A stretch of DNA of 64,000 bases from Planomicrobium okeanokoites. Lineage in GTDB: Bacteria; Bacillota; Bacilli; Bacillales_A; Planococcaceae. The notes under the pieces were generated by a model. It had not been told where the DNA came from and ran no database searches. It worked only from the letters and a program-made list of their open reading frames with translations. A program made the translations under genes and the position numbers. Positions 1-64,000 of the stretch are shown piece by piece (positions within the stretch are counted from its first letter, which is position 1; each line of letters opens with the position of its first letter). The DNA is taken from assembly GCF_003428875.1 (NCBI RefSeq), contig NZ_QQRS01000001.1, positions 434,001-498,000 of the forward strand, written 5' to 3'.

Positions 1-325
1 TTACAAAACTGAAAATTAAGTTGGTTAATTTCTGATGTAATCCAGATATAATTGATATAAAAAAATATAACGTTGTTTAAAAAGAGCAGACATCTTATAG
101 AAAGTACCTGCTTTTCCTATGGAACTACCGATAAGCAATCATATGTAAACTTTAATTCTCTTTTAAAAACTCTAGTTTGTGATTAAGGTTTTATTTTACT
201 TTCAAAGCTGTGTTTAAAAGAATCATGCAGAAGAAATACAGACCAATTTTTTCTTGCTTGTTGTGGCAAACAAGTTAAAGTAATAAGTGTATTTGCATAC
301 GTACATTCAATTAATGTAATTTCCA
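1..325. other. Leading intergenic stretch, no gene seen
   Basis: AT-rich DNA without a convincing reading frame preceded by a ribosome binding site. It is presumably the 3' flank of a gene outside the window plus the upstream region of the permease operon. A loose hairpin (AGCAG near 87 and CTGCT near 109) could be a terminator of an upstream gene. Confidence 0.4.
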
Positions 326-333
326 TCCATTTT

Positions 334-354
334 TGTAAGCGCTTACGATATAAT
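334..354 (+). promoter_or_regulatory. cre-like palindrome abutting a -10 box
   Basis: GTAAGCGCTTAC (335-346) is a perfect palindrome and TGTAAGCGCTTACG (334-347) differs from the CcpA cre consensus at one edge base. It touches a perfect -10 hexamer TATAAT (349-354). Binding there would block RNA polymerase, so repression by CcpA or another LacI-family protein is inferred. The -10 position also rules out an ATG start at 353 for the next gene. Confidence 0.6.
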
Positions 355-385
355 GAATGAAGCAAACTTTTCTAGGGGGAGAGTC

Positions 386-1252
386 ATGAAGTGGATGACG
401 GTTATACTCAGTAAATTTCTGCTTGTTTCCATCGGTCTCATTTTGCTTAGCGCGTTTACCGGTCTGTTCCGGGACCAGCCACAGCTGGAATGGGGACTGT
501 ATATCGAAAGTGTCAGTCATATCCTCCAGTCCTTTATCAGACCTGATCTGCTTACAGTGACTTCTTTGTCGGGACATGAGCACCAAATATTCGAGAGTTT
601 TTGGCCGTTATACCAATATTCCTTGCTCATTTTCCTGCCTGCCTTATTTCTTTCCATTGGATTGAGCGTTCTGCTGTCGTATTTAACGATCTTGTTGCCG
701 GATAAAATCCGTTTCCGGATTACCCAAGTTGCTGCGTTACTGGAATCGACGCCTGACTTGTTGATCATTCTCGTCATCCAGGCCACGATTCTGGCGGTGT
801 TGAAAGAGTCTGGTATTCTGCTGTTTTCCGTAGCCGCAACTGCACAAAATCCATCCTATGTGCTACCGATTGTCGCTCTGTCTTTGATTCCAGCCCTGAT
901 GTTTTACAAGGTCACCCTCTTCCTCGTCAATGATGAATTGAAGAAGCCGTATGTCGAGTTGGCTAGAGGTCAAGGTTTCTCCACAACTTCGATCTTTTTC
1001 AGCCATATCTTCCGGAATATCACACCAAGCTTCTTTACCCATAGCAAAGCGATTCTGCTTATCCTGTTGTCGTCAATGTTCGTGTTTGAGCGCCTCTTTA
1101 ATATCTCCGGTCTCTTTACGTATTTGATCCGCTATCCGGAGCCGAATGTGATTGCGTTCGCGCTGATCCTTTTTTATGTGCCGATATTCCTTTTATATAT
1201 GCTGTTCTCCGTACTAATTGCGCGGACGACCGGCCAACGATTGGAGTGGTGA
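386..1252 (+). CDS. ABC transporter permease, oligopeptide/dipeptide type (DppB-like)
   Basis: An integral membrane permease of the binding-protein-dependent peptide/nickel ABC importer class, about 288 residues. It has an N-terminal membrane segment, a periplasmic-side loop, then several further hydrophobic helices. The stretch around 'ELARGQGFS' matches the EAA-type cytoplasmic loop that contacts the ATPase. The ATG at 386 follows TAGGGGGAGAG and lies downstream of the -10 box, so it is preferred over the in-frame ATG at 353. The second permease starts one base after its stop. No ATPase or solute-binding protein gene lies beside the pair, so the substrate is unknown and the partners must be encoded elsewhere. 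Confidence 0.75.
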   Translation: MKWMTVILSKFLLVSIGLILLSAFTGLFRDQPQLEWGLYIESVSHILQSFIRPDLLTVTSLSGHEHQIFESFWPLYQYSLLIFLPALFLSIGLSVLLSYLTILLPDKIRFRITQVAALLESTPDLLIILVIQATILAVLKESGILLFSVAATAQNPSYVLPIVALSLIPALMFYKVTLFLVNDELKKPYVELARGQGFSTTSIFFSHIFRNITPSFFTHSKAILLILLSSMFVFERLFNISGLFTYLIRYPEPNVIAFALILFYVPIFLLYMLFSVLIARTTGQRLEW

Positions 1253-1253
1253 G

Positions 1254-2318
1254 ATGAGCTTAGTAAAGCGGTTATCCCAAAAAAAAATATTTGTCGCGGG
1301 TTTTACATTTATCTCCCTGCTGTTCCTCACCAGTATGGGCTACTATCTATTTTTTGATGATTATATACCAAAAGTGCCTCTACAATACGAAAACGGCCGC
1401 CCGTTGCATGCCCCTTACAGCGGAGCTGATTTCCCGCCACTCGGTTCGGACACTTTCGGCCGGAATGCGGCGTTTGTGTTGCTGGTCGGGGCGAAATACA
1501 CCATTCTGGCAGGACTGGCGATTGCCTTTTTCCGGGTCGTGCCTGCGGTGGTGATTGGCATCGCGCTCCATTATTGCCCGCCGTTCCTGCAGCGTGTGGT
1601 CAAAAACATCGCCGATGCCGTCAATTATTTCCCGATTACACTGTTCGCCTTTCTCCTGCTGCTTTGGATTGAACCCTCCAGTCTATTTAATCCGACGACG
1701 GGCACCTTCGAAACGGAAGAAAGGATTGGCATCTGGTCAGCATTATTCGTTTATATTTCCGTTCTGTCCTTCATCTTTGTCCCGGCAAATTCGGTGCTGA
1801 TCGCAAATGAAATAAAAGCTGTTTACCGGAAGGAATTCATCGCTTCTTCCATTACCCTGGGTGCGGGAAAATGGCGCATCTTGACTAAACACATCAAACC
1901 GTATCTCGTTCCGCAAGTCTTTCTGATCAGCATGCGGGAATTTATCCAGACACTTATCCTCATGGCACATCTCGGGGTTTTCCTAATTTTTATCGGAGGA
2001 TCTGTTTCCATGAAGGATATCTTTGATGTCTCAAGAACGATTTCCATTTCCAGTGAATGGGGCGGCACGCTCGGCATGTGGTGGAGCTACCTGTATACTT
2101 CTTACCCGTGGCTCGCCGCTTATCCGTTGATCCTGTTGACGTTATTGATTGTCGCGGTGAAATGCATGATGCTTAGCATTGAGCAAGTTTTGGCCGAGGA
2201 GAATCAAGTCGTGCTTGAAAAAGAGACTAACCTTCACGAAATGAATTTGGCAGACAGTCGTCCAGCTTTTCAATTGCTCTATCCAACTAAAATCAAAGAG
2301 ATTAAAAACGACTCGTAA
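1254..2318 (+). CDS. ABC transporter permease, oligopeptide/dipeptide type (DppC-like)
   Basis: The second permease subunit, about 354 residues, probably forming a heterodimer with the preceding protein. The N-terminus has one membrane helix followed by a region typical of DppC-type subunits ('PPLGSDTFGRNAAFVLLVG'), then a five-helix core with an EAA-like loop near 'SSITLGAGKWRIL'. ATG at 1254 follows GGAGTGGTGAG; the start is one base after the upstream stop, implying translational coupling. The hydrophilic C-terminal tail of about 40 residues is longer than usual for the family. The gene is followed by non-coding DNA, not by an ATPase gene. Confidence 0.75.
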   Translation: MSLVKRLSQKKIFVAGFTFISLLFLTSMGYYLFFDDYIPKVPLQYENGRPLHAPYSGADFPPLGSDTFGRNAAFVLLVGAKYTILAGLAIAFFRVVPAVVIGIALHYCPPFLQRVVKNIADAVNYFPITLFAFLLLLWIEPSSLFNPTTGTFETEERIGIWSALFVYISVLSFIFVPANSVLIANEIKAVYRKEFIASSITLGAGKWRILTKHIKPYLVPQVFLISMREFIQTLILMAHLGVFLIFIGGSVSMKDIFDVSRTISISSEWGGTLGMWWSYLYTSYPWLAAYPLILLTLLIVAVKCMMLSIEQVLAEENQVVLEKETNLHEMNLADSRPAFQLLYPTKIKEIKNDS

Positions 2319-2607
2319 AGAGAATTTCTATATAAGCTAAGCTGGTTCTCAATGAATAAAATAAGAATGTTGTGCTAGTTCTCTAAGGGGCAATTTTACA
2401 GACGAAAAGGAGAAAAGAGTTGCTCTAATCAGCCTCTTCTCTTCATTTTTCTATTTGTGCAGCTTCCGATAAATTCGGGATATGTAAACCTTTAGCCTTT
2501 TACAAATTCGTTCTTTGAAATTTTATTGCACAAACTTTTAAATGTAAATTGTCTCAAAGTAAGTCACTTTGGGATGTATTAGAAAATATTAAGTCTGCTT
2601 AAATTGT

Positions 2608-2802
2608 TTATTTCATGTTTTGTTTTTTGGAGGATTTAATGAACGTTATCAAAGCCAAAATCAGCAAAATGATACCTATAATAGTAGTCTGTGGTGGAAG
2701 AGGCACAATCCCTGTAAGAGATAATATAATAGCCAGGGTTAAAAAAGGAAATGCAATCCATAGAAGAATTTTATTTATCTTTTTTTCTTTTGCAGAAGCC
2801 AT
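2608..2802 (-). CDS. Small two-helix membrane protein, unknown function
   Basis: A 64-residue protein with a short lysine-rich N-terminus, two hydrophobic segments (about residues 12-31 and 37-54) and a basic tail. The ATG is preceded by a strong GAAAGGAGG site with good spacing, which supports translation. No family was recognised. It lies near another small membrane protein gene (2859-3089) on the same strand, so the two may be co-transcribed. Confidence 0.6.
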   Translation of the reverse strand: MASAKEKKINKILLWIAFPFLTLAIILSLTGIVPLPPQTTIIGIILLILALITFIKSSKKQNMK

Positions 2803-2858
2803 TTGTGAACACCTCCTTTCTCTATTTTTTTAATCTTTGAAGATTATCCATAGAAAAT

Positions 2859-3089
2859 TTAAAGGTCTCTTAAAAAGACTTGAATGCCTACAACCATTAC
2901 GATGCTTCCAGCGACAAAAAAGAAAATTTTAAATAGCCAATAATTCACTTTTGCAGGTAAAGGGAATATCTCCCTTAAAAATCGATAGTCGGGATTCTCT
3001 AAAAATTTCTCTTTGGTAATGAGAAAAATACTCGCATAAATCCCCCATAAGCCAAAAGCAGCCACACCCATTGATAAAATTAAGTCCAT
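2859..3089 (-). CDS. Small two-helix membrane protein, unknown function
   Basis: A 76-residue protein with a hydrophobic helix at each end (about 2-23 and 52-71) separated by a charged loop ('KEKFLENPDYRFLREIFPLP'). The start at 3089 is chosen because GAGGTGG lies 8 bases upstream; the in-frame ATG at 3116 lacks such a site. The helix-loop-helix layout loosely recalls Imm17-type small immunity proteins, but this is a weak resemblance and no function is claimed. Confidence 0.55.
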   Translation of the reverse strand: MDLILSMGVAAFGLWGIYASIFLITKEKFLENPDYRFLREIFPLPAKVNYWLFKIFFFVAGSIVMVVGIQVFLRDL

Positions 3090-3319
3090 GAAACTTACCA
3101 CCTCGGTTTTTATCATTTTTTAGACTCGCCGTTCGCATATTACTTTACCTACCCTTAATAAGAATAATTGAAGACTAATTCCATATTACCCAAAAACAGA
3201 ATGTAACCTAAATGCACTTTTGATACATCCCAATCTACCAAACACTTTCAAATCCATATTAACATTAATTTCCACCATTTCATAAATTACTTGAGCAGCT
3301 TTTATATTGAAGATAAAAC

Positions 3320-3382
3320 CGTTCGTAAAAGTGGATAGCCACTTTACGAACGTCCGCTTTTTTCCAGATACCTTTACGAACG
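3320..3382. repeat. Hairpin plus extra copy of the TTTACGAACG motif
   Basis: CGTTCGTAAAAGTGG (3320-3334) and CCACTTTACGAACG (3339-3352) form a near-perfect inverted repeat with a 4-base loop and a single bulged A, followed by a T-run at about 3358-3363. The arm motif TTTACGAACG recurs at 3373-3382, exactly 30 bases after its first copy. The hairpin with T-run resembles a plus-strand terminator, but no plus-strand gene precedes it. The rest of 3090-3431 holds nothing else recognisable. Confidence 0.55.
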
Positions 3383-3431
3383 CTTTAATCGTTTTAAATT
3401 AAACAACTTTATTATTCATCAATATGAACGC

Positions 3432-3457
3432 AAAAAAGCCGCATAGAATCATGCGGC
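3432..3457 (-). terminator. Terminator of the ATPase gene
   Basis: GCCGCAT and ATGCGGC flank a 6-base loop; read on the minus strand the stem is followed by a run of T. Confidence 0.75.
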
Positions 3458-3483
3458 TATTTCCTTATCCTCGATCTATAGAG

Positions 3484-4224
3484 TTATTCCTCTGGTTCAT
3501 CCTTCAAAATTTCCTCCAGGAATTTTTCCCGGTGATCAAGAAAATATTTCGTAATTTGATAATGATCGGTTTGTTCATAATCGATTTCTTTTATTTTACC
3601 CTCGTCAAAACTTAATATGGTCGCTTCCGGATATCCCAGCAAAATTGGTGAATGCGTGGCAATGATAAACTGACATCCTTCTTTCTCCGTCAAATCGTGC
3701 AGAATCCGCAGGAATGCCAGTTGCCGTTGCGGCGACAATGCAGCTTCCGGCTCATCCAGGAGATAAATCGCACGTCCATTGAATCGATTCTGGAACAAAG
3801 AGAAAAATGACTCCCCATGGGACTGTTCATGCAAAGAGCGTCCGCCGTAGCTTCTGTATACATCGGCTCCGTCTTTTTGCAGTTCATCGATATGAGTGGC
3901 AAAATGATAAAAAGATTCGGCTCGCATGAAAAAACCATTCGTAATTTTGGACATCCACGACAAACGGATATGTCTTCCCAATACTGAATGGGAAGCATGG
4001 ACATCGTATGTATTATTGCGCCCGCCGCCCGCTGAATTGAATTCGCATTTCTCGGCGATTGCCTCCAGCAGCGTGGATTTCCCGGATCCATTTTCACCGA
4101 CAAAGAAAGTGATATTACTTGTCAGCTCCAGTTCTTCAAAGTTTTCGATGGCTGGAATCGTGAAAGGAAATTGTGTTGCGTCGACATTGTCTTTATTTAG
4201 CAAGCTTATTCGTTTCAAAAACAC
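3484..4224 (-). CDS. Stand-alone ABC/SMC-like AAA ATPase
   Basis: A 246-residue ATPase of the predicted-ATPase class related to the RecF/SMC nucleotide-binding fold (COG3910-like). Walker A is GENGSGKS (43-50), Walker B is 'AIYLLDEPE', an 'LSPQRQLAFL' signature-region follows, and a switch His occurs in 'IIATHSPILL'. The start is GTG at 4224 with AGAGGTGAG upstream; an ATG two bases away is out of frame. It has no partner nuclease or transporter gene beside it and its own terminator, so it appears monocistronic. Such proteins are often annotated as transport ATPases, but no membrane partner supports that here. The molecular role is unknown. Confidence 0.75.
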   Translation of the reverse strand: MFLKRISLLNKDNVDATQFPFTIPAIENFEELELTSNITFFVGENGSGKSTLLEAIAEKCEFNSAGGGRNNTYDVHASHSVLGRHIRLSWMSKITNGFFMRAESFYHFATHIDELQKDGADVYRSYGGRSLHEQSHGESFFSLFQNRFNGRAIYLLDEPEAALSPQRQLAFLRILHDLTEKEGCQFIIATHSPILLGYPEATILSFDEGKIKEIDYEQTDHYQITKYFLDHREKFLEEILKDEPEE

Positions 4225-4310
4225 ATTCTCACCTCTACTTCCAAAAAGTCTTGTATGACATCAATAATATTTTTCCTTATTTTAGCATACGGATTACATA
4301 TTTAAGATAG

Positions 4311-4339
4311 AAAAAGAGCCCTCATAGTTATGAGAGCTC
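4311..4339 (-). terminator. Terminator of the fru operon
   Basis: GAGCCCTCATA and TATGAGAGCTC form a stem with one G-U type mismatch; on the minus strand it is followed by TTTTTC. It lies 11 bases past the fruA stop. Confidence 0.8.
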
Positions 4340-4349
4340 TCCATATTAA

Positions 4350-6266
4350 TTAAGCTGTAACAGTATTCTTTTTCAGAATACCCACTGTCAACGCAGCAAC
4401 GATTGCCCCAATGATGATGGCCAGGGCATAGAGCAGGACGTTCATGGCTCCGCCTTCGACAAAGCCCATTACAAACACGCCGCCGTGTGGAGCACGTAAT
4501 CCGATGTCGAACAGCATGACAAGAGCTCCTGTAACCGACGCTCCAGCTATAGATGCCGGAATGACACGAGCGGGATCGGCCGCTGCAAATGGAATCACAC
4601 CTTCCGTAATGAAGCATGCCCCGAGAACGTATGCTGTTTTACCTGCTTCACGCTCAGGTTTCGTGAATTTCTTCTTAAACAATGTAGTAGCTATTGCCAT
4701 GCCAAGCGGTGGAACCATCCCGGCAGCCATGACTGTCGCCATAAATGTAAAATTGTCGGCATCGAGCATGGCGATACCGAATGTATACGCGGCTTTATTG
4801 ACCGGTCCACCCATATCGACCGCCATCATGCCGCCCAAAAGCAAACCGACAAGCACCAGATTCGTGCCGCCAAGACTTTCCAGGAAAGAAGAAATGCCAG
4901 TGTAAACTTTTGTCAGCTGTGGATTGACCAGCATCATGATGATACCGGTGACCGCAATACTGAACACCGGATAGAACAAGACCGGTTTCAACCCTTCAAG
5001 CGCATTCGGCAAACCGGCAAAAGCCTTTTTCACCAATAGCGTTACGTAACCTGCCAGGAATCCGGCGATCAGACCGCCAAGAAAACCGGAACCGCCGCTG
5101 ACTTCATCCACACCGGAAACGGTGATGGCGATCAGACCGCCGATCATCCCAGGTGCGAAACCGGGACGGTCAGCAATACTCATGGCGATAAAACCGGCAA
5201 GGACAGGCACCATCAGGAAGAAGGCATTGCCGCCGCCGATCGTATTGAGCATCGCAGCAAAGGCATTGTAATCAGGGCTTGTCGGATCTGTCGCTTCAAT
5301 TCCCCAGAAAAACGATATAGCAATCAGGATCCCGCCGCCGACTACGAAAGGAAGCATATTGGATACACCATTCATCAAATGTTTGTAAAAGCCGCCTTTG
5401 GATTCTGATTCAGCTGCATCATCCTTTGACTTATCGTGTTTATAGACCGGTGCATCATTTGTAACAGCACGGTCCAATAGGTTATCTGTTTCATAGATGG
5501 CTTTCCCGACTGCTGTCTGAATGACCGGTTTACCGTCAAAACGGGCCATATCCACTTTGGTATCAGCGGCTACGATAATCGCATCAGCTGCCGCGATATC
5601 TTCAGCAGTCAAACGATTTTTTACACCACTTGACCCATTTGTTTCGACTTTCAGTGAAATGCCCCGCTCTTTTGCACGGTCATTCAATTTTTCAGCCGCC
5701 ATATACGTATGGGCAATGCCTGTCGGACAGGCCGTGACCGCTAAAATCCTTTTTCCGGCAGTATCTGGCACATCGTCGGTTGCCATAATTTCTTCCTCCG
5801 GACCTTCAACTTCAGTTTCCTTCTCTGACACCGCACGCAAAACTGCTTCTTTTGAATCGGCAGCGAGTACTTTTTCTCGGAACTGTTCGTCCATTAAAAA
5901 GGTCGCCAATCTTGACAGGGCTTCCAAGTGGGCGTCATTCGCCCCTTCACTTGCAGCAATCATGAAAAATAAATTCGCCGGCTGGCCGTCCATTGATTCA
6001 AAATCGATGCCGTTAAGTGCGCGTCCAAATGCAATCGCAGGATGCTTGACTGCTGCAGATTTTGCGTGTGGAATGGCGATTCCTTCACCAATTCCCGTTG
6101 TACTTTGCTGTTCTCTCGCTAAGATATTTTCTTTGAACGCTTCTTTATCCGTCAACTTCCCTGCTGCATCCAGCTGGTTCACCAATTCATCAATCACCGT
6201 TTCTTTTGAACCAGCTGCTAAATCCATGGCAATCGTTTCTTTTGTCAATAAATCCGTAATTCTCAT
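4350..6266 (-). CDS. fruA: Fructose-specific PTS enzyme IIABC
   Basis: A 638-residue membrane permease that imports fructose and phosphorylates it to fructose-1-phosphate. Domains run A-B-C: IIA (about 1-145) with phosphorylatable His67 in 'GIAIPHAKS'; IIB (about 172-270) with active Cys180 in 'VTACPTGIAHTYMAAEKL'; IIC (about 300-638) with multiple membrane helices. Length and order match Bacillus FruA. It is the last gene of fruR-fruK-fruA and its ATG overlaps the fruK stop by four bases. Phosphate would come from HPr, encoded divergently just upstream of the operon. Regulation by FruR and CcpA is inferred from the sites before fruR. Confidence 0.95.
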   Translation of the reverse strand: MRITDLLTKETIAMDLAAGSKETVIDELVNQLDAAGKLTDKEAFKENILAREQQSTTGIGEGIAIPHAKSAAVKHPAIAFGRALNGIDFESMDGQPANLFFMIAASEGANDAHLEALSRLATFLMDEQFREKVLAADSKEAVLRAVSEKETEVEGPEEEIMATDDVPDTAGKRILAVTACPTGIAHTYMAAEKLNDRAKERGISLKVETNGSSGVKNRLTAEDIAAADAIIVAADTKVDMARFDGKPVIQTAVGKAIYETDNLLDRAVTNDAPVYKHDKSKDDAAESESKGGFYKHLMNGVSNMLPFVVGGGILIAISFFWGIEATDPTSPDYNAFAAMLNTIGGGNAFFLMVPVLAGFIAMSIADRPGFAPGMIGGLIAITVSGVDEVSGGSGFLGGLIAGFLAGYVTLLVKKAFAGLPNALEGLKPVLFYPVFSIAVTGIIMMLVNPQLTKVYTGISSFLESLGGTNLVLVGLLLGGMMAVDMGGPVNKAAYTFGIAMLDADNFTFMATVMAAGMVPPLGMAIATTLFKKKFTKPEREAGKTAYVLGACFITEGVIPFAAADPARVIPASIAGASVTGALVMLFDIGLRAPHGGVFVMGFVEGGAMNVLLYALAIIIGAIVAALTVGILKKNTVTA

Positions 6267-7195
6267 TTTTTCACATCCAGTCTTTTAAATGGCCGAACTT
6301 TTATTTGATTCAATAATGCTTCTGTCTCTTCTTTCCTGCACAAATCATCACTGAAAGCAGTTGCACTGCCGCATGCGATGCCGTAGCGGAATGCTTCTTC
6401 CTTTGAACTGCCTTTCGACAATGAAGCGATGAAGCCGGAAACGAGTGAATCACCCGCTCCTACGGTATTGACCATTTGTCCTGTCGGAGCTTCAGCAAAA
6501 TAAGCCTCTTCCCGGTCAACCAGCATGGCCCCGTCAGCCCCCATGGAAACAATGACGTTGGCGACGCCTTTGGCAGTAAGCTGAAACGCGCATTCCGCAG
6601 CATGTTCCTTATTTTGAATGGTTGTCTGGAACAATTCCCCCAGTTCTTCGATATTCGGTTTGATGAGAAAAGGGCGGCTGTCGATCAATTCACTTAATGC
6701 TTTACCTGACGTATCCAAGACAAAGCGAGCTTTCTGTTTCTGCAAGGTCTCTCCCAATGAGATGAAATAATCGATCGGCAATGTGTCTGGTATACTGCCG
6801 GAAAGAACGAACCAATCACCGGGTTTGATGTTTTCCACTTTCTTTTTCATTTCCTGCAGATGGCTGTTGCTCAGTTCCGGTCCTGGTCCATTCAATTCGG
6901 TTTCTTCCGCGGCTTTGATCTTGATATTGATCCGTGAAATCTGGCCGGTATCAATAAAGTCTGTCCGCACATCTTCAGCTGCCAGAAAATCCTGGATGAA
7001 CTGGCCGGTAAAACCTCCGGCAAATCCATAAGCGATACTGTCGACTCCGAGACGCTTCAAGACTCTGGAAACGTTTATCCCTTTTCCTCCCGGGTAATAA
7101 TTCACTTTTTCACTTCTGTTCAAGGCGCCTTTTTGGAATGAGGGCAAGTAATTCGTGTAATCAATCGATGGTGATACGGTACATGTATAAATCAT
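6263..7195 (-). CDS. fruK: 1-phosphofructokinase
   Basis: A 310-residue PfkB-family kinase that converts fructose-1-phosphate, the product of FruA, to fructose-1,6-bisphosphate. The N-terminal PfkB signature is 'PGGKGINVSRVLKRLG' and the C-terminal anion-hole and catalytic Asp motif is 'GAGDSLVSGF'. Length is typical. The start overlaps the fruR stop by four bases and the stop overlaps the fruA start by four bases, so the three genes form a tightly coupled operon. Confidence 0.95.
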   Translation of the reverse strand: MIYTCTVSPSIDYTNYLPSFQKGALNRSEKVNYYPGGKGINVSRVLKRLGVDSIAYGFAGGFTGQFIQDFLAAEDVRTDFIDTGQISRINIKIKAAEETELNGPGPELSNSHLQEMKKKVENIKPGDWFVLSGSIPDTLPIDYFISLGETLQKQKARFVLDTSGKALSELIDSRPFLIKPNIEELGELFQTTIQNKEHAAECAFQLTAKGVANVIVSMGADGAMLVDREEAYFAEAPTGQMVNTVGAGDSLVSGFIASLSKGSSKEEAFRYGIACGSATAFSDDLCRKEETEALLNQIKVRPFKRLDVKK

Positions 7196-7944
7196 TTTTC
7201 AACCACCTTTACAGTTGTAATTTTTTTATATTCCTGCAAAGTTTCAGCTGGCACTCCATCGACAATCAGCGCAGCATCCTGGAGATCCATGATTGTGGCG
7301 AAACTCACTTTATTCACTTTGCTGTGATCTGCCAGTATATAGGTCTTTCTCGCATGGGAAGCTGCTTTCTTCTTGACGGCGGCTTCTTCCGGATCCGGCG
7401 TCGTATAGCCATAATCGGCATGGATGCCATTGACACCGAGAAAACAGATATCGAAATGATAGGCTCCAAGCGCAGCTAAAGCACCCGCTCCGACGAATGC
7501 GCCGGTTCGCGGCTTCAACATCCCACCGGTCAAATAGGTGGTGATGCCAGCTTCATTCAGTGCAACTGCAAGTGGCAGCCCATTAGTCACTACGACAGGA
7601 TTCTTATCTTTTATAAAGGGGATCATTTGCAGCGTGGTCGTACCAGCATCCAGGAATACACTGTCGCCTTCCTGAACAAATGAAGCCGCGTATTCAGCAA
7701 TCGACTTTTTCTCTTTCAAATTGCGGGTCGACTTGTCATCCATGCTCGGTTCCTGCAAATTTCGTCCGGGGAGAACCGCCCCGCCAAAAACACGTTCAAG
7801 TTTCCCCATGCTTTCAAGTTCAGTCAGGTCTCGACGTAAAGTCGATTCGGAAGCATCTGTCACTTCAACCAAATCCTGCAGTTTCACTGTCTTTTTTTCT
7901 TCGAGCATTCGTAAAATATAGTCATGCCGCTCATTGGTTAACAA
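7192..7944 (-). CDS. fruR: DeoR-family transcriptional regulator of the fructose operon
   Basis: A 250-residue DeoR-type repressor: N-terminal winged helix ('VKLQDLVEVTDASESTLRRD') and a C-terminal sugar-phosphate-sensing domain of the ribose-isomerase fold ('FLDAGTTTLQMI'). The probable effector is fructose-1-phosphate or fructose bisphosphate. The start is taken as TTG at 7944, preceded by AGGTGATTGAG, giving the conserved LTNERHDYIL N-terminus. The upstream in-frame ATG at 8004 overlaps the -35 box and is rejected. It is the first gene of its own operon, so autoregulation is likely. Confidence 0.9.
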   Translation of the reverse strand: MLTNERHDYILRMLEEKKTVKLQDLVEVTDASESTLRRDLTELESMGKLERVFGGAVLPGRNLQEPSMDDKSTRNLKEKKSIAEYAASFVQEGDSVFLDAGTTTLQMIPFIKDKNPVVVTNGLPLAVALNEAGITTYLTGGMLKPRTGAFVGAGALAALGAYHFDICFLGVNGIHADYGYTTPDPEEAAVKKKAASHARKTYILADHSKVNKVSFATIMDLQDAALIVDGVPAETLQEYKKITTVKVVEK

Positions 7945-7975
7945 CTCAATCACCTGCTTTAGTAATTTTAAGTAG

Positions 7976-8004
7976 ATATTACTTGAAATCGCTTCCAAAA
8001 TCAA
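7976..8004 (-). promoter_or_regulatory. fruR promoter with cre site in the spacer
   Basis: On the minus strand TTGATT (7999-8004) and TAATAT (7976-7981) are separated by 17 bases. TGAAATCGCTTCCA (7984-7997) inside that spacer fits the CcpA cre consensus. Glucose repression of the fructose operon is inferred. Repeated ATCA/TTCA motifs at about 8001-8047 may bind FruR. Confidence 0.7.
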
Positions 8005-8047
8005 TCATAATCATTCATAAGCAATCAAAAACGTTCATTTTCTATCA

Positions 8048-8077
8048 TTGGTTCTTTGATATACAGTGGTTTATACT
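8048..8077 (+). promoter_or_regulatory. Probable ptsHI promoter
   Basis: TTGGTT (8048-8053), an 18-base spacer and TATACT (8072-8077) precede the AGGAGG ribosome binding site of ptsH by about 26 bases. Confidence 0.5.
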
Positions 8078-8117
8078 ATTGAAAATGAACTTATAATTAT
8101 ATTTAGGAGGAATTTAA

Positions 8118-8387
8118 ATGACTGAAAAACAATTCACCATTACAGACGAAGCGGGTATGCATGCGCGCCCTGCATCTGCGCTGGTTGGTACAGTGAGCAA
8201 ATTCAAATCTGATATCCAATTGGAATTCAAAGGCAAGAAAGTAAACTTGAAATCAATATTAGGTGTCATGTCCCTCGGCATTTCATCAGGCTCGGTTGTT
8301 ACAATTTCAGCGGACGGTGAAGACGAAGCAGAAGCGATGGCTAAAATCGAAGAAGCGATGAAAGCTGAAGGGATATCAAACCAATGA
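8118..8387 (+). CDS. ptsH: Phosphocarrier protein HPr
   Basis: An 89-residue PTS phosphocarrier that relays phosphate from enzyme I to enzyme IIA domains. His15 lies in 'AGMHARPAS' and the regulatory Ser46 lies in '[12 protein letters not shown]', the site HPr kinase modifies to make the CcpA co-repressor. Both residues are at the standard positions. The ATG follows AGGAGGAATTTAA. It is divergent from the fructose operon and overlaps ptsI by four bases. Confidence 0.97.
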
Positions 8388-10102
8388 CAACGGAATTATA
8401 TGGAATTGCGGCTTCTGACGGAATTGCCATAGCAAAGACATACCGGCTCGAAAGCCCTTCTCTGGAATTTGACAGAAACACAATTGATGATCCGGCACTT
8501 GAAATCGAGCGGTTCCAGACAGCGATAGCTGTTTCTTCAAAAGAGCTGGAACTCATCAAAGAACAGGCAGAAACGCAGATCGGCCCTAAAGAAGCAGCGA
8601 TTTTCGGTGCCCATCTCATGGTGTTAAGTGATCCGGAACTGATTGGGCCGATCACTGAGAAAATTGAAACGGACCGGGTCAATGCTGAGACTGCCCTGCA
8701 TGAAGTATCGGAAATGTTCATGAATATTTTCGCTTCGATGGACAATGACTATATGAAAGAACGGGCAGCGGATATCAAAGATGTCCGAAACCGTGTTTTG
8801 GCACATTTACTGGGAGTGAAGTTTCCAAACCCAGGGTTGATCTCAGAAAAAGTGATCCTGTTGGCGGAGGATCTTACGCCATCAGACACAGTCCAGTTCA
8901 ATCCTGAATTCATCCAGGGCTTTTTGACTGAAATAGGCGGCAGGACATCACACTCAGCAATTTTGGCAAGAACATTGGAAATTCCGGCAGTTGTCGGAGT
9001 CAAAAAATTGATGGAGAGCCTGGCCGATGAGACGTTGCTGATAATAGACGGTATCGAAGGGAAGATTATTGCAGATCCCACCGGAGAGCAAATCGAATCG
9101 TATAAAAAGCGCAAAGAAGAGTATGAACATCAAAAAACAGTTCTGGCCGGTCTGAAAGACGCACCCTCTGTTTCCTCAGACGGCTCTAAAGTGGAACTGG
9201 CGGCGAATATCGGTTCACCGAAAGACGTGAAATCCGCGCTTGAAAACGGCGCGGAAGCAATCGGGCTGTTCCGCACCGAATTTTTGTATATGGGCAGAGA
9301 CAGTTTCCCGACTGAAGAACAGCAATATGAAATCTATTCTGAAGTACTGAAGGCAATGGGAACAAAACCCACTGTTGTCCGTACCTTGGACATCGGCGGG
9401 GACAAAGAACTTTCTTATTTGGATTTGCCGAAAGAACTGAACCCATTTCTTGGCCTTCGCGCCATTCGCCTTTGCCTTGAAATGCCGGATATGTTCAGGA
9501 CACAGCTGCGGGCTTTGCTTCGTTCAAGTGTCCACGGCAATTTGAAGATCATGTTTCCGATGATCGCTACTCTTGATGAATTCAGGCAGGCCAAGCAATT
9601 GCTGTTGGAAGAACAAGAGAAGCTTGCTGCTGAAAACATTGCTTTCAACAAGGATATCGAAGTCGGCATAATGGTCGAAATCCCTTCCACAGCGGTAATG
9701 GCTGACCTTTTCGCTAAGGAAGTCGACTTCTTCTCCATCGGCACCAATGATCTGATCCAGTACACGATGGCTGCCGACCGCATGAATGAGAACGTCTCAC
9801 ATCTATACCAGCCATTTAACCCGGCAATTCTGCGAATGGTCAAGATGGTTATTGATGCAGCCCATAAAGAAGGCAAATGGGCTGGCATGTGCGGAGAGAT
9901 GGCTGGTGAAGAAATGGCTGTTCCCATTTTGCTCGGACTCGGTCTCGATGAGTTTTCAATGAGTGCATCATCCATATTAAAAACCCGCTCCATGATCGCC
10001 AGCTTGTCGAAAGCTGAAATGGAGAACCACACAGATACCATTTTGGCATTGGCTACTGCTGAAGATGTGAAGAATTATGTAGCGCAATTAATGGACAAAT
10101 AA
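8384..10102 (+). CDS. ptsI: PTS enzyme I (phosphoenolpyruvate-protein phosphotransferase)
   Basis: A 572-residue cytoplasmic enzyme that takes phosphate from phosphoenolpyruvate and passes it to HPr. The N-terminal domain carries the active His190 in '[13 protein letters not shown]'. The C-terminal TIM-barrel PEP-binding domain shows '[10 protein letters not shown]' and the acid-base Cys region '[10 protein letters not shown]'. Length is standard. Start and ptsH stop overlap (ATGA). Together with HPr it energises FruA; no other PTS permease is in the window. Confidence 0.97.
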
Positions 10103-10146
10103 GTTTTAAAGGTTTAATTTTCCGATGGAAATCACAGCAATAAAAA

Positions 10147-10186
10147 ATAACCCCTTGGACAAGGTTTTCCTTGTCCAAGGGGTTAT
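10147..10186. terminator. Perfect hairpin between ptsI and the Nudix gene
   Basis: An 18-bp perfect stem with a TTTT loop. The A-run at 10142-10146 gives a T-run only on the minus strand, so it is a clear terminator for the Nudix gene and probably also stops ptsHI transcription. Confidence 0.85.
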
Positions 10187-10578
10187 TCTGTACGTTGGCA
10201 CAATTTTGCAGCCAATTCTTTTGGATACAGTGTAATCGACGGCAGCGTATCCCTATCCACCCATACAGCTTTATAGCTTCCCCGCTCCGGGTCGCGTTCT
10301 GTAAATTCCATGCCGGCGCCTGTTCCGAACTTCCCGCCTGTAACTGCAGCCAGAAAATAGCATTCCTCCACCGTGCCTGACAGCCTGAAAATGCATTCAC
10401 CAATTTCCACTTCCAGGCCCAGTTCCTCCAAAGCTTCCCGTTTGGCAGCTTCTGCAGGCGTTTCTTTTGCTTCGATGCCGCCGCCTGGAAAGACGTAATA
10501 GGTATATCCGTTCCGAATTCTTTCAATCAATGCCAATCGATTATTTTCGATTATAATCACACCAGCCCGATTTCTCAT
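10183..10578 (-). CDS. Nudix hydrolase
   Basis: A 131-residue Nudix-fold pyrophosphohydrolase. The Nudix box begins at 'GGGIEAKETPAEAAKREALEEL' (shortened here: G-x5-E-x7-REUxEE is complete, about residues 33-55), so metal binding and catalysis should be intact. Substrate cannot be told from sequence; candidates are oxidised nucleotides or nucleoside diphosphate derivatives. The stop lies within the shared hairpin with ptsI. The ribosome binding site is weak. Confidence 0.85.
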   Translation of the reverse strand: MRNRAGVIIIENNRLALIERIRNGYTYYVFPGGGIEAKETPAEAAKREALEELGLEVEIGECIFRLSGTVEECYFLAAVTGGKFGTGAGMEFTERDPERGSYKAVWVDRDTLPSITLYPKELAAKLCQRTE

Positions 10579-10616
10579 GACCTGAACCCGCCTTTCAGTA
10601 ATTTCAGCCGATTTGC

Positions 10617-10644
10617 TTGAAATTCAAGCTGCTGGGTATATAAT
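10617..10644 (+). promoter_or_regulatory. Near-consensus promoter of an antisense RNA
   Basis: TTGAAA (10617-10622), 16 bases, TATAAT (10639-10644): a strong sigma-A promoter with no coding gene behind it. It drives the antitoxin-type RNA described next. Confidence 0.8.
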
Positions 10645-10650
10645 AGTATG

Positions 10651-10786
10651 TATAAGAAAAAGCCGCCCGGTGCGTCAACACCGGACAGCAAGCAATCGAC
10701 AGGTCCCAACAAGGGAGATCAGCCATTAGGTTACTTAATAAGGATAACCCGCAGAGCTACCAACTCAAGGGCGGGTTATTTTTTTT
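10651..10786 (+). ncRNA. Putative antisense RNA antitoxin (SR4/RatA-like)
   Basis: About 136 nt from the predicted start of the strong promoter to a terminator whose stem is ATAACCCGC (10744-10752) / GCGGGTTAT (10771-10779) followed by T8. A 5' stem CCGGTG / CACCGG sits at 10658-10674. It is complementary to the 3' end of the small toxin message on the other strand, including its stop codon. This arrangement matches B. subtilis BsrG/SR4 and TxpA/RatA. The call rests on layout and toxin similarity. Confidence 0.75.
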
Positions 10787-10859
10787 GGTCTTTAGACGAA
10801 ATCATCAGCATCAGGCTTGCGAAAGTTACTGCAAACATCAATGCTTCATAAACCGTCAT
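10776..10859 (-). CDS. Type I toxin, holin-like small hydrophobic peptide (BsrG-like)
   Basis: A 27-residue peptide, MTVYEALMFAVTFASLMLMI followed by SSKDQKK. The MTVYEALM start, a single hydrophobic helix and a lysine-ending charged tail are the hallmarks of the BsrG/'putative holin-like toxin' family, which acts on the membrane. The ribosome binding site AAAGGGGGTGG is very strong. The stop codon lies in the stem shared with the antisense RNA terminator. Expression is presumably held down by that RNA through degradation or blocked translation of the message. It is slightly shorter than BsrG. Confidence 0.8.
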   Translation of the reverse strand: MTVYEALMFAVTFASLMLMISSKDQKK

Positions 10860-11005
10860 ATGCACCACCCCCTTTCTTCCGGGGATGGCCAACCACCCTT
10901 GAGTTCCCTATTCGATTGCATCTTTCAGTTTACCATAGACAAGTGCAGAGGCAGACAGGCTAATTTCTTATTTCCATCACTTTTATCTGTTTAAATAAAA
11001 ACTTT

Positions 11006-11395
11006 TCAATAACTATTTGCTTGATGCTTGGGTTCCAGTTCAATCACGAATGTAATGATGCTTTTCACTTTTTCAGAATGTTCACCCTCCAATGTATACA
11101 TATCACAATAGCAGAAATTGCGGACATTCCCTTCATCATCATTACGGCGGCTGACCCCTTTAACAGCAGCTTCGCCCTGGCTGCAAATAACCGATTCAAT
11201 CTCGTATTCCATATTACTGAAGTCTGCTACACCGAAAGCAGCGTCCAATAGCCCCTGCTTCCCTTTAACAGGTTCTGCACCGACAATCGACCAGGTCACA
11301 TTTTCCGTGACATGGTTATTAATGAATTCCTGATCTCCATTAAAAAAAGCGGCATTGAATTTACGGAAAAAATCTGCTTTCGCCTTCTCTTCCAT
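11006..11395 (-). CDS. NTF2-like / SnoaL-type protein
   Basis: A 129-residue protein with the pattern of the NTF2-like alpha+beta barrel: an N-terminal helix ('FFRKFNAAFFNGDQEFINNH'), 'VTWSIVG', then beta strands ending in 'IITFVIEL'. Members include small-molecule isomerases and many proteins of unknown role. The start at 11395 follows GGAGGCGATCCAG; the in-frame ATG at 11434 has no comparable site. The gene stands alone and its substrate is unknown. Confidence 0.65.
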   Translation of the reverse strand: MEEKAKADFFRKFNAAFFNGDQEFINNHVTENVTWSIVGAEPVKGKQGLLDAAFGVADFSNMEYEIESVICSQGEAAVKGVSRRNDDEGNVRNFCYCDMYTLEGEHSEKVKSIITFVIELEPKHQANSY

Positions 11396-11600
11396 CTGGA
11401 TCGCCTCCGAATAGTTTCTGGTGACGGTTGGCATTTTAGCATTTGAAAAAAATTATACTTCTTATCATCCTCCTTTAATATTCAAATATTTCTGACATTT
11501 AAACACATTCTAATTTTACATCAAAAACACATTTAAATAAATACAGCAAGTTCCATAAATGTCCATATTGAGTGATAAATATTTATGTTTCCCGATATAC

Positions 11601-11634
11601 AACAAACCGCTCCCTCTAATGGGAGCGGTTTGTT
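11601..11634 (-). terminator. Terminator of the 50-residue protein gene
   Basis: AACAAACCGCTCCC and its exact complement flank a 6-base loop, 13 bases beyond the stop of the small gene. The T-run is poor. Confidence 0.6.
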
Positions 11635-11646
11635 GCGGTTATCTTC

Positions 11647-11799
11647 TCATTTATCTGATTCCTCTTCTTTTTCAGTGCGTCCTTTCTGCTGATTCTGTAT
11701 ATCTTCTGCTTCCAGATCCGGTAATTGTTCTTCAGGCGTTCCAGTAAAACGTTCTTCCCTATCTTCTCCGTTATTTTGCTGCTCTTTTTTATCAGGCAT
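11647..11799 (-). CDS. Small highly charged hydrophilic protein, unknown function
   Basis: A 50-residue protein rich in Glu, Asp, Gln and Lys (begins MPDKKEQQNNGEDREERF, ends KEEESDK) and probably disordered. AAAGGAG lies eight bases before the ATG and a hairpin follows the stop, so it is very likely a real gene. It has no membrane segment or recognised domain. Small acidic proteins of this kind are common in Bacillales and often stress or sporulation linked, but nothing here shows that. Confidence 0.6.
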   Translation of the reverse strand: MPDKKEQQNNGEDREERFTGTPEEQLPDLEAEDIQNQQKGRTEKEEESDK

Positions 11800-11936
11800 T
11801 CGGTTCACTCCTTTGTTAAAGTTTATTGTCCTTTACCCGTTCCATTATTTTTCAAGCAGTTCAGTCAGCTTGCTTTGTTTAATACGCCTTTAATAAGGCT
11901 ATTTCTTCTATATAGCAAAGAGGAAGGATGAACTGA

Positions 11937-12773
11937 ATGGATAACATCCCTGTTTGGTCAAAAGATCTTGTCAGAAGGCACTTACCCCATCGCCACCCGG
12001 AAAGCCATAAAGGTACATATGGGACCGCTCTATTGATTGCCGGCAGTTCAGGAATGCCTGGCGCTGCAATCCTAGCGTCTGCTGCAGCGATGCGCAGCGG
12101 GCTTGGTAAATTGGTGGTGGCGACAGCCAGGGAATCCATAGCACCAATCGCTTCCCATGTGCCGGAAGCGACTTTCGAGCCCGAATTGATGGAGCGCATT
12201 AACGATCCTGACCTTGACCTGGACTCTTATAAAGCTATTGCAATCGGTCCAGGGATGCTCCCGGATCAAAGAACTGAAGCTGCAGTCGGGCACCTGCTCC
12301 GAGTCGGAAAACCACTTGTGCTGGATGCCGGTGCCCTGTCTGAGAGAGCATATGGCAAAACTGAAGCTCCCGTCATATTGACACCGCACCCGGGTGAATT
12401 TTCACGGATCACAGGAGTTCCGCCAGAAGAACTTCAACACAAGCACGCTCATCATGCCGCAAATTGGGCTGCCAGGTTAGGCGTCACCATCATTCTGAAA
12501 GGTCATAATACTGTGATCGCATTTCCGGACGGCGAAATTTATTTGAATCCGACCGGCAACAGCGCACTTGCAAAAGGCGGCACCGGCGATACACTGACCG
12601 GCATGCTGCTTGGCATGCTCTGCTGCCATGATAACTGGCGGCACGCGGTTCTGAATGCTGTCCATCTCCACGGGGCGTGCGCAGATGAATGGGTCACAAC
12701 CCGCTCCGCGCATACGTTGCTTGCCCACGAGCTGACGGAGCTTCTGCCAACAGTCATGAAGTCATATGAATGA
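11937..12773 (+). CDS. nnrD: ADP-dependent NAD(P)H-hydrate dehydratase
   Basis: A 278-residue ribokinase-fold repair enzyme that dehydrates damaged S-NAD(P)HX back to NAD(P)H using ADP. Conserved features are 'GTALLIAGSSGMPGAAILA', 'GPGM', 'LTPHPGEFSRI', and the nucleotide/anion motif 'KGGTGDTLTGML'. Length fits the single-domain YxkO-type enzyme, without the fused epimerase domain. GAGGAAGG precedes the start. It ends in a bidirectional terminator shared with asnB. Confidence 0.9.
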   Translation: MDNIPVWSKDLVRRHLPHRHPESHKGTYGTALLIAGSSGMPGAAILASAAAMRSGLGKLVVATARESIAPIASHVPEATFEPELMERINDPDLDLDSYKAIAIGPGMLPDQRTEAAVGHLLRVGKPLVLDAGALSERAYGKTEAPVILTPHPGEFSRITGVPPEELQHKHAHHAANWAARLGVTIILKGHNTVIAFPDGEIYLNPTGNSALAKGGTGDTLTGMLLGMLCCHDNWRHAVLNAVHLHGACADEWVTTRSAHTLLAHELTELLPTVMKSYE

Positions 12774-12777
12774 TAAA

Positions 12778-12817
12778 AAAAGGGGTTATCAGATGAATAT
12801 CTGATAACCCCTTTTTG
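12778..12817. terminator. Bidirectional terminator between nnrD and asnB
   Basis: AGGGGTTATCAGAT (12781-12794) and its complement (12799-12812) with a 4-base loop, flanked by A- and T-runs. Confidence 0.9.
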
Positions 12818-12819
12818 TT

Positions 12820-14694
12820 TTATACCAATGCGGATTCTTCGCCTAATTGAACTTGAACTGCGTCTGGCTGTTCTGAAACGAAATAACGTCTATGCCAAAC
12901 AAGGAACATAAAAATGGTCCAGATTTTACGGGCATTATTTGCTTTATTCGTGTAATGCTCATCCAAAAGAGCAAGGAGCTCGTTCTGATTGAAGAATTCT
13001 GCCGCTTCGTCCGAAGTGAAATAGGACTTGATCTGCTGATAGAATTTATCTTCACGCATCCAATTACGGATCGGCACAGGGAAGCCCATCTTTTTGCGAT
13101 TGGCTGAAACTTCCGGAAGTGCCCGGCGAGCCGCGAGCCGCATCGCATATTTGGTGTCATTCGCGCCAATGCGGTAATGGGCAGGCAATCGGGATGCTGT
13201 CTCCATCACTTTTTTATCCAGGAAAGGCACACGCAATTCAAGGGAATGAGCCATGCTCATCTTGTCGGCTTTCAACAGGATATCCCCTACAAGCCAAAGA
13301 TTCAAATCAAGATACTGCATTTTCGTCAAATCATCTTTTCCTTTGACACGGTCATAAACGGGCTGCACGATTTCAGCTACCGTGGGGCCAGTCTGGTAAG
13401 CGGGCTTAAGCATACGAGCCGCTTCGTGTTCAGGGAATACGTTGGCTTGGCCGATAAACCACTTCTCTACCGGCAGGCCGCCTTGGATCAAAAATTGCTT
13501 GCCGCGCATCTCCGGCAGTTTTGCTGCTGCAGAACCGACGGCCGAACGCAAGCCAGCTGGCAGCTTTCTGTATTTCTTCAGATTCGGGCGAACATCATAA
13601 TCATCGTAACCACCGAATAATTCATCCGCTCCTTCACCCGACAAAACGACTGTAACATCTTTTTTCGCAAGTTGAGCCAGGAAATACAATGGCACAATCG
13701 ACGGATTGGAATGCGGTTCATCCATTAAATACTGGATTTGCTCCAGCTCGCTGAAACATTCATCCGAATTAAGGACTTCATTGATATTCTGGATTTCCAG
13801 TTCATCAGATAAGATTTGTGCATTGTCGATTTCCGAAAAGTTCTTATCACTGAAACCGACTGTGAATGTTTTGTCCGGTTTAAGGACAGAAGCCACATAA
13901 CTGGAATCCACTCCACTGGACAGGAATGAACCGACTTTTACATCACTGATCCGGTGAGCCTGGATAGATTCGCGAATCACGCTGTCGATTTCTTCCACTG
14001 TTTCTTCCAAAGGTTTCTCGTTTACATCAAAAGAAGGTTCCCAGTAACGCTCGAGTGACACCTGGCCTTCCTTATACACCATAAAATGGGCTGCAGGCAG
14101 CTTGAAAACGCCTTTGAAGAAAGTCTCGTCCATAACAGAATACTGGAATGTCAAATAAGGTTTCAACGCATCCCGGTTCACTTCTTTTTTGAATGCCGGA
14201 TGCGGAAGGAAACTTTTGATTTCGGAGCCGAACAGCAAAACGCCGTTCATGTTCGCATAATATAACGGCTTGATGCCGAACATGTCTCTGGCAACAACCA
14301 ATTTCTTTTCCTGGCGGTCCCAGATGGCACAAGCGAACATGCCGCGAAGCCGGCTGAAAATCGCCGTGCCGTATTCTTCGTAACCGTGGATGATGACTTC
14401 ACAATCCGAATGGGTCGTGAAGTCATGCCCTTTTCCGATCAGCTCTTCACGCAGTTCCTGGAAGTTATAAATTTCGCCGTTGACCATGGAGACAAGCGTA
14501 TTGTCTTCATTATGGAAAGGCTGGCTGCCGCTTTCAAGATCGATGATGCTCAATCTGCGGAAACCCAAAGCTGCTTCCCCTTCCAAAAATTCACCGGCTG
14601 AATCCGGTCCTCTATGTATGATCCGGTCCATCATTTTATTCAATATAGATCCGGCATTTTCTGTATTACCTATAAATCCTGTAAATCCGCACAT
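12820..14694 (-). CDS. asnB: Asparagine synthetase, glutamine-hydrolysing
   Basis: A 624-residue class-II glutamine amidotransferase that makes asparagine from aspartate, glutamine and ATP. The start at 14694 places the nucleophile Cys at position 2 (MCGFTGF) and is preceded by AAGAGG, so the in-frame ATG at 14712 is rejected. The N-terminal glutaminase domain shows 'RGPDSAGEF' and 'NGEIYNFQELREEL'. The C-terminal synthetase domain has the ATP pyrophosphatase loop 'LSSGVDSSYVAS' and 'GEGADELFGGY'. Bacilli carry several paralogues (AsnB, AsnH, AsnO); which one this is cannot be settled by eye. Confidence 0.9.
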   Translation of the reverse strand: MCGFTGFIGNTENAGSILNKMMDRIIHRGPDSAGEFLEGEAALGFRRLSIIDLESGSQPFHNEDNTLVSMVNGEIYNFQELREELIGKGHDFTTHSDCEVIIHGYEEYGTAIFSRLRGMFACAIWDRQEKKLVVARDMFGIKPLYYANMNGVLLFGSEIKSFLPHPAFKKEVNRDALKPYLTFQYSVMDETFFKGVFKLPAAHFMVYKEGQVSLERYWEPSFDVNEKPLEETVEEIDSVIRESIQAHRISDVKVGSFLSSGVDSSYVASVLKPDKTFTVGFSDKNFSEIDNAQILSDELEIQNINEVLNSDECFSELEQIQYLMDEPHSNPSIVPLYFLAQLAKKDVTVVLSGEGADELFGGYDDYDVRPNLKKYRKLPAGLRSAVGSAAAKLPEMRGKQFLIQGGLPVEKWFIGQANVFPEHEAARMLKPAYQTGPTVAEIVQPVYDRVKGKDDLTKMQYLDLNLWLVGDILLKADKMSMAHSLELRVPFLDKKVMETASRLPAHYRIGANDTKYAMRLAARRALPEVSANRKKMGFPVPIRNWMREDKFYQQIKSYFTSDEAAEFFNQNELLALLDEHYTNKANNARKIWTIFMFLVWHRRYFVSEQPDAVQVQLGEESALV

Positions 14695-14828
14695 ATGAAG
14701 CCTCTTTTCCAAATTTAATCATAATGCTATCCTTGTTTCCTCATTCATTAAATCACATGAAACCCTAAAAAAGAATCTATATGTGATAAATTTTGTATAA
14801 AAATTTTAAAATCAAAAACCGTAAGAAA

Positions 14829-14856
14829 TTAAATACATATAAATGTATGTATTTAA
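14829..14856. promoter_or_regulatory. Palindrome upstream of asnB
   Basis: TTAAATACATA and TATGTATTTAA form an 11-bp perfect inverted repeat with a 6-base spacer, about 135 bases before asnB. It is a candidate operator; the binder is unknown. No T-box features (specifier loop, T-box sequence) are evident between 14695 and 14953. Confidence 0.35.
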
Positions 14857-14953
14857 CAAAATACTAATTTTAAATATCCCCTTTGAATTTGACGTTTTTT
14901 CCTCTTCTAAGTTCCTGATCCAACGCTTCTTCACTTTGAATCGGCCGGTAACA

Positions 14954-14996
14954 TAAAAAACTGGTGAACAAGAGCTCCGCTCTTCTTCACCAGTTT
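14954..14996 (-). terminator. Terminator of the MBL hydrolase gene
   Basis: AACTGGTGAA / TTCACCAGTT with an inner AGAG/CTCT pair; A-run at 14955-14960 gives T-run on the minus strand. Confidence 0.8.
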
Positions 14997-15000
14997 GTCA

Positions 15001-15948
15001 TCAGCCATCTCTTTTGCTCAGATAATCCATTAACCCCATTGAACCGACCATCAAATCAAGTTCGATGAGCATATAGACCTCATGGTCATCACTGATACCC
15101 AAAGAACGTAATCTTTTAGTGACCTGTTTTTTGAGCCGCGCTGCCAGCTCGATATATGTTTCTTGTGCCTTTACGGCTGCTTCCGCTTCTTCCATAAAAA
15201 CATCCAGCCATTCGAGCGTCTGGTTAAAAGCCGCTTCCGGATTTTCAGTCATCCCGTAATGTCCATAAAATGCACGGATGAACCCTTCTTCTTTCATTCT
15301 TAAAATCGATTCGCGCATGAGATCCGGATCGAATTGATTAGGAGAAGTCGAAGGCAAATGAAATTCGATATTCTCCTTCGCCAGCTGCTTATAATGTATT
15401 CCGGCAGTATCACCCGTGAATATGCCTTTGCTGACAGGGTCCAGGATGGCTAAATGATGATTTGCATGTCCTGGCGAATTCCAGAATACAAGCTTGCAAT
15501 CCGGTCCTATTTCCAGCTCATCGCCTTCCCCTTTTATCAGCAATTTCTCTTCCGGTACAGGCAGCACCGGCTCGAACAAACTTTCAAATCTGTCCCCATA
15601 GACCAATTTAGCTCCCGCCACCAAACGTGATGGGTCTGTAAGATGCCTTGCTCCTTTCGGATGCACCACAAGTTTCGCATTCGGACAATCCCGCAGCAGC
15701 AGCCCTGCTCCGCCAGCATGGTCGAGATGAATATGAGTCACAATGACATATTTGACTTGATCTAAAGAATAGCCCAGTTTTTTTAGCCCTTCTTTTATAT
15801 AGGGAACTGATGGACTTGGGCCGGTTTCTATTAATGTGAGCTTATCTTCGTTGATTACGTATGTACCTGTTCGTTCCGAGATATTCATATCAAAACCATC
15901 AATCAATGAAATACGTTCTGTTAAAACTTTTGGATCTTTTATGCTCAT
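15001..15948 (-). CDS. MBL-fold metallo-hydrolase
   Basis: A 315-residue metallo-beta-lactamase-fold hydrolase. The dinuclear metal motif is 'VTHIHLDHAGG', with further ligands in 'NSPGHANHH' and 'GIFTGDTAG'. A C-terminal helical extension of about 100 residues follows the core. The substrate is unknown; glyoxalase-II- or lactonase-like esters are possible. The start at 15948 follows AAAGGAGGG, so the longer frame to 15996 is not used. It lies downstream of a LacI-family gene on the same strand, with an operator-like site between, so control by that regulator is inferred. Confidence 0.8.
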   Translation of the reverse strand: MSIKDPKVLTERISLIDGFDMNISERTGTYVINEDKLTLIETGPSPSVPYIKEGLKKLGYSLDQVKYVIVTHIHLDHAGGAGLLLRDCPNAKLVVHPKGARHLTDPSRLVAGAKLVYGDRFESLFEPVLPVPEEKLLIKGEGDELEIGPDCKLVFWNSPGHANHHLAILDPVSKGIFTGDTAGIHYKQLAKENIEFHLPSTSPNQFDPDLMRESILRMKEEGFIRAFYGHYGMTENPEAAFNQTLEWLDVFMEEAEAAVKAQETYIELAARLKKQVTKRLRSLGISDDHEVYMLIELDLMVGSMGLMDYLSKRDG

Positions 15949-16022
15949 GAATAACCCTCCTTTTATTAAAGATAAGTATAACAAATATTCGGTCAATAAA
16001 TTCAGTTCATATCGGCTGAGTA

Positions 16023-16040
16023 TATGAATACGTATACATA
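16023..16040. promoter_or_regulatory. LacI-type operator, copy 1
   Basis: TATGAATACGTATACATA, a near-palindrome with one mismatch, is located between the regulator stop and the MBL hydrolase gene. Its exact reverse complement occurs at 17063-17080. Confidence 0.6.
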
Positions 16041-16049
16041 CTGATAAAA

Positions 16050-17030
16050 TTATATTTTACGGGTCGAATTCCGTTCAAATAACACAGGTGCATATTTCAT
16101 TTCAACGGATTTATTCGCACTACCTTCTTCTATCGCTTTGACCAGCCGGTCCACACCATCACTGTAAATATCCCTGTCTCCAGATATACCGATACTGCTC
16201 AAGTTCATGTAAGACATGGCAGATAAAGGTGCATTACCGATACCCAACAATGAGATATCGTCAGGTATCCTATAGCCATAATCCACCAAAAAATCCATAG
16301 CGCGGTATGCGATCATATCCGTTGCTGCTATAATGGCCGTCGGTCTTTCCTTTCTTGCCAGCATTGCTGATAAAGGTGCATCCAAATCATCGATGGCTGC
16401 CATGGCACGCAAAATATTCATGTTGTTCGCTTTTGCGCATTCCTGGAATCCTTGATATCGAAGCTGAAGATGCGACTCTGATGGTTCTCCTCCGAGCCAG
16501 CCAACATTGCTATGGTTCAGTGAACTGATATATTCAGCTGCTGCAGCACCTGCCAAGCGGTTGTCCAAAGAAACGGTATGCTCATTTGCAGCTGGCTCCA
16601 TATCGAAAAACATCAAGGGTATCCCTGTTTTCTTCAATTTGGCTATCGCAATTTCATCAATGACAATAGAACCCAGGATTATACCTTCCGCCTGCGTATT
16701 TTGAACTGATAGGAGAACCGATTCAGGGTTTGAGGAATCCTGTAAATGGATCTCTGCAATGAAACCTCTTTCCTGGATGCGTTTTATTGTTTCATTTGTG
16801 AATTCAGCATTGTCCGGATTATCGAGCGGACCGCTTACTATTGCGATCACTCCGCTTTTTCTGCTGATCAATGAACGGGCTGCGGCATTTGGACGGTAAT
16901 TCAACTGCCGTATCGCGGCGTTCACTTTATCAAGCGTCGGCTTATTCACTTTATCAGGATCATTCAAAACTCTGGAAACAGTTGCTTGTGATACACCAGC
17001 GAGCTTGGCGACATCGATTGAAGAGACCAT
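16050..17030 (-). CDS. LacI-family transcriptional regulator
   Basis: A 326-residue repressor: N-terminal helix-turn-helix and hinge ('SIDVAKLAGVSQATVSRVLN', then 'YRPNAAARSLISRKSG') and a C-terminal periplasmic-binding-protein-like effector domain (about 60-326). The start follows GGGGGAGGACAG. Two identical operator-like sites lie immediately upstream of this gene and just downstream of it before the MBL hydrolase gene, so autoregulation plus control of the hydrolase is inferred. No sugar uptake genes lie nearby, so the effector is not obvious. Confidence 0.85.
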   Translation of the reverse strand: MVSSIDVAKLAGVSQATVSRVLNDPDKVNKPTLDKVNAAIRQLNYRPNAAARSLISRKSGVIAIVSGPLDNPDNAEFTNETIKRIQERGFIAEIHLQDSSNPESVLLSVQNTQAEGIILGSIVIDEIAIAKLKKTGIPLMFFDMEPAANEHTVSLDNRLAGAAAAEYISSLNHSNVGWLGGEPSESHLQLRYQGFQECAKANNMNILRAMAAIDDLDAPLSAMLARKERPTAIIAATDMIAYRAMDFLVDYGYRIPDDISLLGIGNAPLSAMSYMNLSSIGISGDRDIYSDGVDRLVKAIEEGSANKSVEMKYAPVLFERNSTRKI

Positions 17031-17062
17031 CTGTCCTCCCCCTTTTCTTAATTTAAAGTATA

Positions 17063-17080
17063 TATGTATACGTATTCATA
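17063..17080. promoter_or_regulatory. LacI-type operator, copy 2
   Basis: TATGTATACGTATTCATA lies 33 bases before the regulator start and is the reverse complement of the site at 16023-16040. Confidence 0.6.
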
Positions 17081-17100
17081 ATCAACGAAATCCATAAAAT

Positions 17101-17135
17101 AAGCCCTTTCCAAGATATATACCTGGAAAGGGCTT
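17101..17135 (-). terminator. Terminator of the divergent-PAP2 gene
   Basis: AAGCCCTTTCCA and TGGAAAGGGCTT flank an 11-base loop, just past the stop at 17146. Confidence 0.75.
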
Positions 17136-17145
17136 TGGTTAGTCT

Positions 17146-17676
17146 TTATTGCGAAGCATAACGATAACGGTCTATACCACCGGGAACGGGTAGCTTTTTG
17201 GCCCGTTTACGGTCAATCGCATCGTTTTCAAACTTCGCTGAAATGAGTCCCAGCACGACACCGAACATTGCCCCAGCGAAAACTTCAATTGGCTGATGGC
17301 CTAATAGTTCCTTCAATTCTTCTTCTCGCTTAATCAATTCAAGGCTTGGGAAATCGCCTTTCAATGAGATAAGGCTGTCTTCAAGGTCATTGACCAGCTG
17401 TGCAATTTCACCGGTATGTCTTCTGATGCCTTGTGCATCGTACATGACGATTGTGCCGAATACAATAGCAAGTGCGGTTTCAGTATGGCGCGTCCCTTTG
17501 TTGGCGGCCACATATGTAGCCAGAGCAGATACACCTGCTGAGTGGGAGCTTGGCATGCCTCCGGTTGTAAACGCGTGTTTCAGATGCCATTCACCCGTCA
17601 ATTTTTTATTTGTTACAATTTTTAATGCTTGAGCGATGCCTATCGCTGATAATGATGTGATTACTCCACGGTTCAT
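17146..17676 (-). CDS. Divergent PAP2 family protein (YuiD/DUF212-like)
   Basis: A 176-residue membrane protein of the divergent PAP2 family. The phosphatase-like motif 'GGMPSSHSAGVSALATY' and the downstream 'MYDAQGIRRHTGE' and 'GHQPIEVFAGAMFG' are conserved in this group; hydrophobic segments flank them. The family is related to acid phosphatases acting on lipid phosphates, but its substrate is not established. The start at 17676 follows CAGGAGGCGG; the in-frame ATG at 17709 has no such site. Confidence 0.85.
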   Translation of the reverse strand: MNRGVITSLSAIGIAQALKIVTNKKLTGEWHLKHAFTTGGMPSSHSAGVSALATYVAANKGTRHTETALAIVFGTIVMYDAQGIRRHTGEIAQLVNDLEDSLISLKGDFPSLELIKREEELKELLGHQPIEVFAGAMFGVVLGLISAKFENDAIDRKRAKKLPVPGGIDRYRYASQ

Positions 17677-17770
17677 ACAATCCGCCTCCTGCTTTGGATA
17701 CTGCAGCAAAAATGCTGTATAAAGACCAATACCCTAAAATATAAACTGATAACCGGAAAATTTCAGGCAT

Positions 17771-17801
17771 AAAAAAAGAAGCTGATCGACGCTTCTTTTT
17801 T
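17771..17801 (-). terminator. Terminator of the GDSL hydrolase gene
   Basis: AAAAAGAAGC and GCTTCTTTTT flank an 8-base loop directly after the stop region. Confidence 0.75.
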
Positions 17802-17806
17802 GCAGG

Positions 17807-18502
17807 CTATTTTTTGTTGGAATGTTGAGCCAGGACAATCCCCGTCGAGCTTAATGTATCGATCAGCAGTTCATGCATCAATTTATAGCCTTCCTCATTG
17901 GGATGGATACCGTCCAACCAGATCCCTGGGTTTTTCCCCATCTTATCCGTCTTCGATATGATGACGCCCCGTTCTCCGATAGCGCGGTTCCAGCGTCTGT
18001 AGAGAAGTTTTGTCAATCCCCAGTACTGATGCTCTTTTTTCATGGAATTATACAAATCGTTCTGAACGATCAGCATTTCCGGATTCAACTCACGAAGCTT
18101 GGCATACATTTCAAGCAGATTTTTCCGGTAATTAACGCGGATTGCTTTAAAATTACGGACCAACCCGGCAGTTCCCAGTTTTCGGAATCCCTGCAGCAGG
18201 TCATTGCCGCCGATATTGATCAGCACCAGGTCAGCGGAAGCTATCTGGAGATCCCATGAGCCGGATTTCAATTTTGCTCCAAGTCCGTCACTCGTCAGCC
18301 CATTGATGCCCAGGTTGATGACTCGGCTTCCCGGAAAACTCGTTTTCAGATACCTCGAGATCCCTTCTTTTGTTCCATATCCGTATGCGACAGAGTCACC
18401 GATGATGACAATTGTATCGATTGAATATTCCTTTTTGTGTTTTTTGATTTTATTTAAAGGCGCTTTTGTTAAAAGGGCGCCCGTCAGCGATTTATTCTTC
18501 AA
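17807..18502 (-). CDS. SGNH/GDSL hydrolase, cytoplasmic or membrane-associated
   Basis: A 231-residue SGNH-fold esterase. Block I is 'VIIGDSVAYGYGT' (catalytic Ser), block III 'LINIGGNDLLQGF' (oxyanion Asn) and block V 'WLDGIHPNEEGYKLM' (Asp and His). No signal peptide is seen; the N-terminus is basic. The TTG at 18502 is preferred because AAAGGGAGGTG lies just upstream of it, inside the longer frame that begins at 18526. The substrate is unknown. A second GDSL protein at 41.3 kb is clearly secreted, so this one likely has a different role. Confidence 0.8.
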   Translation of the reverse strand: MKNKSLTGALLTKAPLNKIKKHKKEYSIDTIVIIGDSVAYGYGTKEGISRYLKTSFPGSRVINLGINGLTSDGLGAKLKSGSWDLQIASADLVLINIGGNDLLQGFRKLGTAGLVRNFKAIRVNYRKNLLEMYAKLRELNPEMLIVQNDLYNSMKKEHQYWGLTKLLYRRWNRAIGERGVIISKTDKMGKNPGIWLDGIHPNEEGYKLMHELLIDTLSSTGIVLAQHSNKK

Positions 18503-18666
18503 TCTAAGCACCTCCCTTTCAATCATCCATTATCATAATTATATCATTATAACATTATTTTATCAAATGTTTCACCTCTTATCAGACTTATGATTATACA
18601 AGGCAAGTAATTTCACTTATCATTTTAATATGTACTCAATCAAGCACTTTTTAAAGGAGGCTGACA

Positions 18667-19656
18667 ATGACTGAAATCTATGCTATTTTAGGCATTATCC
18701 TGATACTTGCGGGCATTATCGATTTTGCATGGACGACTTTATGGCCCGACGGCGGAGCGGGACCTATCACAAAAAGGATTTCGCTGCTTTGTTGGCTGGG
18801 CATTCGTTGGCTGAGCGGAGGGAAATCCTTTATCATCAGCATGGCCGGCCCTATAATTCTTGTAGCGACGCTGTTGACTTGGATCCTGTTGTTTTGGACC
18901 GGGTGGACATTGCTTTTTGCTGGAGATTCTGCTTCATTCATTGATACAAATGATAATAATCCCATCAGCTGGGCGGAACGGTGGTATGTCACCGGTTACC
19001 TCCTTTTTACACTCGGTGTAGGGGATTACATCATGAAAGAGGGCTTATGGCAGATCCTGGCTGTCCTGACAGCTGCAAGCGGCCTTGTATTTATCACACT
19101 TGGCGTTACCTATATCTTATCGGTACTCGATGCGGTTACCCAAAAAAGGGCTTTCGCTGAAAGTGTGCGTGGAATGGGACAAAATGTAACGGAGATTGTA
19201 ACGAACTCGTGGAATGGCGAAAATTTTCATAACATTGATCTGTTACTCAACACCTTTTCCTCCCAACTAAGCACATTGACATCAATGCATAATGCGTATC
19301 CTATCCTGCATTATTACCACTCAAGCAAACGCGATGAGGAACTCGCCGTGTCGGTCGCTACATTGGATGAAGTTTTGACTGTCTTCAAATTCGGTTTAAG
19401 GAATGGCCACGGGCCGAATCAGCTGCTCGTCCATGAAGCCAGATCGACAATCGACAGTTACATCACAACATTGCGCAGCGGTTATATCAGTCCGGCAGAA
19501 ATAGCTCCCCCGCCACCGGACCTGGATACGATGAGAGAGAGAGGGCTGCCAGTTGTCCAGACAGACGATTTCCTGCAGTCACTCGAAGAGTCATCTGAAC
19601 GCCGGAAAGCATTATTAGGAAGTTTGCGTGACAATGGCCGAAAATGGCCGGAATAA
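18667..19656 (+). CDS. Putative ion channel with potassium-channel pore motif
   Basis: A 329-residue membrane protein: helices at about 2-22, 54-82, a pore region with 'TLGVGD' (115-120, compare TVGYGD of K+ channels), and a further helix at about 126-153, then a 175-residue soluble C-terminal domain. The filter-like motif suggests a two-pore-helix ion channel of the Ion_trans_2 type, although the G-V-G-D variant makes K+ selectivity uncertain. AAAGGAGG precedes the ATG. It is monocistronic, ending in a hairpin at 19665. Confidence 0.7.
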   Translation: MTEIYAILGIILILAGIIDFAWTTLWPDGGAGPITKRISLLCWLGIRWLSGGKSFIISMAGPIILVATLLTWILLFWTGWTLLFAGDSASFIDTNDNNPISWAERWYVTGYLLFTLGVGDYIMKEGLWQILAVLTAASGLVFITLGVTYILSVLDAVTQKRAFAESVRGMGQNVTEIVTNSWNGENFHNIDLLLNTFSSQLSTLTSMHNAYPILHYYHSSKRDEELAVSVATLDEVLTVFKFGLRNGHGPNQLLVHEARSTIDSYITTLRSGYISPAEIAPPPPDLDTMRERGLPVVQTDDFLQSLEESSERRKALLGSLRDNGRKWPE

Positions 19657-19664
19657 AGCAACTT

Positions 19665-19717
19665 AAAAAGCGGCTCTGCAAAGTGGTTATTTCCACCTTG
19701 AAGAGCCGCTTATTTTT
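19665..19717. terminator. Terminator between channel and nuclease genes
   Basis: AAGCGGCTCT / AGAGCCGCTT with an inner AAGTGG / CCACCTT helix; A- and T-runs on both sides make it bidirectional. Confidence 0.8.
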
Positions 19718-19723
19718 ATTCAC

Positions 19724-22700
19724 TTACTGTTTTTTCGCCTGTCCCTTATTTGTTACCACCGTATAGTTGCCGAATTCGTTTACGCTCAAAGTGAAGGTAT
19801 CGCCATCCAGTTCGCCCTGGATGATTTTCCATTTGCCTTTCGCATCTTCACGTGCGCCGAACTGGATTTTTACGCCGCTGTCAGTATCAAAAGCCAAAGT
19901 GAAGTCAGAGTTGAAATCTACATCGATTTCATTGCCTTCCGGATCTGTAACTGCGATGTCAAGTTGCTGCGTCAACGCTGGACGTTTGTCCACCGTTTCT
20001 TCGTCGTCGACAGCCAGTTCCAGGTTGAAGCTTTGTCCTGCAGCATCCGCCAATTGCTGAAGGTTTTCAGCCGTGAAAGTGATATCCGCTGCCGGAAGAT
20101 CGATCAACAGATCTTTTCCGCTCGCCAGCAATTCTTCGACGGTGCCTTCAGTAAATTCGATTGTCAGTTTGCCTTCTTCGTCAAATTCGCCTGCTGTGAT
20201 AACAGCCACATCTCCTGAATAATCAGGATCCGCTTCCTGTTCGCCCGGCACTGCCGGTTTTGAGAAATCAATCTGTGCAAGCAATGGATCGTGGTCAGAT
20301 GCGCGTCCATGTTCTTCCATGAACATGGCGTTGATATGAACCATATCCAGTTCTGTGCGATTCGCCAGGTTGTTCGTCACCAGCAGGTGATCAAGAACCT
20401 GGGAATTGCCCTGATAATAGTAAGAGAAACGGTCTTCGAGTGGAACATCTTCCACTTTATTAGTTAAAATATCACCTTTTAATGCTTCCATTGCTGGTGT
20501 GAATTCAAAATCATTCATATCACCCGCAACGATGACATTCAGGTCCGGATCTTGTTCAAGTCCTTCCTGGATGAAGCCGTTGATGGCTTTCGCCAGTTCA
20601 ATGCGTTCTTCTTCAGAACCAAGGAATGGCGGCTGGTTTTGGCCGAATAATGGCTCGTCTCCGCCTTTTGAATTTAAGTGTGCGCCGATTACAACAACCT
20701 GCTCACCCTGGAATTCGAATTGTGCGGCAATCGGTTTGCGTGTATTCGGCATCGGGATCGGCTGAATGCGGCCTGGATTCAATGACAATTCACCGTCCAC
20801 CCATTCCGTATCCTGTGTCGCAGTTCCTTTTGTTCCTTCTGAAAGTGTTACGCGTTCCGGGTTGTAAAGGTAACCGACGCGAATATTTCCGCCAGGCTGT
20901 CCTCCGTCCTGATTGTATTCAGGCGCAATATCCGTCCATGCATAAGTTGGACCGCCAGCAGCTTCGATATCAGCGATCAAGCGTTCATAACTTGCAGTTG
21001 CATCGCTGTTGCCGGATGCCGTCGGACCGTCGCTGTCCTGTACTTCCACCATGACGATAATATCCGGTGAATTTAAATCGTTCACAAATGATTCGGCAAT
21101 GCGCTGAGCTTTCGCGTCAGAAGTGTGGCTTGGGTCTGCAGAGAAGTTCTCCACATTATAGGCTGCCACCGTCAACTCGTCTTCCGCGTTTTGGATCCAC
21201 GTCTCTTCCGGCGTTGTTCCGCCGTCCACTATTGCCGGAACTTCATTTTCATTTGTCCAAATCTGGTAATTGCCGAAGCCGAAGCCAAGTACGCCAACCG
21301 GCATTTCCGCAAAGGTGTCGCCAGCTTTGGCGATGACATTTTCACCCGTCGTTACAGTGATGCGTTCCGGATTATAATCATCTTCCGCAAGCAAAATGCC
21401 GCCTTGTTTATGGAAATCATTGTTTGTTGCATTCTTGGATACGACGAATACTTCGCCGTAATCCTGTGGTCCAACGATTTGTGCGTCAGCCACACCTACA
21501 CGCATCAATTCAAGTGATTCCCAGAAATCGATGCCGTCTTCTTCCGGATCGAACGAAGTCAATCCGTCATTTTCAATATTTTGAGTCGGAGGGAAGACAT
21601 CTTCTCCGATGACAAGCGGTTCCGGCAGATCAGCCGTACCGTTTTTCACTACTTCCGTCGAACGGATGCGTGTCAGCGGCAGGTCGTTATCCCGCATATC
21701 CGAATAGCCTTTATAGAACCATTCTTCCACAGTCCCCGCTACTGTCACGAGATCACCAACTGCAAATGAGGTGCTTGCACTGGATCTGTTTACGATAATC
21801 GCTTCTGAAGTCGTCCAGTCGCCATCGTCATCCAAGTCCTGGATGACAAAATTCGCACCGTTGTAGAAATGTGTAATAACGCCGGTGATTTCATTGACTG
21901 CTACGTCTTCGTAATTTGAATAATGGCCTTGCCCTTGAATATCACGGATGCGCAGATCTTCCGTTTTCAAAACCGTATATTCGAATGAAAAGACTTCCGA
22001 TGTTTCGTCAGCTGAAGCAATCGCTTTGATGACTGTATCTTCCGTCAATACGATCGGCGCTGTGTATTCTGTGCTGGCGGCTGTTGGATCTGAGCCGTCA
22101 AGCGTGTAATAGATCGTTGCGTTTTCCCAGCCTGACTGAAGCGTGATCTCTGTGCCTTCAGACACGATGCCCGGGAAAACATCCGCATAGACAGCCGGTT
22201 TGTTGACTAAGTCGAAGCTCTCGAAACCTAATGTCTTCACCTGATAAGTATCATTGTATTTAGAAGCGATTCCTGTCACATGGATCAGGTCACCTTCCTG
22301 GTAACGCTGTGTGAATTGCTCAAAAGTCACGCCGTTGCGGTTGTCGTTTCGGATAATTACAGATTCCCCGTTTTCCGCCACTGCAGAAAACTCGAAAGTA
22401 CCGTAATCATTGACCGCTTGCAGACCTGTAATCGTTACATTCTGCAACTCAACGCGCTCACCTTGCGTTTCTTCGTTCACTCCTGCAGGTGTAATCGTTT
22501 GCAAAGCAGGAAGTTCGTTGTTCGATGACAGCACCTCTACCGTGTTCGGCTGCAATTGCAGCTCCCCGCTGTATTCTGACACTGAGCCAGTCAAACGGAC
22601 GATATCGCCAGGCGCTGCTGTCGCGCTGTTCGTGTAAACATAAAGTCCAGCTGTTTCGTCCTGGACATAGAACGCGTTGCCGCCCCAGAAACCGGTACCT

Positions 22701-23218
22701 GTAGTAACTGTCGCTTCCACCTGGATCAATTCACCAGGCATTGTGCGGGCTTCAGCCAATGAATTTACAACAGTCGGTTCTGGTGGAGCTTCGCCTTCAG
22801 ACAGGATTTCAAAAGATGTTGTCGAGCGTAAACCTGGAACGCTGAAATATGCACTTAATGTTCCGGTAATGTTCACTTCCGCTTTGAAGTTGGTCGGGTT
22901 ATCGACCAAATTTAAACCTGCTCTTACAGAACCGGTCGGTAATTGCACCGGCAGTATTTTAGCCGGGTCTGTTTCATCCGGTGAATCTGCCAGTCCTAAA
23001 TTGGTTGCACTTGAAAAAGGTGCTTCCTGGTCATAACTGCTCCCACTATTGGCTGTGCCCACAATATACCCATTAACTGTGGCCGTTCCAGAGTTATTCG
23101 CGATCGCGTCCGCCACCGAGATGGGATCTGCTGCATTTGCAGTCGCCATATACGGCAAAGCTGCTGACAGCACCAATAAAAGACTTAGAAAAAGCTTCCC
23201 TAATGCGCTTTTCGTCAA
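19724..23218 (-). CDS. Large secreted multidomain nuclease (YhcR/ExeM/NucH-like)
   Basis: An extracellular DNA/RNA hydrolase of about 1164 residues. Order: signal peptide (cleavage likely after 'ATANA'), a DUF6359-type region, OB-fold nucleic-acid-binding repeats, a chitobiase-type beta domain ('ATIYYTLDGSDPTAAST'), a further OB-like domain, then an endonuclease/exonuclease/phosphatase domain ('LTVAAYNVENFSADPS', 'VIVAGDMNDFEF', 'GRASDHDPLLAQID'), and a C-terminal beta domain. No LPXTG or other anchor is seen, so it is probably released. The TTG at 23218 with GAGGGAGTG upstream is chosen; the ATG at 23254 overlaps a TATAAT box. Likely roles are nutrient phosphate/nucleotide scavenging or biofilm DNA turnover. 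Confidence 0.85.
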   Translation of the reverse strand: MTKSALGKLFLSLLLVLSAALPYMATANAADPISVADAIANNSGTATVNGYIVGTANSGSSYDQEAPFSSATNLGLADSPDETDPAKILPVQLPTGSVRAGLNLVDNPTNFKAEVNITGTLSAYFSVPGLRSTTSFEILSEGEAPPEPTVVNSLAEARTMPGELIQVEATVTTGTGFWGGNAFYVQDETAGLYVYTNSATAAPGDIVRLTGSVSEYSGELQLQPNTVEVLSSNNELPALQTITPAGVNEETQGERVELQNVTITGLQAVNDYGTFEFSAVAENGESVIIRNDNRNGVTFEQFTQRYQEGDLIHVTGIASKYNDTYQVKTLGFESFDLVNKPAVYADVFPGIVSEGTEITLQSGWENATIYYTLDGSDPTAASTEYTAPIVLTEDTVIKAIASADETSEVFSFEYTVLKTEDLRIRDIQGQGHYSNYEDVAVNEITGVITHFYNGANFVIQDLDDDGDWTTSEAIIVNRSSASTSFAVGDLVTVAGTVEEWFYKGYSDMRDNDLPLTRIRSTEVVKNGTADLPEPLVIGEDVFPPTQNIENDGLTSFDPEEDGIDFWESLELMRVGVADAQIVGPQDYGEVFVVSKNATNNDFHKQGGILLAEDDYNPERITVTTGENVIAKAGDTFAEMPVGVLGFGFGNYQIWTNENEVPAIVDGGTTPEETWIQNAEDELTVAAYNVENFSADPSHTSDAKAQRIAESFVNDLNSPDIIVMVEVQDSDGPTASGNSDATASYERLIADIEAAGGPTYAWTDIAPEYNQDGGQPGGNIRVGYLYNPERVTLSEGTKGTATQDTEWVDGELSLNPGRIQPIPMPNTRKPIAAQFEFQGEQVVVIGAHLNSKGGDEPLFGQNQPPFLGSEEERIELAKAINGFIQEGLEQDPDLNVIVAGDMNDFEFTPAMEALKGDILTNKVEDVPLEDRFSYYYQGNSQVLDHLLVTNNLANRTELDMVHINAMFMEEHGRASDHDPLLAQIDFSKPAVPGEQEADPDYSGDVAVITAGEFDEEGKLTIEFTEGTVEELLASGKDLLIDLPAADITFTAENLQQLADAAGQSFNLELAVDDEETVDKRPALTQQLDIAVTDPEGNEIDVDFNSDFTLAFDTDSGVKIQFGAREDAKGKWKIIQGELDGDTFTLSVNEFGNYTVVTNKGQAKKQ

Positions 23219-23504
23219 ACTATTCACTCCCTCTTTTGAATTTGCGTACGGCATAATTATACAAGAAGAAAATATACACTTTGTTAAAATTATGTAATAT
23301 TATAATAAATTTACCCGATAGTCCTATGATTCAAAAGATGTATAGAGAGGTATTGATTTTATTTTCCTATTTATCTGTTAATTTTATCTCACTATGCCCC
23401 CTGGACCATTCCACCAATACTGGAAAAATCACAAGGAAAATAAAGGGATTTGTTATTGTTTGATGGAATACCTTTCATACAGAAGAAACGACGGGAGCCT
23501 GGTT

Positions 23505-24155
23505 ATGAAAAAATCACTATTACCTGCCACAATTTTAGCTGCAAGCATTCTTTACATTTTCTTTATTCCGGATAACCCCTTATGGTTTAAGCTTATTTTC
23601 AAGCTGATTCCGATGGTGCTGATCATCATGTATGCACTCATTCGAATGCCTCACGAAAAATTAAAGATCCACTGGCTGATTCTCACCGGACTTATCTTTT
23701 GTTCAATCGGTGACGCGACGCTTCATTGGTTCATTATCGGGTTGTCCGCCTTTTTAATCGGCCACCTCTTTTACATAGCCGCATTTTTAACCCAATGGAA
23801 ATACAATCTTTACCGATTACTGTCCATCCTGCCGTTCGGCATTTTCGGTCTGCTGATGGGTGTACGGATGATGGGAGCACTGCAGGCCGGCGGCGATGAC
23901 GCATTAATCATGCCGGTACTGTTTTATATTTCCGCCATTATCCTGATGGCCTGGTCCGCATTTATGACCGGGAACCGCTGGCTGATCATCGGCAGCCTGC
24001 TCTTTGTCGCATCGGATTCCGTACTCGCCTGGAATATGTTCGTTGCTCCTGTGGCGTATTCTCACCTGCTGATCATGTCCACCTATTACGGCGCACAATT
24101 TTTCATTGCGCACAGCGCGTCAAGTTTCCGAAAGCCGAATATCGGGAATAAATAA
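23505..24155 (+). CDS. Lysoplasmalogenase (YhhN/TMEM86 family)
   Basis: A 216-residue polytopic membrane protein of the YhhN family, which hydrolyses the vinyl-ether bond of lysoplasmalogens in characterised members. Family marks are 'CSIGDATLHWFIIGLSAFLI' and 'LLFVASDSVLAWNMF', with acidic residues inside helices. The start at 23505 follows GGGAGCC; the frame continues upstream without a good site. Whether this bacterium makes plasmalogens is unknown, so the true substrate may differ. It is followed closely by the N-acetyltransferase gene. Confidence 0.75.
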   Translation: MKKSLLPATILAASILYIFFIPDNPLWFKLIFKLIPMVLIIMYALIRMPHEKLKIHWLILTGLIFCSIGDATLHWFIIGLSAFLIGHLFYIAAFLTQWKYNLYRLLSILPFGIFGLLMGVRMMGALQAGGDDALIMPVLFYISAIILMAWSAFMTGNRWLIIGSLLFVASDSVLAWNMFVAPVAYSHLLIMSTYYGAQFFIAHSASSFRKPNIGNK

Positions 24156-24194
24156 GCCAGTAAGCTACCGCATGAAAGGAAGGAAAAAATATAT

Positions 24195-24962
24195 ATGAAT
24201 CCGATAAAATATCTGAAACGCTTTAATGCCCATCCGGTCGAAGAGAATTACCTGCAGGACCTGGCGAAGCTCCAATCACTTCACATGCAGCATATCCCTT
24301 TCGAGAACCTGGATGTAATCCGAAAAGTCCCGATCTACCTGAATCTGGAGAGCATCTACGACAAAGTGGTCAATCAGCACAGAGGCGGTTATTGCTATGA
24401 ACTGAACGGCTTGTTCTGCTGGCTTCTGCAGCAAATCGGTTTTGACGCCAAAATGATTTCAGCGACTGTCGTGAAGCCTGACGGCAGCTATGCAAAAGCC
24501 GATACGCATGCAGCCATCATCGTTGAACTCGACGCCCCTTATCTGGTGGACGCGGGTTTTGGCGATTCGACGATCAGTCCGATTCCTCTCGAAGGCGAAA
24601 GGCATACCGATAATAGCGGAACTTATCGGATAGAGGAAGCCGAATCCGGAGTTTATGAACTGTCTCGCGAAAATGACGGGAACGAAAAAGTGCTGTACCG
24701 TTTTACACTGGATGAGAAAAAGCTGGAGGATTTCCATGAAGGCTGTGTCTTCAACCAGGTATCGGAAGAATCTACATTTACGCATGATGACATCGTAACA
24801 AAAGCGACTCCGGAAGGCCGTGTCACACTTTCCGGAACCACCCTCACCCGAACTATAGAAGGCAGGAAAGAAAAGCAGGAATTGACGGAGGCTGAAAAAG
24901 TAAAATTGCTCGAAGAAGAATTCGGGATCATATTGAATACAGAAAAGCCTCTTCGCATTTGA
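24195..24962 (+). CDS. Arylamine N-acetyltransferase
   Basis: A 255-residue NAT enzyme that transfers acetyl from acetyl-CoA to arylamines or arylhydroxylamines. The triad is visible: Cys67 in 'RGGYCYELNGLF', His105 in 'ADTHAAIIV', Asp in 'YLVDAGFGDS'. Length is typical. GAAAGGAAGG precedes the start. The stop codon falls inside the loop of the terminator hairpin that follows. It is probably co-transcribed with the lysoplasmalogenase gene 39 bases upstream. Confidence 0.9.
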   Translation: MNPIKYLKRFNAHPVEENYLQDLAKLQSLHMQHIPFENLDVIRKVPIYLNLESIYDKVVNQHRGGYCYELNGLFCWLLQQIGFDAKMISATVVKPDGSYAKADTHAAIIVELDAPYLVDAGFGDSTISPIPLEGERHTDNSGTYRIEEAESGVYELSRENDGNEKVLYRFTLDEKKLEDFHEGCVFNQVSEESTFTHDDIVTKATPEGRVTLSGTTLTRTIEGRKEKQELTEAEKVKLLEEEFGIILNTEKPLRI

Positions 24963-24972
24963 AGAGGCTTTT
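24943..24972 (+). terminator. Terminator of the NAT gene, overlapping its stop codon
   Basis: AAAAGCCTCTTC (24943-24954) and its complement (24961-24972), loop GCATTT. A 31-base identical copy occurs at 25509-25539. Confidence 0.85.
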
Positions 24973-25010
24973 TAAACTTTCGGATACAGAAAAATATAAA
25001 GCGATATTCC

Positions 25011-25195
25011 GCAAAACAGCTTCGCTTTCCAAAAACCGTGCTCCTGCATCGCTGCGCTAGCTTCGTCGCAAAGCGCTGGCCGAAATACTTCGGCCGCACT
25101 TGGCTGCTTGCGCTGAGCTAACTCGGTCTCGTTACACTTCGCCCGAGTGGATCTCAGCACTTCGCTTGGTCGCCTGGGAGTCTTCGCTGTTTTGC
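25011..25195. repeat. Intergenic repeat element A with GCAAAACAGC inverted ends
   Basis: A 185-bp non-coding segment bounded by GCAAAACAGC (25011-25020) and GCTGTTTTGC (25186-25195). Inside are 25039-25072, identical to 25317-25350, and several short hairpins such as GGCCGAA/TTCGGCC. A related element with the same ends lies at 60048-60220. It encodes no transposase and looks MITE-like. Confidence 0.65.
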
Positions 25196-25316
25196 TCCAT
25201 ACCTCAGATCACTTTCTATAATACGATCTTATTTAAGTTTACTCTAAATCAAGAAGTAGATCTTAGATTTATGAACGGAATCCGAATGAAGTGATAGACG
25301 GTGAAGAGCAAAGATA

Positions 25317-25464
25317 TGCTCCTGCATCGCTGCGCTAGCTTCGTCGCAAACGATTCACGCAAGCGTGAATCGCTTCCTGCGGGAAACAGAGTGAGTCTGA
25401 GACCCCGGAGGGAGCGGAGCGACTGAGGAGGCTCAGGCCCGCTCCCCGCGGAAAGCATCCGTCT
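25317..25464. repeat. Intergenic repeat element B
   Basis: Begins with 34 bases identical to 25039-25072, continues with a GATTCACG/CGTGAATC hairpin, then a GC-rich block (about 25375-25464) containing 'GAGACCCCGG', 'GAGGAGGCTC' and 'GCGGAAAGCATCCGTCT'. The GC-rich block resembles 59880-59982 and is of a type scattered through Bacillales intergenic regions. Confidence 0.6.
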
Positions 25465-25508
25465 AGAACGTAATGCTTATTGAAGTTGAATATTTCTGGA
25501 CAGATTTG

Positions 25509-25538
25509 GAAAAGCCTCTTCGCATTTGAAGAGGCTTT
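25509..25538 (-). terminator. Terminator of the dedA operon
   Basis: GAAAAGCCTCTTC and its complement with loop GCATTT, directly beyond the stop at 25539. Identical in sequence to the NAT terminator at 24942-24972. Confidence 0.8.
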
Positions 25539-26135
25539 TCATGTCCGTTCTTTTTTTCTGCGCTTCCAGATGGAATACGCTGTAAAGAGAACCGCCAGCA
25601 ACAGTCCGATTCCGTAGAACTCAAATTTATAATCGTTGAAAAGAGCCGAAAAACGCTCATAATTTCCGTTCAGGTAATCTCCCAGATACAGAATCGCAAA
25701 ACACCATGGAAAGATTCCTGAAAATGTTAGGATCATGTATTTTACCAAGCCAACATTGCTGATACCCGCCAGATAAGATATATAGTTCCCTACTCCGAAT
25801 GGCCGCGATAAAGCGATGCTCCAGATTCCGTAGCGATTAAAGAAACCGCCTGCCTTCTCAAGCCCCTTTCGGATTTTATTCCATAGGAGATGCTCCAGTT
25901 TATTGCCGATGAAATAAGGGATCAGGCTCGCCAGGCTATAAACGACAGCCATCATTGCTGCAATTCCGGCCATCTTTGCCAATGACAGATCAAGCAATCC
26001 GCCGTATGCCAACACGGCGATGATGCCTGGAAACGGAACTGAAGCCCCTTCAAGAAAAATAGCCCCGAACAGCCCAAACAAACCCATTGCTTCCAGGAAC
26101 AACAATATCTGATTGATGAGGGATTGGATATCCAT
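25539..26135 (-). CDS. DedA family membrane protein
   Basis: A 198-residue protein of the DedA/SNARE-associated (VTT) family with several membrane helices. Family marks are the N-terminal 'FLEGASVPFPGIIAVLAYGG' re-entrant region and 'SRPFGVGNYISYLAGI' (compare the F/Y-x-R-x-x-P-G motif). Some members translocate undecaprenyl phosphate or phosphatidylethanolamine across the membrane. It is the third gene of an operon behind a glycolipid-type glycosyltransferase, which fits a role in envelope lipid handling. The start lies three bases after the upstream stop. Confidence 0.85.
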   Translation of the reverse strand: MDIQSLINQILLFLEAMGLFGLFGAIFLEGASVPFPGIIAVLAYGGLLDLSLAKMAGIAAMMAVVYSLASLIPYFIGNKLEHLLWNKIRKGLEKAGGFFNRYGIWSIALSRPFGVGNYISYLAGISNVGLVKYMILTFSGIFPWCFAILYLGDYLNGNYERFSALFNDYKFEFYGIGLLLAVLFTAYSIWKRRKKERT

Positions 26136-26140
26136 CCTTC

Positions 26141-27262
26141 TCAGCCCCGCTCCAGCATTTGTTGGATCACTTTAAACATGCTTTTTGAATCATTCAGTTC
26201 AATCGATTTCCTGTACCTGTCAGCTGCTTCATTGAATTGTTGCATCATTTTCTCGTCCTGAAGCGCTCTGCAGGTGAAATCAAGCGCGTCTTCATCTCCG
26301 GGAATCAGCGTTACCAATTCCATCTCCTTTAGAATCTGCAAATTGATCTGTTCCTGGCCGGGCAATGCCGACGAAATAAAAACTGGGATGCCTTTTCTGA
26401 GCGCTTCCGACACCGTTACACCACCGGGCTTGCTGATAATAGCGTCCACTTCATCATAAATTTTGTTCATTTCTTCTTTGGAAGATATATAGGGGTACGC
26501 TTCAGCAAATTCATCCGGTATGCGTTTGATGTCTTTATATAACTTCTCGTTTGCTCCGCAAAGAACCTTCACCCGGCAATTAGTGTTTTTAACTCTCTTT
26601 TTGACCAAATCCCCCAGGTTTCCCAGTCCCACACTGCCCCCAGACAATAAAATCCGGTTCACTGTTGGGTTGCCGGTTTCTTCTTGCCGCGTCCGTTGTT
26701 CAAATTTTGGGCTGATCGGGATGCCGGTAACGAAGATCCGGGTTTCATCAATATCATATTTAGACGACAGCGCGTCTTTAACCATCCTGCTGGGCACGAA
26801 ATGATAGTCGATATGGCTGCAGCCCCACACGTCGTTAATGAAAAAATCCGTATAGATATTCAATGTGGGAATATCGCATTCGCCAGATTCTTTTAAACGG
26901 TTGATAAAAAGCGAAGCGAAGCCATGGGTACAGACAATCAGATCCGGCTGTTCCCTTTCTAAAAGGTCCCTCACTTTGTTCATGAATAAGATTTCGTATA
27001 ATTTATGCGGCCTTTCACTTTTACTGCGATAGGCGAATTGCCGGTATATCCATGCATAGGATTTTGGAAAGCGGCGGATCCATCCAAGATATCCCGCTAC
27101 GATGCCTTTTTCAAGCCAGGTATTCCATTCACTCAGAATATCCAGTTTCGTGGATGCAATCTCCCCGGAATTCATCTGAATAATCTCCCGGACCGCATCA
27201 GCGACCTGGTGATGACCGGATGGCATGCTGTCCAGCAAAGGGAGAAGCAGAACCTTCTTCAT
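26141..27262 (-). CDS. Glycolipid glycosyltransferase, MGDG-synthase/UgtP-like
   Basis: A 373-residue GT28-type enzyme. The N-terminal acceptor domain has 'SMPSGHHQVADAV' and the C-terminal donor domain has 'LSGGSVGLGNL' and 'SKPGGVTVSEALRKGIPVF', both typical of MGDG synthase and diacylglycerol glucosyltransferase UgtP. It probably transfers a sugar from a nucleotide sugar to a lipid acceptor at the inner leaflet. Its start overlaps the upstream gene by four bases and the DedA gene follows closely, forming a three-gene operon. Sugar and acceptor cannot be fixed from sequence. Confidence 0.85.
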   Translation of the reverse strand: MKKVLLLPLLDSMPSGHHQVADAVREIIQMNSGEIASTKLDILSEWNTWLEKGIVAGYLGWIRRFPKSYAWIYRQFAYRSKSERPHKLYEILFMNKVRDLLEREQPDLIVCTHGFASLFINRLKESGECDIPTLNIYTDFFINDVWGCSHIDYHFVPSRMVKDALSSKYDIDETRIFVTGIPISPKFEQRTRQEETGNPTVNRILLSGGSVGLGNLGDLVKKRVKNTNCRVKVLCGANEKLYKDIKRIPDEFAEAYPYISSKEEMNKIYDEVDAIISKPGGVTVSEALRKGIPVFISSALPGQEQINLQILKEMELVTLIPGDEDALDFTCRALQDEKMMQQFNEAADRYRKSIELNDSKSMFKVIQQMLERG

Positions 27263-27831
27263 TGGACAGCCTCCAGATAATGCGCTTCGGCAATATAAGC
27301 TGGGATGCTGTCAAGATACGGATAATTACGCATGTCTCCACGGTAAATCATTTCCATGCTGTCTGACGAAAAGATATCGCGCGGTGTCATTAAAGCAGGC
27401 GGCTTTTCTGTCAAATGAATGTTTCCGGCAGCCAATGCTTCGGTTACGAATTGCGAGCAGAAATAAGCATTTTTTCGATTGAAATTATAATTGAAAGCAA
27501 CGGCAAATAGACCGGTGAAATTGTATTTGAACGAATCTTTTTCCCGTTCCATTCGTTGAACGTACGCCCATATCATCCGGTAGCACTCTTCGCTAAGTTC
27601 CATCTTACAGACAGCGCAATCCGCCCGTTGAAAAAGATGGTCACGCACATCTTCTTTCACAAATCCTGCTATGAATGCGTTATCCGTTTCTTTTCGGCCG
27701 AAGCTGTACATCTGGCTTAAATCTTTGGTAAATGACAGCGACACATGGCTGAACGGATATCGTGTACAGTTCTTGATCATTTTTGCCAAATTGGTTTTGG
27801 TGTCAGTGAACACTATGTATATTTCCATCAT
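27259..27831 (-). CDS. NlpC/P60-superfamily (YiiX-like) cysteine hydrolase fold protein
   Basis: A 190-residue protein with the permuted papain-like pattern: His in 'YPFSHVSLSF' (about residue 28) near the N-terminus and Cys in 'AYFCSQFVTEAL' later, as in YiiX and LRAT-related enzymes. No signal peptide is seen. Such proteins cleave or transfer acyl or amide bonds; some act on lipids. It is the first gene of the operon with the glycosyltransferase and DedA, so an acyl-lipid substrate is plausible. AAGGGGGAAG precedes the double ATG. Confidence 0.7.
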   Translation of the reverse strand: MMEIYIVFTDTKTNLAKMIKNCTRYPFSHVSLSFTKDLSQMYSFGRKETDNAFIAGFVKEDVRDHLFQRADCAVCKMELSEECYRMIWAYVQRMEREKDSFKYNFTGLFAVAFNYNFNRKNAYFCSQFVTEALAAGNIHLTEKPPALMTPRDIFSSDSMEMIYRGDMRNYPYLDSIPAYIAEAHYLEAVQ

Positions 27832-28098
27832 TTCTTCCCCCTTGCAAAGAATCCCGTTTTTCCTTACCTTCAGTTTATCTTTCTCTCTTTAAACCTACAT
27901 CAGGCGCCAGGCTATTAATGTATGCGACCGGAGACTTAGAATTTATCGGGACTTATCTGTCTATATATAATTTAACGAATGAACACGTGTAAAGTTTCAT
28001 AAATATTTGTAATTTCCTGTTAGTTTATTACCTTATTATAGCCCTGATTACTTAAAAAAGAACCAGCTTATTTATTAAGATATTATTAATATTCGTAG

Positions 28099-28124
28099 AA
28101 AAACCTGCTCGTCACAGAGCAGGT
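28099..28124 (-). terminator. Terminator of the glycerate kinase gene
   Basis: ACCTGCTC and GAGCAGGT with a 6-base loop; A-run on its left gives T-run on the minus strand. The remainder of 27832-28151 holds no gene that I can see. Confidence 0.75.
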
Positions 28125-28151
28125 CAACTAAACTCATTATTAATCTAAGCA

Positions 28152-29303
28152 TCACTTATCATCTGCAATCACTTTTCCGAGCTTCAGGATATTCATGAGG
28201 CGCTTGGCTGCTTTATATAACAGACTTTCCCCATCAAGCAAAGCTTCCTGAAGTTCCATCGGCCCACTTATTATCGGCATGATTTCAAGAATACCTTCCT
28301 TTTCAAGATTTTCGATGCCTGAACCGATCGATCCGGCAAAAGCAATGACGGGTATATTATGGCTCCGGGCCAATCGCCCGATGCCAACCGGAACTTTTCC
28401 GAATACAGACTGCCCATCAATACGCCCTTCACCGGTCAGTACAAGATCAGCGCCGTCCAATTGCTTTTCCAGTTGAGTCCTTTCCACAATCAATTCAAGG
28501 CCGCTCATAAATTCCACATCCAACAAAGTTTTCAACAAGAAACCGATGCCTCCAGCAGCTCCACTTCCGGGTTCCGCACTTTTATCACGGCCCATAGTAT
28601 TGGCAGCGAGCGCGGAAAATTGCCGCATGCCTTTTTCGTATCGGCTCATGTGCTGCTGTTTCACTCCTTTTTGCGGGCCGAAAACCGCAATCGCACCATC
28701 TTTTCCCAACAAAGGATTTATTACATCACTGGCAACGATGATTTGAACTGCAGCCAGGGAAGGTTCCAGCCCAGTTGCATCCATTGAGGCGATCAAATCC
28801 ACTCGACCGCCGACAGTTTCCAGTTCCCTGTTGTTTTCATCAAAGAATTTAACGCCCAGTGCCTGGAATAAACCCGTGCCCGCGTCGACCGTCGCACTGC
28901 CGCCAAGCCCCAGTATGATTTTTTCCGCTCCCCGGTCCAATGCGTCTTTGATCAGTTGACCCGTGCCAAAACTCGAAGCTTTGTCAGGATCCAGCTCCTC
29001 CGGCAAAAGCAATGGCAAGCCGGAAGCAGCAGCGGTTTCAATCACAGCTGCTTTCTCTTCAACAATCCATCCATAGGCCGCTTCAATTTTCCGGCCAAGC
29101 GGATCCTGGACCTGGCAGCTGATCCTCTTTCCGCCGCTAACCGACAGAATTGCCTCAACTGTTCCCTCTCCGCCATCAGCCATCGGCAAAAGGATTGTTT
29201 CAGCAAGTGGATCAACATCGAGTATCCCCCGCTTTATGGCTACAGAGGCCACCAAGCTTGTCATCGAACCTTTGAACGAATCCGGTGCAATAATTATTTT
29301 CAT
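28152..29303 (-). CDS. Glycerate kinase, GlxK/GarK type
   Basis: A 383-residue type-I glycerate kinase that phosphorylates D-glycerate, feeding it to glycolysis. Marks: 'IIAPDSFKGSMTS' at the N-terminus, 'MADGGEGTVEA', 'GLGGSATVDAGTG' and 'LTGEGRIDGQS'. The start at 29303 follows GGGAGGC, replacing the longer frame from 29354. It may be the last gene of a nifS-osmC-glycerate kinase set on the minus strand, but a hairpin-like GAAGAC/GTCTTC pair at 29346-29376 could separate it. Confidence 0.9.
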   Translation of the reverse strand: MKIIIAPDSFKGSMTSLVASVAIKRGILDVDPLAETILLPMADGGEGTVEAILSVSGGKRISCQVQDPLGRKIEAAYGWIVEEKAAVIETAAASGLPLLLPEELDPDKASSFGTGQLIKDALDRGAEKIILGLGGSATVDAGTGLFQALGVKFFDENNRELETVGGRVDLIASMDATGLEPSLAAVQIIVASDVINPLLGKDGAIAVFGPQKGVKQQHMSRYEKGMRQFSALAANTMGRDKSAEPGSGAAGGIGFLLKTLLDVEFMSGLELIVERTQLEKQLDGADLVLTGEGRIDGQSVFGKVPVGIGRLARSHNIPVIAFAGSIGSGIENLEKEGILEIMPIISGPMELQEALLDGESLLYKAAKRLMNILKLGKVIADDK

Positions 29304-29401
29304 AGCGAGCCTCCCAAGTTTCAGCAAATTCCGCAGCAATAAAATAGAAGACATGCCTTATGTTAAGACACGTCTTCCGTAACTTCGTTGCTGTAATCCG
29401 T

Positions 29402-29872
29402 TCAATAGCTTTCAATATCCCATGCATGTTCAATTTCAACTGCGCCTTTCAGCGTCTGGGCTACAGGACAGCCCCTGTCAAAGACTTTTAGAGCCCGTTC
29501 AGCAGCCTCTTCTTTGCCGGCTGGAACTTTCACGTGATAATGGCAGCTGATTCTGGTGATTTTCAAAACTCCGTCCGGCGCTTCAATGACACCTTGTACT
29601 TCCGCTTTTACTTTGTCTGGTGAAGTCGGTATATGACGCGCTTCCAGCGCGCCTGATAATGTACCGACCAGTCAGCCGCCCGCGGCAGCTACGATATGGT
29701 CCAGCGTCGATGGATATTCCGGATCGGTTTCGACTCCATAAAATTCCCGTACACCTCCGTGTACACCGAACATGAGCGGCTCTTTGAAATCGCCGATATA
29801 GGCTTCACGGATTTTATTGGCTGTGTCTTTTTGAAACACTGTGATTTTGGTCAATTCAATAATATCACTCAA
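29402..29872 (-). CDS. OsmC-family protein with in-frame TGA at the catalytic Cys position (candidate selenoprotein or nonsense mutant)
   Basis: Read through one TGA (codon 67, 29674-29672), the frame gives a full-length OsmC-like protein of 156 residues. The context 'HIVAAAGG-U-LVGTLSGALEAR' places the TGA exactly where OsmC proteins carry the peroxidatic cysteine; the second cysteine is kept in 'DRGCPVAQTLKGAVEIEHAW'. No other stop or frameshift occurs. Start is TTG with GGAAGGTG upstream, 51 bases after nifS. Downstream of the TGA an 8-bp hairpin with loop GGA resembles a bacterial SECIS. Two readings remain: selenocysteine insertion, or a single-base TGC-to-TGA mutation or sequencing error leaving a pseudogene. 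No Sec machinery is in the window. Confidence 0.65.
29635..29653 (-). promoter_or_regulatory. SECIS-like hairpin after the OsmC TGA
   Basis: On the minus strand GGCGCGCT and AGCGCGTC pair (8 bp, one G-U) around loop GGA. The loop starts 27 bases after the TGA. Bacterial SECIS elements have a guanine-led apical loop roughly 16-37 bases after UGA. The same bases encode the conserved ALEAR motif, so chance pairing is possible. Confidence 0.4.
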
Positions 29873-29923
29873 AATATCACCTTCCTTTTTGTAAGGATAT
29901 CAATTTACCGATTATTCCGCAAA

Positions 29924-31057
29924 CTATAAGGGAGGTTCTGTCGGCTGCAATGTTTTGTTCAATACATCCAAAAAATCGATCAGATTTTCCTCAGTTGTGC
30001 CAGAATGGAATGAAATCCTGATAAACTTCCTGGCGACATCACTCGCAATTCCCATTGCCAGCATCGCTGACATCGCTTCACCCGCTCCAATCTTGCAGGC
30101 TGTACCGGTGGAGATGGCAATCTGGTGCCGGTTGCATTCAAGCATCATCCATTGCCCTTCAACATGCGGCAATAATAATCCCTGGATGAAAGGAGATTTT
30201 GCCGAAGGATCGCCTGCAGGAATCACGTCCTCCGGCAGATTTCCAAGCAAATACGATTGCAATTCTTTAGCGTTATTGAAATTTCCGGGCTGTTCCGCTA
30301 CCGCGATTTTTACAGCGATTGTAGCGGAAACAATGCCCGGAACATCAATCGTTCCCGCCCTGAAACCGTTTTGATGGACCGTTCCCTCGTAAACAGATTG
30401 CCAGTGGATGCTGGGATCCACATAGACGATGCCGACGCTTTTGGGTCCCCCAATTTTATGCGCAGAGAAAACTGCCGAAGCAACTCCGCTATCCGATAAA
30501 TTGACGGGCACTTTGCCTAAACCTTGGACCATATCCGAATGAAGCGGAACATCATAGCGTTTGGCATACGCCGAACAATAGGCAATATCCTGGATTGCCC
30601 CCATTTCAGAATTGACATGCTGCATTATCACGAGTGCCGTCTGTTTATCAACCGCGAGCTCAAATTCTTTCCGGTTCAGATTTCCGAATTCGTCCACCGG
30701 CACATACTCTACTGTATATCCTTCCTTTTCCAGCTCATGCAGAACAGCCAAAACAGAAGAATGCTCCAAAGATGTCGATATGATTTTTCTGCAATGTTCG
30801 GGCCTTCCTTTCAATACCGAACGGATGGCTAATTGGTTTCCTTCTGATGCACTGCCGGTAAAGTAAAACCCTTCAGGTCTGGCATCCAATAAATTTCCCA
30901 GGATCCGCCGGCAGGAATCCACATAATCCGATGCCTTTGTTCCGGCATCATGAAGGCTTTGTGTATTGCCGTAAGCCTGTTCGGCTGTTTCCATATATGC
31001 CTGTAAAGCTTCTTTTCTCATTGGAATTGTCGCCGCCGCGTCCAAATAGCTTTTCAT
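29924..31057 (-). CDS. nifS: Cysteine desulfurase, NifS-like
   Basis: A 377-residue PLP-dependent enzyme that removes sulfur from cysteine for iron-sulfur cluster assembly. The PLP lysine is K201 in 'FSAHKIGGPKS' and the persulfide cysteine is C321 in 'STGTACKIGAG'. It is divergent from nadB-nadC-nadA, the arrangement known in B. subtilis, where NifS supplies the cluster of NadA. A palindrome in the intergenic region could serve both directions. The downstream OsmC gene is 51 bases away. Confidence 0.9.
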   Translation of the reverse strand: MKSYLDAAATIPMRKEALQAYMETAEQAYGNTQSLHDAGTKASDYVDSCRRILGNLLDARPEGFYFTGSASEGNQLAIRSVLKGRPEHCRKIISTSLEHSSVLAVLHELEKEGYTVEYVPVDEFGNLNRKEFELAVDKQTALVIMQHVNSEMGAIQDIAYCSAYAKRYDVPLHSDMVQGLGKVPVNLSDSGVASAVFSAHKIGGPKSVGIVYVDPSIHWQSVYEGTVHQNGFRAGTIDVPGIVSATIAVKIAVAEQPGNFNNAKELQSYLLGNLPEDVIPAGDPSAKSPFIQGLLLPHVEGQWMMLECNRHQIAISTGTACKIGAGEAMSAMLAMGIASDVARKFIRISFHSGTTEENLIDFLDVLNKTLQPTEPPL

Positions 31058-31124
31058 ATCTTTATCAAAATCCCTTCAAAATGCATTTTTACCTTGTATT
31101 CACTGTATCTTTATGTCATTAATA

Positions 31125-31136
31125 GTGTCAAGACAC
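31125..31136. promoter_or_regulatory. Candidate NiaR (YrxA) operator between nifS and nadB
   Basis: GTGTCAAGACAC is an inverted repeat (GTGTC/GACAC) 22 bases before the nadB start. In Bacillus the nad genes are repressed by NiaR with niacin through a similar palindrome. Assignment is by position and similarity. Confidence 0.45.
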
Positions 31137-31157
31137 TTGTAAAGAAGGTGTAAAGTT

Positions 31158-32723
31158 TTGTTTGATGTATGTATTATCGGCGGCGGAGCAGCGGGTTTGA
31201 TGCTCGCACATTCCCTGCCTTCTACCTATAAAATTGCCGTGCTGACAAAAAATACGCCAGAAATAGCGAATTCATATCTGGCCCAGGGCGGCATCGCAGC
31301 CAGCCTCGACAAAACCGATTCGCCTGAAGCGCATGCATGGGATACTTTATTGGCGACCGCAGATCATTCCGATCCCGAACGTGTTGAGATGCTGACCAAG
31401 GATGGGCAAACTGCCATCAAAAAACTGATGGCTGAAGGGCTGCCCTACGACCAGGACGAATCGGGCCAGCCGATACTTGGCATGGAAGGTGCACACAGCA
31501 CCCGCAGAATCCTCCATTCGGGCGGTGATCAGACCGGCAAGAATCTGATGGACTATTTAATGAAGAAAACTGAAAAGAAAATCCATCTTTTACCCGAACA
31601 CCAGGCACTCGAACTCATAATGGATAACGGAAAATGCTGCGGCGCAGTGGCAAGCAATAGAAATGGACACCGACAAATCATACCCGCTCGCTATACCGTT
31701 CTTGCGACAGGGGGAATCGGCGCATTATACAGCCACACTTCCAATTCGCCTGTCGCGGGAGGCGAAGGGTTATCGCTGGCATATCACGCCGGAGCTGTTT
31801 TGGAAGATCTGGAATTCGTCCAGTTCCATCCAACCATTTTGACGATCGACGGAAAATCTGAAGGGCTTATTTCAGAGGCAGTCCGCGGAGAAGGTGCTTT
31901 TTTGGTCAATAAAGACGGCCATTCCATAATGGACGATATCCATCCGATGAAAGAACTTGCCCCCAGGGACATTGTCGCCCGGACAATTGAGTGGCATTGG
32001 CAGAAGCATGGCCCTGTTTTTCTGGATGCAAGGGGCATTACCTGTTTCAAATCCAAATTCCCTGCAATCTGGGGAAACTTACGTACCCATGGGATAGATC
32101 CCACAAGAGATTTGCTTCCTGTCCGGCCTGGAGCGCATTTTCATATGGGCGGAGTCAAAACGGATGACAAAGGCGCAACGACTATTAGCGGCTTATATGC
32201 CATCGGGGAAGTTGCATCCAGCGGCGTACACGGCGCAAACCGGCTGGCCAGCAATTCATTGCTGGAAGCAATCGTTTTCGCAAAACGGCTGGCAGATGAT
32301 TTGGTTGAACAAAACTCGCTTTCTGCTGACAGGCTGCCAGTTCAAGTGTATGCATCCATAGAAAACGGAACATCTGGCCTTTCCGACTTCCCCGATATGG
32401 GATTGATGCGTTCGAAAATGACTGACGCAATCGGAATATTGCGGGATAAGAAACAGTTAAATGCATTTATCACTGACTATCCGCTGCGCCCAATTAAGCA
32501 TTTGATGAATATGGACGATGAGGATATCAGTAATCATCATCAAATGACAGTGTGCACATTGATTGCAACTGCAGCTTATCTGCGCACTGAAAGCCGTGGC
32601 GCCCATTTCAGGACAGACTTCCCTTCTCGAATGGATGAATGGCAAGGAAAAGTGATTGAATTGTCTAAAACAGGAAGCGCAATTACCTACCGAAAAACCC
32701 ATAGCAAGGAGACTGTAACATGA
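31158..32723 (+). CDS. nadB: L-aspartate oxidase
   Basis: A 521-residue flavoenzyme that oxidises aspartate to iminoaspartate, the first step of NAD synthesis. The FAD-binding motif is 'CIIGGGAAGLMLAHSL' at the N-terminus, the succinate-dehydrogenase-like active region includes 'QFHPTIL' and 'REGAF'-type residues near 'VRGEGAFLV', and 'GLYAIGEVASSGVHGANRLA' binds FAD ribityl. The start is TTG at 31158 with AGAAGGTG upstream. It overlaps nadC by four bases. Confidence 0.93.
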   Translation: MFDVCIIGGGAAGLMLAHSLPSTYKIAVLTKNTPEIANSYLAQGGIAASLDKTDSPEAHAWDTLLATADHSDPERVEMLTKDGQTAIKKLMAEGLPYDQDESGQPILGMEGAHSTRRILHSGGDQTGKNLMDYLMKKTEKKIHLLPEHQALELIMDNGKCCGAVASNRNGHRQIIPARYTVLATGGIGALYSHTSNSPVAGGEGLSLAYHAGAVLEDLEFVQFHPTILTIDGKSEGLISEAVRGEGAFLVNKDGHSIMDDIHPMKELAPRDIVARTIEWHWQKHGPVFLDARGITCFKSKFPAIWGNLRTHGIDPTRDLLPVRPGAHFHMGGVKTDDKGATTISGLYAIGEVASSGVHGANRLASNSLLEAIVFAKRLADDLVEQNSLSADRLPVQVYASIENGTSGLSDFPDMGLMRSKMTDAIGILRDKKQLNAFITDYPLRPIKHLMNMDDEDISNHHQMTVCTLIATAAYLRTESRGAHFRTDFPSRMDEWQGKVIELSKTGSAITYRKTHSKETVT

Positions 32724-33574
32724 ACAGATTAATGGCGGAAAAAGCATTGACGAATTTTTTAATTGAAGATATCGGTGAACGTGATGCATCGTCGGTCATC
32801 TTTAATGAAACGGATGAAGGAGAAGCGATTGTACGAGCGAAAGCTGACGGCATAATCGCAGGATTACATATTTTTGAATGGGGCTACAATCTTCTCGACC
32901 CATCACTAGTGGTTGAAGCCTTCAAAAAGGATGGCGACCCAGTCCTGGCGGGCGAACCGATTGTAAGGATTACCGGAAAAGTATCGCAAATCCTGTCAGG
33001 GGAACGTGTTTTTCTAAACCTGGTACAGCGCATGAGTGCGATTGCAACATTGACGAGACAATGTGCGGAAGCATTAAGCAGCTCTCACACCCGCATCGTC
33101 GATACGAGAAAAACGACACCCGGCCTGCGGATGTTTGAAAAATACGCGGTAAGAGCCGGCGGCGGGTTTAACCACCGCAACGGGCTATACGATGCCGTGA
33201 TGCTGAAAGACAATCATATAGCAGCTGCCGGCTCCATTACGGAGGCTGTGAAAAAAGCGCGCTCAGCACATGGGCATATGATGATGATCGAGGTTGAAGT
33301 GGAAACAGAGGAACAATTAATGGAAGCGGTCAATGCATCACCTGATGTCATCATGTTCGATAATCAGACGCCTGAAACAATGAAACGCTGGGTCCAGCTT
33401 GTTCCCTCTGCTATCCGCACTGAAGCATCGGGAGGCATCGATCTGGCAAAGTTACGGTATTACAAAGATACTGGCGTTGACGTCATATCCATCGGCGCTT
33501 TGACGCATAGTGTCAGTAATCTGGATATGAGCATGAACTTGAGCATTTCACATAAGGAGGCTGTCACACAATGA
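32720..33574 (+). CDS. nadC: Nicotinate-nucleotide diphosphorylase (carboxylating), quinolinate phosphoribosyltransferase
   Basis: A 284-residue enzyme converting quinolinate and PRPP to nicotinate mononucleotide with loss of CO2. Family marks are '[20 protein letters not shown]', '[20 protein letters not shown]' and the C-terminal '[12 protein letters not shown]'. Start and stop overlap nadB and nadA by four bases each, so the three genes are translationally coupled. Confidence 0.95.
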
Positions 33575-34665
33575 CTTCACTATTGGATGAACTTCAATTG
33601 ACTGACGCAATGCCGTCTGAATATCTGTCAGCACCTGTCAGCGAACTGCACGAACGCGCTGCCCGCGCAAAGGATATTCTCGGAGAACGTTTATTTATCC
33701 TTGGACACCATTACCAGAAAGACGAAGTGATCCGCTATGCGGATGTTACGGGTGATTCACTTCAGCTATCACAGATTGCCGGTCAGCAGACAGCGGACTT
33801 CATCCTTTTCTGCGGCGTCCATTTCATGGCGGAAACAGCCGACATTCTGACGACTCCTGAACAGGCGGTCATCTTACCGGACATGCGTGCAGGCTGCTCG
33901 ATGGCCGACATGGCCAATATCGATCAAACCGAGCGGGCCTGGCTGAAACTGCAGGAGTATTTTGGCGACACGATCGTTCCCCTGACTTACGTAAATTCGA
34001 CTGCCGCCATCAAAGCTTTTGTCGGCAGAAACGGCGGAGCTACCGTCACTTCTTCGAATGCCGCTGAAATGGTGGAATGGGCACTTGCACAAAAACAGCG
34101 CATGCTGTTTCTTCCCGACCAGCACCTTGGCAGGAATACAGCGGTAAAACTCGGCATTCCACTGGAGCGGATGGCGATCTGGGATCCAATTAAACAAAAG
34201 CTTGAACTCAAGTGTGAACTCGAAGACGTTCAGGTTATACTTTGGAAAGGCCATTGTTCTGTGCATATGAATTTCCTGCCGAAACACGTGGAAATTTTGC
34301 GCGACAAAGAACCGGACCGCAATATCCTCGTCCACCCGGAATGCACTTATGAAGTCGTCAGCATCTCTGATTACGCCGGTTCGACAAAATACATCATTGA
34401 TACGATCGAGGCTTCCGAACCCGGTTCAAAATGGGCGATCGGCACCGAAATGAATCTCGTCAACCGCCTTATAAAGGATTTTCCTGACCGTGATATCGTA
34501 TCCCTGAATCCTTATATGTGCCCTTGCCTGACAATGAATCGAATCGATTTGCCGCATCTGACATGGGCTCTTGAAGAAATGGTCGAGGGCAGAGTGATCA
34601 ACAGGATTTCAGTTGATCCAAAAACCGCTAAAGAAGCGGTTATGGCTCTTGAGAAAATGTTATAA
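33571..34665 (+). CDS. nadA: Quinolinate synthase
   Basis: A 364-residue [4Fe-4S] enzyme that condenses iminoaspartate with dihydroxyacetone phosphate to quinolinate. Cys109, Cys229 and Cys319 align with the three cluster ligands of B. subtilis NadA (110, 230, 320). Substrate motifs include '[10 protein letters not shown]' and 'HPECTYEVV'. The length, longer than E. coli NadA, is the Bacillus type. It ends the nadBCA operon at a strong hairpin. Cluster supply by the divergent NifS is inferred. Confidence 0.95.
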
Positions 34666-34676
34666 ATATAAAATGA

Positions 34677-34714
34677 AAAATCCCGGCCATCCAAATTTGG
34701 ATGGCCGGGATTTT
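34677..34714. terminator. Bidirectional terminator after nadA
   Basis: A perfect 38-base palindrome with arms beginning AAAATCCCGGCCATCC; flanking A and T runs serve both convergent genes. Confidence 0.9.
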
Positions 34715-34722
34715 CTATACTA

Positions 34723-34920
34723 TTAATAGCTCAATGCTTTTTGATAAATCCAGGTCTTCAAGTTTCCGATCGATGGGAAATGGATGGATTCACCTGTCAC
34801 CTTGTTTTCGGCTTTGATGATCACATCAAATTCATTGGGAGTAAATGACCAGCCTTCTTTCATCAAACTGCGTGTCATTTTAACAATCATGCTTGAACCT
34901 TTGATCGTTTCTAAACTCAT
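34723..34920 (-). CDS. Small hypothetical protein
   Basis: A 65-residue soluble protein (MSLETIKGSSMIVKMTRSLM...) of no family that I recognise. It has a basic amphipathic N-terminal half and beta-like segments ('FDVIIKAENKVTGESIHF'). The start at 34920 has AGAGGAG upstream. It sits alone between nadA and a non-coding stretch. Confidence 0.55.
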   Translation of the reverse strand: MSLETIKGSSMIVKMTRSLMKEGWSFTPNEFDVIIKAENKVTGESIHFPSIGNLKTWIYQKALSY

Positions 34921-35143
34921 CGGTCTCAACTCCTCTTTAGGGATGAATTGCTTCCCTTTATTTTATTTCAAATTGAAGATAAATGAAAGTTTATTGATTT
35001 ATACCTTAATTTTTCAGATTCTAAACCTTTCGATTTAGTTTGTTCATATTTTTATTATGTAAACAAAAATCATGTATAGCTACCGATGAACTTTGTATAG
35101 ATATTTAACTTATAAATAAAACGCTTCACAAATAAAAAACAGA

Positions 35144-35157
35144 GGTCAATATTGACC
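35144..35157 (-). terminator. Terminator-like hairpin at the TetR stop
   Basis: GGTCAA/TTGACC palindrome overlapping the stop codon at 35146, followed on the minus strand by TGTTTTTTATTTG. Confidence 0.5.
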
Positions 35158-35751
35158 CCCGCTTGGCTCCTTGCTTATAGCTTTTAAATGGGTTTCCAGG
35201 ATACCCCTCGTTTTTTCAGGATTCCCTTCCGCCCCTTGCAGCATAGAATTCAGCGCCAGGCCATCCATCAGGCCGTAGAGCCTGTCCGTTTCCAAACTCA
35301 GATCCGTGTCTTTTTTCAACAGATTCAACATCACAAGGTTCGACATCACTGATTTAACAGCCTGGTAGACGCTGTCCCGACCCCTGTCATAAGCTTTTCC
35401 CGAGTATTTGGAATGGAGTTTGAATATCAGCCGAGCCTCAGGCGCGGAGTCCCCTTCCCCGTTTTCCGGCAGCAAGCCCGCCAGCAGCTTAAGCACTTTT
35501 TCCTGAGGAGGCAGATCGGCCATGAATAGTTCGGTTGTCCGTTCAGCCAGATTGGCATGAACCAGGTCTTCTGTATAAGCCAGCAGTTCTTCCTGTGTTG
35601 TGAAATAATAACGCAATGCTCCCAGTGTAATTCCGGCCTCCTTTGCGATATTCCTTACTGACGCGCCTTCCATACCCTCCTTCAATAGAATTTTCCATGC
35701 GGCATGTGCGATATCCAACTTTTTGCTTTCGTGATCTATTAGTTTCGGCAT
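35146..35751 (-). CDS. TetR/AcrR-family transcriptional regulator
   Basis: A 201-residue repressor with an N-terminal TetR helix-turn-helix ('ASVRNIAKEAGITLGALRYYFTTQEELLAYT', about 29-58) and an all-helical ligand domain. The sequence resembles BetI-type regulators. Two related palindromic sites lie just upstream, implying autoregulation. The ribosome binding site is weak. There is no obvious target gene beside it: the next gene upstream (35940-36431) points the same way. Confidence 0.8.
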   Translation of the reverse strand: MPKLIDHESKKLDIAHAAWKILLKEGMEGASVRNIAKEAGITLGALRYYFTTQEELLAYTEDLVHANLAERTTELFMADLPPQEKVLKLLAGLLPENGEGDSAPEARLIFKLHSKYSGKAYDRGRDSVYQAVKSVMSNLVMLNLLKKDTDLSLETDRLYGLMDGLALNSMLQGAEGNPEKTRGILETHLKAISKEPSGGQY

Positions 35752-35791
35752 ACATCCATTTTATCAGAATACTTTTATTATTCAATAAATA

Positions 35792-35849
35792 TGATACAGG
35801 TGTATCAAATAAATTCATTACCCTGAATCTAATTAATACACTCGTATCA
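35792..35849. promoter_or_regulatory. Paired TetR-type operators
   Basis: TGATACAGGTGTATCA (35792-35807) and TAATACACTCGTATCA (35834-35849) are near-palindromes related to each other, the second in inverse orientation. Their starts are 42 bases apart, about four helical turns, suggesting cooperative binding. Confidence 0.55.
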
Positions 35850-35875
35850 TCAAAAAGTTAATAACTTTGCCCCTT

Positions 35876-35926
35876 TGTGGATAACCCCGTTTCCCTGTGG
35901 GTTACTGGATAACCCCTCTCCACAGG
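35876..35926. other. DnaA-box and hairpin region
   Basis: TGTGGATAA (35876-35884) is a perfect DnaA box. CCTGTGG (35894-35900) pairs with CCACAGG (35920-35926) around an inner GGTTA/TAACC helix, and CTGGATAAC (35905-35913) is box-like. It could be a DnaA-titrating site or simply the structured 3' end of the next minus-strand gene. Confidence 0.35.
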
Positions 35927-35939
35927 CGTTCACCGGTAT

Positions 35940-36431
35940 TCACAGTTTAAGCATCCTTATCAGAAATATGATCATGCTTCCGATGATCACGACCAGAAAA
36001 ATCGGCATGAAGAATATGCCCAAACCTTCTGTGCCACCGGTCGCCACCCGGATTCCCTGAAAGGTAAGATAACTGAACAAAAGAACCGATTCATTCTTCA
36101 GCACGTTCAGCATCAATTGGCCGTTGCGGTATTGGGCTTCAATATTGTCTTCTCTCAAATTCATGTAATTGAATAGATGCGGATACTTTTCAAGGACTGT
36201 CATGGGAATCCAAAGCAATACCCCGATCAGCGGTAAAATCCATAATTCCATTTTGCTTCCCCATCTGTCGACATCGCCTTTTCCGTCATAATGTCCAGGA
36301 ACTCTGTCCGGCAATGCAGAAAACTGGGTGATGAGAAAAATGACGACAGCAGCGAAAACCAAAATCGTCAGCCAATCCAAGAATTGCGCAAACAAAGATT
36401 TCGGTATTTTCATTGCAGGCTGTTTCTTCAT
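35940..36431 (-). CDS. DUF1648-domain membrane protein
   Basis: A 163-residue protein with a DUF1648 core: membrane helix, 'LPDRVPGHYDGKGDVDRWGS' and a second helix, followed by further hydrophobic segments near the C-terminus. The family includes SdpI-like and other integral proteins of unclear role; no enzymatic function is known to me. The start at 36431 follows GGGGAGCCG. It could be part of the TetR regulon, since the operators lie between the two genes. Confidence 0.75.
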   Translation of the reverse strand: MKKQPAMKIPKSLFAQFLDWLTILVFAAVVIFLITQFSALPDRVPGHYDGKGDVDRWGSKMELWILPLIGVLLWIPMTVLEKYPHLFNYMNLREDNIEAQYRNGQLMLNVLKNESVLLFSYLTFQGIRVATGGTEGLGIFFMPIFLVVIIGSMIIFLIRMLKL

Positions 36432-36491
36432 CGGCTCCCCTCCCCTCTCCAATTATTTTACGGAAAAAATCATCTGAAGTTTCAACAAAGC

Positions 36492-36525
36492 AAAAAGCCG
36501 CTCCAGCAAACAGCTGGAGCGGCTT
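36492..36525 (-). terminator. Terminator of the first YsnF-like gene
   Basis: AAGCCGCTCCAGC and its complement with loop AAACA; minus-strand T-run follows. Confidence 0.8.
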
Positions 36526-36555
36526 CGCTATTTCTAGCTATTGCCGAGGCGTATA

Positions 36556-37419
36556 TTACAATCCTCTTTTATCATCCTTATCGTTGAACAAGCCTTTATT
36601 GGCATTATTATCTTCATCGATATCAGCTTCTTCACGGCGCACCGTTTCGCTGACATGCTCTGTATCTTTGACTTTACGCTTGCCGACAACCAATTCTTCA
36701 CTGACGACATCGTCTTTAGAAACATTTACGCGTTCTTCATTGACATCCACATGGATTGAATCCTTGTCATTGAAGCCATCACGATCATTTAAGCCTGAGC
36801 CTGTCTCATCATTGACCGGACGACGTTCAACGTACACTTCTTCGCGTTCGACCGGAACATCTATTGATTGTTCTTCTTCTACAACATGTTTGCCGACGTT
36901 AACCTCACCCGTCTGCACACGTTCCTTATCTACATTCAAACGTTCTTCATGCAGTTTAAAGCTTTCTTCTTCAGTACCTCTTCCGGTGCCGGTACCAGTG
37001 TATCCACCTCTGCCCATATCTGCATCCGAACCGGTTCTGCTGCCTGTCGCAAATGTACCTGATGTGCCCGCATAATCACGGTCGACATACAATAATATAC
37101 GGCCATTTTCCACATGGCTGCTGTAGTCCGTATCTCTGGTGCTGTCATCACTGACATTGCGATAAGAACTTCTTTCCGTATCGTCACTTGAGAACAGATT
37201 AGTGAATTTATCTTTCCAGTTGCTGTCTTTATCACCTGACGTGATGTTGGTTCTTGTCTTATCCTGAAGCGTATCGATGTTCGCGCCGTCTTTGGCCACT
37301 ACATACATGTCCTCTTCGCGATAACCCTGTTCTTTCAATTCTTCAATTTTCTTGAAAACCTGTGCCTGCAATTCAAATGTACCTACCAGTTTGTCATTAT
37401 TATTATTGTTCACCATCAT
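36556..37419 (-). CDS. General stress protein with YflT/GSP17M and DUF2382 domains (YsnF-like), copy 1
   Basis: A 287-residue hydrophilic protein. The N-terminal GSP17M/YflT-like domain ('LVGTFELQAQVFKKIEELKE', 'MYVVAKDGANI') is followed by a Gly/Thr-rich linker, then a DUF2382 domain ('LHEERLNVDKERVQTGEVNV' and 'DVPVEREEVYVERRPV'). Related YsnF and YflT are sigma-B stress proteins in B. subtilis. The start at 37419 follows TTGGAGG. The adjacent gene 37540-38406 is a diverged copy. Function is unknown. Confidence 0.8.
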   Translation of the reverse strand: MMVNNNNNDKLVGTFELQAQVFKKIEELKEQGYREEDMYVVAKDGANIDTLQDKTRTNITSGDKDSNWKDKFTNLFSSDDTERSSYRNVSDDSTRDTDYSSHVENGRILLYVDRDYAGTSGTFATGSRTGSDADMGRGGYTGTGTGRGTEEESFKLHEERLNVDKERVQTGEVNVGKHVVEEEQSIDVPVEREEVYVERRPVNDETGSGLNDRDGFNDKDSIHVDVNEERVNVSKDDVVSEELVVGKRKVKDTEHVSETVRREEADIDEDNNANKGLFNDKDDKRGL

Positions 37420-37539
37420 AAAACCTCCAATTAAATTGTGATGTCTTCTTTCTGATGAAGCTAGTATCTGTCTACCCCGTGGCACTCAAATTAAACATAA
37501 TAAGCCCTGAAAGCCTAATACGGAAAGGTTTTGCGGCAA

Positions 37540-38406
37540 TCAGAAATCATTTTTTCCATTGATCGGCAAGTCACGGTCGTCAATATCGACTTCCTCCCGG
37601 CGCACTGTTTCTGAAATATGCTCTGTGTCACTGATCTTGCGTTTGGTGACTACTATTTCTTCAGTGACTACTTCTTTTTTTGTCACGACCAGTCGTTCTT
37701 CAACTACAGGAATATGCAGCTCATCCCCGACTTGATAGGGTTCCCTTTTGATTTCTTCATTTGAATCCCCATTATCAGCGACAGGACGCCGCTCAACTAT
37801 GACATCATCCCGTTCAACCGGCACGTCCATATGCTGCTGCTCTTCCACTATGCGTTTGTTGACGTTGATCTCGCCTGTCTGTACGCGTTCTTTATGGACT
37901 TCCAATTGCTCTTCATGCAAAAGCATGCTTTCCTCGCCATTCCCTGTCATCTTTTTTCTGCGTTCCGCCCGGCTCATCTTGGGAGCATCTGAAAAACCGC
38001 TGTCGGTATGTTCATTTGTGCCAGTTGTTGCAGTTGCTGTAAAGCCGGTGCTTCTATCGACTTCGTTATAGACTTCGTCGTCGGCAAACAGGAAAATTTC
38101 GCCATTTTCAATCCGTCGGTTATAGTCTTCCGCTTCTTCATTGCTGAATCCCATTTCTTCAAAAACATTTTTCAGCGAATGGTTGCCGGAAAACATCTCC
38201 TTGAATTTATCTATCCAATCGCCATCCTGTTCAGTACTGAAATGGACTTCCGAATAGGAGCGCAAGGCATTGATCTGTTCATTGTCTTTAGCGATCACAT
38301 ACATATTGTCTGATGGATAACCTTCACTTCTTAACTCCTCTATCTTTTCCTGAACTTCCATTTGTCCGCCAAAAAAACCGAATAATTTATTGTTCTTTTT
38401 ATCCAT
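37540..38406 (-). CDS. General stress protein with YflT/GSP17M and DUF2382 domains (YsnF-like), copy 2
   Basis: A 288-residue paralogue of the neighbouring gene with the same order: GSP17M-like N-terminus ('VQEKIEELRSEGYPSDNMYV'), linker, and DUF2382 ('LHEEQLEVHKERVQTGEINV', 'DVPVERDDVIVERRPV'). The linker differs strongly, lacking the Gly-rich run. GGAGG lies nine bases before the ATG. The two copies are about 120 bases apart without an evident terminator between, so co-expression is possible. Confidence 0.8.
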   Translation of the reverse strand: MDKKNNKLFGFFGGQMEVQEKIEELRSEGYPSDNMYVIAKDNEQINALRSYSEVHFSTEQDGDWIDKFKEMFSGNHSLKNVFEEMGFSNEEAEDYNRRIENGEIFLFADDEVYNEVDRSTGFTATATTGTNEHTDSGFSDAPKMSRAERRKKMTGNGEESMLLHEEQLEVHKERVQTGEINVNKRIVEEQQHMDVPVERDDVIVERRPVADNGDSNEEIKREPYQVGDELHIPVVEERLVVTKKEVVTEEIVVTKRKISDTEHISETVRREEVDIDDRDLPINGKNDF

Positions 38407-38510
38407 TGAATAGATACCTCCAACAATCGATTTTTAACATCAAGGTCCTTATAGACTCACTACCCTTTGCCATTTCAATCAAAACTATCGCCGCACCGGG
38501 CACAAACAAA

Positions 38511-38536
38511 AAACTCTTCCACTTAAGGAAGAGTAA
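38511..38536 (-). terminator. Terminator of the VWA gene
   Basis: ACTCTTCC and GGAAGAGT with loop ACTTAA; A-run to its left. Confidence 0.75.
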
Positions 38537-38547
38537 AAATTGCCTAT

Positions 38548-39198
38548 TTATTTCTTTGCACGCGATTTATAATCTTTTTCGATATCTTTCTTCCAGTTCC
38601 GGTCGATTGATTTACCGGTGCGGAAGGATGTTACAGCTTCGCTGAGAACCTGATAATTCAGCTGGGTCCCTTCAGGATCGGCATGATATTCCACCGCAAA
38701 CTCCTCTTCAACACCGAATTGCCGCGCCGTTGCGACCGCGTCAATATTGGCGCCGAGGAAAATGAATTCCCAATTGAACTTCTGTTTTTGCGAGGCAATC
38801 ATTTCGTTGATTTTTTTATATTTGTATTCGCAGCTTGCGTTCTCCATACCATCTGTGGTGATCACGAACATCACTTTATCAGCACGTTCTTCTTCCATGG
38901 TCCTTTTCTGCGCATTTGCGATTTTCTGGACCGTGGAACCGATCGCATCCAGCAATGCAGTTGTGCCTCCAACCTCGTAGTCATCTTCGGTCAGCGGAGA
39001 AATGCCTTTTAACGAGATGCGGTCATGCAGCAATTCATAGCTCTGATTAAACAATACTGTAGTAACCCTGACATCCCCCTGCAATTTACGCTGTTTCTCA
39101 ACCAATGCATTAAATCCGCCGATCGTATCCTTTTCAAGCCCCGCCATCGAACCGCTCTTATCCAGTATGAATACCAATTCCGTCATCTCATTCTTCAT
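38548..39198 (-). CDS. VWA-domain protein
   Basis: A 216-residue single von Willebrand A domain. The metal-ion-dependent adhesion site is intact: 'FILDKSGSMAGLE' (DxSxS), Thr in 'VGGTTALLDAIG' and Asp in 'MFVITTDGMENAS'. It is cytoplasmic, with no signal peptide, and of the TerY/YfbK-like type used in protein complexes, sometimes linked to tellurite or phosphate-stress modules. GGAGGAAT precedes the start. It is adjacent to the macrodomain and HD genes on the same strand. Confidence 0.8.
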   Translation of the reverse strand: MKNEMTELVFILDKSGSMAGLEKDTIGGFNALVEKQRKLQGDVRVTTVLFNQSYELLHDRISLKGISPLTEDDYEVGGTTALLDAIGSTVQKIANAQKRTMEEERADKVMFVITTDGMENASCEYKYKKINEMIASQKQKFNWEFIFLGANIDAVATARQFGVEEEFAVEYHADPEGTQLNYQVLSEAVTSFRTGKSIDRNWKKDIEKDYKSRAKK

Positions 39199-39281
39199 TG
39201 TTTATTCCTCCTCAAGTTATCTTAACAACTTAAGGATACGTCACTGGACTTCCCAATTGGTCGCTTCAGAAGCGACATTTT

Positions 39282-40280
39282 TTATGCACCGAGCAGAACC
39301 TGGTCGAACGCGAATAAAGCTTCGTTGATCTCATGGATCTTATAATTCCCCCGTTCGATAAAATACATGATGATCAAATCGAATTCATGGCTTCTCGATA
39401 GCCGGTAACCCGCTTTTTCCAATAAATCTTCCGTCTCCTGCAAATCCAGTTCGAGCGCCACAGCAAATGCGATAATTGTTTTCTTTAAAGGAGTGTACTT
39501 CGGCGAATTCCGGATCTTCGAAAATAGTTTTCGGTCGATATTCGCTTTTTTATAAGTCTCCGCATCCGTCATCCCTTTTTCATCAATATACCGGAAGAGG
39601 CGTTCTGAAAAAGATTCATCCATATTTTTCAAGACATCTTCCAAGCTGATATCCATAGCAGAATCCAATTTGAACTCCTGCTCCATCTTTTGAGAAATGA
39701 TTTCTTCTCTAATAACACGTCTGCGCCGAGGATAGGGCTTTTCTATCGCCTCCACTTGATTTTCATCAATATAGGCTTCGATGGATTCGACCAAGTTCCG
39801 GCTGATGCCAAAAGATGTTTTATCGAAAACGACTAAAAAGACATCCATTTCATTGGTGGTAAGAAAAGATTCAATTTCACTTATAGCCACTTTCAATGCT
39901 TCTTCTTTCGGGTAACCGAATATGCCTGAAGAAATCAGCGGAAACGCAATTGATTCGCAGCCGATCGATTTTGCCAGTTCAAGTGAATTTCTATAGCTGT
40001 TGCGGAGCAGTTTTTCTTCATTAGCCTGTCCTCCCTGCCAAACAGGCCCTACAGTATGGATAATGAAATCGGCATCAAGTCCATACGCATCCGTCTGGAC
40101 AGCTTCACCTGCAGCGCAGTGGCCAATTTTATCGCAAGCAACTTGCAATTTGTCAGCGCCGGCAGCTCGAAAAATGGCGCCACATACCCCTCCGCCCATC
40201 TTCAGACCCGAATTGGCGGCATTGACTATGGCATCTACTTTCATCTTGGTGATATCATTTCGCACAATGTCCAGCGGCAT
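39282..40280 (-). CDS. Macrodomain protein with C-terminal helix-turn-helix-like region
   Basis: A 332-residue protein. Residues 1-160 form a macrodomain with the ADP-ribose loops 'AIVNAANSGLKMGGGVCGAI' and 'PLISSGIFGYP', expected to bind or remove ADP-ribose (O-acetyl-ADP-ribose or ADP-ribosyl targets). Residues about 210-332 are helical and resemble a XRE-like fold ('DRKLFSKIRNSPKYTPLKKT', 'ALELDLQETEDLLEKAGYRL'). This fusion is found in Firmicutes and its function is not established. It lies 40 bases beyond the HD-hydrolase gene and is probably co-transcribed. Confidence 0.8.
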   Translation of the reverse strand: MPLDIVRNDITKMKVDAIVNAANSGLKMGGGVCGAIFRAAGADKLQVACDKIGHCAAGEAVQTDAYGLDADFIIHTVGPVWQGGQANEEKLLRNSYRNSLELAKSIGCESIAFPLISSGIFGYPKEEALKVAISEIESFLTTNEMDVFLVVFDKTSFGISRNLVESIEAYIDENQVEAIEKPYPRRRRVIREEIISQKMEQEFKLDSAMDISLEDVLKNMDESFSERLFRYIDEKGMTDAETYKKANIDRKLFSKIRNSPKYTPLKKTIIAFAVALELDLQETEDLLEKAGYRLSRSHEFDLIIMYFIERGNYKIHEINEALFAFDQVLLGA

Positions 40281-40320
40281 ATTATTTTATCCCCTTTTAC
40301 GCATTATTATAGAAGCATTA

Positions 40321-41175
40321 TTAATAATAAATTTTGAAATAATCGAGAAAAGTTTCATCATTCCAGCCCAGCCGGAATTTTAACTCATATAAATAAGCAT
40401 AGATAAATGGATCATCCTCGGGTTGAATCTCATTGTCCAGCCCTCGGCCCTTCAAAAGATTGCGAATAACGTCTCGTTCGGTTTCACTGCAATCATTCCG
40501 CCTGGCAGCTTCCTGCAGTTCATGGGCGAATGCCAACAGCCGGGATTCATTTAACCCATCATAATTTGAGATTTTGCCGGTCTGTATACTGTTGAACAGC
40601 AATCGAATGTCATGGAGTGTCAATTTCTTTTTGCCGATGAACAGCTCGTTCGTTTCTTCTTCCAGCTTCCTGATCAGCGGCACTTCACGCTTTTTGTCTT
40701 TCAATTCGCGGACAATGCTCATATAATACCAGCATTGCTCCCTTTTCCCTCTATTGAAACGGGCCCAAATGCTGTCGCCGAATTTACTGGCATCCGTCTG
40801 GATAGATCGCAGATTATGAAGTTTGTCCGCCAGTATCAAATGGAGTTCGTCTACGGAGTGGTATTGGAGCCTTTCGATGGTGCGCTGTTTCCTGATTTCC
40901 CACGGCAATGTCTTATCCGGCTCGGAAGCGGCTTTCACCAGCATCAGAATTTCCTCGCCAAAGTTTTTGAATAGATCTTCTTCACTTGTCTCGGTATCTT
41001 CCAGCGTGTCATGCAATAAACCAGCGGCAATTATTTTGTCGGATTGTTTTTCTTCCATAAGGATCAACGCCACGCCAAACGGGTGTGAAATATAAGGAAT
41101 ATGCGTCCCTTTTCGGTAATGACCATCATGTTTGACAGCCGCAAAACAAGCTGCCTTATCAATCAACAGATTCAT
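40321..41175 (-). CDS. HD-domain hydrolase, SpoT/MESH1-like small alarmone hydrolase
   Basis: A 284-residue protein whose N-terminal half matches the (p)ppGpp hydrolase domain: His31 in 'HIPYISHPFGVA', His55-Asp56 and Glu59-Asp60 in 'GLLHDTLEDT', and Asp117 in 'LADKLHNLRSI', the full set of metal ligands and catalytic acids. No synthetase, TGS or ACT domain is present. The C-terminal half (about 170-284) is unassigned and helical. The start at 41175 follows CGGAAGG. Its neighbour is a macrodomain protein, so nucleotide-based stress signalling is a reasonable guess for the pair. Confidence 0.8.
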   Translation of the reverse strand: MNLLIDKAACFAAVKHDGHYRKGTHIPYISHPFGVALILMEEKQSDKIIAAGLLHDTLEDTETSEEDLFKNFGEEILMLVKAASEPDKTLPWEIRKQRTIERLQYHSVDELHLILADKLHNLRSIQTDASKFGDSIWARFNRGKREQCWYYMSIVRELKDKKREVPLIRKLEEETNELFIGKKKLTLHDIRLLFNSIQTGKISNYDGLNESRLLAFAHELQEAARRNDCSETERDVIRNLLKGRGLDNEIQPEDDPFIYAYLYELKFRLGWNDETFLDYFKIYY

Positions 41176-41338
41176 AATGTCCTTCCGCCCCTCCATTTTA
41201 ATTACCCTTCTATTGCTTTAATCTTACCATAAATAAAGAGTCACTCTTGACAGGAAACTTCTGGCGAAAATATTTTACAGACAATTCAATTAAATAAGTT
41301 TATACTAAAATTGCAATATAATTGAAAGGAGAATGTTG

Positions 41339-42076
41339 ATGAAAAAAATTACAAAAAGCCTGGCTGTTTTATTGCTGGCGACTTCGATCGTGTCGCCAGC
41401 CACTTTCGCCAAAAGCGACCAAGCAAAAGAATCTTTGGTAGCACTAGGTGATTCCATTCCCTTCGGTTATAATCTTGGGCAGAACTACCAGAATCCCGCC
41501 AAAACTGCTTATCCTTATCTAATCGGTGCATCAGAAGATTTACGTGTCCGTAATCTGGGCATCCCAGGCTGGCAAAGCGAGCAATTGCTGAGCGCGCTGC
41601 AAACTGAACAGAAATACCGCCAGGCGGTCATCCACGCTGATTATGTAGCCATAACGATCGGCAATAATGATTTACTTCAAATTTTGCGTGAAGCAGGTCT
41701 GGAAAGCGGCGGCAATCAAGTGTTGTTCCGGGAATTATTGATGCAAAAACTTTCAAATGATGATGTTTTTGCGAATATAGCGGCAGCTATAGCAGAAACC
41801 CGCTCCCTGACGGATGCTCCAATTGTGCTTTATAATGTTTATAATCCATTCCAGTTGAATGATCCGCTTCATTATGTTGCTGATCCCATTCTCCCCGGGA
41901 TCAATCAGGCCTTCTCAGCTTTGGCAGCTTCGAATGAGAATGTATACGTGGCAGACGCCTATGCTGCATTTGGCGACAATCAAGCCGAATACGTCATCCA
42001 AAATGACATTCATCCAACTGCCGCCGGCCAGCAGGTACTCGCTGATATCGGCATTACCGCTCTGGGTCTTGATTAA
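41339..42076 (+). CDS. Secreted SGNH/GDSL hydrolase
   Basis: About 245 residues with a clear signal peptide ('MKKITKSLAVLLLATSIVSP', cleavage near 'TFAKS'). SGNH blocks: 'LVALGDSIPFGYN' (Ser), 'AITIGNNDLLQ' (Asn) and 'NDIHPTAAGQQVL' (Asp, His). It is an extracellular esterase or lipase of unknown substrate. The ATG at 41339 is preferred since AAAGGAG lies eight bases upstream; the ATG at 41333 is too close. It is monocistronic. Confidence 0.85.
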   Translation: MKKITKSLAVLLLATSIVSPATFAKSDQAKESLVALGDSIPFGYNLGQNYQNPAKTAYPYLIGASEDLRVRNLGIPGWQSEQLLSALQTEQKYRQAVIHADYVAITIGNNDLLQILREAGLESGGNQVLFRELLMQKLSNDDVFANIAAAIAETRSLTDAPIVLYNVYNPFQLNDPLHYVADPILPGINQAFSALAASNENVYVADAYAAFGDNQAEYVIQNDIHPTAAGQQVLADIGITALGLD

Positions 42077-42114
42077 AAAAACTCCAATCCCGCCACATGG
42101 GATTGGAGTTTTTT
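42075..42114. terminator. Bidirectional terminator after the GDSL gene
   Basis: AAAAAACTCCAATCC and GGATTGGAGTTTTTT flank a 9-base loop; serves the antiporter gene too. Confidence 0.9.
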
Positions 42115-42128
42115 CATGTTTAATAAAA

Positions 42129-43328
42129 TTATTGCAGATTCTTCAGCACTTTGGATAATGGATAGATTCCCACACTCTGAATCACTAAGGATAATAAGAT
42201 TACCGCAAAAGACAGAGAAACCAAAATTTCTTCTTTGCCGGAAGTCGCTTCTTCCAACCAAAGAAGCAAAGCAATGGACATCGCCCCTTTTATCCCTGAC
42301 CAAGTTGTAAGTGTAATGGTGGAAAAGTCGTTTTTAAATTCATGCCTCCATTTCGGGACCCCGTAGATAAAACCGCCAATGACCATATACCGGACAAGGA
42401 TGGAAAATATAAAAATCACAATAGCAAACCACCAGCCTGAAAACGCCAGATAGTCAGCGCCTCTAATACCGATGAGAAGAAACAACACTGCAAGCAGTAC
42501 GGGAGTGGTTATATCCCAGAACCCATCAAGCGATTCCTGCAGATTATCCTCCTTGATTTCCTTGCTCATTTCATAGGACACAAATATGCCGGCAGCCACA
42601 GTTGCAAGTACTCCTGATACCCCGATTGCTTCCCCGATATAAAATGCGCCATAGGCACCGACAATACTCAGCATCACCTGATACTTCTTATCTTTAGTAA
42701 ATCTGATTGTTTTGCTCATGAGCCAACCTATTGTGACCCCCAGCAAAATACCGCCGATCGATACAAGCAAAAGTTCAGATATGAATTTACTGAGTGAAAA
42801 TCCGCCGCCGGTCTGAAACATAGTCAGAAAAATAGTGAAGAACACGATACTGGTACCATCGTTGATCATAGATTCCCCTTCAACCACATCAGCAATCTGA
42901 TCAGCACCGCTGCTTTCCTTCAGAATAGCTGTCACGGACACCGGATCAGTAGGCGCAAGAATTGCCGCCAATAGGAAGGCTGCAGTAAAGGACACTGCTG
43001 TAAAAAAGCCGCCGGTTAAATATATGGAAAGTCCGAGTAAAAAGACAGTGGCAATCATGCCGAATGTACTCAATGTGATGATAATCCCAATATTCTCCTT
43101 TAATTGTTTTAACGGAAATTGGTACGCGGAAGTAAAAAGGATGGCCGGGAGAAATACATTGAATATGATATCTTTGGAGATATTGAATCCATCAAAAAAT
43201 GGGATGAACGATAAGCCTAATCCTATAGCCACCAATACCACCGGCACCGGAAAGAAATTCTTTTTGATATCGACTGTGTAAATGATGTAGCCGATGAACA
43301 GCAAAACCAGCAATTGATGAGTAAACAT
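42129..43328 (-). CDS. Sodium/proton antiporter, CPA1 family
   Basis: A 399-residue membrane protein with about 12 helices of the NhaP/NhaG/NhaK cation:proton antiporter family. The ion-binding region 'LAAILAPTDPVSVTAIL' contains the conserved TDP motif, and 'EGESMINDGTSIVFF' the conserved ND. No long cytoplasmic C-terminal domain is present. AGAGGGGG precedes the start. It likely exports Na+ or Li+ and supports salt or alkaline tolerance. Confidence 0.9.
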   Translation of the reverse strand: MFTHQLLVLLFIGYIIYTVDIKKNFFPVPVVLVAIGLGLSFIPFFDGFNISKDIIFNVFLPAILFTSAYQFPLKQLKENIGIIITLSTFGMIATVFLLGLSIYLTGGFFTAVSFTAAFLLAAILAPTDPVSVTAILKESSGADQIADVVEGESMINDGTSIVFFTIFLTMFQTGGGFSLSKFISELLLVSIGGILLGVTIGWLMSKTIRFTKDKKYQVMLSIVGAYGAFYIGEAIGVSGVLATVAAGIFVSYEMSKEIKEDNLQESLDGFWDITTPVLLAVLFLLIGIRGADYLAFSGWWFAIVIFIFSILVRYMVIGGFIYGVPKWRHEFKNDFSTITLTTWSGIKGAMSIALLLWLEEATSGKEEILVSLSFAVILLSLVIQSVGIYPLSKVLKNLQ

Positions 43329-43397
43329 AGCTGACCCCCTCTTTTTGATTTTAAGATGCCTCTATATTTATTAGCCTAATAACTTATAATCAAACAT

Positions 43398-43440
43398 AAA
43401 AAACCGCGCCTCTCTATATTCAATAGAGAATCGCGGTTTT
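43398..43440 (-). terminator. Terminator of the M6 protease gene
   Basis: AAAACCGCG / CGCGGTTTT with inner CTCTAT / ATAGAG; it lies just past the stop at 43458. Confidence 0.85.
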
Positions 43441-43457
43441 GTTGCTAACCTTAATTA

Positions 43458-45299
43458 TTACTTGCTTGAATTAGAGTTATAGAAAAACTTGGCTGTAATT
43501 GAACCGTCTTCATTTTCCACAATATCCGTTACATGGATCCCTGAATCGGCAGGTGTTGCATTCTGCCCTTTCCAGAAGTAGTAAGATCCTGAGTGGACAT
43601 TGCTTGAAACCGGTGTGATTTCATCGCCGGCTTTGAAGAAATCGGCTGCGTCGCCGCGGTTTACGTTCTTCTCAAGATCATATTTACCGTCAGCCTGCAG
43701 CACGGATAGACCATAATGCGTCACTTTCGTGCCATCTGAAGCTGTTTGGGACTGGTTGTACTGGAAGCGTTTGTTCATCCAGTTTTCAACGTTATTCGGA
43801 CGGAATCCGGCTGTCTGATAAAGATTGATGATGTTTTCATCCACATGCCAAGCAAGCAGGCCATGCGCATCTTCACCTTGGCGGATCAATCCTTGGTTGA
43901 ATCCTTTTTGCTGAACGTTCTCGAACAGGAAGTATTCTGTGCCGTTTGAACCAGGCACTTCCATTTTCACAATTCCGCTGTCAGCTGACGCTTCGTTGAC
44001 CGGAGGCAATGTAATCGTCTGCGGCTCATCACCAGGTTTCACGTCAATTGGATCAGCCCATCCAAGGAAGATTTTCGAGAATGGATCAAATAGAGTCGGT
44101 GAGTTTCCTGAGTATGCCGCAGCATCCGGATAGCGCATCCAAGATCCGCCAGCCATCATTGAATAGTTGCCGACGCCTTCGGAAGAATAAACTGTGTCAT
44201 AAAAATCAGGCAAGCCTAAAGCGTGTCCGAATTCATGTGCGTAAACGCCTGGCTGTGCAGGGAATGGCCCTGTCGCAAGAGACTCATCATAAGAATCCGT
44301 CGCCGCGTCATAACCCGCTACGTTGCCCCCGATTCCCGGCTGGATGTTGTAGTTATTGACAAGTACGCCGTCATAGGTCATCTCGTTGGCGATAGTATCG
44401 TTGATCCATTCCCCTTGTGACACTCCTGCATGAGTAGCAGCATCTTTACCTGTTTCATAATACTTGCCGTAGAATAATGCGCTCAAAAGACTCCACTTAT
44501 GTGACCAGAACTGCGCCGGGTCACGGCTGAATTCTGCGCCGGTTCCTTCATGGACAACAAAGATATTCGGCACTTCGCCGTCAACAGCGTATTCAGAAAA
44601 GTCGATCTGATCATCTGCCGCTTTCAGCAAATCACGGACAAATTCACCTGTATGAGCATCTCCGTTAGCGTTGCCTAAAAGATATTTGCCATTTTCAGCA
44701 TATGTGCCTTCCTGATCCAAATAATAAGAAGCGCCTTTTGGCAATTCGACCCAAGCAAAATCGGTGTTTTCCTTACGTACCAGGTTAACTTTGCCATTGC
44801 TGGACTCTTTATATACATTTTGCATCGTACGGTCCGTCGGCACGGCAACGCCATTATGCTCAGCATATTGTTTGAACTGTTCCAGTTCATAAGGATTGTA
44901 CTCATCACCGAAAATCAGGTCTTCGTAATATTCAGCCGGCACTTGGCCTGGCATGTCACCGATTGGCTCGTCACCGTCTTTATATTTTGCTAAAAGCACG
45001 AGTACCGGTACATCGCCTTCTGTCACATTGTAAGCAGCGTGGTTATCACCAGGCGCCTCAAATTTTTTGCCGTTATTGTTTGCCAATTTTTCAGCAGGAT
45101 CAGCTTTTGACAAATCAATTCCTAATTCCTTCGCCCGATCTGCGAGTTCTGGTGAAGCACCAACATAATGAGCCAAGCTCAATTCACTTTTATGGCTGAC
45201 TTTTTCAACAGTTGAGTCGCTGTTGTTTACGCCAGCGAATACTGCGCCGCCCACTAAGGCAAGCGTTATTGCGGATGTAGATAATACTTTCAACATCAT
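43458..45299 (-). CDS. Immune inhibitor A-like M6 metalloprotease
   Basis: A 613-residue secreted zinc protease. A signal peptide occupies about 1-25, a propeptide-like region follows, and the zinc motif HEFGH is at 355-359 in 'GVYAHEFGHALGLPDFYD', with the downstream 'SMMAGGSW'. It is somewhat shorter than Bacillus InhA (about 790), lacking part of the C-terminal region. InhA proteins degrade host antimicrobial peptides in B. thuringiensis; in an environmental species a general extracellular proteolytic role is as likely. The initiator could be either of two adjacent ATGs (45299 or 45296) after AGGGGG. Confidence 0.9.
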   Translation of the reverse strand: MMLKVLSTSAITLALVGGAVFAGVNNSDSTVEKVSHKSELSLAHYVGASPELADRAKELGIDLSKADPAEKLANNNGKKFEAPGDNHAAYNVTEGDVPVLVLLAKYKDGDEPIGDMPGQVPAEYYEDLIFGDEYNPYELEQFKQYAEHNGVAVPTDRTMQNVYKESSNGKVNLVRKENTDFAWVELPKGASYYLDQEGTYAENGKYLLGNANGDAHTGEFVRDLLKAADDQIDFSEYAVDGEVPNIFVVHEGTGAEFSRDPAQFWSHKWSLLSALFYGKYYETGKDAATHAGVSQGEWINDTIANEMTYDGVLVNNYNIQPGIGGNVAGYDAATDSYDESLATGPFPAQPGVYAHEFGHALGLPDFYDTVYSSEGVGNYSMMAGGSWMRYPDAAAYSGNSPTLFDPFSKIFLGWADPIDVKPGDEPQTITLPPVNEASADSGIVKMEVPGSNGTEYFLFENVQQKGFNQGLIRQGEDAHGLLAWHVDENIINLYQTAGFRPNNVENWMNKRFQYNQSQTASDGTKVTHYGLSVLQADGKYDLEKNVNRGDAADFFKAGDEITPVSSNVHSGSYYFWKGQNATPADSGIHVTDIVENEDGSITAKFFYNSNSSK

Positions 45300-45529
45300 T
45301 CGTCCCCCTAAATATTATTTTGTACTTTTAAATTGTATAAATAATTCAATATATTTTGAATAGGAAGAAAGTGTTGTTTGTCAATTTAATACATAGCTCT
45401 TTATACATGTTTTATCTGTCAGAATAAAGCAAAGTTAGAAATGGCTGTTTATGTAACAAAAGTTGTTTGGTCATTTCCGTACTGAAGGATATAATGAAAC
45501 TGCACGTAAAAATGAAGAGGTGAAAATTT

Positions 45530-46264
45530 TTGAGAAGCGGAAATCCAAGTTTGAAAAAAGAAGCATTTGAAAAATTCGATACGGTCGGTTCGGGCCAAAC
45601 GATGACAATCGGCGGTACAGTCAACAGAACATTTATCCTGATCCTTCTGGTATTGGCCACATTCGTCTATTCCTGGAATCAATTTGTCGAAAATCCCGGC
45701 AGTGTTTTGCCGCTTATCTTGATAGGCGCAATCGGCGGGCTGATTGTGGCTTTGATCACTATATTCGTCCCAAAAGTTTCCCCTTTTACAGCACCGCTGT
45801 ATGCTTTGCTTGAAGGGCTGTTCCTTGGTGCAATATCCGCTCAATACGAAGCCCAATACGGAGGCATCGTTTTCCAGGCGGTATTGTTGACCATAGCTGT
45901 GTTATTCAGTTTGCTGTTAGTTTATAAATCCGGCTTGATCAAGGTCACCCAAAACTTCAGGATGGGCGTAGTAGCTGCAACTGGCGCTATTTTCCTTGTC
46001 TATCTTGTTTCGTTCATCGGTGGATTCTTCGGATTCAATGTTCCTTATCTGCATGATTCGTCCCCGATCGGCATCGCGATCAGCGTCGTAATCGTCATCA
46101 TTGCCGCACTGAACCTGGTGCTTGATTTCGACTTTATCGAAAACGCCGCGGCCAGCCGGGTGCCCAAGTATTTTGAATGGTACGGGGCTTTCGGTCTGCT
46201 GATCACTTTAGTGTGGCTTTACCTGGAGATTCTTCGTCTGCTGTCGAAAATCCGCAGCAGGTAA
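45530..46264 (+). CDS. Bax inhibitor-1/YccA family membrane protein
   Basis: A 244-residue protein with about seven membrane helices and a short polar N-terminus ('GSGQTMTIGGTVNRTF'). The pattern 'EGLFLGAISAQYE' and the C-terminal 'DFDFIENAAASRVPKYFEWY' is typical of the Bax1-I/YccA-like proteins, some of which are pH-dependent calcium leak channels. The start is TTG at 45530 with AGAGGTG upstream. It is monocistronic, ending at a hairpin. Confidence 0.8.
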   Translation: MRSGNPSLKKEAFEKFDTVGSGQTMTIGGTVNRTFILILLVLATFVYSWNQFVENPGSVLPLILIGAIGGLIVALITIFVPKVSPFTAPLYALLEGLFLGAISAQYEAQYGGIVFQAVLLTIAVLFSLLLVYKSGLIKVTQNFRMGVVAATGAIFLVYLVSFIGGFFGFNVPYLHDSSPIGIAISVVIVIIAALNLVLDFDFIENAAASRVPKYFEWYGAFGLLITLVWLYLEILRLLSKIRSR

Positions 46265-46295
46265 ATCAATCGATTTTACAGTTATAAAACAAACG

Positions 46296-46330
46296 AAAGC
46301 CGCAACTGGTGATAATCCAGCTGCGGCTTT
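46296..46330. terminator. Terminator between the Bax-inhibitor and small-protein genes
   Basis: AAAGCCGCA / TGCGGCTTT with inner CTGG/CCAG pairing. Confidence 0.75.
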
Positions 46331-46337
46331 CCTATTT

Positions 46338-46562
46338 TCATCTCCAGTAACCATTTGCCGCGGCGACTGTCTGAAAATGTATTGCTACAACTTGCGAAGC
46401 CATTGTAAGGCTGTCGGCGTTTTCCGCATATTCCGGGCGCAGACGTTCACGCACTTCTGCAGAAGTCTGCGTATATGCCACCCCTTTTCTCGCCAATAGC
46501 AATGCAAGTTCAAATCCCTGTTGCGGTGTCTCCGTTTGCAAACTGGTCAGCCAATCTGCCAT
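46338..46562 (-). CDS. Small helical hypothetical protein
   Basis: A 74-residue, probably all-helical soluble protein ('MADWLTSLQTETPQQGFELA', ending 'AAANGYWR'). The AAGGAG site upstream of the ATG and the terminator immediately after its stop support it as a real gene. No domain was recognised. Confidence 0.6.
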   Translation of the reverse strand: MADWLTSLQTETPQQGFELALLLARKGVAYTQTSAEVRERLRPEYAENADSLTMASQVVAIHFQTVAAANGYWR

Positions 46563-46666
46563 CCAATCATCTCCTTATATATAAGTTACTCTAAACTTAA
46601 CCTGTATTTTCAGACAATTCAATCTTATTTAAAGATTCATGTTCATTCCCTCTCTTTAAATGCCTA

Positions 46667-47338
46667 TCAAACAACTTCACCTACACGTTTCAATTGCTCT
46701 TCCATATCATCCAGCCACATGACACATCTAGTTTGCAGCCAAGGAAACGGATGATAATAAAGTGGGTGCTGCCTGTATCGCAGACCTTTTACTTCAGCGA
46801 TTTCCCACAAGATCGTATTCGCTTCTTCCGCAGCGGATGCTATCTTCGATTTGGTGCCCCATCCCGCAATGACCACACCCGCTTTTTCTACACGCTCCAA
46901 CAGTTCAGGATAGCGGTCAATGGAAAAGATGCTGTGTCGATTGTCATGATGAAGCTTCATCCATTCCTGGCATTCCAAATAATCCTCAAACTTCCCTGTT
47001 AATACATCGGTCAGATTGATGATCTCGATATGATTCCACCCCATCCGCTCCATCAGCCGCATCAGCTGATACATCGTATTGTCAGGTGTTGCCTGCAGCA
47101 TAGGGAGAACTTCCACTTCTCCAGTTAGCATTGAAATGGTTTCTTCACCGTCCACCGGCAGACATCTCCCCGGGTTCAGCAACACAAATAACGCATCTGG
47201 TTCTTCTTCAATTTCTGCGCCCTTTCGCCGGACTGCCGCAAGACTGCGGCAGAGATGAATTTTGCCGTGTGTCTGGAGTTTATAGAAAGCGGCTTCCGTG
47301 TTAAAGAGATTTTCCAATTTCTTTGCTGATTGAAACAT
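46667..47338 (-). CDS. DUF1643-like protein, copy 1
   Basis: A 223-residue soluble protein with DUF1643 features: 'LFVLLNPGRCLP' (NPG motif), 'TPDNTMYQLMRLMERMGWNH', 'IINLTDVLTGKF' and 'AGWGTKSK'. The family has no established function. A second, diverged copy lies at 53206-53871 in the accessory block and keeps the same motif order ('VMINPGSCKP', 'DQTQYQLMNLMERKNWD', 'FAWGTSPVAKRL'). The gene stands alone here. Confidence 0.7.
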   Translation of the reverse strand: MFQSAKKLENLFNTEAAFYKLQTHGKIHLCRSLAAVRRKGAEIEEEPDALFVLLNPGRCLPVDGEETISMLTGEVEVLPMLQATPDNTMYQLMRLMERMGWNHIEIINLTDVLTGKFEDYLECQEWMKLHHDNRHSIFSIDRYPELLERVEKAGVVIAGWGTKSKIASAAEEANTILWEIAEVKGLRYRQHPLYYHPFPWLQTRCVMWLDDMEEQLKRVGEVV

Positions 47339-47515
47339 AAAAATCCTCCTCCAAATTTATAATGTCTTTATTGAAGAGGCATCAGTTAAACAAGCGGCAA
47401 AGTGATCCGCCATCCCATATCTAAGTTACAACATCATATCAAAAAGAACGTACGTTTGCAATATATAGTTCGAATAATTCTGAAAATAGTTGGATTATCG
47501 GAAGTTTTCCATAAA

Positions 47516-47547
47516 AAACCGGCTCAGCGTTTTTCGCTAAGCCGGCT
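47516..47547 (-). terminator. Terminator of the SCP2-domain gene
   Basis: CCGGCT-AGCG and CGCT-AGCCGG arms around TTTTT; A-run on the left. Confidence 0.75.
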
Positions 47548-47568
47548 TCCGTCTATCTGCACGATCAA

Positions 47569-47907
47569 TTAGATGTTCAAGTCGTATTTTTTGACGATGC
47601 TTTCAAGCTTCAATGCTTTAGTCATGTCTCCATCAATCTTCAATTTCCCGGTCATGAAAGCAGTCATGCCATTCAATTTGCCATTCAGGAATTTTTGGAA
47701 ATTGTCATACGACATTTTCAGTGTGCAGTCCGCTTGCTTATCCGATTCGGATAAAAGTTCAGCTTTTTGATCCTTTAAACGCATCTGAAATACTTCCCCA
47801 TCGATCTCAAACTTATAAACCGTATCCATGCCTGAAATCGGTTCAGGATTATCATTGATTTCCTTCTCTATCTTCTGCATTGTTACATCCAATGTACGTG
47901 CTGTCAT
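47569..47907 (-). CDS. SCP2 sterol-binding domain protein
   Basis: A 112-residue single SCP2-fold domain, a small lipid-binding barrel. The pattern 'VYKFEIDGEVFQMRL', 'ADCTLKMSYDNFQKFLNGKL' and 'AFMTGKLKIDGDMTKALKL' is typical. Bacterial members probably bind fatty acyl or other hydrophobic ligands. The start at 47907 is chosen since AAGGGG is correctly spaced for it; the ATG at 47916 is closer to that site. The gene is monocistronic. Confidence 0.85.
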   Translation of the reverse strand: MTARTLDVTMQKIEKEINDNPEPISGMDTVYKFEIDGEVFQMRLKDQKAELLSESDKQADCTLKMSYDNFQKFLNGKLNGMTAFMTGKLKIDGDMTKALKLESIVKKYDLNI

Positions 47908-48060
47908 TCTCTTCATCCCCTTTTAAGCTATAAATGGTTCCAAATTAAAAGCCTATTCGATGGCACCTTTTAATTTCATTCTATTCGATGCCCTGTGATT
48001 CCTCTTTCCTGGCAGAAATAGTATATTCTTTGAAAAAATCCTGGTAATGAATTCTTAAGT

Positions 48061-48119
48061 TTGACAGAATTTTAAATATTCGAGAAAATAAAGCCAAGTT
48101 TGTTTAGAAAGTAAACAAA
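48061..48119 (+). promoter_or_regulatory. Promoter and palindromic operator of the Gfo/Idh-ThuA operon
   Basis: TTGACA (48061-48066) and a weak -10 GAAAAT (48084-48089) are 17 bases apart. Downstream, TTTGTTTA (48099-48106) and TAAACAAA (48112-48119) form a perfect inverted repeat reaching the ribosome binding site, like XylR/ROK-type operators. Confidence 0.55.
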
Positions 48120-48135
48120 GAAAGGGAATGATTGG

Positions 48136-49296
48136 ATGAATTCATTGAATATCGGCATGGTCGGCTATAAATTCATGGGTAAAGCACATAGCAACGGCTA
48201 CCGGGCGCTGCCGATGTTCTTCCCGGACCGCATTAAGCCGAATATGAAAGTGATTTGCGGACGAAATACTGGTGCTGTCGCAGCTGCCGCAACACAATTC
48301 GGCTGGGAAGAACATACTTCCGATTGGAAAGATCTTGTATCCCGGGACGATATCGACTTAATCGATATCAACGCCCCGAGCAACGCCCATAAGGAAATTG
48401 CAATTGCGGCGGCGGATGCCGGAAAACACCTCTACTGCGAAAAACCTTTGGCCCTTTCACTGAAGGATTCACGTGAAATGCTGGAAGCGGCGGAAGGAGC
48501 AGGCGTGAAGCATATGGTCGGCTTCAATTACCGTTTTGCCCCCGCCGTATTGCTTGCGAAAAAATTGATCGACGATGGCCGACTTGGCGACATCCATCAT
48601 TTTCGGGCCTGGTTTTTACAGGACTGGCTGGTCGACCCTGACTTCCCCCTCGCCTGGCGGCTTCAGAAAGAAATTGCCGGGTCAGGAGCGCATGGTGATT
48701 TAGGAGCGCATCTGATCGACATGGCCCATTTTCTTATCGGAGATATCGCTGATGTCATCGGCATGAGTGAAACGTTCATAAAAGAGCGGCCGCTTCCGGA
48801 TGAAACGGCCGGTTTATCGGCAACGGGCGGACAGTCAGCCCAAACCGGTCCTGTTACTGTTGACGACGCAACACTGTTCATGGCCCGCTTTGCAAACGGC
48901 GCACTTGGCAGTTTTGAAGCCACCCGTTTCGCAACAGGACACCGCAGCACAAACTCTTTTGAAATCAACGGCAGCAAAGGCAGTGTCATTTTCGACTTTG
49001 AACGGATGAACGAATTGCAGGTTTATTTTACCGACGACCAGGATGACGTCCAAGGATTCCGCCGCGTACTCGCAACCGATCCGGCGCATGCCTATGCTGG
49101 CGCCTGGTGGCCTGCTGGACATCCGATCGGCTATGAACATACGTTTACCCATGCTTTCGTGGAATTCATGGATGCACTTCAGGAAGACCGCCAGCCGGTT
49201 CCCAACTTCAATGAAGGTGTCAAATGCCAGCAAGTTCTTGAAGCTGTCGAATTATCCATTAAGGAAAGAAAGTGGATTGAAGTATCCAGCCTTTAA
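48136..49296 (+). CDS. Gfo/Idh/MocA-family oxidoreductase
   Basis: A 386-residue NAD(P)-dependent dehydrogenase. The N-terminal Rossmann fold ('NIGMVGYKFMGKAHSNGYRA') and 'CEKPLALSLKDSREM' (the EKP motif) are followed by the substrate domain. Substrates of the family are sugars, inositols and their derivatives. AAAGGGAATG precedes the start. It heads a three-gene operon with a ThuA-like protein and a second Gfo/Idh enzyme, which suggests 3-keto-sugar chemistry on a disaccharide or inositol-like compound. No transporter is nearby. Confidence 0.85.
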   Translation: MNSLNIGMVGYKFMGKAHSNGYRALPMFFPDRIKPNMKVICGRNTGAVAAAATQFGWEEHTSDWKDLVSRDDIDLIDINAPSNAHKEIAIAAADAGKHLYCEKPLALSLKDSREMLEAAEGAGVKHMVGFNYRFAPAVLLAKKLIDDGRLGDIHHFRAWFLQDWLVDPDFPLAWRLQKEIAGSGAHGDLGAHLIDMAHFLIGDIADVIGMSETFIKERPLPDETAGLSATGGQSAQTGPVTVDDATLFMARFANGALGSFEATRFATGHRSTNSFEINGSKGSVIFDFERMNELQVYFTDDQDDVQGFRRVLATDPAHAYAGAWWPAGHPIGYEHTFTHAFVEFMDALQEDRQPVPNFNEGVKCQQVLEAVELSIKERKWIEVSSL

Positions 49297-49329
49297 AAAC
49301 AAATATGAACCGACAGGAGTGTGGAGCCC

Positions 49330-50073
49330 TTGAAGAAAAAAGCATTGATCGTCCAAGGCGGTTGGGACGGCCATGAGCCGGAACAAGTCGCAGAAATCTA
49401 TAGAGAGCTGCTCGTTGCCGAAAACTTCGACGTAGAAATCGCCAATACACTTGACGCATACGCAGATGCCGAAAAACTAAAAGCGCTTGATTTGATCGTT
49501 CCCAACTGGACGATGGGCGAAATCGATTCGCAATATGTGCGCAATGTCTCGGAAGCTGTCATCAGCGGTGTTGGACTGGCGGGCAGCCACGGCGGTATGT
49601 GCGATTCTTTCCGAAAAAATGTGGACTGGCAATTTATGACGGGTGGCAACTGGGTCGCACATCCAGGCAATGACGGTATAGAATACATGGTCAATATCAA
49701 ACATTCTTCGAGCCCTCTTTTAGAAGGAATGAACGATTTCAAAGTCGTCAGCGAACAATATTACCTCCATATCGATCCGGCAGCAGAAGTGCTTGCCACT
49801 ACCCGCTTCCCTGTTGCGGAAGGGCCGCATACCCCAAACAAAGCTGTCGACATGCCGGTTGTCTGGACAAAGCGCTGGGGCGCCGGGCGCGTATTCTACA
49901 ATTCGCTGGGCCATTCAGCGGATATCATGGCGATGCCTGAAGTTTCGTTGATGATGAAAAGAGGATTTTTATGGGCGGCTGAAGGAAAAACACTCTACAG
50001 AGATTCAAACAATCACAGCTATGCAGCTTCTGGAAATGCCGGAAACTATACCGGCATGGGCGACAGCCAGTGA
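49330..50073 (+). CDS. ThuA-like domain protein
   Basis: A 247-residue ThuA-family protein with a glutamine-amidotransferase-like flavodoxin fold: 'ALIVQGGWDGHEPEQVAEIY', 'LIVPNWTMGEI', 'GVGLAGSHGGMCDSF', and 'PVVWTKRWGAGRVFYNSLGH'. In rhizobia ThuA acts with ThuB in trehalose or sucrose utilisation; the chemistry is unclear. The start is taken as TTG at 49330, properly spaced from AGGAG; GTG at 49321 is too close to it. The stop is 12 bases before the next gene. Confidence 0.85.
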   Translation: MKKKALIVQGGWDGHEPEQVAEIYRELLVAENFDVEIANTLDAYADAEKLKALDLIVPNWTMGEIDSQYVRNVSEAVISGVGLAGSHGGMCDSFRKNVDWQFMTGGNWVAHPGNDGIEYMVNIKHSSSPLLEGMNDFKVVSEQYYLHIDPAAEVLATTRFPVAEGPHTPNKAVDMPVVWTKRWGAGRVFYNSLGHSADIMAMPEVSLMMKRGFLWAAEGKTLYRDSNNHSYAASGNAGNYTGMGDSQ

Positions 50074-50085
50074 AGGAGGAGTAAT

Positions 50086-51183
50086 ATGCGCACAATGAAA
50101 ATCGGCATTATCGGCTGCGGCTACATAAGTTCCATCTATATGGAGAATATCCCGGCATACAAACACCTATCGCTTACAGCTTGTGCAGATTTGGAACTGG
50201 ATCGCGCCCGCTCCCAAGCGGATCAATATGGCATTCCGAAAGCCTGCTCCGTACAGGAATTGCTGGCTGATCCGGAAATCGATCTGGTCATCAATTTAAC
50301 GCTTCCGAAAGTGCATGCTGAAGTTTGCCTTCAAATATTGGAAGCCGGCAAACATGTCTATGTGGAAAAACCGCTGGCCATCAGCCTGCAGGAAGCCAAG
50401 CAGGTCTTGGACAAAGCAAAGGAAAAAGGCTTATTGGTCGGCTCCGCCCCGGACACATTCCTGGGAGCAGGCGTACAAACCGCACTGCATTTGATTGAAA
50501 ACGGCGAAATTGGCACCCCAATCGGTGCATCAGCTTTTGTAATCAGCCGCGGACATGAACATTGGCACCCGAATCCTGCTTTCTATTATGAAAAAGGCGG
50601 CGGTCCGCTGTTCGACATGGGCCCCTATTATTTAACGGCTATGATCACATTGCTTGGCCCCATCCAACGTATTGCGGGATCTGCGCGCATCAGTTATCCG
50701 GAACGCACTATACTGAGTGAACCGAACGCAGGCCAGAAAATCACAGTTTCCACAGAAACCCATATATCCGGAACAATCGATTTCGCCTCTGGTGCGATTG
50801 GTACACTAACTACAAGCTTCGATGCTTTCGGCGGTTCCGCACTCCCGCCGATTGAAATCTACGGAAGCGAAGGCACTTTGCTCGTTCCAGATCCGAATAA
50901 CTTCGGCGGACCGGTGCGGCTGCGCAAAAAAGATGAAGAAAACTTTACCCACATCCCTTTGATATCCGATTTCCAGGAAAACGGCCGCGGCATAGGCGTC
51001 GCTGATATGGCACATGCCTTACTGAATGGCAAAACGCACCGAGCGAACGGTCAGCTCGCTTATCATGTATTGGAAGCGATGCATGGCTTCTTAACATCTT
51101 CAAGGGATGGCGTCTATCATCATATGGAAAGCACTTGTTCGAAGCCGGAAGCATTTGGACGCAACGAGCGAATTTTCACCTAG
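50086..51183 (+). CDS. Gfo/Idh/MocA-family oxidoreductase
   Basis: A 365-residue dehydrogenase of the same family as 48136-49296, with 'KIGIIGCGYISSIYMENIPA' for dinucleotide binding and 'VEKPLAISLQEAKQVLDKA'. It is clearly different in sequence from the first, so the two may catalyse opposite or successive steps. AAGGAGGAG gives an excellent ribosome binding site. It ends the operon at a hairpin shared with the accessory block. Confidence 0.85.
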   Translation: MRTMKIGIIGCGYISSIYMENIPAYKHLSLTACADLELDRARSQADQYGIPKACSVQELLADPEIDLVINLTLPKVHAEVCLQILEAGKHVYVEKPLAISLQEAKQVLDKAKEKGLLVGSAPDTFLGAGVQTALHLIENGEIGTPIGASAFVISRGHEHWHPNPAFYYEKGGGPLFDMGPYYLTAMITLLGPIQRIAGSARISYPERTILSEPNAGQKITVSTETHISGTIDFASGAIGTLTTSFDAFGGSALPPIEIYGSEGTLLVPDPNNFGGPVRLRKKDEENFTHIPLISDFQENGRGIGVADMAHALLNGKTHRANGQLAYHVLEAMHGFLTSSRDGVYHHMESTCSKPEAFGRNERIFT

Positions 51184-51223
51184 TGCAGCCATACACTTTT
51201 TCATTTGAAACCATTTCACAAAT

Positions 51224-51272
51224 AAAAAATGGAGATGTTCATCCTGAAAAGGATAAACTTCTCCATTTTTTA
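51224..51272. terminator. Hairpin at the core/accessory junction
   Basis: AAATGGAGA and TCTCCATTT pair around an inner ATCC/GGAT helix; A- and T-runs on both sides. It probably terminates the sugar operon and the convergent accessory operon. Confidence 0.65.
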
Positions 51273-51300
51273 CTTTTTTTCGAATCATCATTTCTTCGTA

Positions 51301-51612
51301 TTAAGAATCTCTAAATGTAATTTTCAATTCACCATCAGTAGTTTCCAAGAGAAAACTCGCATCGTATTCGGCACTTATGAATTTAATCGGAGATAATATT
51401 CCAAAAGCTACTTTCATTATGTTCTTTTGGTTAACAACTATTATAAAGCGCTCTATACTTTTAAATTTCTCAATTTTAACTGTAAGCGGATTTTCAAAAG
51501 TAGAAACAATTTTCAATGATGACGTTTTTGACAAGTATGAGATCATAGTCACTGTATGAGTTTCAGAATATCTTACAAACATTTTGTGGATCATCATATC
51601 GTTTGTAATCAA
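51301..51612 (-). CDS. Hypothetical protein, last gene of the DUF1643-DUF4139 operon
   Basis: A 103-residue protein rich in beta-strand-like alternation ('FIIVVNQKNIMKVAFGI', 'ASFLLETTDGELKITF'). No family was recognised and there is no signal peptide. The start is TTG at 51612, overlapping the upstream stop, with GGAGGAAG just ahead. It is AT-rich and co-transcribed with the three genes before it. Confidence 0.55.
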   Translation of the reverse strand: MITNDMMIHKMFVRYSETHTVTMISYLSKTSSLKIVSTFENPLTVKIEKFKSIERFIIVVNQKNIMKVAFGILSPIKFISAEYDASFLLETTDGELKITFRDS

Positions 51613-51941
51613 TACACTTCCTCCTCGTGAAAATCATAAGCTTGCATCCTCAATTTCTTTATAGCCAGCTCTCTCTCATAAAACCCTTCATGGTAAATTG
51701 CAGCCGGGTCCTCAAATCGAGTAACCAAATATGAGACTTTATTACCTTCCAGCAACACATTAATAAACCAACGAGGTTCTGCCGGCCCCACATATCTCCA
51801 ATTGTCTTGGTCTTCAAGGTCTCCTATGTTCCAGTATTCGATGCCATTGATAATTCTTGTGTCACCGATGGTTGTTGAATGAGGTTTAGGTTGTTGCGAT
51901 AACCATGAACCAAAAGCAATTAAAATAGTTTTTATCGACAT
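51609..51941 (-). CDS. Hypothetical protein, third gene of the DUF1643-DUF4139 operon
   Basis: A 110-residue protein with a moderately hydrophobic N-terminus ('SIKTILIAFGSWLSQQ') and an acidic C-terminus ('AYDFHEEEVY'). No family was recognised. The start at 51941 follows GGTGAGT and lies 11 bases after the DUF4139 stop; its own stop overlaps the next TTG start. The hydrophobic N-terminus could be a membrane-associating segment but is short. Confidence 0.55.
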   Translation of the reverse strand: MSIKTILIAFGSWLSQQPKPHSTTIGDTRIINGIEYWNIGDLEDQDNWRYVGPAEPRWFINVLLEGNKVSYLVTRFEDPAAIYHEGFYERELAIKKLRMQAYDFHEEEVY

Positions 51942-51952
51942 ACTCACCAGTC

Positions 51953-53209
51953 CTATACTGTTTCGTATTTGCAATAAGTGAATTTCAAAGAATTAGTTTC
52001 TAGAGCACCAAGATCCATTGTAAAATTCGCAGTACTATGAGAATTTTTATCATATTTTATATTGCAATCAATGATGTGCCAGCTATTAGTATCTATAAAA
52101 TGGGTATAATCGACATTCACGGGCCGATCAACATGGTTACTGAACACAACTTCAACTTCATATACGTAATAATCATCTTCATCGTAGCAATAACGTTCGT
52201 TTGATCTTATACTTATATCCTTACTAGCACCCAAATCAAGATACACCCATCCATTTTCCATAGTTTTCTCGAAACTCTTTTCACCCAGGTAGCTAGTAAA
52301 ATCACCTTCATGACTTAAGTGAATCCGGCCTTTCGGTAAAACAATTCCCAGACCATTTTCTTTTGAATTTTCAAAACGATATTTTGACACAATCTGATTG
52401 TTTTTGGATGTTGCATAATAATCATGTTTTATCGTCTTTCCAGTTCGATTAATATAACCAATGTTTACCTCTTCGTGTGGATATAAATCCACTGTTTCAG
52501 GCAGCTTTAATACATGATGGCCGCCAACTTCAAAAGTTTTCACTTCAGAGGACGAACCGATCTGCTCCATTTGTGAATAAACCCGGAAATTATTGGTCTT
52601 ATTCTCTATACCACTCGCTAGAAATACAGGTACACTTTTTAGGGAATGGCTGGTTTGATTTTCAATCGAGCATAAAGCTTTTAGCTGAAATCCATCTTCT
52701 TGGACTGTCAGGTAATAATGCATCTCCCATGAGAAACCTTGAGTCAAATATCGTATAGTGAGACCTTTCTTTAAATCGGTAAATTTCCATTGAATAAATG
52801 GTTTTGTGTGTTCTAAAAAATTCATCGGAATGGTAAATTGTCCAATAGGATTAAATAAATAGACTTGCTCTTCAATATCTAACAATACTTTCTTTCTCCC
52901 AGAATATTCTATGAGTTTTACGCGGCGAGGTGAATCCCCTCCATCTTCCTTAAACCATACTTCTTTTCCTATAGAACGTTTCAGTATTTCCATTTCAGAA
53001 AAATCGTTCATCTGAGTTCGTTGCACTTGGATAAATGCACCCTCGACTTGCAAAGTTTTTAATTGGATACCAGGGATGAAGTCTTGATATTGAACGATTC
53101 CGGATGGAAAATCAGGATTTACTGTTCGGATGTCTTCAACGTAGGCATAATTATCTTCATAAATCATTAAAGAAAAGAAAGTTTGATGTTCTAAAGTTAA
53201 GGTGTTCAT
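51953..53209 (-). CDS. DUF4139-domain protein without DUF4140 or signal peptide
   Basis: A 418-residue, apparently cytoplasmic, beta-rich protein. Residues about 150-415 fit the DUF4139 pattern: 'TIRYLTQGFSWEMHYYLTV', 'RFENSKENGLGIVLPKGRIH', 'WVYLDLGASKDI' and a terminal beta sandwich. Most DUF4139 proteins also carry an N-terminal DUF4140 domain and coiled coil and are exported; neither is visible here. The start overlaps the DUF1643 gene by four bases. No function is established. Confidence 0.6.
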   Translation of the reverse strand: MNTLTLEHQTFFSLMIYEDNYAYVEDIRTVNPDFPSGIVQYQDFIPGIQLKTLQVEGAFIQVQRTQMNDFSEMEILKRSIGKEVWFKEDGGDSPRRVKLIEYSGRKKVLLDIEEQVYLFNPIGQFTIPMNFLEHTKPFIQWKFTDLKKGLTIRYLTQGFSWEMHYYLTVQEDGFQLKALCSIENQTSHSLKSVPVFLASGIENKTNNFRVYSQMEQIGSSSEVKTFEVGGHHVLKLPETVDLYPHEEVNIGYINRTGKTIKHDYYATSKNNQIVSKYRFENSKENGLGIVLPKGRIHLSHEGDFTSYLGEKSFEKTMENGWVYLDLGASKDISIRSNERYCYDEDDYYVYEVEVVFSNHVDRPVNVDYTHFIDTNSWHIIDCNIKYDKNSHSTANFTMDLGALETNSLKFTYCKYETV

Positions 53210-53871
53210 GAAGGCAATCCTTCACTCAATAAAGACTCCATTGTGTCCAGCCAACCAACTCTGCTTTTTATCAGTGCTGGGCGTGGGTGCATTGGAAATA
53301 ACTTTTCCGGGTGAACCCATGCTTTCATATGATTATATTTTTTTGTTGGCGTACCGTTACTAAATAGACCAAATTCCTTTGCCAGTCTTTTTGCGACGGG
53401 AGATGTTCCCCACGCAAAAATTAGATGACTTGAGTTGGAAAGCAACTCATTACGAGCCGATACATTCTCATCTTGAAAAATTGAATGAGATTCTTTCTTT
53501 GCAGCAAACTTTTTCTCAATCTCGCTGAATTTTTGTAGATTACCTTCACATATATCCGATAAATTCAAAATGACCATTACATCCCAGTTTTTCCGTTCCA
53601 TTAAATTCATTAATTGGTATTGTGTCTGATCTGGATTTGCCGGAACCATCTCCATTTTGTCGGAAGAAGTTTCTTTTAAGACTGCCGAAGGTTTGCAGCT
53701 TCCTGGATTGATCATCACTACAACCGCATCAATTTTATCTTGATCAGTACCTTTACGCGTTATTCTTGCCTCACGTCTCATTAAGAATTTTTCACCGTTT
53801 AATTCTGTGTGATAAAATTTTGCATTTACTTCAAATATCTCTTTTAAATGTTTAGCAGCTATCAATGTCAT
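53206..53871 (-). CDS. DUF1643-like protein, copy 2, in accessory block
   Basis: A 221-residue protein with 'AVVVMINPGSCKPSAVLK', 'DQTQYQLMNLMERKNWD', 'ILNLSDICEGNL' and 'LIFAWGTSPVAKRLAKEFG', the DUF1643 pattern. It is homologous to 46667-47338 but diverged along its whole length and more AT-rich. It is first in a four-gene operon with DUF4139 and two small proteins; a terminator separates it from the WYL regulator upstream. Function is unknown. Confidence 0.7.
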   Translation of the reverse strand: MTLIAAKHLKEIFEVNAKFYHTELNGEKFLMRREARITRKGTDQDKIDAVVVMINPGSCKPSAVLKETSSDKMEMVPANPDQTQYQLMNLMERKNWDVMVILNLSDICEGNLQKFSEIEKKFAAKKESHSIFQDENVSARNELLSNSSHLIFAWGTSPVAKRLAKEFGLFSNGTPTKKYNHMKAWVHPEKLFPMHPRPALIKSRVGWLDTMESLLSEGLPS

Positions 53872-53924
53872 TTAAACCACCCCTTCATTAATTGTTAAAT
53901 TAAGAATACCAATATCACAGAAAA

Positions 53925-53950
53925 CTCGTTTCCTTCCAGAAGGAAACGAG
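53925..53950 (-). terminator. Terminator of the WYL regulator gene
   Basis: CTCGTTTCCTT and AAGGAAACGAG with loop CCAG, seven bases past the stop; T-run on the minus strand. Confidence 0.8.
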
Positions 53951-53956
53951 CGGTTT

Positions 53957-54937
53957 TTATGTATATAGACCGTCATAACGTCCAATTTCCTTCTTCATCA
54001 TATCAACCAACTTTGTTGGTCTCAAAGCCTTTGCATCGGCTCCCCAAGTAAGGAGCCACCTGACTAACCCCATACTGACAACTCCATCAACTTCAAGCAA
54101 AAAGCGGCCATTTTCAAGGTTCTTTATTTTGGCATCCAATCCAAAACGATCGATAACAACATTTATCAAATGATTATCGAACTCCATAGCTATGCCACTT
54201 TGTTCACCCGAATACATATGGAATAACTGTGAAACGTATTTTTCTAAATCAAAGCCAGGATTCGGGACCCAGGAGTCCTCAGTTTTCATAACGGAACTCA
54301 TTCGATCGATTCGATATTGAATTATCTTCTCCTTGCCTTCTTCCTTGGCTATCAGGTAATAATACTCCTGATACCAAACAACACCTAAAGGAATTACTTT
54401 GTAAAAATCTCCTTCTCTACTTAAAATGAATTCCTTATCAACGTTATACCTTCCATATTGGAACTTGACGCATTTTTTAGCTTTGATGGCTTCATGAAGT
54501 GTTTGCACGTTGTCAGCAAAATGCATTATACCGATTTTGCCTTCAGTATGAATTAATTCGTTGGCCAAACGTTTGGATGTGAATTCATCTGTAAGACCTC
54601 GCAATTTATAGATCAATTGATTGGTTTCAGACTGAGATATAAAACGAGCCGAGGAGACGGCATCCATGAGATATCGCAATTCGTGGATTTGAAACGATGT
54701 ATTTTCCAGATAGTACACTTTTTCTTTATAATTCTTATTGTTTGTTCCTGTTTCGAGCTTGTAGAGGGATGCAGAACTCTGTAAAAACTTAAGTTCGGTT
54801 CGTATCATCTTATCGGATAATTCCAGATCGTATTCATGCATTAATTGACTTTTGATCTCCTGCAATGATAATGGCTGTTCTTTGCTGGAGTGTGTGGATA
54901 AACAATTAATGACTGCCAAAAGCCGCTTCCTCACCAT
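53957..54937 (-). CDS. WYL-domain transcriptional regulator
   Basis: A 326-residue regulator: N-terminal winged helix (about 1-75), WYL domain (about 140-240, 'AKKCVKFQYGRYNVDKEF', 'VIPLGVVWYQEYYYLIAKEE', 'IIQYRIDRM') and a C-terminal WCX region. WYL domains sense nucleic acid or nucleotide ligands and often control defence genes (BrxR, CapW and DriD are examples). AGGAGG precedes the ATG. It lies 61 bases downstream of the PD-(D/E)XK nuclease gene on the same strand. Confidence 0.85.
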   Translation of the reverse strand: MVRKRLLAVINCLSTHSSKEQPLSLQEIKSQLMHEYDLELSDKMIRTELKFLQSSASLYKLETGTNNKNYKEKVYYLENTSFQIHELRYLMDAVSSARFISQSETNQLIYKLRGLTDEFTSKRLANELIHTEGKIGIMHFADNVQTLHEAIKAKKCVKFQYGRYNVDKEFILSREGDFYKVIPLGVVWYQEYYYLIAKEEGKEKIIQYRIDRMSSVMKTEDSWVPNPGFDLEKYVSQLFHMYSGEQSGIAMEFDNHLINVVIDRFGLDAKIKNLENGRFLLEVDGVVSMGLVRWLLTWGADAKALRPTKLVDMMKKEIGRYDGLYT

Positions 54938-54998
54938 GTTATGACCTCCTGCATAAAATTCATTTCCGAATCATATCTGCACAATAGAGAAACAAATG

Positions 54999-56363
54999 TT
55001 ACGAAGAAACTCCAACTTTATTCATCTCAGCAGACTGTGCTTGAAGACTTTGGTTGACTCTTTGAAGATTATTTTCAAACTCCACACTAGTAGTTAACTG
55101 TGTAATTGCTTCATGTATCTGATCGATGCTGCTCCAATCCTTCACTTCCACCTGATCTGTGAATATGCGGGTATACATTGAATTTGATGATTTAGAAGAG
55201 GGTTTAATGGAAAAGCTGTTCTCTTCAAGTTTCTCTAGTAATTTGAGTCGTATTCCGTATTCCAAGTTACCTACTTCAATAATGAGTTTAAGATGATTCC
55301 CTGCTCGGTGCATAAATACTATCAATCCTAATTTCAACCAGTATGGTGCTTTATCGTTCAGCATCTCTAAAAATTCAGAATGCTGCTCCCATTCTGGGTG
55401 AGTGAAGCTTGGATATGATTTCGATGCATCGTTTCGGGAGACAATTTTTTGATTATCTTCCTCAACAAACCGTTCAAAAGCTTTCTTAAGAGTCAAAGAG
55501 CCCTCAGAATAAATAAAATCGATTGTTTCTTTGGATGATTGATATATCTTTTTCATCCAAGCTTCTTCAGTAAAAGTTAATTTTTGAAGCTGTTGTTTAA
55601 AGGTCTGATGATGATTTAAAAACTTGATTCCTGGATTGTTGAGTAAATAAAGATAAGTGATTGCCTCTCCATGATTTTCAAAAATCCCTTCAGCAAGAAG
55701 CAGTCGCTCCGGATCCGGAGCGAAACGTTCATGTAATACCGCTAGATAATTTTTTAGAAACACAAAAACTTCTTCACTTATAGATTCTTTGTAGAACTGA
55801 AGAATAAATTCTATAACACTTGCGATATCCGCATATTTCAAAGTCCAATAGGAATCGTTTGCTGATTCTTCGTCAAGTAATGTAAGAAAGACAGGAATAA
55901 TTTTATATCCAGGAAATTCATTTTCTACAAATTCAAGATAATCGGCTAACTGGTTTTTGGACTGTGAGGAGTAAAACTTGTTTTCAATAATTATCACTGT
56001 TTTATTTTCTTCTGAAGACAGTAACAAATCGATATATCGCTTCTTGCTTGTTTGCTTTTCCCTTTCAACCTTCCAATCGCTGAACTTCAAACTCAAAACT
56101 TTTAAGAAAAATTCAGAGTCAGTAATAAAATCATTATTATCAGGTTTCATAAGTAGTTTACTAATTAGCTTTTCGATAAAGACTGAATTCAACCCATGAT
56201 TTTCTTCATGGTCCAGCAACCAGGCCAAGACATTCGAATGCCTAATTTCATGGCTGTCCATACGCAAAACCTTCAATGGATTGAACTTTTTGAACATACG
56301 GTTCAACTCTTCGAATTCTCTGCTGTGGACGAGACTTGCTATGTTTTTCATTTCTAACGTCAT
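54999..56363 (-). CDS. PD-(D/E)XK nuclease-superfamily protein (PF14281-like)
   Basis: A 454-residue protein. The N-terminal 'HEIRHSNVLAWLLDHEENHG' and the nuclease core are typical of PDDEXK_4: Glu100, Asp112 in 'KKRYIDLLL', Glu127-x-Lys129 in 'TVIIIENKFYSSQSKNQLADY', with Gln138 and Tyr142 following. All core catalytic residues are present. The C-terminal half (about 215-454) is unassigned and mixed alpha/beta. Such proteins are frequent in defence islands and can be effectors, but their targets are unknown. The ATG follows GAAGG, upstream of the WYL gene. Confidence 0.75.
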   Translation of the reverse strand: MTLEMKNIASLVHSREFEELNRMFKKFNPLKVLRMDSHEIRHSNVLAWLLDHEENHGLNSVFIEKLISKLLMKPDNNDFITDSEFFLKVLSLKFSDWKVEREKQTSKKRYIDLLLSSEENKTVIIIENKFYSSQSKNQLADYLEFVENEFPGYKIIPVFLTLLDEESANDSYWTLKYADIASVIEFILQFYKESISEEVFVFLKNYLAVLHERFAPDPERLLLAEGIFENHGEAITYLYLLNNPGIKFLNHHQTFKQQLQKLTFTEEAWMKKIYQSSKETIDFIYSEGSLTLKKAFERFVEEDNQKIVSRNDASKSYPSFTHPEWEQHSEFLEMLNDKAPYWLKLGLIVFMHRAGNHLKLIIEVGNLEYGIRLKLLEKLEENSFSIKPSSKSSNSMYTRIFTDQVEVKDWSSIDQIHEAITQLTTSVEFENNLQRVNQSLQAQSAEMNKVGVSS

Positions 56364-56472
56364 GGACTAAAAACCTTCTTTCCTGAAATTCATTAATTAA
56401 TCAGCAGCTTATATTTCTAATGACATAATGCAGCCTGGTATTCTTCAATATTAATCTATATCCAACCTAATT

Positions 56473-56595
56473 CTAATTTTTCGAGGGTTTAACATGATAA
56501 TAATAATGATAAATGGCCAGCATTACAGCGACCACTAAAGGTGTACGAGCTGTTTCTATAAATCCTAATAAAAATTCCCAAAATTCTATTGGCAT
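56473..56595 (-). CDS. Small single-helix membrane peptide in accessory block
   Basis: A 40-residue peptide, MPIEFWEFLLGFIETARTPL followed by VVAVMLAIYHYYYHVKPSKN, with one hydrophobic helix and a basic tail. AAAGGAG precedes the ATG with good spacing. It lies between the nuclease gene and a 102-residue protein gene. It could be a small membrane anchor, a toxin-like peptide or a holin-like protein; no family was recognised. Confidence 0.6.
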   Translation of the reverse strand: MPIEFWEFLLGFIETARTPLVVAVMLAIYHYYYHVKPSKN

Positions 56596-56616
56596 TTTAA
56601 GACATCTCCTTTATTT

Positions 56617-56925
56617 TTAAACTTTTAATGAATTTCTTATTTTTTCATATTGTGCCATTCTAGGGAACTCCTTGCCGTTTACAAAGCAATAATATTTGCG
56701 GACTGCATTTTGAAAAACATTATGGTACTGTCTGTCATTCAACTTTTCTTGAACATCAAGGAGCAATTGATACATCTGTTCATCATTTTTTACTATGAGA
56801 TCCAGGTCAATATATAACTCCCGTTCTACTTTCAAAGCCTTCGCTACTCTGGAAGTTACAGCCTTCACTTTACTTTGAATATCTTCATTGCCTATTAGGT
56901 AATTTCTGAATTCTTCTTCTCTCAC
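56617..56925 (-). CDS. Hypothetical charged protein in accessory block
   Basis: A 102-residue soluble protein, mostly helical ('EEEFRNYLIGNEDIQSKVKA', 'KNDEQMYQLLLDVQEKLND'), ending in a compact region with 'VRKYYCFVNGKEFPRMAQYE'. The start is GTG at 56925 with AAAGGAG upstream, rather than the longer frame to 56955. The C-terminal pattern recalls small phage/plasmid proteins, but no family was recognised. Confidence 0.6.
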   Translation of the reverse strand: MREEEFRNYLIGNEDIQSKVKAVTSRVAKALKVERELYIDLDLIVKNDEQMYQLLLDVQEKLNDRQYHNVFQNAVRKYYCFVNGKEFPRMAQYEKIRNSLKV

Positions 56926-56981
56926 TATAATTCTCCTTTCTTTTTCGACAAGCAATCACATGGCTATTTTAAGTAGGCTGA

Positions 56982-57698
56982 TCATATCAGTTTAATTTTC
57001 ACAGTCGGTCCTTGAAGAATAAGGCTTAATATTGCATCAACTTGATAAGATTTTGAAACACCTGTTTTACACCATACAGCAAAATGCTCGCAATTATTTG
57101 TTGCTAAATTATATGAACCATTGCCTAAGCATGATTTTGCTCGTTCAACCGTTTCTTCTGGAGAATTAATCTTCATTTTACTGAACAACTTTCTTATCTG
57201 AGAAAGGTTAATATTTGTGGGGATTTTCATGACTGGGTATAGAGTAGGGAATTTTAATATTCTCTCCTCTAAAGACTCTACATCTAATACAAAGAACGTA
57301 TCTGAATCTCTTAAAAATGTTTTTAAGTCTGTTTGAATGATTCTATTGTCCGCAAAAGAAGTGTCAGATTCTAATGATGAAAAGTGAATTACTTTTTCAT
57401 GACTTATGTAAATTCCATAATGAATATACATTGGACGATTTACTCCAATAATATCCCCAAACTTGGCATTTGAATTCAATTCAGTTATATACCCTTTGTA
57501 AGCATTTCGTCTTTCCTTTAGCGTAGAGCCTTCAAACTCCCCAATACCTAATACAGCATCAATTTTTACACCTGTTTTCATCATTTTTTTATTAAACTTC
57601 TCCAAGTTCTTTTCATGTTTATCCCAATCGGGTTCTATCCATTCTAAAAAATTTCCTATAGGCTCAAAGTATCCTTTATCTCGCAATTTATCGAACAT
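56982..57698 (-). CDS. LRAT-domain protein
   Basis: A 238-residue protein with a lecithin:retinol acyltransferase fold. The triad is complete: His93 in 'PMYIHYGIYISH', His105 in 'KVIHFSS' and Cys203 in 'ATNNCEHFAVWCKTG'. The 12-residue His-His spacing equals that of human LRAT (60 and 72). The family moves or removes acyl chains. The N-terminal 50 residues are charged and unassigned, and the final residues are hydrophobic, perhaps membrane-interacting. GGAGGAAG precedes the ATG. It is the first gene of the AT-rich block. Confidence 0.75.
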   Translation of the reverse strand: MFDKLRDKGYFEPIGNFLEWIEPDWDKHEKNLEKFNKKMMKTGVKIDAVLGIGEFEGSTLKERRNAYKGYITELNSNAKFGDIIGVNRPMYIHYGIYISHEKVIHFSSLESDTSFADNRIIQTDLKTFLRDSDTFFVLDVESLEERILKFPTLYPVMKIPTNINLSQIRKLFSKMKINSPEETVERAKSCLGNGSYNLATNNCEHFAVWCKTGVSKSYQVDAILSLILQGPTVKIKLI

Positions 57699-58083
57699 TT
57701 TATCACTTCCTCCGTTATATTAATTAGATATATAGTACCACTATGATTACCACTTTGTATATCTTATTACATAATTTGTTAATTAAGTATTACTATGATT
57801 AATAAGAAGTAAGTATTCTTCTCTAAAAAAACCGCTAATCCTTTTATTTACAAAAGGCTAGCGGTTTATGATGTAATTTCCATTATAAATCAGCTAATTT
57901 TTAAATAGATTTAGATGAAAAATCTTAAGTTCCATGTTACTGCCCTTCATTAAGGTGCTCCCAACTTCGGTTTACAATTTCAGCTCACTTAATAATATTT
58001 TTCTGCACTATTATGTTATTGCAATTATAGTTTTACATAGCATTCTTGGAAAACTTCTACTTTTTGGTGTAATATAACAAGTT
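57699..58083. other. Non-coding gap with an orphan terminator
   Basis: A strong hairpin at 57829-57868 (AAACCGCTA / TAGCGGTTT, inner CCTTTT/AAAAGG) has a minus-strand T-run but no gene directly upstream on that strand. A weak 18-codon frame (about 57895-57951, minus) is the only coding hint. The segment may hold a small RNA or the remains of a gene. Confidence 0.4.
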
Positions 58084-58118
58084 AAAAAGCAACGAGCTTA
58101 TATAGCTAGTTGCTTTTT
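58084..58118 (-). terminator. Terminator of IDEAL-domain gene 1
   Basis: AAAAAGCAAC / GTTGCTTTTT with inner AGCT/AGCT pairing; overlaps the end of the gene. Confidence 0.75.
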
Positions 58119-58452
58119 AATTTGTTTGTATTTTTATTGGACGCTTCTTTCCATTTAATTCACCAGTCAGTTCCTTAAACCACTCTCTATCACCCGTCTG
58201 CAAAGCCAGATCAATCAGATCTTCAAGCTGAGCCGTATCTTTCGGTGCAATTTCCGGCAATGTCTCGACCTGCTGGACTGCAATTGGAATTGTTAAGCCT
58301 ACAATTTCAGCATTATCGCTTTCCGCGACCGTTACATATACAGCACCTTGCACCATGCTCAGTGAATCGATGAATCCAATGACCATTTCACCTTTAATGG
58401 AAGTTCCTTTTACCCAATCAGTTGTTTTTAAGATCGTCGTCTCTTCATTCAT
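58117..58452 (-). CDS. IDEAL-domain protein, copy 1
   Basis: A 111-residue protein. The C-terminal helix pair 'LEDLIDLALQTGDREWFKEL' is an IDEAL-type domain (compare IDEAL-x-x-x-D-x-x-x-F-x-x-L). The N-terminal half ('DWVKGTSIKGEMVIGFIDSL') is a beta-rich domain shared with the neighbouring copy. IDEAL proteins in Bacillus are small and of unclear role. Its neighbour at 58662-58988 is a tandem paralogue. Confidence 0.75.
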   Translation of the reverse strand: MNEETTILKTTDWVKGTSIKGEMVIGFIDSLSMVQGAVYVTVAESDNAEIVGLTIPIAVQQVETLPEIAPKDTAQLEDLIDLALQTGDREWFKELTGELNGKKRPIKIQTN

Positions 58453-58598
58453 ATCTCAACACCTGCTTTGTCATTTTTTTTTGTATTATTTTCACTTGAA
58501 TTATTTCACTATAATCTTAAATACCCTCTTTCAATTCTCTTACGCATTATTCTGAGAATATTACTCCTATTGGCTTAGGTGTTTATTGAAAATCAATC

Positions 58599-58636
58599 AA
58601 AAAGAGCATCGGCTCCATTCTGCCGCTGCTCTTTCT
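58599..58636 (-). terminator. Terminator of IDEAL-domain gene 2
   Basis: AAAGAGCA and TGCTCTTT with inner CGGC/GCCG pairing, just past the stop region. Confidence 0.7.
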
Positions 58637-58661
58637 TAAATTATTTTTTTGTCTGCTTCTT

Positions 58662-58988
58662 TTAATTAACTGCCTGCTTCTTCTCATTCAACTCAGCAGA
58701 AAGCTCTTCGAACCATTCTTTGTCTCCAGTCGACAAAGCCAGATCAATCAAAAACTCAAGCTCGCCGGCATTTTTGCTTGTCGCCGTCGGAATGACTTCC
58801 ACTTGATTGAAATGCATCGGAATCGTTTTGCCGATTAACTCTTCGTTATCACTTTCAGCCACAACTACATGCACAGCTTCCTGTTCCAAACTCATCGAAT
58901 CAACAAAACCGATGATCATTTCGCCGTGTCGGGAAATGCCTTTTACCCAATCATTATTCTTTAAAATCGCTTTATTATTATTCGTCAT
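58662..58988 (-). CDS. IDEAL-domain protein, copy 2
   Basis: A 108-residue paralogue of 58117-58452, with 'DWVKGISRHGEMIIGFVDSM' and the IDEAL helices 'LEFLIDLALSTGDKEWFEEL'. The copies share motif order across their full length but differ at many positions, so the duplication is not recent. A terminator and a 210-base gap separate them, so they are likely expressed independently. The upstream oxidoreductase gene ends 24 bases before its start. Confidence 0.75.
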   Translation of the reverse strand: MTNNNKAILKNNDWVKGISRHGEMIIGFVDSMSLEQEAVHVVVAESDNEELIGKTIPMHFNQVEVIPTATSKNAGELEFLIDLALSTGDKEWFEELSAELNEKKQAVN

Positions 58989-59012
58989 AGGTTTACACCT
59001 CTTCTGATAGTA

Positions 59013-59663
59013 TTAGCAGAAACCGCCAGGTCCACATGCCATTCCTTCAAACAAGACTTTAGGTTTTTGTTTCTGCAGTTCTTCGTCGATCAGCTGTTCG
59101 AGCGTCTCTTTCGTATGGATGCCAGCGATTTTAGTATCGCCGATCACAAATGTCGGTACAGCAGTTATATCAGCCTCTTCATAAGAGTGCTCAAGTGCCT
59201 GCTGGTGAGCTTCTTCGTACTTTCGGGACTCAAGTGCTTCACGGTATTCTTTTTCATCCAAGCCGACTTCCCCTGCCAGTTTCGTCAATACTTCAACATC
59301 ACCGATATCCTGGCTCTCCTGGAAAAAGGCTTTCAGCATGCGTTCATTATAGGCAGTGCCTTTCCCTTTTTCTTTGGCATATTGAAACCCTTCAAATGCC
59401 AAATGGGTATGCGGCTGCGGCGACACATCCGGCAGGAAAATCTCGATTCCCATCTGCTCAGCCATCGGGTAAACCGACTGCGACCAAGTTGTTTGGAGAT
59501 AATCGTCTTCCGGGCGCAATGTCTGATTCGGTGCTGGACGCAACTCGAAAGGCATCCACTCAACTTCCACATCTTTTCCTTTAATCGCTTCCTCTAACGG
59601 CTGTTCTGCCAGGAAGCAAAATGGACAAACGTAATCCGAATATACTTTCACTTTTACTGTCAT
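59013..59663 (-). CDS. DsbA-family oxidoreductase (FrnE-like)
   Basis: A 216-residue cytoplasmic thioredoxin-fold protein of the DsbA/FrnE type. The redox motif is CPFC in 'YSDYVCPFCFLAEQPLEEAI', with cis-Pro in 'ITAVPTFVIGDTKIAG'. An unusual C-terminal tail 'GMACGPGGFC' adds two further cysteines. The start at 59663 is chosen over 59675 by spacing to AAAGGA. FrnE-like enzymes help disulfide metabolism or xenobiotic isomerisation; the actual role is open. Confidence 0.85.
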   Translation of the reverse strand: MTVKVKVYSDYVCPFCFLAEQPLEEAIKGKDVEVEWMPFELRPAPNQTLRPEDDYLQTTWSQSVYPMAEQMGIEIFLPDVSPQPHTHLAFEGFQYAKEKGKGTAYNERMLKAFFQESQDIGDVEVLTKLAGEVGLDEKEYREALESRKYEEAHQQALEHSYEEADITAVPTFVIGDTKIAGIHTKETLEQLIDEELQKQKPKVLFEGMACGPGGFC

Positions 59664-59879
59664 ATCAAAAACCATCCTTTCTGCTAACCAGATAGTTATA
59701 TAGTTTAAATCAATCGATTTTCATCTGTATTTCATTTTAATAAAGCCCCTATAAATTTGGTGACTAATGGGAATTTTACGCCGGTCTATACCTGATTACA
59801 ATATATATGCTCTGATTTCGAGATAAGTATATATAGACACCACAAATATATTTCCCCACCCTATCTGGATGAAATAACG

Positions 59880-59982
59880 GAAGACGGCGACTCCTTGGTG
59901 ATCAGCGGTAAATGGAGACCCCGCACGGAGCGAAGCGGAGGAGGAGGCTCCATTCACCGCCACCCGGAAAGCGTACGTCTGA
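59880..59982. repeat. GC-rich intergenic repeat, related to element B
   Basis: Contains 'GAGACCCCGC', 'GGAGCGAAGCGGA', 'GAGGAGGCTC' and 'CGGAAAGCGTACGTCT', paralleling the block at 25375-25464. No coding potential. Probably one of many copies in the genome. Confidence 0.6.
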
Positions 59983-60047
59983 AGTGATTTCATCTTCCTC
60001 TATTTAAATAATTTCAACTAGGTAATTGCTGGGCAGAATGATATGGA

Positions 60048-60220
60048 GCAAAACAGCGGAGAAATGTGGTGCTGTATAAGTGCAGCTTAAAAAAATCGTG
60101 CTCCTGTCTCTGCACCGCTACGCTAGCTTCAAGACATGAAAGAGCGTTGCAGTGCTGCGCACTTCGTCGCAAAGACATTATCCTCGCAAGCTTTGGCTAA
60201 TGTCTTCGGAGCTGTTTTGC
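60048..60220. repeat. Intergenic repeat element C with GCAAAACAGC inverted ends
   Basis: A 173-bp segment between GCAAAACAGC (60048-60057) and GCTGTTTTGC (60211-60220), like element A at 25011-25195. Internal shared pieces include 'CGTGCTCCTG', 'CTACGCTAGCTTC' and 'ACTTCGTCGCAAAG'. The flanks (ATATGGA on the left, GGAATAT on the right) are those of element A in swapped orientation. The rest of 59664-60318 holds no gene. Confidence 0.6.
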
Positions 60221-60320
60221 GGAATATCATGTTTACAAAATACCCTTTACTTCCCCCCTCCCTTCATTTACACTAGAGCCATCGGGACAACCCGAACACA
60301 AAAACCGCATACCGTTTTCT

Positions 60321-60408
60321 GCACTGGGGGTGCTTATTTAGCTGAGATGCGAGCGAAAGCTCCGATCCCTTATGACTCGATCAGGTTAGGACCTGCGTGA
60401 GGAAGTGC
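60321..60408 (+). promoter_or_regulatory. TPP riboswitch (THI element)
   Basis: Closing stem GCACT (60321-60325) / AGTGC (60404-60408). Conserved core pieces are GGGGTGC (60327-60333), CTGAGAT (60342-60348) and 'CTCGATCAGGTTAGGACCTG' with GCGTGAGGAAGTG, matching the pyrimidine- and pyrophosphate-sensing arms of thiamine riboswitches. It controls the ykoFEDC operon. Confidence 0.95.
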
Positions 60409-60472
60409 GGTGACTTTCCGCAAAACGAACTTTTCAGGAGCTCGACTCTCCTTTTAATTTGCATGGAACAGT

Positions 60473-60502
60473 GGCTGCATCTTCACGGATGCGGCCTTTT
60501 TT
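60473..60502 (+). terminator. Riboswitch-controlled terminator
   Basis: GGCTGCATC and GATGCGGCC pair around a short loop and are followed by TTTTTT, 29 bases before ykoF. It is the likely expression platform: TPP binding favours it, cutting off the operon. Confidence 0.85.
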
Positions 60503-60530
60503 GTGCACATTTTTAAGGAGGAATATTGTT

Positions 60531-61133
60531 ATGGAACCATTGCAATGCGGCACGAGCCCCATCGTCGGATTTCGCTTTACGCTCAATCCGATGTCCGGCG
60601 ACTTCATCAAAATCATCAAAGGGGCGTTGAATGAAACCGACACCTCAAACGTTTGGAAACACACAGATGATGTCTCAACCGTCATCCGCGGAAAACAGAA
60701 CCACGTTTTCAATGTAGCAAAAGCGCTCACGCTGCATGCAGCCAAAACCGGCGAACATGTGGCATTGAACGGCACGTTCTCCATCGGCTGCCCGGGAGAT
60801 ACCTCAGGAGATGTGTACCTCGACAAAGACGATGTGCTATTGAACACGGACGACACCAAACAATATGTCTCGTCGCAATTTGCGCTTTACCCGATGAACA
60901 ATCCGGATTATATGAGCGTCATTTACCGTGAAGTGGAACGGGCAAAAGAGCACGGCGTCTGGAACGATTCGATGCATTATGCCAGCGGAATCCACGGTGA
61001 TATACACGATGTCTTTGCATTCTTTGAAGAATCATTCACCCATGCACGTTCTGATGAACACCGACATCTGGTCATGACGGTCTCCATGAGCATCAACAGT
61101 CCATCTCACAAAGGGGGCAGCGAAAATGCTTAA
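60531..61133 (+). CDS. ykoF: Thiamine/HMP-binding protein YkoF
   Basis: A 200-residue protein of the YkoF family, two ACT-like subdomains that bind thiamine or its pyrimidine precursor HMP ('CGTSPIVGFRFTLNPMSGDF', then 'QFALYPMNNPDYMSVIYREV'). The start at 60531 follows AAGGAGGAAT. It is the first gene after the TPP riboswitch and overlaps ykoE by eight bases. In B. subtilis YkoF partners the YkoEDC transporter. Confidence 0.9.
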   Translation: MEPLQCGTSPIVGFRFTLNPMSGDFIKIIKGALNETDTSNVWKHTDDVSTVIRGKQNHVFNVAKALTLHAAKTGEHVALNGTFSIGCPGDTSGDVYLDKDDVLLNTDDTKQYVSSQFALYPMNNPDYMSVIYREVERAKEHGVWNDSMHYASGIHGDIHDVFAFFEESFTHARSDEHRHLVMTVSMSINSPSHKGGSENA

Positions 61134-61707
61134 ATCGTGGAAACTGAAGGAAATTGTATTGATGTCCCTGTTCGGAGTCGTGTTTGGCATCGTCTACCTG
61201 TTATTCATCCACCTCGGCAATATATGGGCTGGGCTGATCGGCCCCATCGCCTATGAATGGATGTTCGGCATCTGGTTTATCGTTTCAATCATCTGTATGC
61301 ACATTATCCGTAAGCCCGGCGCTGCCTTAATTCCCGAAACCATGGCGGCAATCATCGAAGTGATGCTTGGAAATGCGGTTGGTCCGCGTCTCATCCTTTC
61401 CGGGATTGTTCAGGGGCTCGGCGCTGAAGCCGCTTTTGCTGTGACGCGTTACCGCCACTTTAATATTTTCGTCTTTATGCTCGCAGGAATCGGTGCGGCT
61501 GTATTCAGCTTTATCTACGGTTATTTCGTTTCTGGCTATGCAGCACTGGATCCTTCATTCGTCGCGTTGATGTTTACGCTGCGTGTATTGAGCGGAGCAA
61601 TCATTGCCGGCATCGGCGGCAAATATATCGGCGATGCGCTGCTTGCGACCGGTTCACTTCGCGGCTACGCCATTGCCCGGACACAGCCGCGTGATGCCAA
61701 TGCCTGA
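61126..61707 (+). CDS. ykoE: ECF transporter S component YkoE (HMP/thiamine)
   Basis: A 193-residue membrane protein with about six helices, the substrate-capture (S) subunit of an energy-coupling-factor importer for the thiamine precursor. 'KEIVLMSLFGVVFGIVYLLF' at the N-terminus and 'GNAVGPRLILSGIVQGLGAE' are typical of YkoE. The start overlaps ykoF by eight bases, and the ykoD start lies within its last codons. Confidence 0.9.
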   Translation: MLKSWKLKEIVLMSLFGVVFGIVYLLFIHLGNIWAGLIGPIAYEWMFGIWFIVSIICMHIIRKPGAALIPETMAAIIEVMLGNAVGPRLILSGIVQGLGAEAAFAVTRYRHFNIFVFMLAGIGAAVFSFIYGYFVSGYAALDPSFVALMFTLRVLSGAIIAGIGGKYIGDALLATGSLRGYAIARTQPRDANA

Positions 61708-63130
61708 CACTATCTTTAAAATGAATAATGTCAGCTTCCGTTTTCCGGATGACCAATCACCGACACTTTCATCCATCTCTTTTGCAATCGAGCGCGGCGA
61801 ACGGGTCGCCATTTCCGGTCCCAGCGGCTCCGGCAAGTCGACGTTGCTGTATTTATTGAACCGGCTCTACCCCGCCAATTGTGATGGCATCGTGAATGGC
61901 GAAATTCACATATTCGGCAAAGCGGCTGATTCTTATGCACCGGGAGAAATCAACCACCGCGTGGCGACTGTTTTCCAGGATCCGGATTCGCAATTCTGTA
62001 TGCCGACGGTCGAAGAAGAACTTGCCTTCACACTGGAAAACTTGAATACCCCGGCAAGCGAAATGGAGGAGCGGATCCGCCATGTCCTGGACATAACCGG
62101 TCTGTCCCACCTCCGGCATGTTTCAATCCAAACACTTTCCGGCGGAATGAAACAGCGGGTTGCCACTGCCTGTGCATTGGTCATGAATCCTGAAGTCCTG
62201 TTGCTTGATGAACCGATTTCGCATCTCGATCCATATACCGCCAAAGAATTCATCCTTTGGCTCGATCAATTGCAGAAGAAATTTCATCTGACAATCGTTG
62301 CCGTTGAACACAGGCTGGATTATTGGGGAACATTTTTTGACCGGGAGATTAAGGTTACGAGCGATGGCAGAATTTCAGAAGACGCCATCTTCAAGCCACA
62401 TGAAACATTGCGGTACCCGCTTCGGTTGAATTCAATCCTGGATCCCACCGTTCTAATTGCGACGGGACTTTCAGTCAATGTGAAAGGCAATACACTGCTC
62501 CACCCTTTATCAATGACTGCAAAAAAAGGGGAATGCATTGTTATTGCAGGACCAAATGGCAGCGGAAAATCGACGTTGGTGAAAGCGATTTGCGGCATCT
62601 ATAAAAAAGAAGCCGTGAAATTCGCATCAGACCCGTGCGGCTATGTGCTACAATCACCAGAATTTCTGTTTCTGACTTCAACAGTCCTTGACGAACTGGC
62701 TTTTGGCGGAACGTCTTCCCAACAGGAACTGAATGATCTCATAGAGTCTCTCCGTTTAACGGATATCAAAGAACACAATCCTTTTGCTGTCAGCCACGGC
62801 CAGAAACGCAGGGTGGCTATCGGAGCGATGCTCGCGGATAAACGAAATGTGCTGTTTCTCGATGAACCGACTTCAGGCCAGGATGAAGCGGCGCTTTTGG
62901 AATTGTTCCGACTTATCGACAGCCGGTTGGACCAGGGAGATACTGTTTTTATCGTCACGCATGATATGGAGTTCGCGGCCGCAGTCGCCGATTCTGTTGT
63001 GCTTTTAAAAGACGGCAGAATGACCGGTAAATTCATTTCCGAGAGAGTGTGGCAAGACGTGGAACTGCTTGCATCCCATAACCTGCTAGCGCCGAAAGGA
63101 GTGACGCGACGTGCGGAATCTTTTGCATGA
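61694..63130 (+). CDS. ykoD: ECF transporter ATPase YkoD, two ABC domains
   Basis: About 478 residues with two fused ATP-binding cassettes. First: Walker A 'GPSGSGKST', signature 'LSGGMKQR', Walker B 'LLLDEPISHLDP'. Second: Walker A 'GPNGSGKST', variant signature 'VSHGQKRR', Walker B 'VLFLDEPTSGQDE'. It powers uptake by YkoE and YkoC. ATG at 61694 or 61700 is possible; both lie inside the ykoE 3' end, implying translational coupling. It overlaps ykoC by 20 bases. Confidence 0.9.
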   Translation: MPMPDTIFKMNNVSFRFPDDQSPTLSSISFAIERGERVAISGPSGSGKSTLLYLLNRLYPANCDGIVNGEIHIFGKAADSYAPGEINHRVATVFQDPDSQFCMPTVEEELAFTLENLNTPASEMEERIRHVLDITGLSHLRHVSIQTLSGGMKQRVATACALVMNPEVLLLDEPISHLDPYTAKEFILWLDQLQKKFHLTIVAVEHRLDYWGTFFDREIKVTSDGRISEDAIFKPHETLRYPLRLNSILDPTVLIATGLSVNVKGNTLLHPLSMTAKKGECIVIAGPNGSGKSTLVKAICGIYKKEAVKFASDPCGYVLQSPEFLFLTSTVLDELAFGGTSSQQELNDLIESLRLTDIKEHNPFAVSHGQKRRVAIGAMLADKRNVLFLDEPTSGQDEAALLELFRLIDSRLDQGDTVFIVTHDMEFAAAVADSVVLLKDGRMTGKFISERVWQDVELLASHNLLAPKGVTRRAESFA

Positions 63131-63869
63131 TATGAATCCCGCGATGAAATTCATCACAGTGACGATCGCGATGCTTGGTCTCGCGTTTTTCTTCAATCCT
63201 TGGACGCCGTTGCTCGTTTTTATCAGCATCCTTTTGATGCAGTTCGTTTTCAGCAGCATCAATTGGAAGCTTTGGACTTTGTACATGTTCCCTTTTGTGC
63301 TGGGCGCATTCGGCTATCTCTGGACAACGATCGTTTTCAGTGCTGAAACCGGCGGCACAGTCATCTGGTCGCTGTTCGGCCATGATGTGACTGATAGGCA
63401 GCTGGCATTGGCGTTATCCCTGTCTTTCCGTGTTCTGGCGTTTTCTTCCCTCTCTCTCCTGTTCGCGTTGACGACGGATCCGGTAAAATTCGTCATGAGC
63501 CTGATGCAGCAATTGAAACTGTCACCAAAACTAGCCTATGGTGTGTTGGTGGGCTATCAGTTCCTCCCCGTGCTGAGAGATGAATTCTTTCAGATCCAAC
63601 AGGCACATCGCCTCCGCGGAACAGCGGTTGAAAAATACTGGTGGCAGAGGCTTCTTAATATCCGCAGAATCATTATTCCGATGCTTGCCGGAGCTGTGAG
63701 AAAAGCGGAGCGCTCCGCTTTTGCGATGGAAGCGCGTGGATTTACCGGTGAAGCCCGAAAAGAGTTCTATCAGCCTGTGTCTATAAAGCCTAAAGATTTT
63801 GCTTTATCTGCCGCAATCTTGCTGCTTGTAATCCTTTCTTCGATTACGGGTACGGTTCTATCTTCTTGA
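63111..63869 (+). CDS. ykoC: ECF transporter T component YkoC
   Basis: A 252-residue transmembrane coupling subunit with about five helices and the two ATPase-contact motifs typical of EcfT ('ARGFTGEARKEF' and, before it, 'AHRLRGTAVEKYW'). The start is GTG at 63111 with AAAGGAG upstream. It completes the operon; the remaining 130 bases of the window contain no gene. Confidence 0.9.
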   Translation: MRNLLHDMNPAMKFITVTIAMLGLAFFFNPWTPLLVFISILLMQFVFSSINWKLWTLYMFPFVLGAFGYLWTTIVFSAETGGTVIWSLFGHDVTDRQLALALSLSFRVLAFSSLSLLFALTTDPVKFVMSLMQQLKLSPKLAYGVLVGYQFLPVLRDEFFQIQQAHRLRGTAVEKYWWQRLLNIRRIIIPMLAGAVRKAERSAFAMEARGFTGEARKEFYQPVSIKPKDFALSAAILLLVILSSITGTVLSS

Positions 63870-64000
63870 GTGATTTTAAAACCATTCCACTTGAAAATAT
63901 ATACAATAAATAAGTTCATTTTACCCTACCTAGTTCTATAGTATTCATTTAAACTTAAGTGGCAATAATATTCTGTTTTTCTTTCAAAGCTAAGCAAAAT

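What the first reader, a model, noticed from the sequence alone, without database searches (positions are those of the whole stretch)
29402..29872. OsmC-family gene with a TGA at the peroxidatic cysteine and a SECIS-like hairpin
The frame is intact apart from one TGA, at the exact position of the catalytic cysteine, with the second conserved cysteine retained. An 8-bp hairpin with a GGA loop begins at a distance typical of bacterial SECIS elements. Sec-containing OsmC-like proteins are reported from metagenomic selenoproteome surveys. If true, this organism uses selenocysteine; if not, it is a very recent single-base knockout.
Basis: partly seen in the sequence, partly recalled or inferred. 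Interest (0 to 1): 0.8.

Follow-up and report, generated by a model that had tools for sequence, protein, structure and literature searches.

The report
Selenocysteine OsmC-family redox protein gene
The gene is not broken: its internal TGA very probably encodes the rare amino acid selenocysteine at the protein's reactive site, in a Planococcus-like bacterium that carries the selenocysteine machinery, and every copy examined in related bacteria has that same codon.

Summary
Window 29402-29872 (minus strand) is a 156-residue OsmC-family gene (PF02566), open except for TGA at codon 67, the first redox-Cys position; the second Cys (C135) is kept. The genome has tRNA-Sec, SelA, SelB and SelD, all over their cut-offs, SelD itself Sec-coded. 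In all 70 loci compared (57 named records, 13 genomes; 62 distinct sequences) the codon is TGA, never TGC/TGT. The 8-bp GGA-loop hairpin meets the published bacterial SECIS model in 61 of 61 intact sequences; three of its codons are invariant at nucleotide level and two stem positions change together. All 23 searched genomes with the gene (one copy frameshifted) have tRNA-Sec. Verdict: a selenoprotein gene, not a knockout. It is not the reported marine-metagenome OsmC selenoprotein: 24.9 bits against that model's 95, and no UxxT motif. In a 398-genome phylum sample, Cys-type OsmC proteins scored at most 30.5 bits, full-length TGA members at least 108.9, so the clade looks Sec-only. Peroxidase-type activity is inferred. 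No experiment was possible.

The parts
29402..29872 (-). OsmC-family selenoprotein gene, TTG start, 156 residues including Sec67, terminator TGA
   Evidence: PF02566 59.1 bits, cut-off 27.5; translation; AlphaFold model, made with Cys for Sec, mean pLDDT 90.9, matches OsmC/Ohr structures
29672..29674 (-). In-frame TGA, codon 67, read as selenocysteine at the first (peroxidatic-type) Cys position
   Evidence: TGA in 70 of 70 loci (62 distinct sequences); aligned to Cys in YhfA 1ml8 and OsmC 1ukk
29635..29653 (-). SECIS hairpin, 8 bp, GGA apical loop at 29645-29643
   Evidence: RNA fold z -4.15 for the 51 nt from TGA; meets bSECIS model, -11.8 kcal/mol; codons 75, 76 and 78 invariant in 61 of 61
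29468..29470 (-). Second conserved Cys (C135), the resolving-type Cys of the OsmC fold
   Evidence: 61 of 61; aligned to Cys of GCPVS in OsmC 1ukk
29543..29545 (-). Additional Cys110, common but not universal
   Evidence: Cys in 51 of 61
29878..29886 (-). Shine-Dalgarno-like AGGAAGGTG before the TTG start
   Evidence: Read from sequence; upstream stretches of homologues printed

Best explanation
The gene encodes a selenoprotein of the OsmC/Ohr fold. During translation, SelB carrying Sec-tRNA-Sec binds the hairpin that starts 18 nt after the UGA, and codon 67 is read as selenocysteine instead of stop; the UGA at codon 157 ends the protein (whether a hairpin follows it was not examined). Shown by sequence: intact frame, Sec machinery, conserved SECIS, invariant UGA. 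Inferred from the OsmC/Ohr family: Sec67 is the attacking residue of a dithiol-type redox reaction, probably reduction of organic hydroperoxides or a related electrophile, and forms a selenenylsulfide with C135 that a dithiol reductant reopens. The Sec-containing thioredoxin-like protein of the same genome is one candidate reductant. I put about 0.97 on Sec decoding and about 0.55 on peroxidase-type activity.
For: Machinery: tRNA-Sec, SelA, SelB and SelD over their cut-offs, in one cluster, G000:C12:188057-194099; SelD itself has an in-frame TGA. Site: TGA in 70 of 70 loci. Co-occurrence: 13 of 150 genomes (own included) have the gene, all 13 among the 51 with tRNA-Sec over the cut-off and the 49 with SelA over the cut-off; p = 2.6e-7 if genomes were independent, which they are not. 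Ten more genomes with the gene, one a frameshifted copy, also have tRNA-Sec. SECIS: model met in 61 of 61; GCG CTG _ GCG invariant although GCG is 228 of 881 Ala codons over these genes, 122 of the 228 being these two positions; third bases at nt 24 and 39 coupled (C/T 45, T/C 11, C/C 5, T/T 0; p = 1e-8 without phylogenetic correction). Selection: pN/pS 0.27 before and 0.28 after the TGA. Linkage: in 3 of 13 genomes (G023, G056, G074) the gene lies about 5-7 kb from selD; in the others it is on another contig or far away.
Against: No protein-level evidence was available. The fold of the 51 nt after TGA beats shuffles clearly in the window and L022 (z -4.15, -3.69) but less in L060, L073 and L062 (-2.60, -1.80, -1.46) and not in L055 (z -0.65; 49 of 200 shuffles fold as well); in L060 the minimum-energy fold is a different one. 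The outermost stem pair forms in 29 of 61 and the innermost in 51 of 61. For the chemistry: the nearest characterised folds are distant (best sequence match to a solved structure 29.2 bits, YhfA 1ml8; 11-21% identity in the 50 listed matches), and the Glu recalled for Ohr catalysis has no clear counterpart: 10 residues before Sec is Leu57, with Asp58 next to it. Of the 24 tRNA-Sec-positive genomes of the genus 14 lack the gene, so the Sec trait there does not depend on it.
Confidence: 0.92

Rival explanations
1. A recent single-base knockout (pseudogene) or a sequencing error at an ordinary TGC/TGT codon.
For: Only one in-frame stop in an otherwise intact gene. Frameshifted copies of this gene do occur elsewhere, in L078 and G179.
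Against: The same TGA in 70 of 70 loci, 62 distinct sequences, down to 56% pairwise identity, with similar purifying selection on both sides.
Confidence: 0.01
2. TGA is reassigned (for example to Trp) in this organism, and codon 67 is an ordinary sense codon.
For: The frame is open if TGA is sense.
Against: The gene itself ends in TGA, as do 14 of 61 homologues. The position is Cys in the solved relatives, and tRNA-Sec, SelA, SelB and SelD are present.
Confidence: 0.01
3. The UGA and hairpin act mainly as a selenium-responsive stop: with little selenium a 66-residue product is made, or Cys is inserted, and the full-length Sec protein only when selenium is plentiful.
For: Follows from UGA/SECIS competition in general (recalled). 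The genome keeps three other OsmC-family genes without TGA that could cover the function.
Against: No regulatory evidence. The truncated product would lack C135, and the downstream part is as constrained as the upstream part.
Confidence: 0.05
4. It is a member of the already described marine OsmC selenoprotein family (NCBIfam NF041052; Sargasso/GOS OsmC-like, UxxT).
For: Same Pfam family and Sec as redox residue; weak match of 24.9 bits.
Against: Far below the cut-off of 95 bits. Position +3 after Sec is Gly in 61 of 61, with Thr at +4, so not the UxxT motif given in PMC1088965, PMC2398784 and PMC13188914.
Confidence: 0.08

Closest known systems
OsmC-like selenoprotein of the Sargasso Sea and GOS metagenomes (PMC1088965, PMC2398784, passages seen); NCBIfam NF041052 OsmC-related (seleno)protein
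   Same: OsmC family with Sec, and a SECIS-like hairpin downstream (PMC1088965)
   Different: Motif U-L-[VT]-G-T in 59 of 61 instead of UxxT; 24.9 bits against a cut-off of 95; found here in Bacillota genomes
Cys-type OsmC / Ohr / YhfA proteins (1ukk, 1nye, 1ml8)
   Same: Fold, two aligned redox positions
   Different: Sec instead of the first Cys; 11-21% identity in the listed structural matches; no close Cys version of this clade found in the samples
Bacterial formate dehydrogenase selenoproteins and their SECIS (PMC13188914, passages and one section)
   Same: UGA decoded through a downstream hairpin by SelB
   Different: Different protein family; no TIGR01591 match at E <= 1e-60 in this genome, and those listed for its genus have no internal TGA

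Membership tests
Bacterial selenoprotein gene | In-frame UGA at a redox-active position, conserved | tested here: met
   TGA in 70 of 70 loci; Cys in solved relatives
Bacterial selenoprotein gene | bSECIS model: loop 3-9 nt, stem 4-16 bp, G in the first two loop positions, 16-37 nt UGA-to-loop, energy <= -7.5 kcal/mol (PMC13188914, section read) | tested here: met
   61 of 61 by my own script with ungapped stems; window gene: loop 3, stem 8, GGA, 26 nt, -11.8
Bacterial selenoprotein gene | tRNA-Sec, SelA, SelB, SelD in the genome | tested here: met
Bacterial selenoprotein gene | Selenium in the protein | not testable with these tools
   Needs 75Se labelling or mass spectrometry
OsmC superfamily (PF02566) | Match over the gathering score | tested here: met
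   59.1 against 27.5 bits; 63 PDB matches at E <= 0.001, 46 of the 50 listed titled OsmC or (organic) peroxide resistance
NCBIfam NF041052 OsmC-related (seleno)protein | Match over the curated cut-off | tested here: not met
   24.9 against 95 bits
Sargasso/GOS OsmC-like selenoprotein | UxxT motif | tested here: not met
   +3 is Gly in 61 of 61, Thr at +4
Ohr-type peroxidase | Two redox positions (first Cys/Sec and second Cys) | tested here: met
   TGA67 and C135 in 61 of 61
Ohr-type peroxidase | Catalytic Arg and Glu (recalled) | tested here: inconclusive
   Arg22 in 55 of 61 (Lys in 6); Leu57 at -10, Asp58 next to it
Ohr-type peroxidase | Peroxidase activity | not testable with these tools
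   Needs the purified Sec protein

The most novel reading that the evidence does not exclude
The gene defines an obligately selenocysteine OsmC clade spread over Bacillota, with no surviving Cys orthologue. Here it belongs to a selenoproteome without formate dehydrogenase, made of thiol-redox proteins (thioredoxin-like UxxC, OsmC-U) besides Sec-coded SelD, so that peroxide or thiol chemistry would be what the Sec trait is kept for in these Planococcus-type bacteria. That would make it a test case for a function that Cys cannot replace.
Probability: 0.35. Interest if true: 0.65.

Novelty: new variant of a known kind. Interest (0 to 1): 0.55.

Why it matters
A gene that reads as broken is, by all sequence evidence, a working selenoprotein. 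No NCBIfam model covers it over its cut-off, so annotation relying on such models may record a 66-residue fragment (not checked in any annotated record). It adds a second, distinct group of Sec-containing OsmC proteins, in culturable Bacillota. Because no close Cys form was found in the genomes sampled, it offers a direct test of why selenium is kept: replace Sec67 by Cys and measure what is lost.

Tried and rejected
Knockout or sequencing error: rejected. TGA reassignment: rejected. Membership in NF041052: not met. Gene neighbourhood as a clue to function: little found; within the flanks (up to 3 kb, some cut short) of the 57 loci, the window's cysteine desulfurase and its nadB-like neighbour (name by eye) match in 3 and glycerate kinase in 7. 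Plasmid copies: none in the PLSDB collection at E <= 1e-20. A generic scan for other conserved internal TGAs in fetched loci gave mostly antisense and out-of-frame noise, and both outputs were cut, so I saw only part of them; by eye I kept the SelD, thioredoxin-like and DsbA-like cases. One sequence (L078, frameshifted) was left out of the 61-row alignment; 8 of 70 loci were duplicates, leaving 62 distinct, 61 used. The 57 named records were not themselves searched for tRNA-Sec.

Paper searches: 'selenoprotein, OsmC, selenocysteine' (6 papers), 'selenoprotein, selenocysteine, Planococcus' (0), 'bSECIS, selenoprotein, Bacillus, TGA' (3), 'selenoprotein, Bacillales' (15), 'selenocysteine, organic hydroperoxide resistance, OsmC' (1), 'selenoproteome, Bacillus sp., selD, thioredoxin' (0), 'Sec-containing, OsmC' (4). 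I saw passages of PMC1088965, PMC2398784, PMC9312934, PMC13188914 (one whole section), PMC5029168, PMC1794560 and PMC11944866; the rest as listings. None of the passages seen describes an OsmC selenoprotein in Bacillales. PMC1794560 lists 3 selenoprotein families in Firmicutes/Bacillales without naming them in what I saw, and its main text has no 'OsmC'. Supplements were not read, so prior mention elsewhere cannot be excluded.

Full report
Observation. The minus strand of window 29402-29872 encodes a 156-residue protein with one internal TGA at codon 67 and a TGA terminator at codon 157. It matches the OsmC family PF02566 at 59.1 bits against a cut-off of 27.5. The AlphaFold model, made with Cys in place of Sec, has mean pLDDT 90.9; of its 50 listed matches among solved structures 46 are titled OsmC or (organic) peroxide resistance proteins. 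Residue 67 aligns with a Cys of YhfA (1ml8) and OsmC (1ukk, 1qwi), and C135 with their second Cys, GCPVS in the OsmC proteins. The finding's coordinates, TGA, second Cys and hairpin are all correct.

The organism. The nearest proteins are those of Planomicrobium sp. Y74, Planococcus halotolerans and Planococcus sp. MER TA 32b (92, 90 and 87% identity); the assignment to this group is inferred from that. The genome (3.3 Mb, 99.3% complete) has a tRNA-Sec over the gathering score (62.7 against 47 bits), also called by ARAGORN with anticodon TCA. SelA (558 bits), SelB (367) and SelD (421) all exceed their NCBIfam cut-offs and lie together at C12:188057-194099 with the tRNA. SelD has its own in-frame TGA (GGUGCK). 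Caution on the tRNA model: near its cut-off it also rings in some of the 14 control genomes (over the cut-off in 5 of 14, 3 of 14). The best matches of genomes with the OsmC gene are well above it (58.3 to 81 bits).

Relatives. A scan of the named genome collection gave 57 relatives of 60-92% identity. None of the six peptides used as search patterns spans residue 67, so TGA was not selected for, but a single protein as query reaches close relatives only. With the 13 matches from 150 near genomes, own included, all 70 loci have TGA at the codon and none has TGC or TGT. They reduce to 62 distinct sequences; one frameshifted copy, L078, was left out, giving 61. Of the 150 genomes 51 have tRNA-Sec over the cut-off, 49 SelA and 56 SelD over theirs; two of the 51 (G103, G113) show no SelA and may be false. 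All 13 with the gene have all three. Within the genus 10 of 46 have the gene, all inside the 24 with tRNA-Sec. The probabilities (2.6e-7 and 4.8e-4) assume independent genomes and so overstate the case. A class sample of 398 genomes added six genomes with the gene, one (G179) as a frameshifted copy, and a phylum sample of 398 added four; all ten have tRNA-Sec. So of 23 searched genomes with the gene none lacks tRNA-Sec.

The hairpin. The published bacterial SECIS model (PMC13188914, its section on SECIS elements read) asks for a 3-9 nt loop, a 4-16 bp stem, G in the first two loop positions, 16-37 nt from UGA to the loop and an energy of -7.5 kcal/mol or lower. The window's hairpin has a 3-nt GGA loop, 8 bp, 26 nt and -11.8 kcal/mol, and 61 of 61 homologues meet the model. 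By itself this is weak: 56 of 2,695 TGA triplets in the window meet it and 19 are as stable; and in shuffling tests of six homologues the fold stands out in some (z -4.15, -3.69, -2.60) and little or not in others (-1.80, -1.46, -0.65). Conservation is decisive. The codons GCG (Ala75), CTG (Leu76) and GCG (Ala78) are identical in 61 of 61, while Ala62, Ala63 and Ala64 just before the TGA use all four codons. At the stem base, Gly74 is GGC with Arg79 CGT in 45, GGT with CGC in 11, GGC with CGC in 5, and GGT with CGT, which would put two G-U pairs side by side, in none. 91% of stem cells form standard pairs, against 18-65% when the 3' side is slid by 1-3 nt. The outermost pair forms in 29 of 61 and the innermost in 51 of 61, so the constant core is six pairs. 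The five copies in the four phylum-sample genomes from outside the class (G495 with two, G570, G757, G813) keep the same core by reading of the sequence.

Selection. pN/pS is 0.27 before and 0.28 after the TGA over all pairs; synonymous sites are near saturation (pS about 0.77), but a close pair (window against L022) also shows pS 0.53-0.70 with pN 0.03-0.05. Both halves are maintained as one protein.

No Cys form. In the phylum sample at E <= 1e-4, 8 of 398 genomes matched: six with TGA (lowest full-length member G813 at 108.9 bits; G179 in two fragments) and two with Cys (G092 at 30.5 and G817 at 25.0 bits), ordinary distant OsmC relatives in genomes that themselves have tRNA-Sec. The class sample was cut at 1e-15 and the near-genome search at 1e-10, so they cannot speak to weaker Cys matches. 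The window's genome has three further OsmC-family genes without TGA. The clade looks Sec-only within what was sampled; this is absence in samples, not proof.

Selenoproteome. Two further Sec genes were found in this genome: SelD, and a thioredoxin-like protein with UGPC at C12:196808-197119 (PF00085, 70.0 bits with Cys for Sec). In the (incomplete) match list, 20 rows carry TGA, in 19 genomes, own included, all of them in the tRNA-Sec list. No formate dehydrogenase of TIGR01591 was found in the genome at E <= 1e-60, and those listed for its genus contain no TGA. So here the Sec trait does not rest on that enzyme. It does include Sec-coded SelD, in line with the statement in PMC1794560 (passage) that FdhA or SelD is present in every selenoproteome then known. 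A complete list of Sec genes was not possible. In G023, G056 and G074 the OsmC gene lies about 5-7 kb from selD, and in G023 and G074 within about 2 kb of the thioredoxin-like Sec gene.

Function. The mechanism of decoding follows from established bacterial Sec biology: SelB binds the SECIS and delivers Sec-tRNA at UGA (PMC13188914, passage). The chemistry is inferred from the OsmC/Ohr fold: Sec67 attacks a peroxide or related electrophile, C135 resolves it, and a dithiol reduces the selenenylsulfide. Against a plain Ohr assignment, the recalled catalytic Glu has no clear equivalent, and the nearest solved sequence is YhfA, whose function I recall as unknown.

Known or new. OsmC-like selenoproteins with UxxT are known from marine metagenomes (3 sequences in PMC1088965; a table row with 5 in PMC2398784) and are listed in the reviews PMC9312934 and PMC13188914. 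NCBIfam has a model named OsmC-related (seleno)protein, NF041052; that it stands for the marine family is my inference. This protein scores 24.9 against that model's 95 and lacks the motif. I therefore file it as a new variant of a known kind. Whether Sec arose once or twice in the superfamily was not tested.

Noticed in passing
L079:14809-15120 (own genome C12:196808-197119, minus): Thioredoxin-like selenoprotein gene with UGPC; TGA conserved in relatives that have tRNA-Sec, in some as WUPSC or WUPGC.
   Followed up: partly
L079:11150-12199 (own genome C12): SelD is itself Sec-coded (GGUGCK); 24 of 24 tRNA-Sec-positive genomes of the genus show a single TGA in SelD.
   Followed up: partly
L053 near 2363, L067 near 2360; L096:2181-2834: A DsbA-family gene (PF01323 for the L096 copy) with TGA in a YSDYVUPFC motif lies next to the OsmC Sec gene: upstream on the same strand in L053 and L067, divergent from it in L096. 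A further likely selenoprotein.
   Followed up: partly
L078 match 3001-3442; L101/L104 (G179:C43:46390-46853): Frameshifted copies of the OsmC Sec gene; L078 has lost 11 nt inside the hairpin between short repeats (by comparison with L067). Decay or assembly error not distinguished; G179 still has tRNA-Sec.
   Followed up: no
L034 and L053: Records titled Chryseobacterium sp. ISL-80 and Pseudomonas sp. ISL-84 carry DNA that looks like Bacillaceae; probably mislabelled or contaminated.
   Followed up: no
L079:12307-17776: Next to selD: a transporter permease (PF00528), a phosphonate-type binding protein (PF12974) and a PF04143 (YedE-type) transporter, candidates for selenium uptake.
   Followed up: no
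Genus genomes such as G002, G008, G017, G020, G028: tRNA-Sec-positive genomes with no OsmC Sec gene and no TGA among their listed thioredoxin-like matches; what besides SelD keeps the trait there is unknown.
   Followed up: no
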